52,024 nt of DNA, taken from contig JAIQZU010000028.1 in assembly GCA_021776915.1 (NCBI GenBank), forward strand, positions 1 through 52,024, in the 5' to 3' direction. Source of the DNA: Candidatus Scalindua sp. GTDB taxonomy: Bacteria > Planctomycetota > Brocadiia > Brocadiales > Scalinduaceae. Within the stretch, counting starts at the first letter, position 1; every line of letters starts with the position of its first letter. The notes under the pieces were generated by a model that saw only the letters and a program-made list of their open reading frames with translations, was not told where the DNA came from and did no database searches. Made by a program: the position numbers and the translations under genes. Of this stretch, positions 1 to 52,024 are shown in pieces.

Positions 1-324
1 GTGAGTAATTTTATTCCTCAGCAATCTGGCCTCCATCCAGAAGTCTAAACTATCAATTAATCCTAACTTTTGGACTACCAGAAGCTGATCCCTTAAGGTG
101 TCACTGCTTTTCGAAAACAAATATATTTCTAAACCTTTAAAAAAGTTAAGAATAAACTCAACACTTTTTCCAAATCTGAACGACAGGGAATCGTAATATT
201 CAAGTTCTTCAGGACTATAGATTCTTTCAGCATCATAAGTAATAAATTTATCTGTGGACGACCTTAGCAAACCAACAGCCTTTTTCAGGTCTTCAAATTC
301 CCGTAATATCAAGTCTTTCTGCAT
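1..324 (-). CDS. HEPN-domain toxin, 3' end cut off by the window
   Basis: I translated this gene directly; it reads in frame from the ATG at 324 to the window edge (108 codons, no stop). The protein is helical and charged, and residues 103-108 read RNKITH, an R-x4-H motif as in the active site of HEPN ribonucleases. It overlaps the end of the upstream MNT nucleotidyltransferase gene by 32 bases, the usual arrangement of MNT/HEPN toxin-antitoxin pairs, where MNT adenylylates and silences the HEPN RNase. The C-terminus is missing, so the domain cannot be judged complete. Family assignment rests on the motif, the neighbour and the size. Confidence 0.72.
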   Translation of the reverse strand, partial: MQKDLILREFEDLKKAVGLLRSSTDKFITYDAERIYSPEELEYYDSLSFRFGKSVEFILNFFKGLEIYLFSKSSDTLRDQLLVVQKLGLIDSLDFWMEARLLRNKITH

Positions 325-586
325 TTTTGATTATTTCTTCACAAAAAGGATGGTTATCGTAAACTACAACATCAATTTTTTGTTCACACATCAAAAAGAA
401 TTTAGTCTGAATATGTAAAGAAAGTTTCAAAGAGTTAATCTTTTTCTTCTCTCTTGGCAACAACAATATATCGATATCTCCGCCTTTTTTTGTATCATCA
501 AGCCTTGAGCCAAAAATATAGACTGTACCATCAAAATCTCTTAAAGCATTTCTCAAGGCTCTTCTTTCGTATTTATCCAGTCGCAT
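293..586 (-). CDS. MNT-type minimal nucleotidyltransferase (antitoxin of a HEPN pair)
   Basis: This 97-residue protein carries the nucleotidyltransferase signature GS-R followed by D-I-D (residues about 26-40: FGSRLDD then GGDIDILL), with a third acidic strand at KIDVVVYD. Size and motif match minimal nucleotidyltransferases of the DNA polymerase beta superfamily. In known MNT/HEPN modules this protein transfers AMP to a tyrosine of the HEPN toxin. Its last 32 bases overlap the HEPN start, so translation is probably coupled. It sits 105 bases downstream of an epimerase gene on the same strand and is likely a separate module. Confidence 0.85.
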   Translation of the reverse strand: MRLDKYERRALRNALRDFDGTVYIFGSRLDDTKKGGDIDILLLPREKKKINSLKLSLHIQTKFFLMCEQKIDVVVYDNHPFCEEIIKNAERLDITGI

Positions 587-690
587 TGTTTACCTTTACG
601 CAACCTCAAGATTGCGTCTATCCGACCGAATGTGCCCTTCGGTATGGGTCGAACTCAAATCGCTTAATTTGGGCTTTTATGGAATTCCCT

Positions 691-1710
691 TTATCCGTAG
701 TACTCCCGATACCACTCCACAAATTTCTTGATTCCTTCTTCAATTGGTGTGGCAGGCTTAAAGCCTATATCCTTAGCCAGATCATCCACGTCTGCATATG
801 TCTCGGGCACATCACCTGGTTGCATTGGCAAGAGATTTTTCTTTGCTTCTTTCCCTAAACAATCCTCTAATACCCCGATAAACTTCATAAGCTCAACAGG
901 ATTGTTGTTTCCAATATTGTATATCCTGTACGGCGCATAACTTGATGCAGAGTCCGGATCGTCACCACTCCAACCTGGATCTGGTGCAGGAACTTTATCC
1001 ATCAACCTGACCACGCCTTCTACTACATCATCTATATATGTAAAATCTCTTTTCATCCTGCCATGATTAAAGACGTCTATTGGTTTGTTTTCCAGTATTG
1101 CCCTGGTAAACAGAAACAGAGCCATGTCCGGCCGTCCCAGCGGTCCGTAGACAGTGAAAAACCTGAGTCCAGTACACGGCAAATTGTATAAACTTGAATA
1201 GGTGTGCGCCATAAGTTCATTTGACTTTTTTGTGGCGGCATAGAGTGAAACCGGGTGGTCTACATTATGATGCACCGAGAACGGCATCTTTGTGTTCGCT
1301 CCGTAAACAGAGCTTGAAGAAGCGAATATAAGATGCTTAACATCGTTGTGCCTGCAACACTCGAGTATATTCAGGAATCCTGCAATATTGCAATTTATAT
1401 AAGCATGAGGATTTGTCAGTGAATACCTGACGCCGGCTTGTGCTGCCAGATTTATAACATAATCAAACTTGTTCTCAGAAAAAAGATTTTCAACTCCTTC
1501 ACGGTCTACCAAATCCAATTTATAGAAAGTAAACTTTGAGTTTTCTTCAAGTTCATGCAGCCTCGTTTTCTTCAGGCTAACATCATAATAATCGTTAAGG
1601 TTATCAATCCCAATTACACTTTTCCCCTGTGCAAGTAAACGTCTGGATAGATGAAAACCTATGAAGCCAGCAGCCCCTGTTATTAAATATGTCGTTTGCT
1701 TCGCTCTCAT
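691..1710 (-). CDS. UDP-glucuronate 4-epimerase-like NAD-dependent sugar epimerase
   Basis: This 339-residue short-chain dehydrogenase/reductase has the NAD-binding GAAGFIG motif at residues 12-18, the SSSSVYG strand and the catalytic YAATK (Y-x3-K). The segments [26 protein letters not shown] and [12 protein letters not shown] are typical of the UDP-glucuronate/UDP-galacturonate epimerase group (LspL, Cap1J, WbpV-like). It would interconvert UDP-GlcA and UDP-GalA in the cytoplasm for polysaccharide synthesis, matching the exopolysaccharide locus that starts about 2 kb away. No clear Shine-Dalgarno precedes the ATG at 1710. Substrate is inferred from similarity. Confidence 0.88.
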
Positions 1711-1909
1711 TTGTCACTAGTCCGCCTTAGGCTGGTCGTCATTAGTCATTTGTCCCTGGTTATTGGTCAAAAGGAAAAAATGGTCAAGCCGTTAAATTGT
1801 TTAAACCTTTAATTGCAGATTTGTCTATTTGTCTACGCGTACCATTGGCCATGAAATTCTGCTTTTTGGCGCTGAGAGAGTTAAGATGTAACAAAAGAGA
1901 CATGTTTCT

Positions 1910-2149
1910 TCACCTATCTATAAAACTCCTTACATTTTCATATATTTCTCTTGCAGTATCATAGCGTCTCTTTGCCTCATCTTTGTCGGGCTTACCATCA
2001 GGCAATAACCCAAGATCACTTGGGTACCTCGAATCGATGTAGAGTTTATTCAACAGGCTGAGTAAGTCGTCATCAATGCTTTCACTATAGACATACGAAA
2101 TTGTATTCTTAAGGGCAATCAAATCATGTGTTTTTATTGAGATTAATTC
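1910..2149 (-). pseudogene. 3' half of a HEPN toxin gene split by hicBA
   Basis: Residues read from position 2149 to the stop at 1910 run ELISIKTHDLIALKN to DSRYPSDLGLLPDGKP and an IYENVRSF end. This is the C-terminal half of a PF05168-type HEPN protein; KTHDL and RYPSDLG are family landmarks. It has no start of its own in a plausible place; the open frame runs upstream into the end of hicA. Joined to the 5' fragment at 2835-2987 it restores one 130-residue HEPN protein in frame. An ATG at 2198-2200 could let a shortened product be made. Confidence 0.8.
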
Positions 2150-2156
2150 ACTTGGA

Positions 2157-2378
2157 TCACTTATTCTCAAATATATCTGCAGGTAATCCAAATTTTTCAA
2201 TTAAATCATTAAGGGCATAAGATAGAATTGTAGTTTTCTTTCCATGGGACTTAACAGGATATGATTTCTTTGTTTCGAGATCATAGAATTTTGGATGTCT
2301 TCCTTTGCCAGTAATAAATATTATGCCATATTTCTTTAACACCTTGATTACTTTTCGTAATTCTAGATTTTCAGGCAT
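2157..2378 (-). CDS. hicA: HicA-like mRNA interferase toxin
   Basis: This 73-residue protein has the HicA/YcfA double-stranded-RNA-binding fold signature: a short helix (KVIKVLKKYG), a beta strand (GIIFITGKGRHPKFY), a conserved SHGKK segment carrying the expected catalytic histidine, and a final helix ending in a FGLP turn. HicA toxins cleave mRNA and are neutralised by HicB. The ATG overlaps the last 8 bases of hicB, indicating translational coupling. The order here is antitoxin first, toxin second, the reverse of E. coli hicAB. Confidence 0.82.
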   Translation of the reverse strand: MPENLELRKVIKVLKKYGIIFITGKGRHPKFYDLETKKSYPVKSHGKKTTILSYALNDLIEKFGLPADIFENK

Positions 2379-2751
2379 ATGTTACTTCAGCAGTTAATTG
2401 TTCAAGCCCCTTTGGAGACTCCATTAATATTGATTTTGACAACGATCTTTTAAAGTTCTTATGTAGTTGTTTGGTTTCCTGCTCATTAAACATTCTCCAG
2501 TACTTATTATGTGCAGGATCATATATGTTTTCTATGTTAGAGTTTTCTATTGCCGTCAGGATGTACTCTTTAGTTGACTCTGCTAGTGACTTTAATGCAT
2601 CCTTTTCGTTTTGCCCATGTGAGGATACTGTAAAATCTAAACAACGAGCAACAAATACACCATCTTCCCTGGTCAATAAAACATGTAGATACGGGCTTAC
2701 CCATAATTCCCCAATCTTTATTTTAATTCTCAAAGCCTTTAATGTTTTCAT
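2371..2751 (-). CDS. hicB: HicB-like antitoxin
   Basis: The protein begins with an amphipathic strand pair (SPYLHVLLTREDGVFVARCLD) followed by GQNEKDALKSLAESTKEYI, the partial RNase-H fold of HicB antitoxins; the C-terminal half is lysine-rich. I prefer the ATG at 2751 because GGAGAG lies 4 bases upstream; an in-frame ATG at 2763 has no Shine-Dalgarno. It overlaps hicA by 8 bases. Its 5' end lies just after the broken HEPN reading frame, which reads on into foreign sequence and stops at 2748. HicB would bind HicA and repress the pair. Confidence 0.75.
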   Translation of the reverse strand: MKTLKALRIKIKIGELWVSPYLHVLLTREDGVFVARCLDFTVSSHGQNEKDALKSLAESTKEYILTAIENSNIENIYDPAHNKYWRMFNEQETKQLHKNFKRSLSKSILMESPKGLEQLTAEVTYA

Positions 2752-2834
2752 CGTTCTCTCCATAAAATCAAAATATTGTACATTTCTTTTTTGAACTCTC
2801 TTAAAGCATTACCTACTACTATTCCATAAACGCT

Positions 2835-2987
2835 ATGCTCCTCTATTATAGCCTTAAAGGTCTTCTCAATGCACTGCTGAGAATGAAAGGCCACGACATG
2901 TGACAGTTGATCATTACTCAATATTTCCTCTATAGTATCCAAATCACTTTTAGCTGACTTCAGCCATTCAGCCGTAATGTGTTTCAT
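2835..2987 (-). pseudogene. 5' half of a HEPN toxin gene split by hicBA
   Basis: The first 51 codons from the ATG at 2987 encode AEWLKSAKSDLDTIEEIL, then FHSQQCIEKTFKAIIEEH, the N-terminal two helices of a PF05168 HEPN protein. After position 2835 the family match stops and the frame runs 87 bases through unrelated sequence to a TGA at 2748. The gene overlaps the upstream MNT gene by ATGA. The missing C-terminal half is found 685 bases further on, behind hicBA. Confidence 0.8.
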
Positions 2988-3316
2988 AAAAGTTCCCTTC
3001 CCTCACTGAGGATTTTGCGGGAGAACAGACTGTCCAATTCAACAAACATCTCAAATTCAGATTTTGTGTATACCAGCAGATCTATTGGAATATCTTTTTC
3101 TATAGGTCTTATTGCTCTGCTTACTTCCAAATAGTTTTCAGATTTTTGTTTAAACTCTTTGGGGTATTTCTCTTTATCAATTACAACCAAAAGATCAATA
3201 TCACTATTTTTGCATGGGTTTCCATAGGCATATGAACCAAACAGTATGATCTTCAGAATTCTTTCAACTTTTGTTAACCTGTTAACAATCTCTTTCTCTA
3301 TTTCTTCTATTAACAT
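2984..3316 (-). CDS. MNT-type nucleotidyltransferase, antitoxin of the split HEPN pair
   Basis: This 110-residue protein has the nucleotidyltransferase signature GSYAYGNPCKNSDIDLLV (residues about 27-44) and a third acidic strand at IPIDLLVY. It is a second, sequence-distinct MNT/HEPN antitoxin in the window. Its stop codon overlaps the HEPN start as ATGA, so the pair was translationally coupled before the HEPN gene was interrupted. If the HEPN toxin is dead, this antitoxin may now be relieved of selection; its reading frame is still intact. Confidence 0.87.
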   Translation of the reverse strand: MLIEEIEKEIVNRLTKVERILKIILFGSYAYGNPCKNSDIDLLVVIDKEKYPKEFKQKSENYLEVSRAIRPIEKDIPIDLLVYTKSEFEMFVELDSLFSRKILSEGRELL

Positions 3317-3591
3317 CTTAGTTACCTACAAACATACGTTCACTTCCTCTAATTGTGTTTTTTACGTTTCACTGTCATGTAACCCGACAAGCGGGTTGTC
3401 ATTCTACATTTTGCTGCACTATCAGAAAGCTTCCGCAGTCATGTGGCTTCACCGTCAGTTTGCCCACCAGGGTGGACTGTCATTTCGCTTAGCTGTCCCC
3501 AGTGAAATAGGCTCACCGATGGAACATGCTGATTCCACAGGGCTAGTCACATTTCACGGGGCAGGCATTATTTGACGATGGCAACAGTAAT

Positions 3592-4176
3592 TCAATAATA
3601 GTATTCCACTAAATTCAGTGTCTCAATGTTATTTATGTCCTTATCATACACAGCGTCAGCAGGAAGTTTATCTGTAAGCAGTAACAAGCATGGATGATTT
3701 TGCTTGAGTAGATCGAGTTGCTGAAAATTATAACCTAATATTCTCTCGTCTGTTATTCTTGAATCCTCAAGAAAAAACCCCAGGAAATTCCAACTCATCT
3801 TCGATACTACCGTATACGCAATCTCTGATAGCTCACCTGCGCCATAAATGGCAATACTGGTTTCTGTGCCATTAGTAGTCTCTACAATCCTGGTTTCTAT
3901 GTCATTTCTAATCTCTTTATAAAAATGAATATTTCGACTAAAGAACTTATAGGCCAACTGTGTCTTCTCTCTCAATCCTTCAGGCGTAACATAGTACTTA
4001 ATACGCCTTGGATTAGCGCCTACCATCCTGACAAAACCCTTCCGGATCAGGCGTTTCAGAGCAAAATTCACCGATGCCACATTAAGCTCCATTTGAGAAG
4101 AAAGATTTCTTTGTGAAACGGATGCATTATTCTCTATGGTCTTAAGTATATGAAAGTCGGTTTGTTCTTTTGTCAT
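3592..4176 (-). CDS. EPS-associated MarR-type regulator with a C-terminal nucleotide-binding-like domain
   Basis: Residues 1-75 form a winged helix (NNASVSQRNLSSQ, VNFALKRLIRKGFV, YYVTPEGLREK) typical of the MarR-family regulators found beside exopolysaccharide loci (TIGR04176-like). Residues about 105-194 add a segment starting AIYGAGELSEIAY, which resembles the glycine-rich first turn of a Rossmann/CoA-binding domain as in sugar-nucleotide or Rex-like sensors. The usual EPS MarR protein is shorter, so the fusion suggests sensing of a nucleotide or nucleotide-sugar. It lies at the distal end of the EPS locus on the same strand. Ligand unknown. Confidence 0.75.
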   Translation of the reverse strand: MTKEQTDFHILKTIENNASVSQRNLSSQMELNVASVNFALKRLIRKGFVRMVGANPRRIKYYVTPEGLREKTQLAYKFFSRNIHFYKEIRNDIETRIVETTNGTETSIAIYGAGELSEIAYTVVSKMSWNFLGFFLEDSRITDERILGYNFQQLDLLKQNHPCLLLLTDKLPADAVYDKDINNIETLNLVEYYY

Positions 4177-4517
4177 GGGTTATAAAGACAGCTCCGCCAT
4201 GTCAGTTACATCCTTCAGTTGAAAACTGTAACCCGGGAGCTATTTGTTACTAAAGATTATTCTGGATTCGTCATTTGACATTTATGATTTAGAAATATCG
4301 AATAACGAACTTCGAATATAGAATTAAGATTGGTAAACTATTGTAATTGGTTTCCTGAATTCTACGAACAACATCGATCTTAAAATACTCTAAAAATATT
4401 TCTGAAAGGTACTTACGGAAGGATTACTTGTACTTTTAAACGTTTATAATCATAAACGCTCAGTATGATTTGTCAAGAAGTAAATACACCAGAAAAACAA
4501 GAAATTATCGACATAAA
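4177..4517. other. Intergenic stretch without a gene
   Basis: This 341-base AT-rich gap lies between the regulator and the glycosidase-like gene. It holds no credible reading frame. A run near 4296-4325 with TCGAATA/TTCGAATA repeats looks like decayed intergenic repeat. No terminator with a T-run is evident. Confidence 0.5.
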
Positions 4518-6560
4518 CTAATCTATCATATAGACATGAACCTCGTAAGGTTTGAAGTGATCCTTAATTCTCCCATTATTAATTTCTATATTTCTGCCTT
4601 CAAATAAAACAGTTGCATTATTTCCCTGTAATTGTTCGCTGTGAAAGACAGCATCAACCGGTCTTTTTATTACATTAACGGCAATAATAAATCTAACTGT
4701 TCTTCCATCAACAGCATCAGCAGTGGCTGCCCACTTGCCGCTTTCCATATCTTTTCGGGCAACATTGAACAGCCTGGTTTTATTCAGCAATTCACAGTTT
4801 GCTTCCTTTAATAAGTAATGTATTGCGGGTTCCCCATTGGCGTCAACAGCGTAATGCTGTGTATTTAGTGAAGGACTTGAATTTCCCACATCTCCTTCGT
4901 GTGAATCCCGATGGGTTGTAAATTGTTTTTCCGGATCGGCGCCTTTTGCCCCCCGGCTTACGTTTGCCGATACATTCGCTGTCAGATTCAGCACAAGATT
5001 GTTATTTGAATCTGGCGTTGTCAGCACAGGAGAAAGTATGTCTAATTCAGAAGCAATCTTCTTCACATCATTCCAGTGTTCCGGAAAATTTTTTATCTCG
5101 TATCCCCCCCCCCTATAAGTGTAATAAAGTATTCCTTTGGCGCCATGAACTATCGCAAGATATGTAAGACACCTTTCTTCTTCAAAGGTAGGATTTCCTG
5201 CATTCTTAAGTATCGGTGACTCGCTGAAATAACTCCAGCCAAAAGCCTGTATTATTGCCCATACCTGCTTCCCCCTGTTACTCATGCTCCCGGAGGATTC
5301 GTCTATGGAATCACTTAGCCATGTCATCGGCCTTCTCGGAATCGGATAGGTATCGACCATCAAGATATCCACAGCATCACCATAATCACCTGCCCTCTTT
5401 GATCTTACCAGCGCCAGACCGGTAAGTTGGTTTTTATCAAAACTACGGATGTAGTTGCCCCATTTCCATATATTTATCGGCGAGATACACCTGCCTTCCG
5501 GCTCGTCATCCAGATACCAGCAAAGGATGTTACTGGTATTTATCAACTCCTTAACACGAACATCCAATCCATTTTCTGTGCTCTTATCCGGTATTCCGAC
5601 TATACACTTCAACCCATTCTCTTTTGCAGAAAGGACATAATCTTTTGTTGAAGAGGCCAGCACACAGTTGAAACCTGCTTCCTTGAGTTCGCCAAAGACA
5701 TCTTCAGTAGCGCCATATATACCGATTGGGAATGGATCTGATTTAACACTAAAACTCCTTGTCTCCGAAGAGGTGATCATATTACTGTTTTTATATACTT
5801 TTATCCTCCAGTACCATTTCCCTGTACCCAGTTTGTCTTTTGTTTTAAATGAACTGCCCAGTGCATTTATGGCTGATATCACAATTTTATCCTTAAAATT
5901 ATCATTCCTCGAAAGTTCAATTTTCAGATCAAGTATTTTATCATCATCGGGTATTCTCCATACAAACTCCGGCAGTGATGTATTCAGGGCAGAATCGTCT
6001 TCAGGCAGAAGCAAATCCATGCCGTATTTTATTAATTCCATATCATCAAAATATATTCTGTGCGACATCCCTGGATTTACAAACTTAATATCCGTTTGTC
6101 TCACCTCTTTTGAATTCAGATACCAGCTCATCCTCATCCAGGCACCCCAGGAGAAGAGTTCGTCTAAATACATTTTCTTATCAAAGATCTGAATAGTTGG
6201 ATATTCAGCATCCTTCCAACCATCACGTTTAACCCAGAATGAAAAGAGGTAGTATTTGTGAGGTTCAATATTCTTCACAGTGCAATGCCAGGCGCCTTTA
6301 CCATTAATAAAGATAGATTTTTTACCACGGTGAACTGTCTCTGTTGATGTTGACAAACCATTCTTTTGCCCAGAATCTTCCATCTTCCAGAAATCCGGGA
6401 TCAGGTCATTATCATTATCCTCTTCAAATCCAGGATTAGGAATCAGGTTGGGGAAATATGCAGCCTTCAATTTTTCGTTCTCTTTGATTTCTCCATATAG
6501 GCATAGTGCCGCCGTATTAACTATAAAGATTATCAGACAAAAGTGTTTCAACAGTTTCAT
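4518..6560 (-). CDS. Secreted carbohydrate-binding / glycosidase-like protein
   Basis: From the ATG at 6560 (GGAAAGGA lies 10 bases upstream) the protein starts with a signal peptide (MKLLKHFCLIIFIVNTAALC). Next comes a CBM_4_9-like jelly roll beginning IPNPGFEEDNDNDLIPDFW, then a beta-rich FN3-like region. A TIM-barrel-like region follows, with the acidic motif WYLDDEPEG and later WAIIQAFGW and GAKGILYYTYRGGG, as in glycoside hydrolases. About 680 residues, presumably periplasmic or cell-surface. It lies in the EPS locus, so trimming or modifying exopolysaccharide is a reasonable inference. The region 4860-4980 looks like a low-similarity insertion inside the C-terminal part. No GH family can be assigned by eye. 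Confidence 0.65.
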   Translation of the reverse strand: MKLLKHFCLIIFIVNTAALCLYGEIKENEKLKAAYFPNLIPNPGFEEDNDNDLIPDFWKMEDSGQKNGLSTSTETVHRGKKSIFINGKGAWHCTVKNIEPHKYYLFSFWVKRDGWKDAEYPTIQIFDKKMYLDELFSWGAWMRMSWYLNSKEVRQTDIKFVNPGMSHRIYFDDMELIKYGMDLLLPEDDSALNTSLPEFVWRIPDDDKILDLKIELSRNDNFKDKIVISAINALGSSFKTKDKLGTGKWYWRIKVYKNSNMITSSETRSFSVKSDPFPIGIYGATEDVFGELKEAGFNCVLASSTKDYVLSAKENGLKCIVGIPDKSTENGLDVRVKELINTSNILCWYLDDEPEGRCISPINIWKWGNYIRSFDKNQLTGLALVRSKRAGDYGDAVDILMVDTYPIPRRPMTWLSDSIDESSGSMSNRGKQVWAIIQAFGWSYFSESPILKNAGNPTFEEERCLTYLAIVHGAKGILYYTYRGGGYEIKNFPEHWNDVKKIASELDILSPVLTTPDSNNNLVLNLTANVSANVSRGAKGADPEKQFTTHRDSHEGDVGNSSPSLNTQHYAVDANGEPAIHYLLKEANCELLNKTRLFNVARKDMESGKWAATADAVDGRTVRFIIAVNVIKRPVDAVFHSEQLQGNNATVLFEGRNIEINNGRIKDHFKPYEVHVYMID

Positions 6561-6962
6561 AATATAAACATCCTTTCCGGACAAGCGTGGCAGACATTGG
6601 TCAATAGTCATTTAACCCGTTGTCATTGGTCATTTCGCTGCGCTGTCATTCTATGGAGTGCATTGACAATGTCAATGCACTCTGCCACAGGTCGCGCCTG
6701 AGGCAGGCCCGCCTATGGCGTAACAGATTTATTAAGGCAAACATCGACACGGTCGATGTACTCCAAAACTTATTTTCCTGACAATTTTAAAATTTCTATA
6801 TATTTAATTATCACCTATTTTTGAGCGATTTCGTAGCCGCAACCTTGAGGTTGCGTAACTTACGTAAACCTATCAAGTGGTGAAAAACTCAGGCTACCCG
6901 CCTGTACCTATTCGGGCAGGAAGCCAGCGGCTACAACGGCATGTAATATAAAATCTCTCAAT
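6561..6962. repeat. Intergenic region packed with short palindromes
   Basis: This 402-base gap holds no gene but several inverted repeats. A 13-bp perfect stem with a 1-base loop lies at 6656-6682 (arm GAGTGCATTGACA). ACATCGAC-ACG-GTCGATGT lies at 6741-6759, and CGCAACCT-TG-AGGTTGCG at 6838-6855. The GGAGTGCAT and GTACTCC ends of the first two face each other, so 6656-6765 may be one larger palindromic unit. Related palindromes occur at 599-616 and 15421-15484. Confidence 0.7.
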
Positions 6963-8729
6963 TTAATTATCAATTCTTTTCATATTAACTGTATTATGTG
7001 TCAGGCCAAGAACAATGGATAATAAAAGGGCATTTGCCGGAATATGCAGATTAAAATCAGTAAGACTGTGTGCAAGGATGGCAATTACACTACAAACTCC
7101 ACCCAGGGCAACACCTTTTGCATAATGATGCCTCCTCTCCCACCACCTCATCAATGTTTTCCAGAAAAACATTATAAAACCGCTCAAGACTATTACAAAC
7201 CCTGCCAGGCCGCTATCTGATACCAATTCCAGGTAATCATTGTGTGCATGATCATAGTACAACTGACTTTGCAAGGTCTTGTACCCCGGATAAATATATT
7301 GAAAGGTACCAATACCTGTTCCAAATACAGGAAAGTCTTTAGCCATGTTGATAGTGTTCTCATAAACCTCGTACCTTGTTGGCGAAGAAAGATCTGACAT
7401 TCTGTTTAAGATTGGATCAAGCCCCAGCCACATCAGGAATACGAAAGTGATGACTATGACTGACACTATTATCCTCCATCCCCTGCCCATAGCGCCCTTT
7501 AATCTGGTAAATCCAACGAGAGTACAGAAAGCAACAACAGCTACAGCAAAAGACATAATCCCGCCACGGGAGAGAGAGAGGAAAAGGGCTGATATCATAA
7601 TTACAATTACAAAGACTAATAATAGATTAGCAAAAAAGTGAGACTGAAACCTTGCTGCAATGGAGCGTCTACCTGTGTTCTTAAAAAATGCAACACTTGC
7701 AAATCTGGAAACCAGCAGACCTAACGCAACCGGTATCACCATACCCAAATAGCCCGCAAAATGATTACGGTTTACGTATGGCCCGAAATGTGTAGCATAA
7801 GAAGCATTCCTTACCCAGTATATGTCTTTAGTACCAGTAAGCTTTTGAAGGATGCCAAGAAGAGAAACACAAAAACCCACACTTATTATTAAGACGACAA
7901 TACGGTTGATTCTCATACCGGGCGTATTCGTTATAAGAAAAAACATACCGATGTAAGCAAGTATCTTGAAGAACTCAGTTTTAGTAGCATAAGGGTATAT
8001 GCTGATGGGACGACAGGTTTGGATTTCGGATTTCGGATTGCGGATTGCGGATACATCTAAGACACTGGTACGAATAGGTTGTGAGGTTTGGAGTTGGGAT
8101 GGTGGATTGTTGATTGTTGATTGCAGATTTCTGTTTTCGGATTGGAGATTTATGGTTGACGATTGATGATTTGAGTTTTCTAAGATTTGATCAGTTGAAT
8201 GTAGATTGTCGATTTCAGATTGCGGATTTCGGATTGCAGATTTCATATGAACAGACTTATCTGCCGGCCATCCGGGCCCAGATGGAATATGCTTCTCATT
8301 CCATGGGGCAAGTAATGTGAACTTATACAAATCATAAGTATTAGGACTAAGGGACTTGAGGATTCCTGACGGCAACGGGATTAGCTGGAAAACGACAAGA
8401 CCGATAAATAACACTATCGGGATATTCAAGGGGGTTTTCACAAGACTGGAACGATTGCAATCAGATTGCGGATTGCGGCCTGCCCTGGCCTGCCCAAGCG
8501 AAGACTTGGTCTTGGCCGGGGTGCGTTCCGCACTGCGGTCTGGGCCAGGGATTGCGGATTGCGGATTGAAAATAGTAATGATTTGTTTAAACGCCCAAAT
8601 CATTACTAAAAAACATATTGTGAGCTCCATTGTGGAATATGCCCATGGATGGACAGAACCAAAGGCGAGAGGCGTGAACACAATTAAAAGTATTACTCCA
8701 TATTCGATTATACGGTCAAAAACAATCAT
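6963..8729 (-). CDS. O-antigen ligase/polymerase-like membrane protein (Wzy/WaaL family) with repeat insertions
   Basis: This roughly 590-residue protein has many hydrophobic helices and the Wzy_C signature near its C-terminus (GTGIGTFQYIYPGY, then DHAHNDYLELVSDSGLAGF). It would polymerise or ligate lipid-linked sugar repeat units at the periplasmic face of the inner membrane. Two soluble stretches are low-complexity insertions encoded by tandem GGATTGCGGATTTCGG-like DNA: residues about 57-97 (8445-8567) and 163-243 (8007-8249), rich in NPQS, NLQS and NPKSE. They lie in loops between membrane segments and keep the frame open. Start: the ATG at 8729 fits a membrane start; an ATG at 8735 is also in frame. 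Confidence 0.83.
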   Translation of the reverse strand: MIVFDRIIEYGVILLIVFTPLAFGSVHPWAYSTMELTICFLVMIWAFKQIITIFNPQSAIPGPDRSAERTPAKTKSSLGQARAGRNPQSDCNRSSLVKTPLNIPIVLFIGLVVFQLIPLPSGILKSLSPNTYDLYKFTLLAPWNEKHIPSGPGWPADKSVHMKSAIRNPQSEIDNLHSTDQILENSNHQSSTINLQSENRNLQSTINNPPSQLQTSQPIRTSVLDVSAIRNPKSEIQTCRPISIYPYATKTEFFKILAYIGMFFLITNTPGMRINRIVVLIISVGFCVSLLGILQKLTGTKDIYWVRNASYATHFGPYVNRNHFAGYLGMVIPVALGLLVSRFASVAFFKNTGRRSIAARFQSHFFANLLLVFVIVIMISALFLSLSRGGIMSFAVAVVAFCTLVGFTRLKGAMGRGWRIIVSVIVITFVFLMWLGLDPILNRMSDLSSPTRYEVYENTINMAKDFPVFGTGIGTFQYIYPGYKTLQSQLYYDHAHNDYLELVSDSGLAGFVIVLSGFIMFFWKTLMRWWERRHHYAKGVALGGVCSVIAILAHSLTDFNLHIPANALLLSIVLGLTHNTVNMKRIDN

Positions 8730-8784
8730 GGTCATTTAACCCGCCAAGGCGGGTTGTCAAAGTTTCACCCCAAAAACTAAAAGC

Positions 8785-8830
8785 AACCACAGATTTCACT
8801 GATTTCTCAGATTTTTTGTCTGTGAAATCT
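8785..8830 (+). repeat. Left inverted repeat of the GxxExxY cassette
   Basis: This stretch starts AACCACAGATTTCACTGATT and ends CTGTGAAATCT. Its imperfect reverse complement lies at 9266-9319, on the other side of the GxxExxY gene. Together they look like terminal inverted repeats of a small mobile cassette. Confidence 0.65.
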
Positions 8831-8884
8831 ATAAATTTAAAATATTGCTTGTAGCGTTATAGAGTCGGTTATATATTCCATCGA

Positions 8885-9250
8885 CTAGTTAATAAACCTC
8901 TTAAAACGCAATGATTGCTCTCCGAAATTAATCAGCAAACCTATTTTGTGCCTGCTTATTTTGAGGCTGTTTATGATTTGAGCCTCATCCTCTTTAGTGA
9001 AACACTTTTCAGCTTTAATTTCCAAAACAATCTCTTTAAATAGGATAAAATCAGGAATATAATACTTCTTTAATTTTCTCTCTTTGTAATAAATCGCAAG
9101 TTGCGGTTTCGATACAAAAGGAATCTTTCGGCTTTCAAACTCTATTTCTAAACATTCATGATAAACCGCTTCAAGGTGACCTGGGCCTATTATGCTATGG
9201 ACTTCCATTGCCGCCCCTATTATTTTATGCGTTCTGAGATCTTTTTCCAT
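8885..9250 (-). CDS. GxxExxY protein, PD-(D/E)XK-like
   Basis: This 121-residue protein contains the family-defining GHLEAVY motif (G-x2-E-x2-Y) near residue 24 and a later YYIPDFILFKEIVLEIKAEK segment, which has the D...ExK layout of PD-(D/E)XK nucleases. GxxExxY proteins occur in many copies in some genomes; their function is unsettled. The gene sits between the polymerase and the TPR gene of the EPS locus but lies inside its own inverted repeats, so it is probably an inserted cassette rather than part of the pathway. There is no Shine-Dalgarno before the ATG at 9250. Confidence 0.85.
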   Translation of the reverse strand: MEKDLRTHKIIGAAMEVHSIIGPGHLEAVYHECLEIEFESRKIPFVSKPQLAIYYKERKLKKYYIPDFILFKEIVLEIKAEKCFTKEDEAQIINSLKISRHKIGLLINFGEQSLRFKRFIN

Positions 9251-9265
9251 GGAGGAATTATCTCA

Positions 9266-9319
9266 AGATTTCACAGATAAAAAATATAATAATCAGTGTA
9301 ATCTGCGAAATCTGTGGTT
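9266..9319 (-). repeat. Right inverted repeat of the GxxExxY cassette
   Basis: Read on the minus strand this begins AACCACAGATTTCGCAGATT and ends ATCTGTGAAATCT, matching the repeat at 8785-8830 with a few mismatches and a small insertion. The two face each other around the GxxExxY gene. Confidence 0.65.
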
Positions 9320-9373
9320 CCCTGACTGCCGTCAGGCAGGCATGCTTTTCATTAATCAATTTGTGAAGCTAAT

Positions 9374-10573
9374 TTATTTTATCATAAATTCGGCGTCTTT
9401 ATACTTCTCCCTGATCGCCTCGCCTAATAAATCAGCAGCTTCTTTGTGGTTGGGATTCAGGCTGAGCGCCGACTCATATTCGTAAAATGCCAGCTCGCTC
9501 TTTCCTGCTGATTTATATAATTTGGCCAGGTTCAAATGGGCGTCTATGTGTTTAGGATTTAATTCAACTGCTCTTTTAAGATTCACTATAGCTTCTTCAT
9601 TTTTCCCGAGCCTTGTGTAAGTTTCCCCTAACCAATAAAATGCCATGTAGTCTTTTTGATTATGTTTTATAACGTCCATCAAAAGTTTTCTTATTTTATT
9701 ACTATTTCCCTGAAAGTACTCACCTCCCTCCTTAATGATGGAGCCTAAAACAGCAGTGGCAGCAGTATAATCCTCTTTGATAAAATAACAATTTACCAGC
9801 ATAATCTTATTATTGGCAATCTTATAATTGCCAATCGCTCCATCAACGTCACATTTCATCAGACTAAGTTCAGCTAAACTATCGTGCGCCCTCTCCCTAT
9901 TGCGTACCCTCTGGTTCCTGTAGATTCCAAGCGACAACGCCTTATCCCACTCCACTTGAGCCTTCTCAAGAAATGCAGTAATACTTACGCCATTGATAAA
10001 CCGGTTATCATAAGACTCTAGAATCTCAGCTTTTCTTTGTTCGTTTTTGTAAATACCGGCAAACGGACTCATATCATTAAAATTAATTTCTTTCTTTACC
10101 TGGTTTACACACCACATTGCGTACTGTCTGTGAACGTAAACATCTGTCATTTCAAGGCTAATCGCTTTCTCAAAATATTCTATTGCCTCATTCGTTTCTC
10201 CACTATAGCCTATATACCATGCATACTGCGCATAATTGCCGCCGTCAGTCGGCTTACGCATCAATGCTTCCTGAAAAGACGCCTTTGCCAGCTCGTATGA
10301 TTTATTTCTATCTTCCTTACTACTTGCCATTGACTCTTCACCAATATAAGACCTTCCAAGTTCAAAGAGAGTATCAGCGTTTAAAGGAGAATATTCCAGA
10401 GACTTTTTCAAATAATGAATTTGCTGCTTAACATCTTTACTATCCTTCCTCAGGACTCTTCTATATTCGGAATAGTATTCTTTAGCGGTATGTTCATTAA
10501 TGATAGATATGAACAAAAGGACTGCGGTAATCAGAATTGATAAACAAACCAGGAGTTTGGGGATCTTTTTCAT
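9374..10573 (-). CDS. Membrane-anchored TPR protein of the EPS locus
   Basis: One N-terminal transmembrane segment (KLLVCLSILITAVLLFISI) is followed by a mostly helical 399-residue protein with several tetratricopeptide repeats. The clearest are ADTLFELGRSYIG, YAQYAWYIGYSGETNEAIEYFEKAI, FYWLGETYTRLGKNEEAIVNLKRAVELNPKHIDAHLN (about residues 318-354) and AFYEYESALSLNPNHKEA. TPR proteins with a membrane anchor are common partners of Wzy-type polymerases in exopolysaccharide clusters, where they scaffold assembly. Its position between the polymerase and Wzc supports that role. Confidence 0.8.
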   Translation of the reverse strand: MKKIPKLLVCLSILITAVLLFISIINEHTAKEYYSEYRRVLRKDSKDVKQQIHYLKKSLEYSPLNADTLFELGRSYIGEESMASSKEDRNKSYELAKASFQEALMRKPTDGGNYAQYAWYIGYSGETNEAIEYFEKAISLEMTDVYVHRQYAMWCVNQVKKEINFNDMSPFAGIYKNEQRKAEILESYDNRFINGVSITAFLEKAQVEWDKALSLGIYRNQRVRNRERAHDSLAELSLMKCDVDGAIGNYKIANNKIMLVNCYFIKEDYTAATAVLGSIIKEGGEYFQGNSNKIRKLLMDVIKHNQKDYMAFYWLGETYTRLGKNEEAIVNLKRAVELNPKHIDAHLNLAKLYKSAGKSELAFYEYESALSLNPNHKEAADLLGEAIREKYKDAEFMIK

Positions 10574-10791
10574 AAGGCTGATGGGTCATAGCTCATGGCT
10601 CATGGTTGATGGTTGATAGTTCATGATCATTTTGCAATTGTTTTCTTTATTGAATTTATAAGACTTGAAAGCTGCTTACCGATTGTATCTCCTGCTATTC
10701 GTAAGTCATCAAGGTTTGAACCGGAAATCCATTTCTTTTTATAAAATATCGTTAGAACAAAACACCTCCACCAACAATGAGCCATCAGCTA

Positions 10792-13023
10792 TCAACCGTC
10801 AGCCATCTTCCTTTTCCTGTTTTTCTTTGAAGCTTCTTCATCACCGTAAACATATCCATACTTGTAATAACGGGAGTAGTAGTGATAATAACTTCCCCTG
10901 GAAACATCCACACTATTCATGACAACGCCCAACATCTCACTCTTTTTACCACTTAATTGCAAAATAGACCTCTTAACCATATCTTTCGTAACCTCACCCG
11001 ATTTAATTACATAAATTACCCCGTTCACTATATTCGATAAAACAACGGCATCAGTAACTGTTATAGCAGGAGGGGTGTCAAAAATAACAGTATCAAACCG
11101 CTCCTTTACACTCTTACAAAATAATTCCATACCGTGAGATCCTAACATTTCCGAAGGGTTTGGAGGAATAAGGCCGCATGTAACAATGCTGAGGTTAGAC
11201 ACGATTGTAGGCTTAATAATAGACTCTAAATCGCTTTCTCCAATAAAGTGATTACTTAAACCCGGCAGTGTGTCAACATCAAAAACTTTATGCACTCTGG
11301 GCTTACGAAAGTCCGCATCTACCAGCAACGTTTTCTTGCCGGTCTTTGCAATCATGATTGCAAGGTTTGATGCGACGAATGTTTTACCCTCACCCGGCTG
11401 AGTACTCGTGACCAGCAATAATTTCTTGGGATTATCGGTGGATGATAACATTATGCTTGTTCTTACATTTCTCATAGCCTCTGCAAATGTCGACTTTGGC
11501 ATTTCATGAGCAAGGATATCAAGGGAAACCGGCTTCTCGCTCCTCGGAATTTTCACCTTTTCAAGTACTCCTAAAAGTGTGGTTTTCAGATATCTTTCTA
11601 CATCCTCAGGACTCTTTACGGTATTGTCGATATATTCAAGGAAAAACGCTAAACCAACGCCCAGAGCCAACCCCACCACTGCCGCAAGAAGGATATTCAA
11701 CCTTTTCTTAGGCTTGATGGGAACAATTGGGGTCTCGGCAGGATCAACAATTCTTATGTTGCTTGTCTTCAGCTCACCCGTAATATCAGTTTCTTTCATC
11801 CTCTTCAGCAGTATGTCATACATAGCCCTTTCGCCTTCTGCTTCTCGTTGTAACGTACCGTAGGCAATGGCCTTTCTATTGAGATCAAGGGCCACTCTCT
11901 TCTGTTCCTCCAGGGCATCAGAAAGGCTTTTTTCTCTTGATTGCGCCACTTTATAATCCGTCTCAATACTTCTTATAATCTTGTTTACCTCAGAGTTTAT
12001 CCTGCTTTCCAACTCCTTTGCCTCTGCCATCATTCTCATCATATTGGGATGTTTTTCTCCGTATTTATCAGACAACTTTGTAATCTCTGTGCGTAAACCT
12101 ACATGCCCCTTCTTTAACTGCTGAATAAGAGGGTTATTCATCACTTCGGGTATGGACTCAATCAATTCCGGATCGCCGGAATATTTCTTCGTCTGATTAT
12201 AGAGTGTTTCCAGACCTATTCTTTGTGTCCTGGCACTTGTCAAGGTTGAATTCAACTCTTCAAGTTTCTGGACAATGATATTCTGTCTGTCTTCCAGGGA
12301 AACAATTTTCTTTTTCTCTTTATATAACTGCAAGGCATTTTCCGCTTTCTCCACCCTCTCTTTTTTCTCAAAAAGCTGTTTCTGCAGCCATTCGACGGCA
12401 TCCTGTGATGCGGCAAACCTCATTTCGAGGTTCTTCTCTATATATTCTTTGGCGTGCCTGTTGGCTATTGTCTTTATAATGTCCGGATGAGCGCCCTCAA
12501 AACTTATGTTAACAAGACTACTGTTTATTATTGATTCAGCCTTTAACCTGGAAAGATAACCACTTACCAATCCAGAATCCTCATCAATCTTATCGGTTTT
12601 CAGAGATTTATTTTTAGAATCCTTTTTCTTAAGGAGAGAACTCAAAAGGCCGCTTATACTGAAACCCTTTGCTTTTTCGTCTGATTTGAACTCAGGGCTT
12701 TCTTTAAGGTTTAACGATTTAATAACCCTTCGAGCGAGGGATCTGCTCTCCATTATCTTAAGCTGCGTTTGAATAAATGTGCTCTCTAAACCGCCCGTCG
12801 ACATTACTTCCTCGAAAGAAACTACATTTGGATTTTCTTTATCAATGAGAATCTGCACCGAAGTCTTAAAAATGGGAGTTGCTTTAAAAGTTTTGATGGC
12901 CACAATGGTAACGGTGACCACCAGGAAAGCAATGATTATCCACTTTCGCCTGAGAACAACCTGCAGATAGTCTCTCAGGTGAATTTCTTCTTCCTGTTGT
13001 AGTGTGTCGCTTTCAGGTAACAT
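10792..13023 (-). CDS. Wzc-like polysaccharide co-polymerase / BY-kinase
   Basis: This 743-residue fusion has an N-terminal Wzz chain-length domain (membrane segment RRKWIIIAFLVVTVTIVAI), long coiled coils in the periplasm, a second membrane segment (LNILLAAVVGLALGVGLAFFL) and a cytoplasmic tyrosine kinase. The kinase shows Walker A (TQPGEGKTFVASN), Walker A' (LLVDADFRKP) and Walker B (VIFDTPPA). The C-terminus carries a tyrosine cluster (SYYHYYSRYYKYGYVYG), the autophosphorylation tail that controls polymer length. It lies 12 bases after wza, the classical Wza-Wzc order of Wzy-dependent capsule and EPS export. Confidence 0.93.
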   Translation of the reverse strand: MLPESDTLQQEEEIHLRDYLQVVLRRKWIIIAFLVVTVTIVAIKTFKATPIFKTSVQILIDKENPNVVSFEEVMSTGGLESTFIQTQLKIMESRSLARRVIKSLNLKESPEFKSDEKAKGFSISGLLSSLLKKKDSKNKSLKTDKIDEDSGLVSGYLSRLKAESIINSSLVNISFEGAHPDIIKTIANRHAKEYIEKNLEMRFAASQDAVEWLQKQLFEKKERVEKAENALQLYKEKKKIVSLEDRQNIIVQKLEELNSTLTSARTQRIGLETLYNQTKKYSGDPELIESIPEVMNNPLIQQLKKGHVGLRTEITKLSDKYGEKHPNMMRMMAEAKELESRINSEVNKIIRSIETDYKVAQSREKSLSDALEEQKRVALDLNRKAIAYGTLQREAEGERAMYDILLKRMKETDITGELKTSNIRIVDPAETPIVPIKPKKRLNILLAAVVGLALGVGLAFFLEYIDNTVKSPEDVERYLKTTLLGVLEKVKIPRSEKPVSLDILAHEMPKSTFAEAMRNVRTSIMLSSTDNPKKLLLVTSTQPGEGKTFVASNLAIMIAKTGKKTLLVDADFRKPRVHKVFDVDTLPGLSNHFIGESDLESIIKPTIVSNLSIVTCGLIPPNPSEMLGSHGMELFCKSVKERFDTVIFDTPPAITVTDAVVLSNIVNGVIYVIKSGEVTKDMVKRSILQLSGKKSEMLGVVMNSVDVSRGSYYHYYSRYYKYGYVYGDEEASKKNRKRKMADG

Positions 13024-13035
13024 AATTATCTCTAT

Positions 13036-13749
13036 TTAAAAATACGTTTCGGGCACAACAATAGTGTCTCCCGGCAACAGTATAATATCCAGACTCCTGT
13101 CACCCTTTTTAACCTTATTCAGATTGACTTTTATGGTCTGCTCCATTCCGTCTTCCAGTCTTATGACCTTAGTCCTGTTAGGGGCGGCAATATCTGTAAA
13201 TCCACCCGCCTTGGTGACTGCCTCAAGTACAGTCAGATATTTGCCGATCATTGGTATTGCACCCGGACTTTTTACTTCCCCAAGAACAAATACCTCTTTT
13301 TCCTGATACTGTCCCATTAGTTCAATATCAAGCCTTACGGCAACTTTTGGATTCCTTAAATAACCATCTCGCAGACGCGTCTCCAGTAACTTTTCCACCT
13401 CCTGAGTCGTTAGTCCATTTACGTCTATGTTTCCGATAAGGGGATAAGAGAGTACACCCTCGTCGGATACTCTAATTGTCATACTCAGGTCGGGTTCTTC
13501 AAACACTACAATATCCAGAACATCATTGCTGTCAACCAGATACCTCTCTCTCCTTGAATAATCAGCCTGTTGTCTTGGAATTCCTCTAGCCTGTGTGCTC
13601 TCTTGGATACCTACATCAGTAGACTCGGATTGTTCCCGATAGCTAACCCTGGTATCATCCCTGATATGTTGCGAAAAATATTGAGAACACCCTGTTATAA
13701 GTAGAATTAATATGTAAAATGAGAAATGAGAAAGTTGATTTTTTAGCAT
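13036..13749 (-). CDS. Wza-like outer-membrane polysaccharide export lipoprotein
   Basis: This 237-residue protein has a lipoprotein signal peptide with lipobox LITGC (cysteine at about residue 21). A poly_export domain follows (YLVDSNDVLDIVVFEEPDLS to YPLIGNIDVNGLT), then an SLBB domain (VFVLGEVKSPGAIPMIGKYLTVLEAVTKAGGF). These build the periplasmic and outer-membrane channel that works with Wzc. It is shorter than E. coli Wza, lacking extra SLBB repeats, as is common outside enterobacteria. It is the first of a wza-wzc pair on the minus strand and faces away from the broken amidohydrolase at 13908. Confidence 0.92.
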   Translation of the reverse strand: MLKNQLSHFSFYILILLITGCSQYFSQHIRDDTRVSYREQSESTDVGIQESTQARGIPRQQADYSRRERYLVDSNDVLDIVVFEEPDLSMTIRVSDEGVLSYPLIGNIDVNGLTTQEVEKLLETRLRDGYLRNPKVAVRLDIELMGQYQEKEVFVLGEVKSPGAIPMIGKYLTVLEAVTKAGGFTDIAAPNRTKVIRLEDGMEQTIKVNLNKVKKGDRSLDIILLPGDTIVVPETYF

Positions 13750-13907
13750 GATGATATTTAGATAAGCCTACGGCACTTTCACAAAAACCTTGAAATTTTT
13801 AAACATATAGAAAAGTATACAAAAAGGTTTTAATATTGTAAATATCAAAAGCAAAAGGAAGGGATTGTAATTATTCACCGCAAAGAGCGCAAGTGAGATC
13901 AATAGTG

Positions 13908-15039
13908 ATGAAAAAAGAATATAGCATATTATCAATACTTTCCTCAGTAATGACAGCCCTGGTTATTTGTGTTGCATTCCGGAATATGCCTGCTGTTCTC
14001 GCTTCTGCCGAGCCGGATGATATCCGTAAACATCGTATTATTGATTACCACGAACACATACAGTCTATCAAACAGGCCGAGAAGACTATTGCGGTAATGG
14101 ATCGTATTGGAATAGAAAAGATGGTACTGGTAGGAAGTCCATGGTTTACGATTACGATGAACGAAAAGTATGGTTTCACCCGCTATGACTGGAACAACAA
14201 TCAACTATTGGAAATCGCGGAAAAATATAAAGGCCGTTTCGAGGCATGGCCGACAATCAATCCACTTGATAATGACAAGCTTGACAAGTTAAAGGACTAT
14301 ATTAAAAGAGGAGCTACCGGCCTGAAGCTTTACACGGGGCACGGTTTCCCTTCTTCGCTGCAACCAGGCACATACTTGTTTCATACCATTGCCCTGGACG
14401 ACCAGACAATGCTTCCAATATATAAGTTTTGCGAGGATAATTTTGTCTCGATATGTTTCCACGTCAATCCTGGCCCAACAAAGCCAGGGTTTGCACAGGA
14501 ACTGGTAGCCGTACTTGATGCCTTTCCTGATATGAAAGTAAACGTTCCACACTTTATCCTCTCGTCTATCATGACATCACGCCTGATGACATTCCTGGAA
14601 ACATATCCCAATCTTTGGACTGATATCAGTTTTGGTTTTGAAGATTATCAGGTTGCCGGGCTTAAACGCTTTTCTAAAAACGTGAGCAAATATCAGGATT
14701 ATGTTTGCTACCGACAATGTAATCACTTCAGCCAAGTTCAAAACAGAGGAGTGGCTTTCCGTGCATATGCAATGCTATGTCGACATGCTGACTTTAGATG
14801 AGTATACCTGTTCTTTTGTAAAGGACAGACAAGGTAAAGACATGAAACTCAAGGGACTCAAGCTTTCAGAAGTGATCCTTGAGAAGGTCTTATATAAAAA
14901 CTACGAAGATTTTACTTCTCGAAAACCCGTAGGCACAGTCATTGAAAGAGAGATTGACTGGTCGAAAATGAATGTTAAGAAGCTTAACCGAAAACCCGGA
15001 CAGGCTTTCCCTCCTCCAGTATCGATGAAGGGGCAATGA
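13908..15039 (+). pseudogene. Secreted amidohydrolase (amidohydrolase_2 type) with a frameshift
   Basis: The first frame (to about 14700) encodes a signal-peptide-like start, a metal-binding strand (IIDYHEH), GATGLKLYTGHGF, ICFHVNPG and VNVPHF, all typical of amidohydrolase_2 enzymes. The matching C-terminal part, MFATDNVITSAKFKTEEW with its catalytic Asp, continues in the next frame from 14701 to 15039. One missing base near 14695-14701 accounts for the shift. The ATG at 13908 is preferred over an upstream GTG. It is the only plus-strand gene inside the EPS locus. Natural inactivation and assembly error cannot be told apart here. Confidence 0.75.
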
Positions 15040-15585
15040 TACGTTTTTAAGAGTAGTATAGCCTTTTAAGCCTTTAGTATTTTGTTTTAACGCAGAGGAC
15101 GCAGAAGGGTATAAAGGCAGATGTATAATACGAAGGACGTTATACATTATGCATTCCTGCTGTTTCAATCTTGCAAAGCAGAGCTTAGCTCTGCAGGTTC
15201 AAGTCAGGTCGCTATCACGACAAAATTCCTCGACTTCGCTCGGAATGACGTCACACTGAGCGGAGTCGAAGTGTTATCATCATTGAAATTCCTATGCACG
15301 AACCTAAACGTTTCGGTTCAGGCTACAAGCCTGAACCAACATAAATCAGCTATGTAGGTTAAATATAGTATGGGTGGATGCATTCCTGAATTGTTGTAAT
15401 ACGACTATATTAGCCGTAAATATGGAGTGCATCATCCGTGATGATGCGTATTAAAGCAGTAACACGGTCACTGCATTCCATATTAACAACCCTGTACAAC
15501 AATTTGGGAATGTTCTCTTAAATGTTTGTTAACTACGAAAACAGTTGAATGGATGACATAACTGCTGATAATTATGGCGGGGATT
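15040..15585. repeat. Gene-free repeat-rich gap
   Basis: No real gene is seen in these 546 bases; the open frame across 15121-15357 is repeat sequence. Contents in order: a small palindrome (GCAGAGCT-T-AGCTCTGC) at about 15177-15193; copy A of the 44-base palindromic element at 15228-15271; a 10-bp perfect stem (GGTTCAGGCT-ACA) at 15315-15337; and a larger imperfect palindrome at 15419-15484 with AATATGGAGTGCA facing TGCATTCCATATT. Confidence 0.7.
15228..15271 (+). repeat. Palindromic element, copy A (intergenic)
   Basis: This is an inverted repeat with a 12-base loop containing GACGTCAC. The right arm CTGAGCGGAGTCGAAG is identical to that of the copy inside the mnmE paralogue at 46168-46211; the left arm has changes. 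Flanking bases also match (CTATCACGACAA before; GTGTTATCA-CATTGAAATTCC after), so the mobile unit is about 90-100 bases. Confidence 0.85.
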
Positions 15586-16785
15586 TTAAAACTTAACGCC
15601 TATACCAATCGAAGCCTTGTTTATGCGGTCACTCTGAGTCTCTATATTAGAATGCCTGTCCCAGTAAGAATATCTTAAATCAATAAATGACCATTCCTTA
15701 ATGTTGTAAGCTACATCAGCGCCAAGCTCATAGACGTCATCCTTTCTAGATGAATCACGGAACACAGATTTTGAATAGTTGCCATAAAAACCAGCGGTTA
15801 CCTTCCTTATGGTGTGAGATATACGTGCATTTGTACCAGTTCTCACAAACGCATTACTTCCAGATGTAAATTCAGATACCTGTGTTGACCTGTCAGCATT
15901 TATTGACAATTTCGTTCGGCTTGAGAGGTCAGCATCAATTCCAATCTTCATGGAAAAGGTTGAAATATCCGAGACAGTAGCTTTTTCAAAGTCTCTATTA
16001 GTATAACCAAACTTCATAAAACCCGTTGTCTTAGCAGTGGCCTCCCACTCAACACCTCCAAATATATCATGCCAATGTGAATCGCTAAGCCCATCATCCA
16101 GCCTTTCAAAGTCGATATGGGCACGACCATATGTATATTCAGGAAATAAGTTAATCTTCGGTGTAAGCTTGAAAGGCACCTTAACGGTAAAGCTATTCTC
16201 ATTTCTGTTAGCACGTCTCAGAGCAAATTCGTCGTACTCCTGATCGAAATTCTGGTATGTAAAATCCACACCAAACCGCCTGAAATAGTCAGGAAGACTG
16301 ACTTTAATAGCTCCGGTATTGGTCTTGCGCGAATGCAGCGTATCTGTATCAGAACCTGCACTACTCACGGTGTCCACATATTTGTCAAATAATTCCACAT
16401 CGAATCCTTTCGGCATGCTGAATTTGCCCACAGCAGTAAAGTAGTGATTTTGCTGATTCTGGTCCGGGTTATCCCTGTAGTTCCTAAAGTCTGAATGCCA
16501 GTCAACACCGATATTATGCTGCTCTCCTCCAAACGGCAGCATAAGCCCAAGGCCGGGCGTATATGTATTAATTATATCAGAGTTTTTGTGGCCACTTGTC
16601 CCCTTGCCTGAGACCTGGTATATGTTGTCATCCGATTCGATTCTTTCATTAAATTTTGGAAGCAAATGAAGAGGCCCCAACTTTATATTCCCCTGTGAAA
16701 ATGCACACACATTGAATGCAGCAATACATACAATCACTGTAAGGGATACTGATACGAACCTCAAGGTTTTTTTAACTATTTTCAT
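15586..16785 (-). CDS. Outer-membrane beta-barrel porin-like protein of the EPS locus
   Basis: After a signal peptide (ATG at 16785; a further ATG at 16800 is also possible) the roughly 400-residue protein is made of alternating beta strands ending in aromatic residues and closes with a C-terminal strand ending GIGVKF. The N-terminal ESDDNIYQVSGK and NTYTPGLGLMLPFG pattern matches the PF10082-type putative beta-barrel porin 2 family, often encoded in EPS clusters. It probably forms an outer-membrane pore, or an assembly partner, for polymer secretion. It lies 28 bases after the FecR gene and is likely co-transcribed. Confidence 0.78.
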   Translation of the reverse strand: MKIVKKTLRFVSVSLTVIVCIAAFNVCAFSQGNIKLGPLHLLPKFNERIESDDNIYQVSGKGTSGHKNSDIINTYTPGLGLMLPFGGEQHNIGVDWHSDFRNYRDNPDQNQQNHYFTAVGKFSMPKGFDVELFDKYVDTVSSAGSDTDTLHSRKTNTGAIKVSLPDYFRRFGVDFTYQNFDQEYDEFALRRANRNENSFTVKVPFKLTPKINLFPEYTYGRAHIDFERLDDGLSDSHWHDIFGGVEWEATAKTTGFMKFGYTNRDFEKATVSDISTFSMKIGIDADLSSRTKLSINADRSTQVSEFTSGSNAFVRTGTNARISHTIRKVTAGFYGNYSKSVFRDSSRKDDVYELGADVAYNIKEWSFIDLRYSYWDRHSNIETQSDRINKASIGIGVKF

Positions 16786-16813
16786 AACTCGTGATCTCAT
16801 CTCACTAAATTAA

Positions 16814-17683
<870 letters not shown>

Positions 17684-18119
17684 AATTTATATTAAAAATA
17701 GAACCAAGTACTTAAGTATAAAAAGAGGGATGCTTTAGCTTTTTTCGACCACACAAGGCATCGAACAGGAAATACTATATAAAGAAACAATGAAAAGTCA
17801 AGTAAAATGTAGGTATCAATAATTCGCAAATGCAATGCCTTAATATGCTTTTCTACTTAATTGCCTTTGGAATCCTTTTACACAAAAGCACCCTGTGACT
17901 ACCTAACCACCTAAACTATAAGTAGATAGCGATATTGTTTACCTTCAAGCGGCATTCAATGATTCATGTTTTTTATGTTTAACAACCTTACTATACCATT
18001 TACTATATGGTAAACTTTGTACATTTTTACAGGCACTTATATACAAAAATTACACACTTGGATTCCCGCTCAACATACTGCGGAAATGACAGGTCTTTTC
18101 GCTTAAGGTTTTATAGCGA
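17684..18119. other. Long leader region between nusG-like and fecR genes
   Basis: No gene is visible in 436 bases. The part next to fecR contains a good promoter for that gene (17774-17801). Around 17993-18012 a short inverted repeat (TACCAT-7-ATGGTA) could be an operator. Because the upstream gene is a UpxY/RfaH-like antiterminator, the leader may carry its recruitment signal, but I do not recognise a known ops or JUMPstart sequence. Confidence 0.4.
17774..17801 (-). promoter_or_regulatory. Predicted sigma-70-type promoter for the fecR-porin genes
   Basis: Read on the minus strand: TTGACT, a 16-base spacer, then TATAGT. Each hexamer matches the consensus at 5 of 6 positions. It lies about 90 bases before the fecR start. 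Confidence 0.5.
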
Positions 18120-18608
18120 TTACATTGGATCTATATCAGAAATGTACACTTCGGCAGCGGCTCCTTTTTGAAGAAGATCAATACGTATCACAAGCTTATA
18201 ATGCCCCTTCCTTTCAACAAGGATCCCTTCCAGCCCTTTGAGCGGCCCTGACTTTACCCTCACCATTCTACCTTTTTTAAGGTATGGAAATGGATCCAGC
18301 TTTACGTCGCTTTCCATAATAGACTTTATATCCAGAATCTGCTTATCCGGTATTGGTGTAGGCGCATCCAAATCAGTGCCTATTATCCTTGTCACCCCCC
18401 TCGTATATTTAACATCAAACAGGCGCTCTTTCTCTGCACAAACAAACAGATACCCGGGAAAGAGGGGTATATCAACATACTTCTTCCTGTCCCTCCTTCG
18501 GCTAAGGGTGTGGACAAGGGGAAGAAATGTCTCTATCCCTCTTTCGCTTAAAAACAAGTCTACCTGTTTTTCATGCCTTGAACGTGTATGTATTGCATAC
18601 CACTTCAT
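18120..18608 (-). CDS. NusG-paralogue transcription antiterminator (UpxY/RfaH type)
   Basis: This 162-residue protein has a NusG N-terminal domain (MKWYAIHTRSRHEKQVDLFLSERG with the typical WY-x-I/V-x-T-x5-E layout, then LFPGYLFV) and a C-terminal KOW domain (KKGRMVRVKSGPLKGLEGILV). Specialised NusG paralogues of this size head polysaccharide operons and help RNA polymerase read through long clusters. It is the first minus-strand gene of the EPS locus, fitting that role; housekeeping nusG is normally beside rplK and secE, absent here. The ATG at 18608 is the natural start. Confidence 0.88.
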   Translation of the reverse strand: MKWYAIHTRSRHEKQVDLFLSERGIETFLPLVHTLSRRRDRKKYVDIPLFPGYLFVCAEKERLFDVKYTRGVTRIIGTDLDAPTPIPDKQILDIKSIMESDVKLDPFPYLKKGRMVRVKSGPLKGLEGILVERKGHYKLVIRIDLLQKGAAAEVYISDIDPM

Positions 18609-18915
18609 ATATTTTCATATAGTAATTGTTGAAGCTAAATTGTTCAAGTTATAAATCAGCTCACTATCTCTACAAAAACTATCCTTCGACTCCGCTCAGG
18701 ATGACGTCACACTGAGCGAAGTCGAAGTGTCACCAACATTGAAATTCCTATGCATTAAATTATTTCACTTCCCACCAAAAAAACATGTCGCCCGCCCGTT
18801 CCGGTACCCGCCCGAATGACATCACTCAGGCGGGCGGACGGGGACAGGCGTCTCGCTGATTTATTATTAAAAGTTGACAATAATTGCTTCAGCAAGTATA
18901 TTCAGAAACTGATGA
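18609..18915. repeat. Repeat-bearing gap before tRNA-Arg
   Basis: This 307-base gap contains palindromic element copy B (18684-18727) and a G+C-rich block at about 18789-18845 built from CCCGCCCG and CGGGCGG units that can pair with each other. Neither belongs to a gene. The G+C-rich block stands out sharply from the AT-rich surroundings and resembles the CCTGCC/GGCAGG palindromes elsewhere. Confidence 0.6.
18684..18727 (+). repeat. Palindromic element, copy B (intergenic)
   Basis: Left arm CTTCGACTCCGCTCAG, loop GATGACGTCACA, right arm CTGAGCGAAGTCGAAG (one mismatch). The flanks (AACTATC before; CAACATTGAAATTCCTATGC and ATTAAATT after) match the copy inside the mnmE paralogue closely. Confidence 0.88.
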
Positions 18916-18992
18916 GCGCCCGTAGCTCAATTGGATAGAGTAGTGGACTTCGAATCCAATGGTTGCAGGTTCGAGTCCTGCCGGGCGTACCA
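18916..18992 (+). tRNA. tRNA-Arg (anticodon TCG)
   Basis: Acceptor arms GCGCCCG and CGGGCGT pair, the D arm is GCTC/GAGT, the anticodon loop is CTTCGAA (anticodon TCG, reading CGA), and the T arm is GCAGG-TTCGAGT-CCTGC. The 3' CCA is encoded. The first anticodon-stem pair is a G/A mismatch. Confidence 0.93.
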
Positions 18993-19081
18993 TATACTAT
19001 TACTCTGTAAAAACTTCTTTTCCCCGTCCCCATTTACATGAGGACAAGCTTTAGAAAGTTTTTTTCGTATCATAAAAAGTT

Positions 19082-19115
19082 AAAAGTGCCTAAAGTTTAA
19101 AGTGAGCTAAAGTTA
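19082..19115 (+). repeat. 34-base direct repeat, first copy
   Basis: AAAAGTGCCTAAAGTTTAAA and the following bases recur almost unchanged at 19580-19613. A partial inverted copy (TTTAGGCACTTTAGTCACTT) lies near 19246-19267. The repeat ends exactly at the start of the four-helix-bundle remnant. Confidence 0.6.
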
Positions 19116-19240
19116 TGGATAACAAAGAATTTTCTAAAGAGCTTGAAAAATGCACGCGAAAATTTGCGGTGAGGGCTATACGTTTATCAACAGCTTTGCT
19201 CAATACACCTGAGAGCAAGGTTATAAGAAATCATATTACA
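19115..19240 (+). pseudogene. Truncated four-helix-bundle (S23-type) protein gene
   Basis: About 42 codons from the ATG at 19115 (EFSKELEKCTRKFAVRAIRL then STALLNTPESKVIRNHIT) match the N-terminus of the four-helix-bundle protein family related to 23S rRNA intervening-sequence proteins. The match then breaks into repeat DNA, and the frame closes at 19300. The remaining about 75 residues of the family are absent. It lies between two tRNA genes and within repeats, so it is most likely a decayed copy of a multicopy gene. Confidence 0.65.
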
Positions 19241-19336
19241 TTAATTTTAGGCACTTTAGTCACTTCAAACTTGGCTGCGGCTATGCCGCGCTATGTTTAG
19301 TCATTGGTCATCTACAATCTATAAAAAATTACAATT

Positions 19337-19409
19337 GCGCCCTTAGCTCAGCTGGCAGAGCAACTGACTCTTAATCAGTGGGTCGAAGGTTCGATTCCTT
19401 CAGGGCGCA
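19337..19409 (+). tRNA. tRNA-Lys (anticodon CTT)
   Basis: Acceptor arms GCGCCCT and AGGGCGC pair fully. The anticodon stem CTGA-CTCTTAA-TCAG gives anticodon CTT, and the T arm is GAAGG-TTCGATT-CCTTC. The CCA end is not encoded (ACAT follows). Confidence 0.95.
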
Positions 19410-19490
19410 CATTCTTTCTCTCCAAGAGATTACATTAAACACCCTCTACGAACGGGCTACGATTGTTGGCAGTTTATACGTGGATTCACT

Positions 19491-19518
19491 TCCCCGGACA
19501 AAAAACGCCGAGGACTTT
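19491..19518 (+). repeat. CCCCGG-ACAAA-CCGAGG element, copy 1
   Basis: TCCCCGGACAAAAAACGCCG followed by AGGACTTT. Further copies lie at 38258-38285, 43566-43593 and, in frame inside a gene, at 47883-47910. The core is a TCCTCGG-N10-CCGAGGA hairpin. Confidence 0.75.
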
Positions 19519-19657
19519 AATCCACCCTACATATAACTTTTCCATTTGCGATTGAAATCAGGCATTCGGCAACTTTGTAAAAAGTGCCTAAAGTATAAAG
19601 TGAACTAAAGTTAATGTTTGTGCCTTTGGGATGGGGATATATTTTAAATGGTGTTGC

Positions 19658-22600
19658 CTATGCAACCTGCCGATGTGCTTCTTCAAATTTGACAGAAATC
19701 TTCTTTGATACTCCCGCCTCTTCCATCGTAACTCCGTAGAGAACATCAGCTATGCTCATGGTTTGCTTACTGTGTGTTATAATAACAAACTGAGACACCT
19801 TTGCAAATTCCTTGAGTATTTGAGTAAAGCGTTTAATATTGTTTTCATCCAAAGCCGCATCAACCTCATCAAGGATACAGAATGGACTCGGCTTGGATTG
19901 AAAAATGGCAAACAGCAGTGCAATAGTAGTCATAACCTTTTCACCACCTGAGAAAAGCATAATTGATTTGAGTTCTTTCCCGGGAGGCTGGGCAACTATG
20001 TCTATACCGGCATCTAAAATATCAACACCCTCTTCCAGGATAATATCCGCCCTGCCGCCACCAAACATCTTACGAAACAGGTCATGGAAATGGATCCTTA
20101 CTTCGTTAAATGTCTTTTCAAATAATTCCCGACTCGTAATGTTTATCTTACTTATGATATCCTTTAAGGTCCTTTCAGCCTTTTGCAGATCTTCCATCTG
20201 CGCCATAAGATGCACCTCTCTTGCTTCGAGCTCTGCCTGCTCATGAATGGCTTCAAGATTAACGTTGCCCATTTTATCTATCTTCCCCTTTAACCCATCA
20301 ATTTCATGAGGAACACTTTCCCAGTCAATAGATTCAACATCTTCTTCTCCATGCTCTAAAGCGAATTCAGATAGTTCTACCTGATAATCGTCACGAATTC
20401 TCTCTTCCAAATCTACAATCTTTACCTTAAATTCACTCTCCTTCAACTTCAGGCTATTTACTACCTGCTCATGGCTTCTATATTCTTCACTATGCTCATC
20501 TATTTGCCTGTTAGTTTCAGCCAGCTGCCCGTTACAAACACTTTGTTTTTCTTTCAAACCCATAACGTCTTTATCCAGTGTAATTTTTTCAGCCTGGAGA
20601 TCTTCAAGTAACTTATTCATATCCGTAATTCCATTCTCACATTCAGCAATCTTTTCCCGGCAATTTCCGATTTCACTATAAGTTGATTGAAGGTCTTTGC
20701 TGTTATCCTGAAGTTCCTTCTTTAATTTCTCAATAGAAGCGCTAATATTGTCTTTTCTTTCTTCCTTTTGTGCTATAACAACCATAAGTTCAGTAATCTT
20801 GTTCTGTATTTTTACTTTACTGGATTCCTTTTGCATTTTTTCATTGTCTGAAACTACAACCTGTTCTTCCAGGACCTTGCGTTGATCATTTAATTCCGCT
20901 ATCTCATCATTGAGCTTTACTTCTCTCTTATTAATATTTTCAATATGTTCATTTATTTCATTTATTTCACTTTCGTTAACGGCAATTTCATCGTTAAGCT
21001 CAAAAACTTTAAACTCTTCCTTTTGAAGGTTGTTTTCCTTTGAAACCCTGACAACATTCTCTGCATCTATTCCTATTCTAAACTCATCGGTTTTACTAAT
21101 AAGAGCATTAACTTCGCTCTCCTTAATCCTCCTTTCTTCTACACATGACTCAATCTTTTCTACAATTTCTGTAAGCTCAGATTTAATGTTTTCCAGCTCT
21201 GTCTTCCTGGAAATGAGGCCGATCTGCATGCTACCCTTACCAACAAGAATTGTTCCGCCAGGTTCAACAACTTCTCCATCCAGAGTTACAAAACATTTCA
21301 CACCATTTCCATTACCGGATAGCCTCAGCGCAGTATCAAAATCCTCAACGACAATCGTACCATTAAAGATATACTCTGCCAATGTGCTGAAACTATCTTT
21401 GCTCTTTATCAAGTCAACCGCCCTTCCCACGACTCCAGGAGTATTTAAATCAACAGAGGTTTCAGAAGCTTCTACCCTTACATCTGCAAGTGGAAGAAAT
21501 CTTACATGCCCCTTATCATACTCTTTTAAAAAGTCAAATGCGCAAATTATTTCTTTTATAGAATCAGCAACGATTATCTGTGCCCTATCTCCCAAAACAG
21601 CTTCAATGGCCGACACATATACATTATCCACCTTTATTAAATCAGCAACCATCCCATGAATACCGCTTATTAATCCATTATCCTTTCTGGATTCCTCCAA
21701 GACCACCTGCACACCGGAACTCACACCTTCGAAACGCTTCTCCAGGTCTTCAAGTGTTTCCAGACGAGATTCTTTACGGCTCCGCAATTGCTGCTGATTG
21801 TTTATATTAATATCAACAGATTGAATCTCTGCATTTAAAACTTTTATCTGTTCGTTGGTTCCGGACAAGGAGACCTCAAGGTCTTCAATCTTGTTTAACA
21901 CCCTGTCTCTCTGCTCTGCAAGGCTCTGCCTTTCATATTCTATCCGTTCCTGTTCCGATGATATCTCCTCCTGGCGTCTTAGCAATTTAGTCTTCCTGTT
22001 GCCAATTGTGTCCCTTTCCGCACTTAAACTGCCTATTTCGTTTTGAAGACTGGACCCTCTATGCAGCATGTCTATCACCTGCTTTTTATTCTCTTCAATC
22101 TGCTGCTGGAGGACGTCACACTCGTACAGATACTGTTTTAACTCAGTTTCCCTGGTTGATAAATTATTATTTCCCTCTAACAAATCCTGCTGTATTCTTT
22201 CTAAATCCTGTCTCAAATTACAAATACCACTTTCTGCCTCTTCAGTTCTGGTTTTAAGCACATCAATATGTTTCTCGTATTTGTCTCTCTGGATATTCAG
22301 GTCCTCTATGGTCTTATGGTTAAATCCTATCCTTTCGTGTGCACTCGCAATTTTTGCATCCAGATTAGCCATATTAATCTGAGCACGTTCTAGTCCTGAT
22401 GCAAGGTCGTTTATATTGCCTTGCAGGCCGCCTCTTTCAGCCTCCATTTCTTTAATGCTGGAAAGTGTTTCCTGGCACTGATTCTCCACCTGCTGTATCT
22501 GTTCCTGAGCAATTGATCTTTCATCCTTAAACATTTTATATTTCTTCAAAGAGAGCTTTATCCTTAACTCTTTTAATCTTGCGACACGCTCATTATATTT

Positions 22601-23239
22601 GACGGCCTTTGCCGCCTGGAGTTTTATGGAACGAAGTTGCTTCTGTACCTCCTCTATTATATCGTTTAAGCGGAGCAGGTTTTGTTCAACCTTTTCCAGC
22701 TTTAACATTGTTTCTCTTTTTTTAGTTTTATATTTGCTGATACCTGCTGCCTCTTCAAAAACAAAGCGTCTTTCCTGTGTATTTGCCTGCAACAGCGTAT
22801 CTACTTTCCCCTGTTCAATAAGTGAGTAACAACTACCCCCTACTCCGGTACCTAAAAACAGTTCCTTGATATCCTTTAAGCGGCAGAGCTGCTTGTTTAT
22901 TAAATACTCAGATTCTCCTGATTTATAAAGACGTCTCGCAATGCACACCTCATCATACTCTACCGGCAACAAATCTTTGTCATTCAGAAAGGTCAGCGAG
23001 GCTTCTGCATACCCCATAGAGGGCCGTGTATTAGTGCCGTTAAAGACAACATCTACCATTTCGTTGCCCCTTAACGATTTCGCACTCTGCTCCCCCAGTA
23101 TCCACTTAAAAGCATCAACAACATTGCTCTTCCCACATCCATTAGGGCCGACAATACCGTTAATACCTCTTTCAAACTCAAAAGATGTCTTATCGGAGAA
23201 TGACTTAAAGCCAAATAATTCCAGTTTTTTCAACAGCAT
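19658..23239 (-). CDS. smc: SMC chromosome segregation ATPase
   Basis: This 1193-residue protein has the full SMC layout: N-terminal Walker A (GPNGCGKSN, residues 31-39), long coiled coil, hinge near residues 525-635 ([16 protein letters not shown], then [12 protein letters not shown]), returning coiled coil, then the ABC signature ([11 protein letters not shown]) and Walker B ([13 protein letters not shown]). SMC dimers with ScpA and ScpB condense and separate chromosomes; ScpA is encoded at 31201 in this window. Length is standard. A terminator sits just upstream, so smc probably has its own promoter. The start at 23239 ([14 protein letters not shown]) is the conserved SMC N-terminus. Confidence 0.98.
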
Positions 23240-23251
23240 AATTACACCTAT

Positions 23252-23284
23252 AAAAAAAGAGCGCCCCCATTACGGAGGCGCCCC
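23252..23284 (-). terminator. Rho-independent terminator after the nrd/H1-like operon
   Basis: On the minus strand GCGCCTCC-GTAAT-GGGGGCGC forms an 8-bp G+C-rich stem followed by CTCTTTTTTT. It lies downstream of the Lys-rich gene and upstream of smc. Confidence 0.85.
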
Positions 23285-23423
23285 ATTTAAACTCCCTCAA
23301 AATATTCGGTCCCGTAAAATATAGTTCAAAATACTATACATTTACATACTCTTAAAGCCTTTAGCTGATAACATTAACAAAAACTACTACATTCAGGCTG
23401 CAATCAACAGACCTGAACAAACC

Positions 23424-23615
23424 TTATCTCTTTGCCGCAACTTTCTTTTTAGCCGCAGGTTTCTTTTTAGCTGCAGGTTTTTTCTTTGCCACGGCCTTCT
23501 TCTTTACCACGGCTTTTTTCTTAACCGCAGCTTTCTTCTTTGTACCACACGCTTTTTTCTTTGCTGCTGGTTTTTTAGCTGTGCTCTTCTTCTTTGTAGC
23601 TTTTTTTACTACCAT
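23424..23615 (-). CDS. Lysine/alanine-rich histone H1-like protein
   Basis: This 63-residue protein is almost entirely Lys, Ala, Pro and Val in KKKxAxKK repeats and strongly basic. A good Shine-Dalgarno (GGGGGTGAT, 7 bases before ATG) supports expression. Such tails resemble eukaryotic H1 C-termini and bacterial AlgP/HctB-like proteins, which bind nucleic acid; here the tail stands alone. It is the last gene of the nrdR-nrdD-nrdG run, 48 bases after nrdG and before a terminator. A DNA- or RNA-compacting role is inference. The single Cys near residue 23 is unusual for this class. Confidence 0.75.
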   Translation of the reverse strand: MVVKKATKKKSTAKKPAAKKKACGTKKKAAVKKKAVVKKKAVAKKKPAAKKKPAAKKKVAAKR

Positions 23616-23663
23616 ATTATATCACCCCCTTAGGACACAAATGGGACCAAAATATTCGAAGAG

Positions 23664-24398
23664 TTACCAATTACAGCTCAAGGCCTTCATTTCCTCACCT
23701 CTAACATAACAGTTTTTGACAAATCGACGAGCATCCCCGGCAATATCTTTCATTTCATCTTCTGTGTACGGCACAACATCGAACATCTTGCTGTCCAGAC
23801 AATTAGTCGGCCTGAATGTCTGTAGAGTATATCTCATCGCTCCGGCTATACTCTGCGCGATTTCGACAATGTCCGACTTATCTAAAAAAGCGGGGCAGAC
23901 AGTGGTGCGAAATTCGTATTCCAGTCCACTATCCATTATTAATTCTATGCTTCTTTCAATATTTGATAAATTACACAATGCCCCACTTGCCGCATTGTAC
24001 TTCCCTTCTCTTAAAGGCGCCTTTATATCCATAGCCACGCAGTCAACCAACTCTCTTTGTATCAAATCCTCTAATTTATCCGGGTTCGTACCATTTGAAT
24101 CTATTCTGACCTTTAAACCCATATCTTTAAAGATTTTTGTCAACAAATCCACTTCATCATGGGACGTCGGCTCCCCGCCAGTAATAACAACACCATCCAA
24201 CCAACTCTTATTTTTTTCAATCCTTCTCTCTACAACCTCCAACGGAATACTCTCAAGCTCGTTAGGTTTCTTGACCAAATGGGTTGCATGACAATATGGA
24301 CACCTCATATTACAATGAGGAAGAAAGAGAATAGCAACAACATTCCCTTCCCACTCTATTAAACTACTCTCTATAAAACCCTTTATCGTTATCGACAT
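23664..24398 (-). CDS. nrdG: Anaerobic RNR-activating radical SAM protein
   Basis: This 244-residue radical SAM protein has the cluster motif CNMRCPYC (C-x3-C-x2-C) near residue 29 and the GGEPT motif that binds S-adenosylmethionine. The sequence (FIESSLIEWEGNVVAILFL at the start, YTLQTFRPTNCLD later) is of the NrdG2 type (TIGR02495). It would generate the glycyl radical on NrdD. It follows nrdD by 38 bases, probably co-transcribed. Whether NrdD still has the target glycine is questioned below. Confidence 0.93.
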   Translation of the reverse strand: MSITIKGFIESSLIEWEGNVVAILFLPHCNMRCPYCHATHLVKKPNELESIPLEVVERRIEKNKSWLDGVVITGGEPTSHDEVDLLTKIFKDMGLKVRIDSNGTNPDKLEDLIQRELVDCVAMDIKAPLREGKYNAASGALCNLSNIERSIELIMDSGLEYEFRTTVCPAFLDKSDIVEIAQSIAGAMRYTLQTFRPTNCLDSKMFDVVPYTEDEMKDIAGDARRFVKNCYVRGEEMKALSCNW

Positions 24399-24436
24399 CC
24401 TGTTATCCCGGAAACGAAATCTAAATATCCAATTTA

Positions 24437-26830
24437 CTATTTACAACTTTTATTTGAAACCTTAGAATTCTCCTGGTGCCTGTCAACCAATTCCTGCATC
24501 TTAGTCCTGTCCCAGTTGTTAATCCGGTTCTGTAACGCACTCCTTTTTATTCCGTAAATATTAGAGGAATCACAGTAAGTGCACACATCTACTAATCTCG
24601 GAACAACACGATTGCACTGGGTACAAATAGTGAACTCAGGCGATATGGTTAACTGTGCTGCCTGCGTATTCTCAAAGGTACGCTTAACCAACTTCATAAT
24701 ACTGGAAGCAGGAGGCCTCTCTTCACCTACAAAGGCATGTATAATCGCACCGGATTCAATCATACTATGGAACATACTCTGCACCTCTATTCTCTTGACC
24801 ATATCCACAGGCGCATCAGGACGTAAATGAACACTGTTTGTATAGTAAAATTCGTCTCTTTCCATGTGGCCCTTAACCAGGTCTACAGCTTCCGGATAAT
24901 TTCTGACATCAATCTTTGCAAGCCTTCGGCTTGCACTCTCTGCAGGTGATTCTTCAAGCGAGAACTTCAAATTGTGCTTTTTCCCCTCTTCCTTTACCTT
25001 GAAATACATATGAGAAATAATGCGCAAGCCGAGCTTAAGGGCCTCATCATCTTCATGCAATTCTTTACCAATCATAAACTGCAGACATTCATTCAGGCCT
25101 ATAATACCGACGATATAAGTCGCCGCTTCCAGGTCTACATAAGGCCTACCATCCTTTGCAGTTTTGCCAATTTCCCACAACGGCATTTCAGGGCCTGACA
25201 TCAGCCTGGTAATAAACTGCTTCTTCTGAAGATGAGCCTTGATCGCAATGTCCATACCCTTATCAAGCTCCTTATAAAACTCATCAAGGTTCCCCCTGCC
25301 AGCCCTGTAAGCAGCCTGAGGAAGGCTTACCGTTATATTCTGGAATCCACAAAATCTCATACTCTCCGGATGATCAATCATATAATTATCATCAATAGTT
25401 GTACGCAGACGGCAACATGCTGACAGTGTTATCTCATCTCTGTCAAAGACAAAATACGGCACACCATTTTCGCTGGCAATCTGAGCCGCATACTCCAGAA
25501 GCTCATATTGCTTAGGATCTTTGTATGTATCATGGCTTATATGCAAATCACATTTAGGAAATGCAAATACGTGACCATGGCAATCGCCCTCACGCCAGAC
25601 ATCAAGCAAGGCCTTTGTAAACCGCTGTGAAGCTAATTCATACTCTCCATATGGCCTGCCTGTATATTTTCCGCCCGGGCCAACTGCCTGTATCTTTTTA
25701 AGGTAATTTGGTATACCTGTGTGTATGTTGAAATCCAGAAACAGCGTCTGGCCTCCTCGAGAGAAAGCGCTTTGAGAACCGCTGAAGATTAAGTGCTGAG
25801 CCTCCTGCTTCATTTCATCATAGCTCATATGTTCCACATATGGAGCATACATAATGTTTATGTATCCTATCCCTAAAGCTCCGGCATAATAAGCCTGCAT
25901 CGATGCAAGAAATGTATTCAGGTGACCAGTAAGTGTCCGGGCATGACTGGCAGGAGCAGAAGATGTATCGAGATTTTCCAGGTCTAATCCATATTTCTTC
26001 AAATACTCCAGCGAATGAGACGAACAATATACCCTGGTAGGATAACCAAGGTCATGAATATGAACCATACCGGAAGTATGCGCTTCCGCAACTTCTTTAG
26101 AAAAGACTTCCTGGAGGGCGTATTGCTTCATAGTGTTTTCAGCAACGGCAAGGTTGATGGCCTCCGGATTATTTGCGGCTATGTTGCTGTTCTCTTTAAC
26201 CTTTGAATATATAAGTTGCTCAATATCAAACTTTGGCATGCCTATGCTGGTCTGTTTTTCAAGCTTTGCATTGTAGCCTCTTTCAAAAAGCTCGTTATCA
26301 ACTAACTCACGAATCAATGAAGTAGTTATTCGATCCATGCCAGAAGCGAATATGCGGCCTTCAACGACACCGGCAATTTCCATAGCTATGTCTTCCGGCA
26401 ATTCCGCTTCTTTCTCCAGCGCCATTGCAATCTTTCTCCTGTCCCATGGAAATGATTCATCTTTGGATACAAGATCAACCATTAACGCTGCATCGGTTGT
26501 ATCACCGCTCTTAGTTACTTGTTTTCTGACGCGGAGCGACTTACGCACCTTTGCCCTATCTTCTCTGTATAATATGTAAGCTTTCGCTGTCTTAACATGT
26601 CCATTTTTAATTAAAATCTCTTCAACTAAGTCTTGAATATCCTCTATACCGGGAATTACATCTTCAAATCTTTTCTGTAAAAAATGAGCAACAACACTTG
26701 CAAGCTCTGTAGCAATAGACCGATCCGCGCCACCAACAGCTTTTGCAGCCTTAAAAATAGCATCGGCTATTTTGGCTTCATCAAATGCTACCATTCTACC
26801 GTCACGCTTTTGAATTGTTTCAACTGTCAT
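24437..26830 (-). CDS. nrdD: Class III anaerobic ribonucleoside-triphosphate reductase
   Basis: From the ATG at 26830 (GGAGGG 9 bases upstream, inside the end of nrdR; an ATG at 26848 lacks a site) the protein is about 797 residues. It has an N-terminal ATP-cone (IQKRDGRMVAFDEAKIADAI), a second cone-like stretch, and an NrdD catalytic core. The core shows HIHDLGYP, SACCRLRTTI, GFQNITVSLP, GIIGLNECLQ and EESPAESASRRLAKID. C-terminal zinc cysteines are CTQC and CTYC. It makes dNTPs without oxygen. Oddity: after the zinc site the usual R-V-x-G-Y loop reads KRSALQNRINNWD, with no glycine at the radical position. Confidence 0.94.
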   Translation of the reverse strand: MTVETIQKRDGRMVAFDEAKIADAIFKAAKAVGGADRSIATELASVVAHFLQKRFEDVIPGIEDIQDLVEEILIKNGHVKTAKAYILYREDRAKVRKSLRVRKQVTKSGDTTDAALMVDLVSKDESFPWDRRKIAMALEKEAELPEDIAMEIAGVVEGRIFASGMDRITTSLIRELVDNELFERGYNAKLEKQTSIGMPKFDIEQLIYSKVKENSNIAANNPEAINLAVAENTMKQYALQEVFSKEVAEAHTSGMVHIHDLGYPTRVYCSSHSLEYLKKYGLDLENLDTSSAPASHARTLTGHLNTFLASMQAYYAGALGIGYINIMYAPYVEHMSYDEMKQEAQHLIFSGSQSAFSRGGQTLFLDFNIHTGIPNYLKKIQAVGPGGKYTGRPYGEYELASQRFTKALLDVWREGDCHGHVFAFPKCDLHISHDTYKDPKQYELLEYAAQIASENGVPYFVFDRDEITLSACCRLRTTIDDNYMIDHPESMRFCGFQNITVSLPQAAYRAGRGNLDEFYKELDKGMDIAIKAHLQKKQFITRLMSGPEMPLWEIGKTAKDGRPYVDLEAATYIVGIIGLNECLQFMIGKELHEDDEALKLGLRIISHMYFKVKEEGKKHNLKFSLEESPAESASRRLAKIDVRNYPEAVDLVKGHMERDEFYYTNSVHLRPDAPVDMVKRIEVQSMFHSMIESGAIIHAFVGEERPPASSIMKLVKRTFENTQAAQLTISPEFTICTQCNRVVPRLVDVCTYCDSSNIYGIKRSALQNRINNWDRTKMQELVDRHQENSKVSNKSCK

Positions 26831-26837
26831 CGTATTA

Positions 26838-27332
26838 TTACCCTCCATTCTTTTCTGTCTTTTTCTGTTTTGTTTTTTTAGTTGAAGGCATTAAAGGTTT
26901 CAACTCGTTAATAAATTCGTTTATATCTTTAAATTCTCTGTAGACAGACGCAAACCTGACATAAGCAACCTTGTCCAGAACCCTGAGATGTTGCATAACA
27001 AGCTCACCGATAGACGTTGTTGCAACCTCCCTCTCAAACTTATCATATATTACACTTTCTATCTCAGACACAATATTTTCAAGTGCGTCAGTTGACACAG
27101 GTCTTTTTTCACACGCTTTAAGTAATCCTGACAATATCTTATTACGATCAAAATTAATCCTGCTGCCGTCTTTCTTTACTACCCTTACAGGACTTTCTTC
27201 AACTCTCTCATATGTTGTAAATCGTCTGCCACAATTTAAACATTCCCGCCTTCGTTTTACACTTAACCCATCCGTCGATGATCTTGAATTAATAACCTTA
27301 TCGTTGTCAACCTTACAAAATAAGCATTTCAT
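26838..27332 (-). CDS. nrdR: Transcriptional repressor of RNR genes
   Basis: This 164-residue protein has the NrdR zinc ribbon (CLFC then CLNCGRRFTTYERVE) and an ATP-cone (VVKKDGSRINFDRNKILSGLLKACEKRPVS), ending in a lysine-rich tail slightly longer than usual. NrdR senses ATP/dATP and represses RNR genes by binding paired NrdR boxes. It is directly upstream of nrdD (7 bases apart), so it regulates its own operon; two box-like sequences overlap the promoter at 27379-27430. Confidence 0.97.
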   Translation of the reverse strand: MKCLFCKVDNDKVINSRSSTDGLSVKRRRECLNCGRRFTTYERVEESPVRVVKKDGSRINFDRNKILSGLLKACEKRPVSTDALENIVSEIESVIYDKFEREVATTSIGELVMQHLRVLDKVAYVRFASVYREFKDINEFINELKPLMPSTKKTKQKKTEKNGG

Positions 27333-27378
27333 AACGGTATAGTATAAAAAAATGACTCACGCAAAAGTAACCTTACAA

Positions 27379-27394
27379 CATCAATATATTGGAC
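27379..27394 (-). promoter_or_regulatory. Candidate NrdR box 2
   Basis: CATCAATATATTGGAC has the palindromic core of the NrdR consensus (about 10 of 16 positions). It overlaps the expected transcription start and lies 33 bases, centre to centre, from box 1, matching the usual three-turn spacing of tandem boxes. Confidence 0.5.
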
Positions 27395-27401
27395 GTTTCG
27401 T

Positions 27402-27430
27402 AGGCTAGCATACAACATATAGAATGTCAA
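27402..27430 (-). promoter_or_regulatory. Predicted promoter of nrdR-nrdD-nrdG
   Basis: On the minus strand: perfect -35 TTGACA, 17-base spacer, -10 TAGCCT preceded by TGC (extended -10). The transcription start would fall near 27395, 60 bases before the nrdR ATG. Both NrdR box candidates overlap it. Confidence 0.55.
27412..27427 (-). promoter_or_regulatory. Candidate NrdR box 1
   Basis: ACAACATATAGAATGT matches the NrdR consensus (aCaCwAtATaTwGtgt) at about 12 of 16 positions and overlaps the -35 and spacer of the promoter, a position where binding would block RNA polymerase. Confidence 0.55.
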
Positions 27431-27454
27431 GTAGATTTCCAGGAATCAGCAAGT

Positions 27455-28888
27455 TTATTTTCCAATACAGAACTCTGAAAATATTCTGTCTAAAATATCA
27501 TCTGTTAACACCTCCCCGGTAACCTCACCAATAGTATCTAACGCCTTTCTCAAATCTATCGCCATAAGCTCGTAACCTGTTTCTTCATTTAATGAATCTG
27601 AAGTTTGCTCTAAAATATCAAGCGCCCTGCCGATCACAACTCTCTGCCTCATTGTAAAAACCACATCTGACGCAGAAATATCAATGCTATTATCAAAAAC
27701 ACTGGAGACCATTGTCTTTCTTAATTTATCCAGTCCATCACCGGTAAGCATAGATGTTTTGACTACCGGAAAGGTCTTCATACTTGAGGAAATATCTTCA
27801 TAACAAGTCTTTTGTTGCAGGTCAATTTTATTAATCACTATTATCTTGCTTCTTGTAGTTATAGAATCAAAGAACTTTATCTGCTCACAAGAGAGATTCA
27901 TGCAACCGTCTATAACAAATATAACAATTTGGGCAGTATCTATAGAACCGTAAGTTCTTTGCTCAATTACAGACTCCAGGTCTCCTTTTCCATAAGCAAT
28001 TCCTGCAGTATCTATAATCCGGAAATTTATTCCTTCTAAATCCACGTCAGCTTCCAGCGTGTCTCTGGTCGTACCACTAACATGTGTTACTATTGCCCTT
28101 GAACGTTTTAATAGTTTATTAAACAAGCTTGACTTGCCGGCATTTGGCCAGCCAACTAAAACAGTTTTTACACCATAATGAGATATTCTCGGCTTTTGTC
28201 CACTTCCTGCGACTATGTATAATTTCCCGATTATATGCTTAAGTTGTTTCTTTATTTCATCAAGCGTAATTAATTCAATGTCTTGATCGAGGAAATCAAT
28301 AGCAGCCTCTATCCCGGCGCAGAGTTTCACCAATTCATCCTGTATGTTATTCATACACTCGGTCAACCTTCCTTTCAGATTCGAAACAGCCATCAACAAC
28401 TCAGAATCTGTCTGGGAACGTATTATGTGTAGTACCGATTCCGCTTCTGCAAGACTTATTCTTCCATTAAGGAATGCTCTTTTGGTGAATTCTCCCGGTT
28501 CTGCAATCCGAATGCCCTTTACAGCTTCTTCACCATTTTCCCTGCAAGCGCTATCGCTTCCAGACGAAAGCAGTGTATCCATGAGCATTTCAAGCAGTGG
28601 AGGCGAACCAAAGGTATGGATTTCTATAATATCTTCCCTGGTGTATGAATTTGGAGACTTCATGATGTAAATACAGGCGGGGATCCTGATCTTTTCACTT
28701 TCAAGATAAAGGTGGCCCTGGCAGGAACTGAAACCTTTCTCATGCGTAATCTTTTCACCGTCACCAGGCATAAAGATACTCACCATACAGTCAAATACAT
28801 CTTTGCCGCAAAGCCTGATAATAGCCCTGAGAGACCTGCCGGATGGCGTGGAGATTGCTAGTATGCTGTCGTTAAGACTGAAGAACAT
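27455..28888 (-). CDS. mnmE: tRNA modification GTPase MnmE
   Basis: This 477-residue protein is a complete MnmE: N-terminal tetrahydrofolate-binding domain (ILAISTPSGRSLRAIIRLCG, later AEPGEFTKRAFLNGRISLAEAE), helical domain and G domain with P-loop GWPNAGKSS, TTRD, DTAG and NKID. The C-terminal helix GEVLTDDILDRIFSEFCIGK carries the essential Cys. With MnmG it installs the (carboxy)methylaminomethyl group at wobble uridine 34. It lies 30 bases after yidC, the common yidC-mnmE order. A second, degenerate paralogue is at 45590. Confidence 0.97.
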   Translation of the reverse strand: MFFSLNDSILAISTPSGRSLRAIIRLCGKDVFDCMVSIFMPGDGEKITHEKGFSSCQGHLYLESEKIRIPACIYIMKSPNSYTREDIIEIHTFGSPPLLEMLMDTLLSSGSDSACRENGEEAVKGIRIAEPGEFTKRAFLNGRISLAEAESVLHIIRSQTDSELLMAVSNLKGRLTECMNNIQDELVKLCAGIEAAIDFLDQDIELITLDEIKKQLKHIIGKLYIVAGSGQKPRISHYGVKTVLVGWPNAGKSSLFNKLLKRSRAIVTHVSGTTRDTLEADVDLEGINFRIIDTAGIAYGKGDLESVIEQRTYGSIDTAQIVIFVIDGCMNLSCEQIKFFDSITTRSKIIVINKIDLQQKTCYEDISSSMKTFPVVKTSMLTGDGLDKLRKTMVSSVFDNSIDISASDVVFTMRQRVVIGRALDILEQTSDSLNEETGYELMAIDLRKALDTIGEVTGEVLTDDILDRIFSEFCIGK

Positions 28889-28917
28889 GTTTCCGTTTAT
28901 CTACACAGATGTGAATA

Positions 28918-30681
28918 TTATTTTTTTACCTTTGCCTTACCCTCAATTACCCTCTTCCCTTTGTAATAGATATCCAGCTTCTTAACACTTCTTCTAATCA
29001 GTATTTGTTCGCCGATACTAATCAGCGTACTGGTAGTCCAGTATAGGGTAAGCCCTGAAGGGAAGTTGTATAATATGAAAGGAAATATGAGCGGCATCAT
29101 CTGCATCATTTTCTGCTGCATCCTTGCCTGAGGGTCATCTCCTGAAGTTGTCTTTGGTGTTAGTTTCATTTGCACAAATGACGCAATGCCCATTATTAAC
29201 GGCAAGATATTTAACCATTCCCCAAGAAACGGTATTGTGAATGGAAGTTGTAATAATTTATCAGGTTTGGAGAGATCAGTAATCCAGGATACAAAAGGCG
29301 CCTGCCTCATCTCAAAGGATGATTGAAGTGTCCTGAATAAGGCAAAAAACACAGGCATTTGAAGCATGATCGGAAAGCAGCCGCTCATAGGGTTTACCCC
29401 ATGCTCTTTAAACAATTTCATCTGCTCCTGTCCCATCTTCTGCTTATCACCCTTGTGTTTTTCTTTTAACTGGCCGATAAGAGGCTGTAGCTGCTGCATC
29501 CTGACCATCGACATCTGGCTTTTCCTCGTTAAGGGAAAAAGTACCAGTTTTACCAGAAATGTAAGCAGAAGTATGGCGACTCCATAATTGGGAATAAACC
29601 CATAAAACACATTTAGTATTTTTACAAGTATCTTGCATATAGACCTTGTCATCCCATAATCATAATCCAGAATCGATAAAAGGTCTTCACATTGATTTAA
29701 AACCTCTTTCTTCTTAGGCCCGAGGAAGAAAACATAATCATCCCTCTGTTCACCCCGTGGCGGTATTGACACTCTTTTAGCATGGAGATCGACAATGAAA
29801 TCATCTGTTTTATTATCCTTATATAAAGGATCTGGATTTTCAACCAGTTCAGATGTTGCTGTGGCCATCCTGTTGCCTGACGAAGGACTTAAAACTACCG
29901 CAAAGTATTTATTAACCGAACCAGCCAATGATATACCTACTGATTCGTTTTTATACGGCATGTCCTTAACTGCTGTATGTACGATCTTTGTCTTACCATT
30001 ACCGACATCTATTCCGGATATTGACGCAAGGCCGACATAACTATCAACTTCCGGATAGATACCATTAGCTGCCGTTATTGAATAAGATGCCAGAATCTCA
30101 GAATCCGTAGTGTTTTGCAGAGTTATGGCGACATCAAAATAATATTTCCCGTTCTGCAAAGATATGTCCTTTTTTATTTGAATCCCATTCTCTAAAAGAG
30201 TAGTAAAAACAACCCTGCCGGCACCACTCTGAACCACCTTATATCTACGGGTTTTCAGTTGATACCTTCCTTCCTCAGTCAATTTCATACTTAATGGAAG
30301 AGAGTCTATCCTTGATGGCTTAAGCAACTCTAAAACCTGTGTCCTTTCCGGGTTCCTGAATTCCGGCAATATCACGGATTTCAAGGCAGCGCCTTCATTA
30401 GTCCATACAGTCTTCATCACATCGTTTTGTAACAATATGTAATCCTGCAGTTCTATGTCTCCCGGAACAACCTTCACAACTTTTTCAATCTTCCGCTCTT
30501 CTTCCCCTTTCGTTGTTTCCTCCCTTAATACCCTTTCCTCCCGCCATTCTTTCTCAACTGTTCTTTCCGTAACCTCTTCCGGAACTTCCTCAACAGGTTG
30601 CTGAGCCGGTTGCGTTATATGAAAGAAATAAAGCATTATTATTCCACAAAGGACAAAAGCCAGTAACGCCTTCTTATCCAT
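28918..30681 (-). CDS. yidC: Membrane protein insertase YidC
   Basis: This 587-residue protein has an N-terminal anchor (LLAFVLCGIIMLYFF), a large periplasmic P1 domain as in Gram-negative YidC, and the C-terminal 60KD_IMP insertase domain (YGVAILLLTFLVKLVLFPLTRKSQMS to NFPSGLTLYWTTSTLISIGEQ). It inserts proteins into the inner membrane alone or with SecYEG. The usual upstream rpmH, rnpA and yidD are not present; instead a gene-free gap and a Trm112-like gene precede it. Confidence 0.97.
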   Translation of the reverse strand: MDKKALLAFVLCGIIMLYFFHITQPAQQPVEEVPEEVTERTVEKEWREERVLREETTKGEEERKIEKVVKVVPGDIELQDYILLQNDVMKTVWTNEGAALKSVILPEFRNPERTQVLELLKPSRIDSLPLSMKLTEEGRYQLKTRRYKVVQSGAGRVVFTTLLENGIQIKKDISLQNGKYYFDVAITLQNTTDSEILASYSITAANGIYPEVDSYVGLASISGIDVGNGKTKIVHTAVKDMPYKNESVGISLAGSVNKYFAVVLSPSSGNRMATATSELVENPDPLYKDNKTDDFIVDLHAKRVSIPPRGEQRDDYVFFLGPKKKEVLNQCEDLLSILDYDYGMTRSICKILVKILNVFYGFIPNYGVAILLLTFLVKLVLFPLTRKSQMSMVRMQQLQPLIGQLKEKHKGDKQKMGQEQMKLFKEHGVNPMSGCFPIMLQMPVFFALFRTLQSSFEMRQAPFVSWITDLSKPDKLLQLPFTIPFLGEWLNILPLIMGIASFVQMKLTPKTTSGDDPQARMQQKMMQMMPLIFPFILYNFPSGLTLYWTTSTLISIGEQILIRRSVKKLDIYYKGKRVIEGKAKVKK

Positions 30682-30961
30682 TCACTTGTACCCCAGACTT
30701 TCTTGAATAAAAAAATATATTATAAAATATGTTCATCATAATTAATTACACCTGAACCGCTCTATTTGGATCTCATGAAAAGGTGATTGTATGCAGGAGT
30801 GAATATTATTTGCCAGATAAATAAGGGAGGAAAATACTTTATATCCGATTGAAAGAGCAGAAAAAATCAAATAATTTATAATATTCCCCAGAACAATAAA
30901 AAAGCGTACAAATCTAACCCCCTAATATAGTTCCTTATAAAACAATCTAAATGAAACTTGT

Positions 30962-31132
30962 TTATTCCTTATCGTCAGGCATCTCCGCTTCGTCAATTAG
31001 CATTACGGGAATATCGTCCTTTATCGGATACCGCCTCCCGCATTTCGTGCAAACTATCTTGTCGTTTTCAAGTCTTACCTCCGTCTTGCAAAGTGGGCAG
31101 GCAAGTATCTCTAACAGTTCTTTATCAATCAT
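30962..31132 (-). CDS. Trm112/YcaR-family small zinc protein
   Basis: I found this short gene by direct translation: 56 residues, ATG at 31132, TAA at 30962. It starts MIDKELLEILACPLCKTEV, with zinc cysteines CPLC and CTKC, and ends IPVMLIDEAEMPDD, the hallmark of the Trm112/YcaR family. AGAGGT lies 8 bases upstream of the ATG. Family members bind and support methyltransferases or sit beside LPS genes such as lpxK and kdsB. It lies between scpA and yidC on the same strand. Confidence 0.87.
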   Translation of the reverse strand: MIDKELLEILACPLCKTEVRLENDKIVCTKCGRRYPIKDDIPVMLIDEAEMPDDKE

Positions 31133-31200
31133 TAAAATTACCTCTAAAACATTCCGTAAAAATAAACAGCCATTCTATGAAAAACAGGCTGAGCAAAAGG

Positions 31201-31929
31201 CTAATTATCATTTGCCGTTATCCGAATCTCATCAAAATCCCGGAATTGCTCAAGTTTAATCTTTTTTAAACGCACTAACTCAAGTAAAGCAAGAAAAACG
31301 CCTATAATCTCTACCTTGCCATTACTGTTATAAAGTAACTCCTTAAATGAGATTGCATAAGTATTAATTAAGCTGTTTATGACCTTGTCCATATAAACTT
31401 GTACCGGAGTATCGTCATATACGATTTTCGCAATCACATCTCCCATGGTCTGCTTCATAAAGGTTGAGAAGAATTGTGCAAGTTTCCACACATCTATCTC
31501 ATCCAAATGCAGTTTCTCATCTTCTTCTTTTTCATAATCTATCAGTCGCTCCTCCGGCCTTGAAAATCTCTGACTTCTCTCCTCAGACAACCTTGTCATT
31601 GCCGAGGTAGCCTCCTTGTATTTTTTGTATTCAAGAAGCTGTTTTACCAGTTCCAATCTCGGGTCTTCTTCATCTTCACCATCAATTACTTCGCTGCGGG
31701 GTAGAAGTGTGTGAGATTTTATATACATCAAAGTCGAGGCCATAACCAGGAAATCCCCGGCCAGCCCAATATCTATATTCTGCAATTCATCCAGATACAT
31801 CATATATTGATCAGTGATTTTCGCAATCGGTATATCATATACATCAACCTCCTCCCTGCGAATTAAATAGAGAAGGAGGTCTAATGGCCCGTTGTAAATA
31901 TCAAGGTCAATTTTATATTCTGTTTGCAT
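31201..31929 (-). CDS. scpA: Segregation and condensation protein ScpA
   Basis: This 242-residue protein opens with the conserved ScpA segment YNGPLDLLLYLIRREEVDVYDIPIAKITDQYM and continues with helices GDFLVMASTLMYIKSHTLLP. The C-terminal winged helix (FKELLYNSNGKVEIIGVFLALLELVRLKKI) binds the SMC cap. It is the kleisin of the SMC complex whose ATPase is also in this window. scpB is not seen. It starts 12 bases after the site-2 protease gene, a common arrangement. Confidence 0.95.
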   Translation of the reverse strand: MQTEYKIDLDIYNGPLDLLLYLIRREEVDVYDIPIAKITDQYMMYLDELQNIDIGLAGDFLVMASTLMYIKSHTLLPRSEVIDGEDEEDPRLELVKQLLEYKKYKEATSAMTRLSEERSQRFSRPEERLIDYEKEEDEKLHLDEIDVWKLAQFFSTFMKQTMGDVIAKIVYDDTPVQVYMDKVINSLINTYAISFKELLYNSNGKVEIIGVFLALLELVRLKKIKLEQFRDFDEIRITANDN

Positions 31930-31941
31930 TTTATCTACTTA

Positions 31942-32571
31942 TTAAAGCAGAAAAGTCATAAAGAAATTCATAAAGAATATCGTTGGCGGCCAGATGATGT
32001 AAGATAATATCGGTATACTGGCAAAATTCCCAAGCAATATTACCCCAAGCAATATAAATGGGCTATAACTGCATATGTTTTCGTACCCTGGAAGCATATT
32101 ACGAGGTAGAAAACCTTTCAAAATATGAGAACCGTCTAGTGGATAAAGTGGAATAAAATTAAAAAAGGCTAAAACCAGGTTAATCAGAATTAACTGTTTC
32201 AATACTTCAAACAGATCTGATGGAACCCCTGTAAACTTGTACAATATCTGAAAAATTAAACCAAAAAACAATGCCGAAACAATATTCGAAAGAGGCCCGG
32301 CAGCAGAAACAAGCACATCGTCTCGCCTGGGGTGTTTGAAATAAGCGGGATTCACGGGTACCGGCTTTCCCCACCCGAAATGTGCTATAATAAAACATAT
32401 TGTCCCGACAGGGTCAAGATGCGCCAGTGGATTCAGCGTCAGACGCCCCTGCATCCTGGCAGTTGGATCACCTAATTTGTTGGCAGTCCAGGCATGAAAG
32501 AATTCATGTATAGTCAGGGCATATAATATTGCAATTGCAAAAGGAATTATACTTTTAAGGTCAAAACCCAT
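31942..32571 (-). CDS. Site-2 protease-type membrane metalloprotease (M50)
   Basis: This 209-residue, six-segment membrane protein has the zinc motif HEFFH (H-E-x2-H) near residue 22, the conserved NPLAHLDPVG loop and the NFIPLYPLDGSHIL motif, whose Asp is the third zinc ligand. It belongs to the short group of site-2-protease-like proteins without PDZ domains, commonly found next to scpA. Substrate unknown; regulated intramembrane proteolysis is the family role. It faces kdsD across a 144-base divergent promoter region. Confidence 0.92.
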   Translation of the reverse strand: MGFDLKSIIPFAIAILYALTIHEFFHAWTANKLGDPTARMQGRLTLNPLAHLDPVGTICFIIAHFGWGKPVPVNPAYFKHPRRDDVLVSAAGPLSNIVSALFFGLIFQILYKFTGVPSDLFEVLKQLILINLVLAFFNFIPLYPLDGSHILKGFLPRNMLPGYENICSYSPFILLGVILLGNFASIPILSYIIWPPTIFFMNFFMTFLL

Positions 32572-32645
32572 TCATCTTAATTCGTTACGTGTAATAAGGA
32601 AGTCATGTTATCACGCTTAACATAGTATGTCAAGCAAAGTTTAAC

Positions 32646-32673
32646 TTGAATAAAGATTACTTATGCATATAAT
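32646..32673 (+). promoter_or_regulatory. Predicted sigma-70-type promoter for kdsD
   Basis: TTGAAT, 16-base spacer, then a perfect TATAAT. It ends 43 bases before the kdsD ATG in the divergent gap. Confidence 0.55.
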
Positions 32674-32715
32674 ATAACAGCATTTATAATCAGTTTTACT
32701 CTCTCGCAAAAAAGC

Positions 32716-33687
32716 ATGAAAACAACTTTAACAGATGTAGAATACGGTAAAAACGTAGTAGAGATAGAGGCAAATGCGGTCAAAAACCTTGTTCATCATA
32801 TCGACGATAACTTTCAGAATGCGGTTGATTTAGTTATTAATTGCAGAGGAAGAATTGTCGTAACAGGGATTGGTAAAGCAGGCATTATAGGCCAGAAAAT
32901 ATCGGCCACATTAGCCAGTACCGGCACCCCTTCCTATTGGCTGCATTCTTCTGAAGCAAAACATGGTGATCTTGGAAGGGTAGTTGCGGAAGATGTGGTC
33001 TTAGCTCTTTCAAACAGTGGTGAAACTGAAGTTACTCAACTCATACCATTTTTAAAGAAAATCGGCTCAAAGATTATTGCAATAACAGGCAACAATAAAT
33101 CCAACCTTGCAACGTATAGCGACATAGTCTTATATATAGGCAATATTGCGGAGGCATGCCCGTTAGGCCTTGCCCCTACTGCAAGCTCTACAACCATGCT
33201 TGCACTGGGAGATGCGTTGGCTTTAACAGTCTTCAAGAAAAGAAAACTGAGTAAGGAAGAATACGCCTTTTATCATCCGGGTGGTGAGATTGGAAGGAAG
33301 CTTCTCCCTGTAGATGCAATAATGCGGAAAGGCGAAGAGAATCCTGTAGTTAATGAAGATGTTACTGTGACAGAGGCACTCAAGATCATGACAAATACCA
33401 ATGGTAACCCTGGAGCCGTAAATATAATCGACATAAACAATAAACTGGCAGGGTTCTTCACGGATGGCGACCTTAGAAGAAATCTTCACAAAGGTACTTC
33501 CTTTCTCAATAGTGCGATCAAAGATGTTATGACAAGAAACCCAAAATCCATCACAACCGGCTGTCTTGCATCAGAGGCATATAAGTTACTAAGGGAAAAC
33601 AAAATTGACCAGCTTCCTGTTGTAGACGGCAATAACACTCCCATTGGTATAATTGACGTACAAGATATACTTGACACAGGAAACTAA
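32716..33687 (+). CDS. kdsD: D-arabinose-5-phosphate isomerase
   Basis: This 323-residue protein combines an N-terminal SIS domain (VVTGIGKAGIIGQKISATLASTGTP, HSSEAKHGDLG, LSNSGETEV) with two C-terminal CBS domains (IMRKGEENPVVNEDVTVTEALKIM and VMTRNPKSI), the standard KdsD/KpsF/GutQ form. It converts ribulose-5-phosphate to arabinose-5-phosphate, the first step to Kdo. With kdsC downstream it shows that the cell makes Kdo-containing LPS. Confidence 0.96.
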   Translation: MKTTLTDVEYGKNVVEIEANAVKNLVHHIDDNFQNAVDLVINCRGRIVVTGIGKAGIIGQKISATLASTGTPSYWLHSSEAKHGDLGRVVAEDVVLALSNSGETEVTQLIPFLKKIGSKIIAITGNNKSNLATYSDIVLYIGNIAEACPLGLAPTASSTTMLALGDALALTVFKKRKLSKEEYAFYHPGGEIGRKLLPVDAIMRKGEENPVVNEDVTVTEALKIMTNTNGNPGAVNIIDINNKLAGFFTDGDLRRNLHKGTSFLNSAIKDVMTRNPKSITTGCLASEAYKLLRENKIDQLPVVDGNNTPIGIIDVQDILDTGN

Positions 33688-33783
33688 ATTATCAGCGCAA
33701 TCCAAATCAAAACCGCCCTGACCAGTAAGTTATTGAATTATGGATTTCCTTCATATAGCATATCATAGTTTTTTGCCTTTAAA

Positions 33784-33812
33784 TTGTACCATTGTAAACT
33801 ATAAACTATACT
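33784..33812 (+). promoter_or_regulatory. Possible internal promoter before kdsC
   Basis: TTGTAC, 17-base spacer, then TATACT, about 50 bases upstream of the kdsC start, within a 173-base gap. The -35 is weak (3 of 6). Confidence 0.4.
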
Positions 33813-33860
33813 AAGGATATTTGCCGAAGCTTCTATCGTTTTATTAATACGGAGGTATAA

Positions 33861-34364
33861 GTGTTGAATAACATAAAAATGGTTATTATTGACGTGGATG
33901 GTGTGCTTACAGATGGAAAAATCATACTGGATGCAAACGGAGTCGAATCAAAAGCTTTTTATGTACAAGATGGTTCCGCCATTACATATTTACACCGTGC
34001 AGGCATAAAAACTGCCATTATCAGCGGAAGAGAAAGCAAAGTCGTTGAGATTAGAGCTAAAGAACTTTGCATAGAAGACGTATACCTTGGTATACACAAC
34101 AAGTTAGAAGCTTATGAAAAAATACTCAAGAAACACGAAATCAAAGATAATGAAATCTGTTATATTGGCGATGACCTTATTGATCTGCCCATTCTGAGAA
34201 AGGTCGGCTTCTCAGTTGCCGTACCAAATGCACCCTCAGAGGTAAAGGAAAATGTCTCCTATATAACCAATGCACAGGGAGGATATGGTGCTATACGTGA
34301 AGTAACGGAGAATATCCTGAAATCTCAGGGTAAGTGGGACGCAATAATCTCAAGGTATTTTTAA
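33861..34364 (+). CDS. kdsC: Kdo-8-phosphate phosphatase
   Basis: This 167-residue HAD phosphatase has motif I DVDGVLTDG, ISGRES as motif II, and GDDLIDLPIL with AVPNAP typical of KdsC. It removes phosphate from Kdo-8-phosphate. Length is standard for stand-alone KdsC. The start is ambiguous: GTG at 33861 is 4 bases after GGAGGT and TTG at 33864 is 7 bases after it. The second is better spaced and changes only one residue. Confidence 0.95.
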   Translation: MLNNIKMVIIDVDGVLTDGKIILDANGVESKAFYVQDGSAITYLHRAGIKTAIISGRESKVVEIRAKELCIEDVYLGIHNKLEAYEKILKKHEIKDNEICYIGDDLIDLPILRKVGFSVAVPNAPSEVKENVSYITNAQGGYGAIREVTENILKSQGKWDAIISRYF

Positions 34365-34379
34365 GAAAACAAAATTACT

Positions 34380-36362
34380 ATGATGGATTTAGCTAAAAAA
34401 AAACGCCGGTTAGTTTACCTGGGAATTATATTTATTTGCTTTTCATTCCTGGCTTTATCAATCTCAGGTTTGTTTAGATTTACAACTTATGTTAAAAAGG
34501 AAGAAAAGCCCATATTAAAAGAAATCATAGATGAAGACTCCAAAAGAAAACAGAAGCTGACTCAAGTCCCCGGAACAAATGACGTTACTCAGGAAATTTA
34601 CGGACTTTATCTGCCAACTTACGATGATAATGGAAAAGTAGTATCCGTAATAAGGGGCGCTTATACTATCTTTCTTGATAACAAAACCTATAAAATAACT
34701 AAACCAGAAATAGAATTTGCAGATGACAGCAACAACGACGGTAATGACTACCAACCAAAAGGCGTTGTTATAACTTCAGACTTCGGAGAGGTTGAAAAGA
34801 CAACTAACAGGGGATATCTTTATGGTAATGTTATAACCAGGTTAGGAGAAGACCTTGAAATATATACAGAGGATTTTACGTATTCACCAGAAGGCAATAC
34901 AGTGAATACAGACGGCCCGGTTACCGTAAAAGGGAAACAGATGAAGATTACAGGAACCGGTTTTGAAATTAGTTTATCTGATGCAAATGCATCGATAAAG
35001 AATGATCCTGAAATGGAAATCAGAAGCGAAGACGATCTATTCCTATTCTCTGACCAGGCATCCCCATCAGACAGAGGCACCGCTGTAAGTATCTTCATAA
35101 GAGCGAGTGGAGAGATGGTTTTTGAAAATAAGAAAAGGCTTGCTACATTTTATGATAACGTACGTATCTCAAAAGGCAAATCCACTATCTTTGCAGATAA
35201 ACTGGAAGTACCTTTTGACTCAAAAATGGAAAGCTTGCAGAAGGTAATAGCAAGCGGAAATGTTCTGGCATCTGATGGTGAAAAAAATGCAAAAGGAGAA
35301 AAACTGACGTGGGATTCAGAAAAAGAGATCGCAATACTGGAAGATGACCCCGTGGCCGAATTCTTCGACAGCAGGGTATCAATAACCGCATCCACGATAA
35401 AGTTCTCTAAAACTCAAGGCAGAATGGAGGTCCCTGTAAGTGGACAATTAACCACAGTAGCCAACATGCAGAGCAGTAAACATGACAAAAATGATGTAAA
35501 TAAAAAAACAAAATCAATTTTTGTCTCTTCCGATAAAAACACAACATATGAAAACATCACAATAAACTGGAAAGGAAAGATGTCTTTTGAACAGAACACA
35601 AACCAGGCTCTTTTCGAAGATAATGTTGTCGTAAACAAAGGAGGAACAAAACTATACTGTGAAAGACTATTAATATCACTTGATAATGAAGATGACACAT
35701 TGAAGCAGATGGTAGCCACAAAGGATATACACCTGATTCAAAGAATAGGCGATTCACTTAGAGAAGCGCGTGGGAACAAACTCGTATGGACTTCTACAAG
35801 AAATTATATCGAGCTGTTCGGAAGCCCGCTTGCCTCAGTAAGCGATGGCGACAAGCAAATATCAGCGCCAAAAATCACTTTCTCAGAAGATGAAAACAAA
35901 ATACTCGCTGAAGGGAAAGGAAATCTGCTGGCTAAAACCAGTTCAGAAAAAGATGGCAAAGACGCTGAACACCTCAATATTAATTGGAATAAAGAGATGA
36001 TCTACAACGGCAGCAATCAGGTTGCAAACTTCTACGAAATGATTAAAGTCACAAAAGGGAAAGAAAAGCTTGATTGTGACAGACTGGACGTTTTTTTCGA
36101 TAACAAAGATAAAATAAAGAAAATCACTGCTTTTGGTAATGTCTACATTGCAAGTCCGGACTCAGATAACACAGAAGGACTTGGGTCATTGCTTGTATGG
36201 GATTTAACAGAAGACCTGGCAGTACTTACAGGAAACCCTCTTGCTGAATTACGGAGGTCAGGCGCTCGAACTTTTTCTGAAAAAATTTATTTTGATATAA
36301 GATCAAAAAGAGTACACTGGGAAGGACGGCCACACTGGAAAATCTTCGGAGCATTGAAATAG
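34380..36362 (+). CDS. LptC-OstA multidomain LPS transport protein
   Basis: This 660-residue protein has one N-terminal membrane segment (LVYLGIIFICFSFLALSISGLF), then an LptC-like beta region (about residues 70-165). Three OstA/LptA-like repeats follow, each with the pattern F-x-D/E-N/M-V-x-I/V-x-KG, then C/A-D/E-R/K-L (for example near residues 240-335, 400-510 and 540-650). Ordinary LptC and LptA are about 190 residues each. Here the periplasmic beta bridge that carries LPS may be one membrane-tethered chain. It lies in a Kdo gene run, which supports LPS transport. lptB is not in the window. Confidence 0.8.
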   Translation: MMDLAKKKRRLVYLGIIFICFSFLALSISGLFRFTTYVKKEEKPILKEIIDEDSKRKQKLTQVPGTNDVTQEIYGLYLPTYDDNGKVVSVIRGAYTIFLDNKTYKITKPEIEFADDSNNDGNDYQPKGVVITSDFGEVEKTTNRGYLYGNVITRLGEDLEIYTEDFTYSPEGNTVNTDGPVTVKGKQMKITGTGFEISLSDANASIKNDPEMEIRSEDDLFLFSDQASPSDRGTAVSIFIRASGEMVFENKKRLATFYDNVRISKGKSTIFADKLEVPFDSKMESLQKVIASGNVLASDGEKNAKGEKLTWDSEKEIAILEDDPVAEFFDSRVSITASTIKFSKTQGRMEVPVSGQLTTVANMQSSKHDKNDVNKKTKSIFVSSDKNTTYENITINWKGKMSFEQNTNQALFEDNVVVNKGGTKLYCERLLISLDNEDDTLKQMVATKDIHLIQRIGDSLREARGNKLVWTSTRNYIELFGSPLASVSDGDKQISAPKITFSEDENKILAEGKGNLLAKTSSEKDGKDAEHLNINWNKEMIYNGSNQVANFYEMIKVTKGKEKLDCDRLDVFFDNKDKIKKITAFGNVYIASPDSDNTEGLGSLLVWDLTEDLAVLTGNPLAELRRSGARTFSEKIYFDIRSKRVHWEGRPHWKIFGALK

Positions 36363-38200
36363 TGAAGTTGATAAATAAACTATCTTGCATAATATCCATA
36401 ACTATACTGGTTCTTATAATACATTTACGGACGACAATTCCCGCAGAATTATCTGAAAATATTATGGTTATAGCACGGCACGGCTCACTGGAGAATGCCC
36501 CTGAAAATACATTTGCCGCCTTTGAACAGGCGCTGGATAAAGGTGTAGATGGCTTAGAAGTAGATGTAAGAATAACAAAGGACGACAAGTTAATATTGAT
36601 GCAGGATGACACTATTGACCGTACAACCGACGGCAAGGGCTATGTCAACAAACTATTATATGACGAAATAAGACTATACGATGCAGGCGCATGGAAGGGA
36701 GAAGAATTCACTGGAGAAATAGTACCGCTTCTATCAGATGTTTTACAATTTGCTAAAGAAAGAAATATCATAATCATTCTAAATGTTAAAGAACACGGCA
36801 TTGAGCTTAAAACACTTGCTCTTATTGAAAAGTTTGACATGATAAATCAGATTTATTTTGGCGGAAGACTAGACAATGTTCGCAGTAAAGATATTGGCAT
36901 CAAGGGGACACAACTGGTATTTATACCGCCAAATGAATTAACGAATGAAGTAATAGACTTTTTCCACAAAAGACATAAACATGTTGGTACCAGCCTGTTT
37001 AACACAGATGATAGAGATAAAATAAAAGAAGGAATGGTTAAGGGTGTTGATGTTATTCTGACCGACTATCCAAGTGTCGCAATAGACATCCTGCATTACA
37101 GGACTAAAAGCGAAACAGAGAATATAGAACCAAGAAAAGAAGGATTAGAACCGAATATAGAAGGCAACACAGGGCAAATTGAGGGCCTCATAGATGCAAT
37201 TGCACAAGGATCTCCTGACGGATCGAGAATGGCAGCGTTTGTGTTAAGCACATTGCCACAAGAGATCTCTATTCCTCCACTAATCAAACTTTTGACTTAC
37301 AAAAAGCCTATTAAACGTTTTAGCCCTTACAAAAAAATAATGTCGGTCATTAAAAGGGAAGAAAAGGAAGATAACGACAACCTGCTTTCCGCCAGTCTGG
37401 TTCAAAGAAACACTGCATGGGCTATGGGCCTTACCAGAAACAGAAGCGCAGTAGTCCCGCTTATCACACATTTAGAAGATGCAGATTCAGAGTTGAAGAG
37501 AGAAATTATACTGGCGCTTAAAATGATTGGGGACAAACAGGCTGTACCTGCATTAAAGGAAATATTATTAAAAAACAAAGATCCTTATATTAGATATGAT
37601 GCTGCAAGGGCATTGGGTAGCATAAATAATACAGATTCTGTTTTTTCCCTGATCGATGCGCTTAAAAACGACAATAACTGGATGGTCAAGGCAGCTTGTG
37701 CCACAGCCTTGGGAATGACAGGTAACAAGAGCGCCGTAAATGCACTTAAGTCTACCTTAAATATTGATGCAGGCTACGAAGCTTCATGGGCACGTGATAG
37801 AGCCGCATGGGCATTAGCAAGAATAGGAGAGGGTGGGACAGAAGCGCTTGTATCTTCTTTAGGCTCCAGTGGGCAGAGTACCCGCAGAAGAGCCAGTTGG
37901 GCGCTTATAGGGATTGGAGACCCTGCAGTACCGTACCTGATATCAAGGCTGAGAGATGTTAGCAAATTTGCCCGCAAAAGATCTGCAATGGTACTTGGAT
38001 GGATTGGGAACAAAGAAGCAGTCGTGCCTCTGTCCTGGGCACTTGAAGACAAAGACCCTGAAGTAAGAAAGATGGCCGCCTGGGCGCTTGGCAGGATTGG
38101 AGGAACGAAAGCAATTACCGCACTTAAACAAGCGCTTGGAGACCAGAATGAAGAAGTAGCAGCATATGCAGGAGAAGCAATGCAAAGAATAAAATTATAA
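36362..38200 (+). CDS. Secreted GDPD-like domain fused to HEAT repeats (catalytic His missing)
   Basis: This 612-residue protein starts with GTG at 36362, overlapping the lptC-ostA stop by one base (TAGTG). After a signal-like segment comes a GDPD barrel (residues about 33-245: APENTFAAFEQALDKGVDGL and DRTTDG). The rest is about ten HEAT/PBS-lyase-like repeats (for example RYDAARALGSINNTDSVFSL, RKMAAWALGRIGGTKAITAL). The two catalytic histidines of GDPDs are substituted: IAHRG reads IARHG (R39) and HD reads QD (Q81). A binding role is therefore more likely than phosphodiester hydrolysis. Confidence 0.85.
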   Translation: MKLINKLSCIISITILVLIIHLRTTIPAELSENIMVIARHGSLENAPENTFAAFEQALDKGVDGLEVDVRITKDDKLILMQDDTIDRTTDGKGYVNKLLYDEIRLYDAGAWKGEEFTGEIVPLLSDVLQFAKERNIIIILNVKEHGIELKTLALIEKFDMINQIYFGGRLDNVRSKDIGIKGTQLVFIPPNELTNEVIDFFHKRHKHVGTSLFNTDDRDKIKEGMVKGVDVILTDYPSVAIDILHYRTKSETENIEPRKEGLEPNIEGNTGQIEGLIDAIAQGSPDGSRMAAFVLSTLPQEISIPPLIKLLTYKKPIKRFSPYKKIMSVIKREEKEDNDNLLSASLVQRNTAWAMGLTRNRSAVVPLITHLEDADSELKREIILALKMIGDKQAVPALKEILLKNKDPYIRYDAARALGSINNTDSVFSLIDALKNDNNWMVKAACATALGMTGNKSAVNALKSTLNIDAGYEASWARDRAAWALARIGEGGTEALVSSLGSSGQSTRRRASWALIGIGDPAVPYLISRLRDVSKFARKRSAMVLGWIGNKEAVVPLSWALEDKDPEVRKMAAWALGRIGGTKAITALKQALGDQNEEVAAYAGEAMQRIKL

Positions 38201-38227
38201 CTAAGCGCTACATTTGTTTTACAGTAT

Positions 38228-38358
38228 GTTCTCAATAATCAGAGGAAGACCTCCCCTTCCCCGGACAAAAAGCACCGAGGACTTTGACCCTCTCCTTCCG
38301 AATGAGGGGAAATGGGGTGGTAAATAAATTTAAAAGTCTTCCTCTGATTATTGAGAAC
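38228..38358. mobile_element. MITE-like palindromic element (131 bp)
   Basis: Perfect 23-base terminal inverted repeats (38228-38250, beginning GTTCTCAATAATCAGAGG, and 38336-38358, its exact reverse complement) enclose 85 bases. The interior contains copy 2 of the CCCCGG-ACAAA-CCGAGG element and a CTCC/GGGG-rich stretch. It encodes nothing and looks like a non-autonomous transposon, or a large hairpin in RNA between the GDPD gene and cobA. Confidence 0.8.
38258..38285 (+). repeat. CCCCGG-ACAAA-CCGAGG element, copy 2
   Basis: TCCCCGGACAAAAAGCACCG followed by AGGACTTT, nested inside the palindromic element at 38228-38358. It is close in sequence to the copy at 19491. Confidence 0.75.
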
Positions 38359-38407
38359 TGTATTTTACACGAAATATAACCTGAAATGAAGAAATGGTAG
38401 AAACACT

Positions 38408-39925
38408 ATGAAAAATAAAATCGTTTATCTTGTAGGTTCAGGCCCCGGTGATCCGGGGTTAATTACAGTAAAAGGGCTTGAGTGCATCAAAAAAGCCGAT
38501 GTCATTGTTTATGACTATCTTGTTAACTCATTCCTGTTAAAAAATGCCAGAAAAGATGTTGAACTGATCTATGTTGGAAAAAAAGGAAATCAGCACACAA
38601 TGGAACAGGAAGACATTAATCAACTACTTGTAGACAAAGCCATGGAAAATAAGATTGTCACCAGGTTAAAAGGCGGAGATCCATATGTTTTCGGCAGAGG
38701 AGGGGAAGAAGCGCTCGTCTTAAAAGAAAATAATATCCCTTTTGAAGTTGTACCTGGCATAACGGCAGCTATTGCCACACCTGCTTATGCCGGTATACCG
38801 GTAACACATCGTTCCTGTACGTCTACTTTTGGGCTTATCACCGGCCATGAGGACCCTACTAAAGATCAAAGTGATATCGACTGGGAAAAAATAAGTACCG
38901 GTTTAGGCACATTGACATTCTATATGGGGATTAAAAATCTTCCAAACATAGTCAGCCAGCTTGTCAAGCACGGACGTTCTGAAGATACGCCGGTTGCCGT
39001 AATCAGGTGGGGAACCACTACTGAACAAGAAACCGTAACAGGCACACTCTCAAATATTGTAGAAAAAGCAAAAGACATAAAGCCTCCTGCTATCACCATT
39101 GTAGGAGAAGTAGTCAATCTCAGAGATCAGCTTAACTGGTTTGAAACAAAACCTCTCTTTCACAAAACCATAGTTGTGACCCGCTCCAGAGACCAGGCAA
39201 GTGAGTTTTCAGAACAGCTCACTGATCTCGGCGCAAACGTCCTGGAATTTCCTACAATACATATAACCAGCCCTGATGATTTTACCCCTCTGGACAAAGA
39301 GATAGAAAGATTAGAGTCTACTGACTGGATTGTCTTCACCAGTGTGAACGGTGTCGATTGTTTCTTTCATAGATTATTTGAGCTAGGCAGAGACGTCAGG
39401 GACCTTAAGGGAGTAAAGATATGTTCCATAGGCCCTGCAACAACAGAGAGGATAAAGGGATTTCATCTTAAGGTAGACTGCCAGCCGCCCAAATATGTTG
39501 CTGAAAGTGTGGTTGAAACGCTTAAGGAAATAGAAGACCTTGAGAGGAAGCGAATCCTGATGCCGCGAGCAGACATAGCACGAAGCTACCTCCCTGAAGA
39601 ACTGCAGAAAATGGGGGCAGACGTTGCAGATATAGTTGCCTATAAAACAGTTGCTGCGACTAACGGAGACAATACTGTTCTGGACAAATTAAAGGAAGGG
39701 AAAGTTGATATTGTAACCTTCACAAGCTCTTCTACAGTGAGGAATTTTGTCAAGATCGTTGGTGAAGATAACCTATCCTCATTTAAAAAGAACGTTCAGT
39801 TTGCAAGCATAGGGCCAATAACAACGGAGACTGCTGAAGAGATGGATATTAAAGTCTCTATAAAGGCCGATGAATATACAATTCCCGGACTGGTAAAGGC
39901 AATAGTAGAACAACTAAGTCAATAA
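38408..39925 (+). CDS. Uroporphyrinogen-III C-methyltransferase fused to uroporphyrinogen-III synthase
   Basis: Residues 1-245 are a SUMT/CobA methyltransferase (VGSGPGDPGLITVKG, KGGDPYVFGRGGEEA, VVPGITAAIATPAYAGIPVTHR). Residues 255-505 are HemD (VVTRSRDQASEFSEQL, DWIVFTSVNGVDCFF, VDIVTFTSSSTVRNFV). The fusion closes the tetrapyrrole ring and adds two methyl groups to give precorrin-2, leading to siroheme, heme d1 or cobalamin. Such CobA-HemD fusions are known in several anaerobes. It begins after the palindromic element, with GAAATGGTAGAAACACT before the ATG and no strong Shine-Dalgarno. Confidence 0.96.
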   Translation: MKNKIVYLVGSGPGDPGLITVKGLECIKKADVIVYDYLVNSFLLKNARKDVELIYVGKKGNQHTMEQEDINQLLVDKAMENKIVTRLKGGDPYVFGRGGEEALVLKENNIPFEVVPGITAAIATPAYAGIPVTHRSCTSTFGLITGHEDPTKDQSDIDWEKISTGLGTLTFYMGIKNLPNIVSQLVKHGRSEDTPVAVIRWGTTTEQETVTGTLSNIVEKAKDIKPPAITIVGEVVNLRDQLNWFETKPLFHKTIVVTRSRDQASEFSEQLTDLGANVLEFPTIHITSPDDFTPLDKEIERLESTDWIVFTSVNGVDCFFHRLFELGRDVRDLKGVKICSIGPATTERIKGFHLKVDCQPPKYVAESVVETLKEIEDLERKRILMPRADIARSYLPEELQKMGADVADIVAYKTVAATNGDNTVLDKLKEGKVDIVTFTSSSTVRNFVKIVGEDNLSSFKKNVQFASIGPITTETAEEMDIKVSIKADEYTIPGLVKAIVEQLSQ

Positions 39926-39960
39926 TAGCGAACCACAAATACCACTAAAATGAAATTGTA

Positions 39961-40344
39961 CTACCTGCTGCGAAAACCTATTTTACCTTTTGGCTTTTCA
40001 GGTTGTTCTAATAATTTATTTATAGCATCAAAGACAACCTTAAACTGGTAATCATATTTCTTTTCCATAGCCTCTATCTTTCTCTGTAATTCCTTATGGC
40101 TTAGAATCATTTCTCTGAGCTTTGTAAATGCTCTCATAATCTGGATGTTAACTTGGATTGCTTGTTTACTATGTAGTACGCTTGACAACATGGCAACACC
40201 CAGTTCCGTAAAAGCATATGGTAGATATCTTGTGCCACCCCAACTTGAGGTTGCAATTTGTGACCTCAAGTTATTAAATTCATCTCTAGTCAACTGAAAC
40301 ATAAAGTCATCAGGAAAACGTTCAATATCTCTTTTAACCTGTTG
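39961..40344 (-). pseudogene. ORF6N-domain protein lacking its N-terminus
   Basis: The frame opens at a TGA (40345-40347), which is also the stop of the next gene, and reads QQVKRDIERFPDDFMFQLTR, SSWGGTRYLPYAFTELGVAML, then a coiled coil (LQRKIEAMEKKYDYQFK). This is the middle and C-terminal part of an ORF6N (phage anti-repressor-like) protein. The expected first about 45 residues are gone, replaced abruptly by the end of the 40345-41004 gene. An internal ATG at 40302 could still give a 113-residue product. ORF6N proteins come from phages and islands, so this marks a recombination junction. Confidence 0.75.
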
Positions 40345-41004
40345 TCAGCTCTTGATTCTTGGCCTTAGACGGTCCTCAAATCCCTCAATTGCCTTGTTGA
40401 TCTGCGGTGTGAACTTATCGCGTTCGGAGCCAGGTCCACCGTAGTAGAGAACCGATAGATGCTTAGTACGCTCTTCTTTAGTCCGACCCTGGTTATAATG
40501 TGGGATCTTCTTCGCTTCAAGAAAGTCTTGAATGGCAATCATCAAATCAGCCCTGCATTCTCTCAACGGCTTAATGACATCCTCAAATTCAGGGCCCCAC
40601 TCTACTTGAGCGTCAAGCGTCTGCTCTTCCAATTCACTGAATGCTTCATTGAGCACTTTAATCCGAGTCTCATACACATAAGTATTACCCTCGTGATCAT
40701 GTTCCGGTTTCAGATATCCATTTGAGTCAATCATCTCTTCTGGGTACTCGAACTGCCAGATGGCAGGACGACGGACATGCTTGAAACCTTCGCGCACCCG
40801 GTAGACGGCCTTGAGGACTTCCTTGGCCTTTGCATATTCAGACTTACCCTTGAGCTCACGACGCCATGCTGTAAGTCCCCACACAGCCATGACAGCAGCA
40901 ACAGCCGCCGAAATCGCAATGATGACATCCTTTGCAATGCCGGCATATTCAGCCGTTCCAGCAAGTTGCGAAACAGTGTTAATCGTTTCTATAGTGTTAG
41001 TCAT
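40345..41004 (-). CDS. Single-TM hypothetical protein of the accessory patch
   Basis: I do not recognise this 219-residue protein. It has one membrane segment (residues about 24-46, KDVIIAISAAVAAVMAVWGL) followed by a basic, helical cytoplasmic domain containing WRRELKGKSEYAKAKEVLKAVYRVREGFKHVRRP and a C-terminal GGPGSERDKFTPQI. Small membrane proteins of this layout often accompany nucleases in defence islands. It abuts the truncated ORF6N gene and lies 72 bases downstream of a membrane-anchored Mrr-like nuclease on the same strand. Confidence 0.6.
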   Translation of the reverse strand: MTNTIETINTVSQLAGTAEYAGIAKDVIIAISAAVAAVMAVWGLTAWRRELKGKSEYAKAKEVLKAVYRVREGFKHVRRPAIWQFEYPEEMIDSNGYLKPEHDHEGNTYVYETRIKVLNEAFSELEEQTLDAQVEWGPEFEDVIKPLRECRADLMIAIQDFLEAKKIPHYNQGRTKEERTKHLSVLYYGGPGSERDKFTPQINKAIEGFEDRLRPRIKS

Positions 41005-41076
41005 TTCTCAATTAGATTTAGGATTCTTTAATATGATTAATTACGCCCGAAGCAGAAGACATACTAATGGCGTCTT

Positions 41077-41985
41077 TCATTCTTCATTATTATGCACATT
41101 AATGTCGTTGCCTTCATTGTCCTGCGAGCGCATTTCCCATTCATCTTTATAACTTATGTCTTCTGGCATCATCTCCATGTCATCATATGTAGAAAAACCT
41201 ATTTCGGCATCAGGCAATTCTCCAGCAAGTTTACATAGCCCAATTACATCCACCAGTCGTATCCCGTGTTTCTCCGCAAACTTTCTTGCTCCATCCGTGA
41301 ATCCAGATAGACCAACAACCCAGCCATCTTTAACACCACGTGATATCATTACCCCATAAAGTTCTCTCACAGGTGCAGGACCAACTTTAGAACTATACTT
41401 CTTGCACTGGACTAAAATACCCCTTCCTTTTTTTGAAAGGATTATATCTACTCCCCCATCGCCAGTTGCAGGGGTGCGCTTTGCGTAGTATCCAATTGAT
41501 TCGAGTAGTTCAGCTACCTCATGTTCGAAGTCCTGGGGAGAAAGACCTATCCAGTATTCGTATTTTTTCCTTAATCTTTTTATTAACGCTTCTTTCTGTA
41601 TCCTTATTTCTTTGGCTTTTTTCTCCCTTTCTTTTATTCGTTCTCTTTCTTTATATCCCTTATATCCCGCCAGTTGGAATTCGTATTCCTTTAGAGAAGA
41701 AGCACCTTCTATCTTTAGTGCTTTTTCTTTAAAGTGCTTGTCTGCCAAAGAATTAATCTTAGAATTGACCAGCCATCCAAGCCAACAAAACATGAGAAGC
41801 GGACCAACAAAAAAACTTACGTACTTACAGAATGGCCATAATATAGCCACGCTTACAATACAAGCAACAATCCAAAGACGGATTTTATAACGGTCTTTTA
41901 GGCCTTCGTTATCCCTCAATAAAGACCGTATCTGCTCAATTTTTGACTCAGTAAGGCCATAATCAGACGGCATGGGTTGCTTCAT
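41077..41985 (-). CDS. Membrane-anchored Mrr-like restriction endonuclease
   Basis: This 302-residue protein has two adjacent membrane segments (residues about 36-55 and 57-74), a charged coiled coil (98-145) and a C-terminal Mrr_cat nuclease domain. Candidate catalytic residues are E154 (QDFEHE), D180 (GDGGVDII) and Q193-x-K195 (LVQCKKY), the Mrr form of PD-(D/E)XK. Mrr-type enzymes cut modified or foreign DNA; two membrane segments suggest action at the point of DNA entry. The acidic tail after residue 262 is unusual. It is likely co-transcribed with the single-TM gene that follows. Confidence 0.83.
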   Translation of the reverse strand: MKQPMPSDYGLTESKIEQIRSLLRDNEGLKDRYKIRLWIVACIVSVAILWPFCKYVSFFVGPLLMFCWLGWLVNSKINSLADKHFKEKALKIEGASSLKEYEFQLAGYKGYKERERIKEREKKAKEIRIQKEALIKRLRKKYEYWIGLSPQDFEHEVAELLESIGYYAKRTPATGDGGVDIILSKKGRGILVQCKKYSSKVGPAPVRELYGVMISRGVKDGWVVGLSGFTDGARKFAEKHGIRLVDVIGLCKLAGELPDAEIGFSTYDDMEMMPEDISYKDEWEMRSQDNEGNDINVHNNEE

Positions 41986-42199
41986 TTTTGAATCTCTTTT
42001 TTGTTATGATAATGTTATTTATATGAAAAGCATATCCACCATCCGATGGTATATATGTATGTGTGGTATGAAATTTTGTAGATTGTTGAAATACTAGGGA
42101 TTATAATACTCAGGTAACTATCAAAATCAAGGGGAAAAAAGAGAGAGTATAATATCTCAGACTTACCACCTGATTACGCTTGATATGTGAAACTTTTAA

Positions 42200-42227
42200 T
42201 TGATAGGAAACTGGCAAAAGATAAGAT
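42200..42227 (+). promoter_or_regulatory. Possible promoter for the HEPN/AbiU2-like gene
   Basis: TTGATA, 16-base spacer, then TAAGAT, about 50 bases before the ATG at 42277. Matches are 5 and 4 of 6. Confidence 0.35.
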
Positions 42228-42276
42228 TCACTATTTATAACAGTGATATACAAAGTAATGTTAGATTCAATATAAA

Positions 42277-42882
42277 ATGGCTACGCACACGTATGGACAT
42301 CTAAAAAGAAAAGAGGCACGCTACTTAGCCAATTTATTTGGTATTGAGTGTGACTTAGAGTCAACTATCGATTGGTGCAAGAAATATGTTATCTTAAAGA
42401 AAAATAGAGAATTAATATGGCTAATCGAACCAATTACAGTTGCTATTTTAATCCGCTTCATTCGTCCGTTTGAAAGTGGCGTAATAGCTAAAGATGCCAA
42501 GCCTTTACTCAAAACATTAGACGATAGCCAAGAAGTTCAATATAAATACTTTAAAAATATACGTAATTTGCATATAGCACATTCAATTAACGGATATGAG
42601 AATAATTATGTCAAAGCATGTTACATAGAAGAAGCTCCTGAAAAAGGTATCCAAAGCATAAACAAAGAAAGTATCAGAATAATTGGGTTGTCCAGTAATG
42701 AAACAAATCAAATTGAAAATATATGCACTGCCTTATTACAAAGATTGAAACAGGAAATAGAAATTGAGAAGAAAAGACTATTAGAACACACGAAGAAATT
42801 TACCGTTAAGGATATTAAAGAGATGAAAACATGTATACGTAAACACCCAAACGATATCGATGAATCCAAAGGAAGAAAATAA
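42277..42882 (+). CDS. HEPN/AbiU2-like protein
   Basis: This 201-residue helical protein carries RNLHIAHSINGYEN, where R96-N-x4-H102 fits the R-N-x4-H active-site pattern of HEPN RNases, and the AHS-x-N setting is typical of AbiU2-like abortive-infection proteins. The C-terminal third is coiled coil (RLKQEIEIEKKRLLEHTKKF). It is divergent from the Mrr-like gene across 291 bases with no other gene. A role in phage defence is inferred from the motif and neighbours. The family call is by motif only. Confidence 0.6.
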   Translation: MATHTYGHLKRKEARYLANLFGIECDLESTIDWCKKYVILKKNRELIWLIEPITVAILIRFIRPFESGVIAKDAKPLLKTLDDSQEVQYKYFKNIRNLHIAHSINGYENNYVKACYIEEAPEKGIQSINKESIRIIGLSSNETNQIENICTALLQRLKQEIEIEKKRLLEHTKKFTVKDIKEMKTCIRKHPNDIDESKGRK

Positions 42883-42953
42883 TCTTGCTTCTGGCGACGG
42901 TATTTTTTGTATGTAAATAGTCGTAAGCCTTTGGTACAATTGGCTTGATTAAA

Positions 42954-43037
42954 TGCGGAAGGGGGGATTCGAACCCCCACCCCCTTGCGAGGACCAGGCC
43001 CTCAACCTGGCGCGTCTGCCAGCTCCGCCACTTCCGC
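42954..43037 (-). tRNA. tRNA-Leu (anticodon GAG)
   Basis: On the minus strand the acceptor arm GCGGAAG pairs with CTTCCGC, the anticodon arm is CCAGG-TTGAGGG-CCTGG (anticodon GAG), and there is a long class II variable arm (TCCTCGCAAGGGGG) and T arm GGGGG-TTCGAAT-CCCCC. CCA is not encoded. It borders the accessory patch at 39961-42882. Confidence 0.95.
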
Positions 43038-43128
43038 TTTAAAACAAATTGCCATTTTAATCCCATACAGACAAAAGTCAAATACGTTTCTAAATAATTC
43101 AAGATTTCAGTGAATAAGGAGGTAACAG

Positions 43129-43434
43129 ATGGTAGTAAACTTCAGTATTGTGCCGATAGGCAAGGGAAGTAGTTTGAGCACACAGGTAGCAGAAGTATTA
43201 AAGATCGTCAGTGAAAGCGGAATAAATTACAAGCTGCACGCCATGGGTACCATATTAGAGGGTGACTGGGACAAGATATTTAAACTCATAAAGAAATGCC
43301 ACAAAAGAATCCTTAAAGATTCGGACCGCGTGTTAACCACTATCACAATAGATGATCGTAAGGGCGGGACAGGCCGAATCGCAGGAAAGGTCCAGTCTGT
43401 AAAAAGAAAGGTTGGCAAAAAGTTAAAGTCGTAA
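43129..43434 (+). CDS. MTH1187-family thiamine-binding protein
   Basis: This 101-residue protein has the MTH1187/YkoF fold signature: VNFSIVPIGKGSSLSTQVAEVLKIV, then YKLHAMGTILEGDWDKIFKLIKKCHK and TTITIDDRKGG. Family members bind thiamine or HMP and may buffer or chaperone it. A strong Shine-Dalgarno (AAGGAGGT) precedes the ATG. thiS and thiG lie 8 kb downstream, but no operon link is visible. Confidence 0.9.
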   Translation: MVVNFSIVPIGKGSSLSTQVAEVLKIVSESGINYKLHAMGTILEGDWDKIFKLIKKCHKRILKDSDRVLTTITIDDRKGGTGRIAGKVQSVKRKVGKKLKS

Positions 43435-43565
43435 AACTGTAAAGAGAAATTCCCTGACAGAATAAAAAACAAAATTATATTGCAATTTACGTAAGATTTT
43501 GCTTTTTTATTAAACCAAATCATTTGTACTGAAAATATTTGGTTGCATGTAAGGGCGTATAGCCA

Positions 43566-43593
43566 TCCTCGGACAAACTGCGCCGAGGACTTT
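43566..43593 (+). repeat. CCTCGG-ACAAA-CCGAGG element, copy 3
   Basis: TCCTCGG-ACAAACTGCG-CCGAGGA with ACTTT after it; here the stem is perfect. It sits in a larger imperfect palindrome, 43546-43605, whose arms read ATGTAAGGGCGTA and TACGCCCCTACAT. Confidence 0.78.
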
Positions 43594-43656
43594 ACGCCCC
43601 TACATTTTATTACAATTTATTCGGGTTACGTTAGATTTAAGAAATAATATATAAAA

Positions 43657-44205
43657 ATGCAATCAGTGCCAAAAAAGGTGTTCTTCACAAAAGGAGTGGG
43701 CAAGCATAAAGAGAAGTTACAATCTTTCGAGCTTGCCCTGCGAAAAGCCGGTATAGAGAAATGCAATCTCGTCAGTGTATCAAGCATCTTTCCACCAAAT
43801 TGCAAGATCATCTCAAAGACGCAAGGCGTTAATCAAATACAGCCCGGCCAGATAGTATTCTGCGTAATGAGTACTAATTCGACCAATGAACCGAACAGGA
43901 TGATATCTGCATCAGTCGGTTTAGCAGTGCCTGCCGAGCCTAACCATTACGGATACCTGAGTGAACATCATGCAAACGGTGAAACGAACGAGAAATCCGG
44001 TGATTATGCAGAGGACCTTGCTGCAACCATGCTTGCCAGTACACTAGGTATTGAGTTTGATCCGGAGAAGAATTACGACGAACGTAAAGAGACATATCGA
44101 ATGAGCGGTAAAATAGTAAAATCCAGAAATACCACTCAATCGGCGAAAGGTGATAAAAAAGGCTTGTGGTCTACAGTTGTAGCCGCCGCAGTTTTCCTTC
44201 CTTAA
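43657..44205 (+). CDS. Pyruvoyl-dependent arginine decarboxylase
   Basis: This 182-residue proenzyme contains [12 protein letters not shown]; self-cleavage between Ser42 and Ser43 would create the pyruvoyl cofactor at the new N-terminus of the alpha chain. The segments GEIV-like [20 protein letters not shown] and [11 protein letters not shown] fit the PvlArgDC family. It converts arginine to agmatine for polyamine synthesis. argJ (arginine synthesis) starts 22 bases after it, so the two are probably co-transcribed, pairing supply with use of arginine. Confidence 0.93.
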
Positions 44206-44227
44206 ATCCAATGTTTATTTTCATGCT

Positions 44228-45445
44228 ATGATAAAGACAATCCACGGAGGAGTTATTGCTCCAAAGGGCTTCAAGGCAGGTTCTGTACATTGTGGTTTAA
44301 AAAGAAGTACCAGAAACCACGACATCGGTATCATCTTCTCTGAAGAGCCATGCAAGGCGGCAGCGCTATTTACCACAAATCAGATAGTCGCAGCGCCAAT
44401 CAAATACAGCAAAAAGACCGTACAAAACGGAACGGCACATGCCATAGTCGTAAACAGCGGAAATGCCAATGCATGTACTGGAAAGAAGGGCTATAAGGAT
44501 GCGGAGACAATGGCACAACTGACGTCAAGACACCTGAACATCAAACCGGATGAAGTCATAGTCGCCTCTACCGGCATAATCGGGCATCACCTTCCAATGG
44601 CAAAGATAAAATCCGGCATAAACAAATCCTCTACACGTTTAGGAAATAAAGAGACACATTCAATAAACATTGCAAAGGCCATAATGACAACCGACACTGT
44701 ACCCAAACAAATTGCCGTTAAGACAAAAATAGGCGGCAAGGAGGTTACCATCGGCGCTATAGCCAAAGGCTCAGGCATGATCTCACCAAAAATGGCTACA
44801 ATGTTCTGCTTCATCACGACTGATGCCTCAATCTCTTTAAGCGCCCTGAAATCCTGCATCAAAAAGTCTGTAGAAGCCTCTTTTAATCAAATCACCGTGG
44901 ACGGCCATATGAGCACGAGTGATATGGTAGCCATCCTTGCAAACGGCATGGCACACAACCGCAATATAATATCATCAAACAAGACCGACCTTGCACTTTT
45001 CCAGAAAGCGCTGGATTATGTAACCATGCGCATGGCAAAGGCGATCGTAAAGGATGGTGAAGGCGCTACAAAATTTATTCAGGTTGAGATAAACGAGGCT
45101 AAATCAATATCAGATGCAGAGAAGATTGCGCGGACAATAGCAGAATCACTGTTAGTAAAAACCGCCATTAATGGAGAAGACCCCAATTGGGGACGTATCG
45201 TCTCTGCCGCAGGCTATTCAGGAGTTATTCTTGACGAATCTAAACTAAAATTGTCTGTTAACAAAATAACTATATACAGGAAAGGTTTGCCCGTTACACC
45301 CCTCCCAAAGAGACTCATTAATGAAATGAAGAAGAATGAGATCACGATTCAACTACACCTTGGAAGGGGCAATAAAAGCGCTACACTCTGGACGTGTGAT
45401 CTATCGAAAGAATACGTAAGTATCAACGCCGACTATCATACATGA
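44228..45445 (+). CDS. argJ: Bifunctional ornithine acetyltransferase / N-acetylglutamate synthase
   Basis: This 405-residue Ntn-type enzyme has the autocleavage motif KGSGMISPKMATMF with Thr191 as nucleophile, plus VVNSGNANACTGKKG, STGIIG and NGEDPNWGRI. It transfers acetyl from N-acetylornithine to glutamate in the cyclic arginine pathway. Length and ends match the family. It follows the arginine decarboxylase closely. Confidence 0.96.
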   Translation: MIKTIHGGVIAPKGFKAGSVHCGLKRSTRNHDIGIIFSEEPCKAAALFTTNQIVAAPIKYSKKTVQNGTAHAIVVNSGNANACTGKKGYKDAETMAQLTSRHLNIKPDEVIVASTGIIGHHLPMAKIKSGINKSSTRLGNKETHSINIAKAIMTTDTVPKQIAVKTKIGGKEVTIGAIAKGSGMISPKMATMFCFITTDASISLSALKSCIKKSVEASFNQITVDGHMSTSDMVAILANGMAHNRNIISSNKTDLALFQKALDYVTMRMAKAIVKDGEGATKFIQVEINEAKSISDAEKIARTIAESLLVKTAINGEDPNWGRIVSAAGYSGVILDESKLKLSVNKITIYRKGLPVTPLPKRLINEMKKNEITIQLHLGRGNKSATLWTCDLSKEYVSINADYHT

Positions 45446-45589
45446 ACGTAACGACACACTATCATGCATTACATTACAGAAAGCTGATCTCCAATCAACT
45501 CATAGCATTTTTTTTGAACATTTCTTACTTATGCATAGTCTTGTCCGTGTAACGCAATAGTACCCATAATTATTGTAGATGGCTTCCAC

Positions 45590-46987
45590 ATGAAAAAAAA
45601 GACAATTGCATCTATTACTACGCCTATTGGTGAAGGAGGTATCGGCGTGATACAGGTATCAGGGCCGGACTCACTGAGAATCGTAAACACGGTATTCAAG
45701 GGAAAGAAACTGAAAGACTTGAGGAATGCTGAGTCAAAGAGAATTTACTACGGCGATATTTGTTTAAACGGTACAGCCGTTGACGAGGTTATTGTAAATG
45801 TACTGAGAGAAAAAGACAGTTTTACCGGAGAAGATTTAGTTGAGGTTAATTGTCATGGCGGCATCCGGGCAGTAAAGAAGACGCTTGAGTGTGTGGTAGC
45901 CGCAGGAGCAAAGGAAGTCCATTGGAAAGAACTGGCCAATCGTTCTCTCACAAACAATAAAATTGACCTTATTCAGGAAGAGGCTCTGCTGGAAATACCC
46001 AAGGCAAAAACAAAATTATGTGTTAAAGTCCTCCTCGACCAATATAACGGTGCATTGTCTTCCTTTATACAAAAAATCATTGAAGAGGTAGAATATTGCG
46101 AAAACGCCAAAGCACCTGTAGAACATATAAACGGTAAGTCAGGGCACTATCACGACAAGAAACTATCCTTCGACTCCGCTCAGGATGACGTCACACTGAG
46201 CGGAGTCGAAGTGTTATCAACATTAAAATCCCTATCCATTAAATTAAGAAAACTACTGGCAACAGCAGTCTTCGGCTGTGCAATCACTACGCCACAAAAA
46301 CTGATTATTACCGGCAAACCCAACGCAGGCAAATCTACGTTAATTAACGCACTCTTGAAGGAAGACAGATCAATCACTCACAAAGAACCGGGAACGACAA
46401 GAGACGCCGTTGACGAATTGATTTCAATCAATGGTATGCCATTCACAATAATAGATACCGCCGGTATCAGAGAAACAGATCACGAAGTAGAAAGGCTCGG
46501 TGTCCAGGAAAGCAAAAAACAGCTAAGGCAGGCAGATAAAATAATCATTGTGTTCGACAATTCTAAACCTGCAGAAAGAGAAGACAACGAGTTGATAGAG
46601 TTTATTGAAAAACTTGATCTGCATAAAGCAGACAAATCCCACAAGGTATCCATCTTTCCCGTAATAAACAAGGCAGACCTGCCGTGTAAACTAAACCTGT
46701 CAGCACTTATTGGAGATACGTTTAAACCGATATGTCAGATATCCGCCTTGAATGGCGACGGCATTTCAACGCTTGAAGAAAATCTGATTTTCGAGTTTAA
46801 GGAGTTTATAAAATATACACCTGAAAGACCCATAATCTTCACCAGACGGCAGCAGGAATTTTTATCTAAAGCCTTATACTCCTCTGAACAATGTATTAAA
46901 CCGGCTGAGGAGACAAAGAATGATTCGAATCTTTTAAATGATATAAAGCAAAATCTCCTTGACTGTATTGTCGGTTCAATCTTGTAG
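45590..46987 (+). CDS. Divergent MnmE paralogue carrying a palindromic-element insertion
   Basis: This 465-residue protein has a TrmE N-terminal domain (ITTPIGEGGIGVIQVSGPDSL, FTGEDLVEVNCHGG), a helical region and a G domain with P-loop GKPNAGKST, TTRD, DTAG and NKAD. It lacks the conserved C-terminal end with the Cys (FCIGK in the 27455 gene), ending LLDCIVGSIL, and the GEITGE/TDDILD helix is missing. tRNA modification is therefore doubtful. Residues about 184-216 are coded by a dispersed repeat, including the perfect palindrome at 46168-46211, placed just before the G domain with no frame break. Confidence 0.85.
   Translation: MKKKTIASITTPIGEGGIGVIQVSGPDSLRIVNTVFKGKKLKDLRNAESKRIYYGDICLNGTAVDEVIVNVLREKDSFTGEDLVEVNCHGGIRAVKKTLECVVAAGAKEVHWKELANRSLTNNKIDLIQEEALLEIPKAKTKLCVKVLLDQYNGALSSFIQKIIEEVEYCENAKAPVEHINGKSGHYHDKKLSFDSAQDDVTLSGVEVLSTLKSLSIKLRKLLATAVFGCAITTPQKLIITGKPNAGKSTLINALLKEDRSITHKEPGTTRDAVDELISINGMPFTIIDTAGIRETDHEVERLGVQESKKQLRQADKIIIVFDNSKPAEREDNELIEFIEKLDLHKADKSHKVSIFPVINKADLPCKLNLSALIGDTFKPICQISALNGDGISTLEENLIFEFKEFIKYTPERPIIFTRRQQEFLSKALYSSEQCIKPAEETKNDSNLLNDIKQNLLDCIVGSIL
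46168..46211 (+). repeat. Palindromic element, copy C, in frame inside a gene
   Basis: Perfect 16-base arms CTTCGACTCCGCTCAG and CTGAGCGGAGTCGAAG around loop GATGACGTCACA. The whole repeat spans about 46145-46242 and encodes FDSAQDDVTLSGVEVLS and flanking residues of the MnmE paralogue. Confidence 0.92.
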
Positions 46988-47251
46988 ATTGAACAGAAAC
47001 GTTTAGATATAGTTCAAAGGCAAGGCACTAAAACAAATTCCAAACGACAAGCATCAAATTTAAAAAATGCTGAATTACCAATTTTCTAAATTTAAAACCC
47101 TTTCGTTTGTGGTTTGGTCAATTCTAATTTGAAATTTATTTGTTATTTGGATATTGGAGTTTCTTTTGATTCGTGTCAATCCGTGCCTTTTGCTTGTCCC
47201 CGGCGCCGTTTATCCGGGGAAAATTCGTGTCCTGGTGGCTTCGTGGCTGGA

Positions 47252-48115
47252 TCATTTCTTCAAGTAATCCCTCACTTTTTTAATATCAGCCCAGACTTTT
47301 TTCTTATCATTGGGATTTCTTAACAGGTATGCGGGATGATAGGTTGCCATGAATTTTGTGCCTTGGTATTCAAAGAATTTTCCACGCAGTTTACCAATAG
47401 CCTCCTTTGTGTCCAGCAATGTCTGTGCGGCAAACGTTCCCAATGCACATATTATCTTTGGTCGTATTATCTCAATCTGCTTAATCAAATGCGGAGTACA
47501 TAGAGCTATTTCGTTGGCGTTGGGATTCCTGTTATCCGGCGGACGGCACTTCAGGATATTGGCAATATATATCTCCTCTCTTTTAAAACCTATTGATTCT
47601 ATAATCTTGGTTAGAAGCTGTCCGGCCCTACCGACAAATGGTTCCCCCTGCACATCCTCATAATGGCCCGGCGCCTCTCCAACAAACATGAGATCTGCGT
47701 CAGGGTCACCGACCCCAAAGACTACATTCGTTCTATCTTTACATAACCCACATTTTGTACATTTTTTTACCTGTCTCTCTAATTCACTAAGTTCTTTAGT
47801 CTTCTCTGATTTACTCAATTCGTCCGTTATCCTTTCGTTATGGGTATCAAAATCAGGTTCAAGTAGTGGAGATTTTACGTCCTCCCCGGACAAAGAGCGC
47901 CGAGGACTTTCCCCGGACAAAGAGCACCCCTGCCCGTCCGGCAGGTGGGGAGGACTTTCCCCGGAAGAGGCTGTGCTTTTTGCTATTGGAGCTAACGGCA
48001 GATAATCTGCGCCAAACTTCCTCTCCAAATCAACTTTATCAGAAAGAACGTTAAGCAGCGATACTACCTCAGCCTCTATTTTCTGTAACCTGGTTGATTT
48101 ACGTGATAAACTCAT
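47252..48115 (-). CDS. Family 4 uracil-DNA glycosylase with an in-frame repeat insertion
   Basis: The catalytic part (residues about 110-287) has the iron-sulfur CTKCGLCKDRTNVVFGVGDP start, GEAPGHYEDVQGEPFVGRAG as active-site motif, NILKCRPPDNRNP and ATYHPAYLL, all typical of family 4 (UDGa-type) enzymes, which remove uracil from DNA. The N-terminal extension holds a linker, residues about 53-79, encoded by two copies of the CCCCGG-ACAAA-CCGAGG element (47883-47958). The insertion lies before the catalytic domain, so activity is probably kept. Confidence 0.92.
   Translation of the reverse strand: MSLSRKSTRLQKIEAEVVSLLNVLSDKVDLERKFGADYLPLAPIAKSTASSGESPPHLPDGQGCSLSGESPRRSLSGEDVKSPLLEPDFDTHNERITDELSKSEKTKELSELERQVKKCTKCGLCKDRTNVVFGVGDPDADLMFVGEAPGHYEDVQGEPFVGRAGQLLTKIIESIGFKREEIYIANILKCRPPDNRNPNANEIALCTPHLIKQIEIIRPKIICALGTFAAQTLLDTKEAIGKLRGKFFEYQGTKFMATYHPAYLLRNPNDKKKVWADIKKVRDYLKK
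47883..47958 (+). repeat. Two tandem CCCCGG-ACAAA-CCGAGG elements in frame inside the UDG gene
   Basis: The first copy (47883-47910) is complete. The second (47910-47958) is interrupted after GAGCACC by a short palindrome, CCTGCC-CGTCC-GGCAGG, before its end GAGGACTTT. Copies elsewhere in the window are intergenic. Confidence 0.82.
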
Positions 48116-48561
48116 TCTTTTTTCGTATTTTCGTGGGCTCTTTTGATATCCTGATACGTGCGGATTATATATAAGCGTTAAAAGCTTGTCAAAATCTCTT
48201 TTTACAACGAATTTTAACTTGCAAAAAAAAGGTTAAAAGTTTAAAAGAGAATAAGTTATTTTAACGCTTAAAAATCTTTTTCCTGATTCAGAAATTGACA
48301 TTTTGTCTGATATTTTCAGGTATTAAATGTAAGATTAGAAATCTAATGATTCGCAAATATTTTCTATCTTCAATGTTTGACAACACTTAGAAATATGCTT
48401 GAAAACCAGAGAAGTTGTTTCACTTTTTCAGTGGTGTTGGTATCACGATTGCTTAATAGTAATGCATTCCTTTGTTAAAAAAGAGCCAGGCAGCAATTTT
48501 TTTCCTTGCCTTGGCCGATTTTATACCGAAACTGTACAAGCGTGTAATAAGAGAAACAATT
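48116..48561. other. Intergenic region before the NfnAB-like gene
   Basis: No gene is visible in this 446-base AT-rich gap between two diverging genes. A TTGACA lies near 48377-48382 but lacks a good -10 at the right distance. An open frame from 48472 runs into the next gene but has no family match before the ATG at 48562. Confidence 0.5.
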
Positions 48562-50889
48562 ATGTATAAGATAATTAAGAAAGAAAAGATTGCTGAAGCG
48601 ATTTACTCGATAACAGTTGAAGCGCCAAAGATAGCCGTTAAGAGAAAGGCAGGTCAGTTTATTGTACTGATAGCCGACGAAAAAGGCGAAAGAGTACCAC
48701 TGACAATCGCAAGCTCTGACAAGGATAAAGGCACAATTGATATAGTTTTTCAAACGGTTGGCCATACAACCAAACGATTAGCCTCTTTAGAACCGGGCGA
48801 TTGTATAAAAGATATCTTAGGCCCTTTAGGACATCCTACTCACATAAAAAATTTCGGGACGGCAGTATGTATCGGTGGCGGCCTGGGTATTGCCCTGGCA
48901 ATGCCAATAACAGAGGCCCTGCATGAAGCCGGAAACAATGTAGTTTCTATCATAAGCGCACGAAACGAGAGTTTGCTGCTGATGGAAGATCGACTGCGTG
49001 AAATCAGTAATGAATTATTGGTTGCTACGGACGATGGATCTAAGGGATTCCATGGCTTTCCTACACAAATACTTCAGGAGATGATTGATAATAAGAGAAA
49101 AATCGACATCGTATTTGCCGTTGGTCCCGTACCACTCATGGGCGCCGTATGCAAAGTAACAAAACCATATAATATCGAGACAATAGTAAGCCTTAATCCT
49201 ATTATGGTTGATGCAACCGGGATGTGCGGCGCATGTCGTGTAGAAGTAGGCGGCAAGACAAAATTTGCCTGTGTAGACGGCCCCGAATTTGATGGGCATC
49301 AGGTTGACTTTGATACACTGATGCATAGACTGAGGATCTATACTGATGATGAAGTTGAGAGCAGGAAAGACGCTCAAGCAGAAGCACAACTGATGGATGA
49401 GGAAAAAACCGAAATCTTTAAAAGGGTTGAAGAGGAGCTTTTGAGTCAGGATACTGTTCTAAAAGAAGGAGAAAAGAAACCAAAAATACCCAGGCAAATA
49501 ATGCCTGAACAAAAACCAGAAATAAGAGCAAATAACTTCAAAGAGGTTCCCTATGGATTTAATATTGAATTAGCACAAAAGGAGGCTAGCAGATGCATTC
49601 AATGCAAAAAACCTCTATGCTATGAGGGATGTCCGGTTAACATAGACATACCGGCATTTATTAAGCTTATAGGTGAAGGTGATTTTATTGGCGCAGCCCG
49701 CAAGATAAAAGAAACAAACGGCCTCCCCGCAATCTGCGGCAGGGTATGCCCCCAGGAAGACCAGTGTGAAAAGGTCTGTGTAGTTGGCAAGAAAGGCAAT
49801 CCTGTGTCTATAGGCAGTCTGGAACGGTTTGTAGCGGATTATGAAAGAGAACATGGCGACGAATTTATTCCGGAAATACCTGAGAAAACAGGCCGCAAGA
49901 TTGCCGTGGTAGGATCCGGCCCTGCCGGTCTTACCGTAGCCGGAGATCTTGCAAAGAAAGGACACGAGGTAACCATCTTTGAGACACTGCATAAAGCCGG
50001 AGGCGTGCTGGTTTACGGGATACCGGAATTTCGTTTACCAAAATCAATAGTAGAAGCTGAGATAAATTATCTGAAAAAAATGGGAGTAAAGATTGAACTT
50101 AATGCTGTTATCGGAAAGACTGAGACTGTAGACGAACTTTTGAATGATGGTTTTGATGCAGTGTTCCTGGGTACCGGGGCCGGCTTACCAATGTTCATGC
50201 AGATACCGGGAGAAAACCTAAACGGTGTTTATTCTGCTAATGAATACCTGACAAGGGTAAATTTAATGAAGGCATATGATCCGGAATACGATACACCCAT
50301 TTTAAGAAAAAAGAAGGTGGCCGTACTGGGAGCCGGGAATGTGGCAATGGATGCAGCCAGGACTGCCATACGTCTGGGTGGAGAGGATGTTTATATTGTC
50401 TATCGTAGAACAAGAACTGAAATGCCTGCCAGAGTAGAGGAGGTTCATCATGGTCAACAGGAAGGCATAAAGTTCAAGTACTTGATGAACCCGATCAGGA
50501 TTATAGGCGATGAAAAAGGATGGGTGAAAGGCCTGGAATGTATAAAGATGAAATTAGGTGAACCTGATGAATCAGGCAGGAGACGACCCATGCCTATCGA
50601 AGATTCTGAGACTATTCTGGATGTTGAGTGTGTGATTGTTGCCATAGGCAACGGCCCTAATCCACTAATAACTGCCGTAACCCCCGGGTTAAAGACAAAT
50701 AGAAGAGGTAACATAATCGCAGATGAAGAAACCGGATTAACATCAAAGAAAGGCGTATTCGCAGGCGGCGATATAGTTACGGGGGCAGCGACTGTAATCC
50801 TGGCAATGGGCGCCGGTAAAAAAGCGGCTGTTGCGATGGACAATTATGTAATGGGGAGAAAACCTGAACCTGCTGAGGTAGAATCTTAA
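48562..50889 (+). CDS. Fused NfnA-NfnB-type NAD(P)-linked flavoprotein (ferredoxin:NADP oxidoreductase / GltD-like)
   Basis: Starting at the ATG at 48562 (MYKIIKKEKIAEAIYSI, the usual NfnA start) the first about 270 residues are a ferredoxin-NADP reductase-like alpha subunit with a C-terminal iron-sulfur site (MCGACRVEVGGKTKFACVDGPEF). After a linker, the rest is a GltD/NfnB-like subunit: cysteine motifs CIQCKKPLCYEGCP and CGRVCPQEDQCEKVC, FAD site VVGSGPAGLTVAGDLAKKGH and NADPH site VLGAGNVAMDAARTA. It could bifurcate electrons between NADH, NADPH and ferredoxin, or act as sulfide dehydrogenase. The subunits are usually separate genes. Confidence 0.9.
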   Translation: MYKIIKKEKIAEAIYSITVEAPKIAVKRKAGQFIVLIADEKGERVPLTIASSDKDKGTIDIVFQTVGHTTKRLASLEPGDCIKDILGPLGHPTHIKNFGTAVCIGGGLGIALAMPITEALHEAGNNVVSIISARNESLLLMEDRLREISNELLVATDDGSKGFHGFPTQILQEMIDNKRKIDIVFAVGPVPLMGAVCKVTKPYNIETIVSLNPIMVDATGMCGACRVEVGGKTKFACVDGPEFDGHQVDFDTLMHRLRIYTDDEVESRKDAQAEAQLMDEEKTEIFKRVEEELLSQDTVLKEGEKKPKIPRQIMPEQKPEIRANNFKEVPYGFNIELAQKEASRCIQCKKPLCYEGCPVNIDIPAFIKLIGEGDFIGAARKIKETNGLPAICGRVCPQEDQCEKVCVVGKKGNPVSIGSLERFVADYEREHGDEFIPEIPEKTGRKIAVVGSGPAGLTVAGDLAKKGHEVTIFETLHKAGGVLVYGIPEFRLPKSIVEAEINYLKKMGVKIELNAVIGKTETVDELLNDGFDAVFLGTGAGLPMFMQIPGENLNGVYSANEYLTRVNLMKAYDPEYDTPILRKKKVAVLGAGNVAMDAARTAIRLGGEDVYIVYRRTRTEMPARVEEVHHGQQEGIKFKYLMNPIRIIGDEKGWVKGLECIKMKLGEPDESGRRRPMPIEDSETILDVECVIVAIGNGPNPLITAVTPGLKTNRRGNIIADEETGLTSKKGVFAGGDIVTGAATVILAMGAGKKAAVAMDNYVMGRKPEPAEVES

Positions 50890-50891
50890 TT

Positions 50892-51095
50892 ATGATGCAA
50901 ATCAACGTAAACGGTGAAAATAAGGAGTGTCCAGCAGGAAGTTCTGTATCTAAACTATTGGAAAGTCTGGATATTGACAATAGATACATTGCAGTAGAAT
51001 TAAATCATAAAATAGTTCCTCGCACACAATTCAGTGAAAAATTGCTGCAGGAAAATGATAATTTGGAAATAGTTACCTTTGTTGGTGGGGGATGA
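50892..51095 (+). CDS. thiS: Sulfur carrier protein ThiS
   Basis: This 67-residue ubiquitin-like protein ([20 protein letters not shown]) ends EIVTFVGGG; the terminal Gly-Gly is adenylated and thiocarboxylated to deliver sulfur for the thiazole ring. It starts 2 bases after the NfnAB-like stop and ends 1 base before thiG. thiF and thiH are not in the window. Confidence 0.95.
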
Positions 51096-51096
51096 G

Positions 51097-51867
51097 ATGG
51101 AAGATACAGTTCTTAAGCTTGGCAAATATGAATTTAATTCCAGGTTGTTTGTGGGTACCGGAAAATATCAGACCTTTGACATAATGAAGGAGGCCCTGGA
51201 AGCCAGTGGCTCAGAGGTTATCACTGTAGCGGTGAGGCGGGCAAACATTGGCGGTAAGGCGGGAGAATCACTACTCGATCATATTGATAAGGATAAATAT
51301 ACGATATTACCAAATACCGCCGGATGTTATTCAGCCGATGAGGCTGTCAGAACGGCATTCCTGGCAAGAGAATTGGGCATATCAGACTTAATAAAGCTGG
51401 AAGTGCTGGGTGATAAAAATACCCTGCTGCCAGACCCTGTTGATACATTAAAAGCCACTGAGACACTGGTAAAAGAAGGCTTCACCGTCCTCGTTTACAC
51501 CTCTGATGACCCGATAGCTGCAAGACGACTCCAGGATGCAGGTGCAACCAGTGTAATGCCTGCAGGTGCCCCGATAGGTTCCGGCCAGGGAATCTTAAAC
51601 CCGAACAATATAAGAATTATTCTCGAAACATTAAGTGTGCCCATTATAGTTGATGCGGGCGTAGGCACCGCATCTGATGTGACAATAGCCATGGAGCTTG
51701 GTTGTGAGGGAGTATTGCTGAACACTGGTATTGCACTGGCAAAAGATCCGGTTAAAATGGCCAGGGCGATGAAGCTGGCATGTGAGTCAGGCCGTCTGGC
51801 ACATTTATCAGGCAGGATACCCAAAAAATTATATGCAAATGCCAGCAGCCCTTTAAAAGATTTTTAA
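51097..51867 (+). CDS. thiG: Thiazole synthase ThiG
   Basis: This protein of about 256 residues starts at the ATG at 51097, one base after thiS. It is preceded by GGTGGGGG in the thiS end, and residues [24 protein letters not shown] match the family start. The catalytic-lysine strand [30 protein letters not shown] and [10 protein letters not shown] are conserved. It forms thiazole phosphate from deoxyxylulose phosphate, ThiS sulfur and dehydroglycine. Confidence 0.97.
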
Positions 51868-51943
51868 ACAGAACATTCCCTCATCATTTCACTTTATGTA
51901 AATATCAATAACCTTTTGTCAGTGTAAAGAGACTAATCATCTA

Positions 51944-52024
51944 ATGCTAGCTAAACGCATCATACCATGTCTTGACGTTAAAGATGGCAGAGTGGTAAAG
52001 GGAACAAGGTTTCTGGAATTAAGG
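51944..52024 (+). CDS. hisF: Imidazole glycerol phosphate synthase subunit HisF, 5' part
   Basis: The 27 codons before the window edge read [19 protein letters not shown] after the Met, the invariant HisF N-terminus including the catalytic Asp of CLDV. HisF cyclises the product from HisH-delivered ammonia in histidine and purine synthesis. The rest lies outside the window. It follows thiG by 76 bases. Confidence 0.93.

Follow-up and report, generated by a model that had tools for sequence, protein, structure and literature searches.

A 105-bp palindromic repeat lies in frame within an MnmE-like GTPase gene of Candidatus Scalindua

CGTC-tagged REPs have been described as short hairpins with an 8-9 bp stem (the first two pairs being AT), a loop of 4-5 nt, and a CCA-type tail; they occur as head-to-head dimers, and are sometimes found in frame in ORFs, including tRNA-modification genes (PMC3733652). 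In-frame REPs in ORFs have been published for several bacteria. Two families of Rickettsia palindromic elements (RPE), RPE-4 and RPE-6, were assigned to the CGTC-tagged REP superfamily (PMC3733652). In Rickettsia, nearly half of the elements are genic, among three RPE families (PMC10969869), and one study found the sites of genic RPEs to be conserved among orthologues (PMC3767692). A search of a literature collection for repeats of Scalindua returned nothing relevant. We herein describe a palindromic unit that is read through in a GTPase gene of this genus. The window, i.e., the whole stretch of DNA analyzed (52,024 nucleotides), represents contig C21 in a 3.79-Mb draft genome (G000), and all or nearly all of the genomes compared were MAGs. 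The features of the window are as follows.

45590..46987, + strand: MnmE/TrmE-like GTPase gene, 465 aa, with TrmE_N, MMR_HSR1, and MnmE_helical (domain matches); orthologues in most congeners
27455-28888, - strand: better-scoring MnmE gene (MnmE equivalog score)
46136..46240, + strand: net insertion of a 105-bp unit, with 35 codons for residues 183-217 (195 bp at empty sites vs 300 bp between the same anchors)
46136..46142, + strand: left end AAGTCAG (consensus AAGTTAG), supplied by the element (alignment of copies; its role was demonstrated at an intergenic locus that is empty in four congeners)
46168..46211, + strand: palindrome with 16-bp arms and a 12-nt loop, GATGACGTCACA (fold; comparison with PMC3733652)
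46212..46240, + strand: right arm of the unit, consensus TGTTATCAACATTGAAATTCCTATGCATT (alignment of copies)
46241..46246, + strand: AAATTA, the host's own target, kept to the right of the insert (identical in the unfilled alleles of G002, G004, and G014)
18652..18762, + strand: intergenic full-length copy (flanks match the genic copy)
15201..15306, + strand: intergenic copy of a subfamily with a CCTCGAC..CTCGGAATGAC left half (flank-matching copy at about 15201-15298)

The MnmE-like protein scored 244, just below the MnmE equivalog cut-off of 252.6. The palindrome in its gene consists of two perfect 16-base arms (46168-46183 and 46196-46211) separated by a 12-base loop (46184-46195), and its DNA fold was far more stable than those of shuffled sequences (z = -6.2); since the shuffle expectation was 0.00, chance was excluded. 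An earlier sequence-only reading of this DNA had attributed the same perfect palindrome, with matching flanks, to intergenic positions 18684 and 15228: the flanks did match, but the arms at both positions contained mismatches. The same reading had recognized a real element at 46145-46242 (~95 bases), but had drawn it too short: the genic copy is alignable over 111 bp (46136-46246) to the 112-bp consensus obtained from an alignment of the G000 copies (CAAGTTAGGTCGCTATCGCGACAAAAGACTATCCTTCGACTCCGCTCAGGATGACGTCACACTGAGCGGAGTCGAAGTGTTATCAACATTGAAATTCCTATGCATTAAATTA), and the net insertion is 105 bp. Only one of the six reading frames of this consensus was open throughout, and this was the frame used in the MnmE-like gene. 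The insert is translated in frame and without a stop codon within the 465-aa ORF, as had been proposed, and encodes residues 183-217 (KSGHYHDKKLSFDSAQDDVTLSGVEVLSTLKSLSI), i.e., 35 residues rather than the 15 originally given.

In the unit, two REP-like hairpins tagged with CGTC stand head to head between constant ends, and this inverted-pair layout was found in all full-length copies. It resembles the CGTC-tagged REP dimers (Di Nocera et al. 2013, PMC3733652) in the CGTC motif with which each half hairpin ends on its inner side, in the inverted pairing, in a mostly intergenic distribution with occasional in-frame ORF copies, and in having no linked transposase gene. On the other hand, each half hairpin folded with 5+2 pairs (and a 4-nt loop) instead of 8-9 pairs, AT started the left half only, and the halves terminated in GGATAG and GTGTTA, with no CCA-type tail. 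Furthermore, the two tags overlap in GACGTC (46187-46192; CGTC on both strands), and the dimer is enclosed in a constant frame of ~110 bp with its own target rule. Since the tag and dimer layout are common to both while stem length and tail depart, the Scalindua element appears, by its sequence, to be REP-like and not a strict member of the CGTC-tagged REPs. Its earlier description as an independently evolved analogue of the Rickettsia elements became doubtful, because the core resembles a dimer of the very superfamily to which RPE-4 and RPE-6 were assigned. An integron attC site, for which the GTTRRRY-like GTTAGGT at the left end was considered, was rejected by reasoning from the sequence because the other end had no complementary RYYYAAC arm.

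Hairpins of this type were found 58 times in G000 (vs 0 for a reversed control pattern), and full-length units numbered about 40-42, at ~40 dispersed loci with unrelated flanks. The repeat was present in 13 of 13 Scalindua congeners, with up to 97% identity over 112 bp, while a search of 62 genomes of the order revealed only partial or weak matches, and no full-length unit, outside the genus. These genome-wide copies agreed with the proposal of a dispersed mobile palindromic element. They did not bear out the accompanying view that the element is given to invading genes as RPEs are: of about 42 full-length copies examined in G000, a single one sits in a long ORF (the MnmE-like gene). Genic insertion in Scalindua is the exception, not the rule, and in-frame insertion within a conserved ORF was found in one orthologous gene of three Scalindua species. 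The element is like the Rickettsia palindromic elements in being a ~100-150 bp palindromic repeat read through in frame within conserved genes, in its insertion in exposed or disordered loops, and in the existence of orthologues with and without the repeat, but differs in this low genic share, as well as in organism, ends, and target.

Other long-frame candidates for genic copies in the genus were rejected: they lay upstream of likely starts, were N-terminal, or fell in spurious-looking ORFs. A 369-codon frame starts with MKF followed in frame by a long-loop copy (G000:C77:412-543), which lies directly before a signal-peptide-like segment; whether it is an N-terminal insertion is doubtful, the alternative being a leader upstream of a later start. 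At G008:C149:24998-25109 (L111), a HIT-family-like gene begins immediately next to the element, and its usual start region directly follows the repeat. The window also contains a second repeat-derived coding segment: a 590-aa membrane protein (6963-8735, - strand; O-antigen-ligase-family-like by eye) with repeats at 8022-8567 contains, at about residues 160-235, an in-frame stretch of SAIRNPQSEI-type peptides that originates from GATTTCGGATTGCGGATT repeats, and the matches of congener frames (514-533 aa) skip this stretch.

The distance between the anchors on both sides of the insertion was exactly 195 bp in G001, G002, G004, G005, G010, G012, G013, and G014, in comparison with 300 bp in the window, from which a net gain of 105 bp (35 codons) follows. 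This clean empty site, found in seven congeners and in the other genera of the family (two other genera in the anchor comparison), provided the comparison with insertion-free orthologues that the sequence-only reading had called for, and no orthologue with the same protein segment but without the DNA repeat was found. G015 and G016 were also empty (198 and 192 bp between anchors, respectively), as was G011 as far as its broken contigs reveal, while the search yielded no MnmE-like orthologue from G003, G006, and G007. G008 and G009 carry the element at the same codon and in the same orientation and frame as G000, with length differences divisible by three: the loop is 24 bp longer in G008, and 30 bp are missing at the left in G009. 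Since we are dealing with MAGs, and assemblies break at repeats, a misassembly might have joined the repeat to the gene, and a second contig of G012 with an MnmE-like N-terminus ends exactly at the site; nevertheless, the same codon, an open frame, and allele-specific substitutions recur in three assemblies of different species, so that a chimera is hardly credible. G012 carries two N-terminal versions of the gene, one at the end of C49 (L130) and the other in C15, perhaps an allele mixture; the contig that stops at the insertion site does so at CATATCAACGACCA.

The three filled alleles do not form one clade: this topology was rejected by an AU test (p = 1.8e-13) on a tree inferred without the insert columns. 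This result would be expected if each allele had arisen by its own insertion at a target hot spot, and not by one common event, and other observations point in the same direction: the G008 copy belongs to the long-loop subfamily, and those of G000 and G009 to the short-loop subfamily; a preferred target has been demonstrated (see below); and the synonymous divergence of the insert was low relative to that of the remaining gene, both between G000 and G008 (6/24 vs 154/286, p = 0.01) and between G000 and G009 (3/20 vs 164/281, p = 0.0002), which does not fit simple vertical descent. On the other hand, the G000 and G008 genic copies have five non-consensus states in common (positions 6, 12, 18, 27, and 96) and are mutual best matches on shared derived states among 93 copies, no other copy sharing more than four such states with either of them, although five or more shared states were also observed in 15 of 990 comparable pairs of other copies. 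Furthermore, the state at position 98 is common to G008 and G009. Separate insertions are a serious possibility, to which we give somewhat over a third of our belief. In several segments, the N-terminal part of the G012 gene had 92-94% identity to that of G000, equaling or exceeding the identity of the sister species, and identity then dropped, from which the MnmE-like gene appears to recombine between species. We weakly favor one insertion, spread and/or removed by recombination and/or precise excision, over repeated hits as the origin of the patchy presence in three non-sister congeners.

The target was resolved at an intergenic copy (G000:C33:83257, locus L015), for which four congeners (G001, G002, G005, and G011) retain an empty CAAATTAG site (CAATCTTAACAAATTAGTTTTC-like). 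The filled locus has the element-type CAAGTTAG at the left, the unit, and the host CAAATTAG kept at the right, with a net gain of 105 bp. Insertion, thus, takes place next to a CAARTTAG-like target, and the left end, CAAGTTAG, is supplied by the element itself. A true target-site duplication was rejected: the left copy has the G of the element, and the right copy matches the empty site. Tandem units are joined head to tail at CAAGTTA. Such arrays, together with the swapping of central palindromes between common ends and the failure to identify a partner transposase in G000, might be explained by homologous recombination and gene conversion among repeats without any transposition; however, a clean single-copy insertion with fixed borders, the site of which is unoccupied in four relatives, and the ~40 dispersed loci with unrelated flanks, make spread by recombination alone unlikely.

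Among the 81 right ends examined, 49 carried the palindrome of this type and 24 carried four other palindrome types between the same ends; all were short units, and no larger autonomous element with the same right end was found. Examples of other central palindromes between the same outer ends in G000 are L088, L090, L092, L096, L103, and L135, with GTAGGGGCG..CGCCCCTAC, GTCGGG..CCCGCCGAC, GGTAGGAGCC..GGCTCCTACC, and TGTAGCCGCA..TGCGGCTACCA as alternatives. Several of these start with GTAG and end with CTAC, resembling interchangeable REP-like cargo in one frame. A CCCCGGACAAAAAACGCCGAGGACTTT-like sequence has four copies in the window (19489, 38256, 43564, and 47881), and is also found within the loop of the GTAGGGGCG palindrome unit of L090.

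The features of the unit recall non-autonomous elements derived from IS200/IS605 and the REP/RAYT systems: a fixed short target is kept on one side and a matching motif occurs at the opposite tip, the target is not truly duplicated, hairpins lie close to the ends, and units can be arranged in tandem. These systems differ in that no transposase with the ends of the Scalindua element was found in the draft G000. Y1_Tnp matches at ten loci of this genome represent candidate enzymes; none of the ten Y1 transposase genes was flanked by the element ends or the hairpin type, and a RAYT flanked by these hairpins was likewise not found in G000. A unit with another cargo is located ~1.3 kb from one Y1 transposase gene. 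The most likely mechanism is that a Y1 (HUH) transposase, either IS200/IS605- or RAYT-like, moves the unit in trans; such an enzyme would account for integration next to a fixed short sequence, for the hairpins and head-to-tail arrays, for precise loss, and for the fact that the target is not really duplicated. If read on the bottom strand, IS200/IS605-type movement would have CTAAYTTG as its target, and would fit the ends, the kept target, the matching motif at the other tip, the tandem joining, and the clean empty sites. The unit would have integrated in the MnmE-like gene at a CAARTTA-like target; its length of 105 bp is divisible by three and one of its six frames is open throughout, so that an insertion in the right phase and orientation makes a loop of the helical domain 35 residues longer and does not kill the gene. 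Alongside the repeat family, unit borders, empty sites, reading frame, and purifying selection on the host gene, all directly observed, we consider it probable that the insert represents a small non-autonomous element, mobile in Scalindua and moved in trans probably by a Y1 enzyme, one copy of which landed in the MnmE-like gene.

An AlphaFold2 model of the MnmE-like protein was of moderate quality (mean pLDDT of 69 and pTM of 0.54). In this model, the insert lies in a low-confidence loop (175-202) between two helices, and its C-terminal part continues into a helix (203-223). The insert is, thus, predicted to lie within the helical domain, in a disordered loop that closely precedes the G domain, the location expected from the sequence alone, and a surface position is reasonable. 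Outside the insert, dN/dS was 0.12-0.21, and, therefore, the gene is under purifying selection and is not a pseudogene, in contrast to what would be expected if genic copies were confined to decaying frames. An adaptive role of the 35-residue peptide as a functional extension of the GTPase might be suggested by the left arm, in which G000 and G008 differ by four synonymous codons and one replacement codon, as if GHYHDKK were conserved. However, these few sites were selected post hoc, 10 of these codons are missing from G009, dN/dS of its remaining insert against G000 was near 1, and the insert is predicted to be disordered; we regard such a role as very unlikely.

In-frame palindromic insertion has mainly been known from Rickettsia and a few other bacteria, and is found here in a free-living, slow-growing marine anammox lineage. 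Thirteen species of this lineage have been sampled, one gene is available in both filled and empty alleles, the empty sites are resolved, and the unit is defined, which makes the arrival, tolerance, and loss of such insertions testable. The common frame, in which REP dimers are exchangeable, is also relevant to the mobility of REPs. As a tentative generalization, to which we would give slightly less than even chances, the genus may harbor small mobile frames (ends CAAGTTAG and TTGAAATTCCTATGCATYAARTTA; target CAARTTAG) with exchangeable REP dimers of at least five kinds (CGTC- and GTAG-type), of which the 112-bp form adds exactly 35 codons, and its clean coming and going among species in the MnmE-like gene would make it a natural on/off segment.
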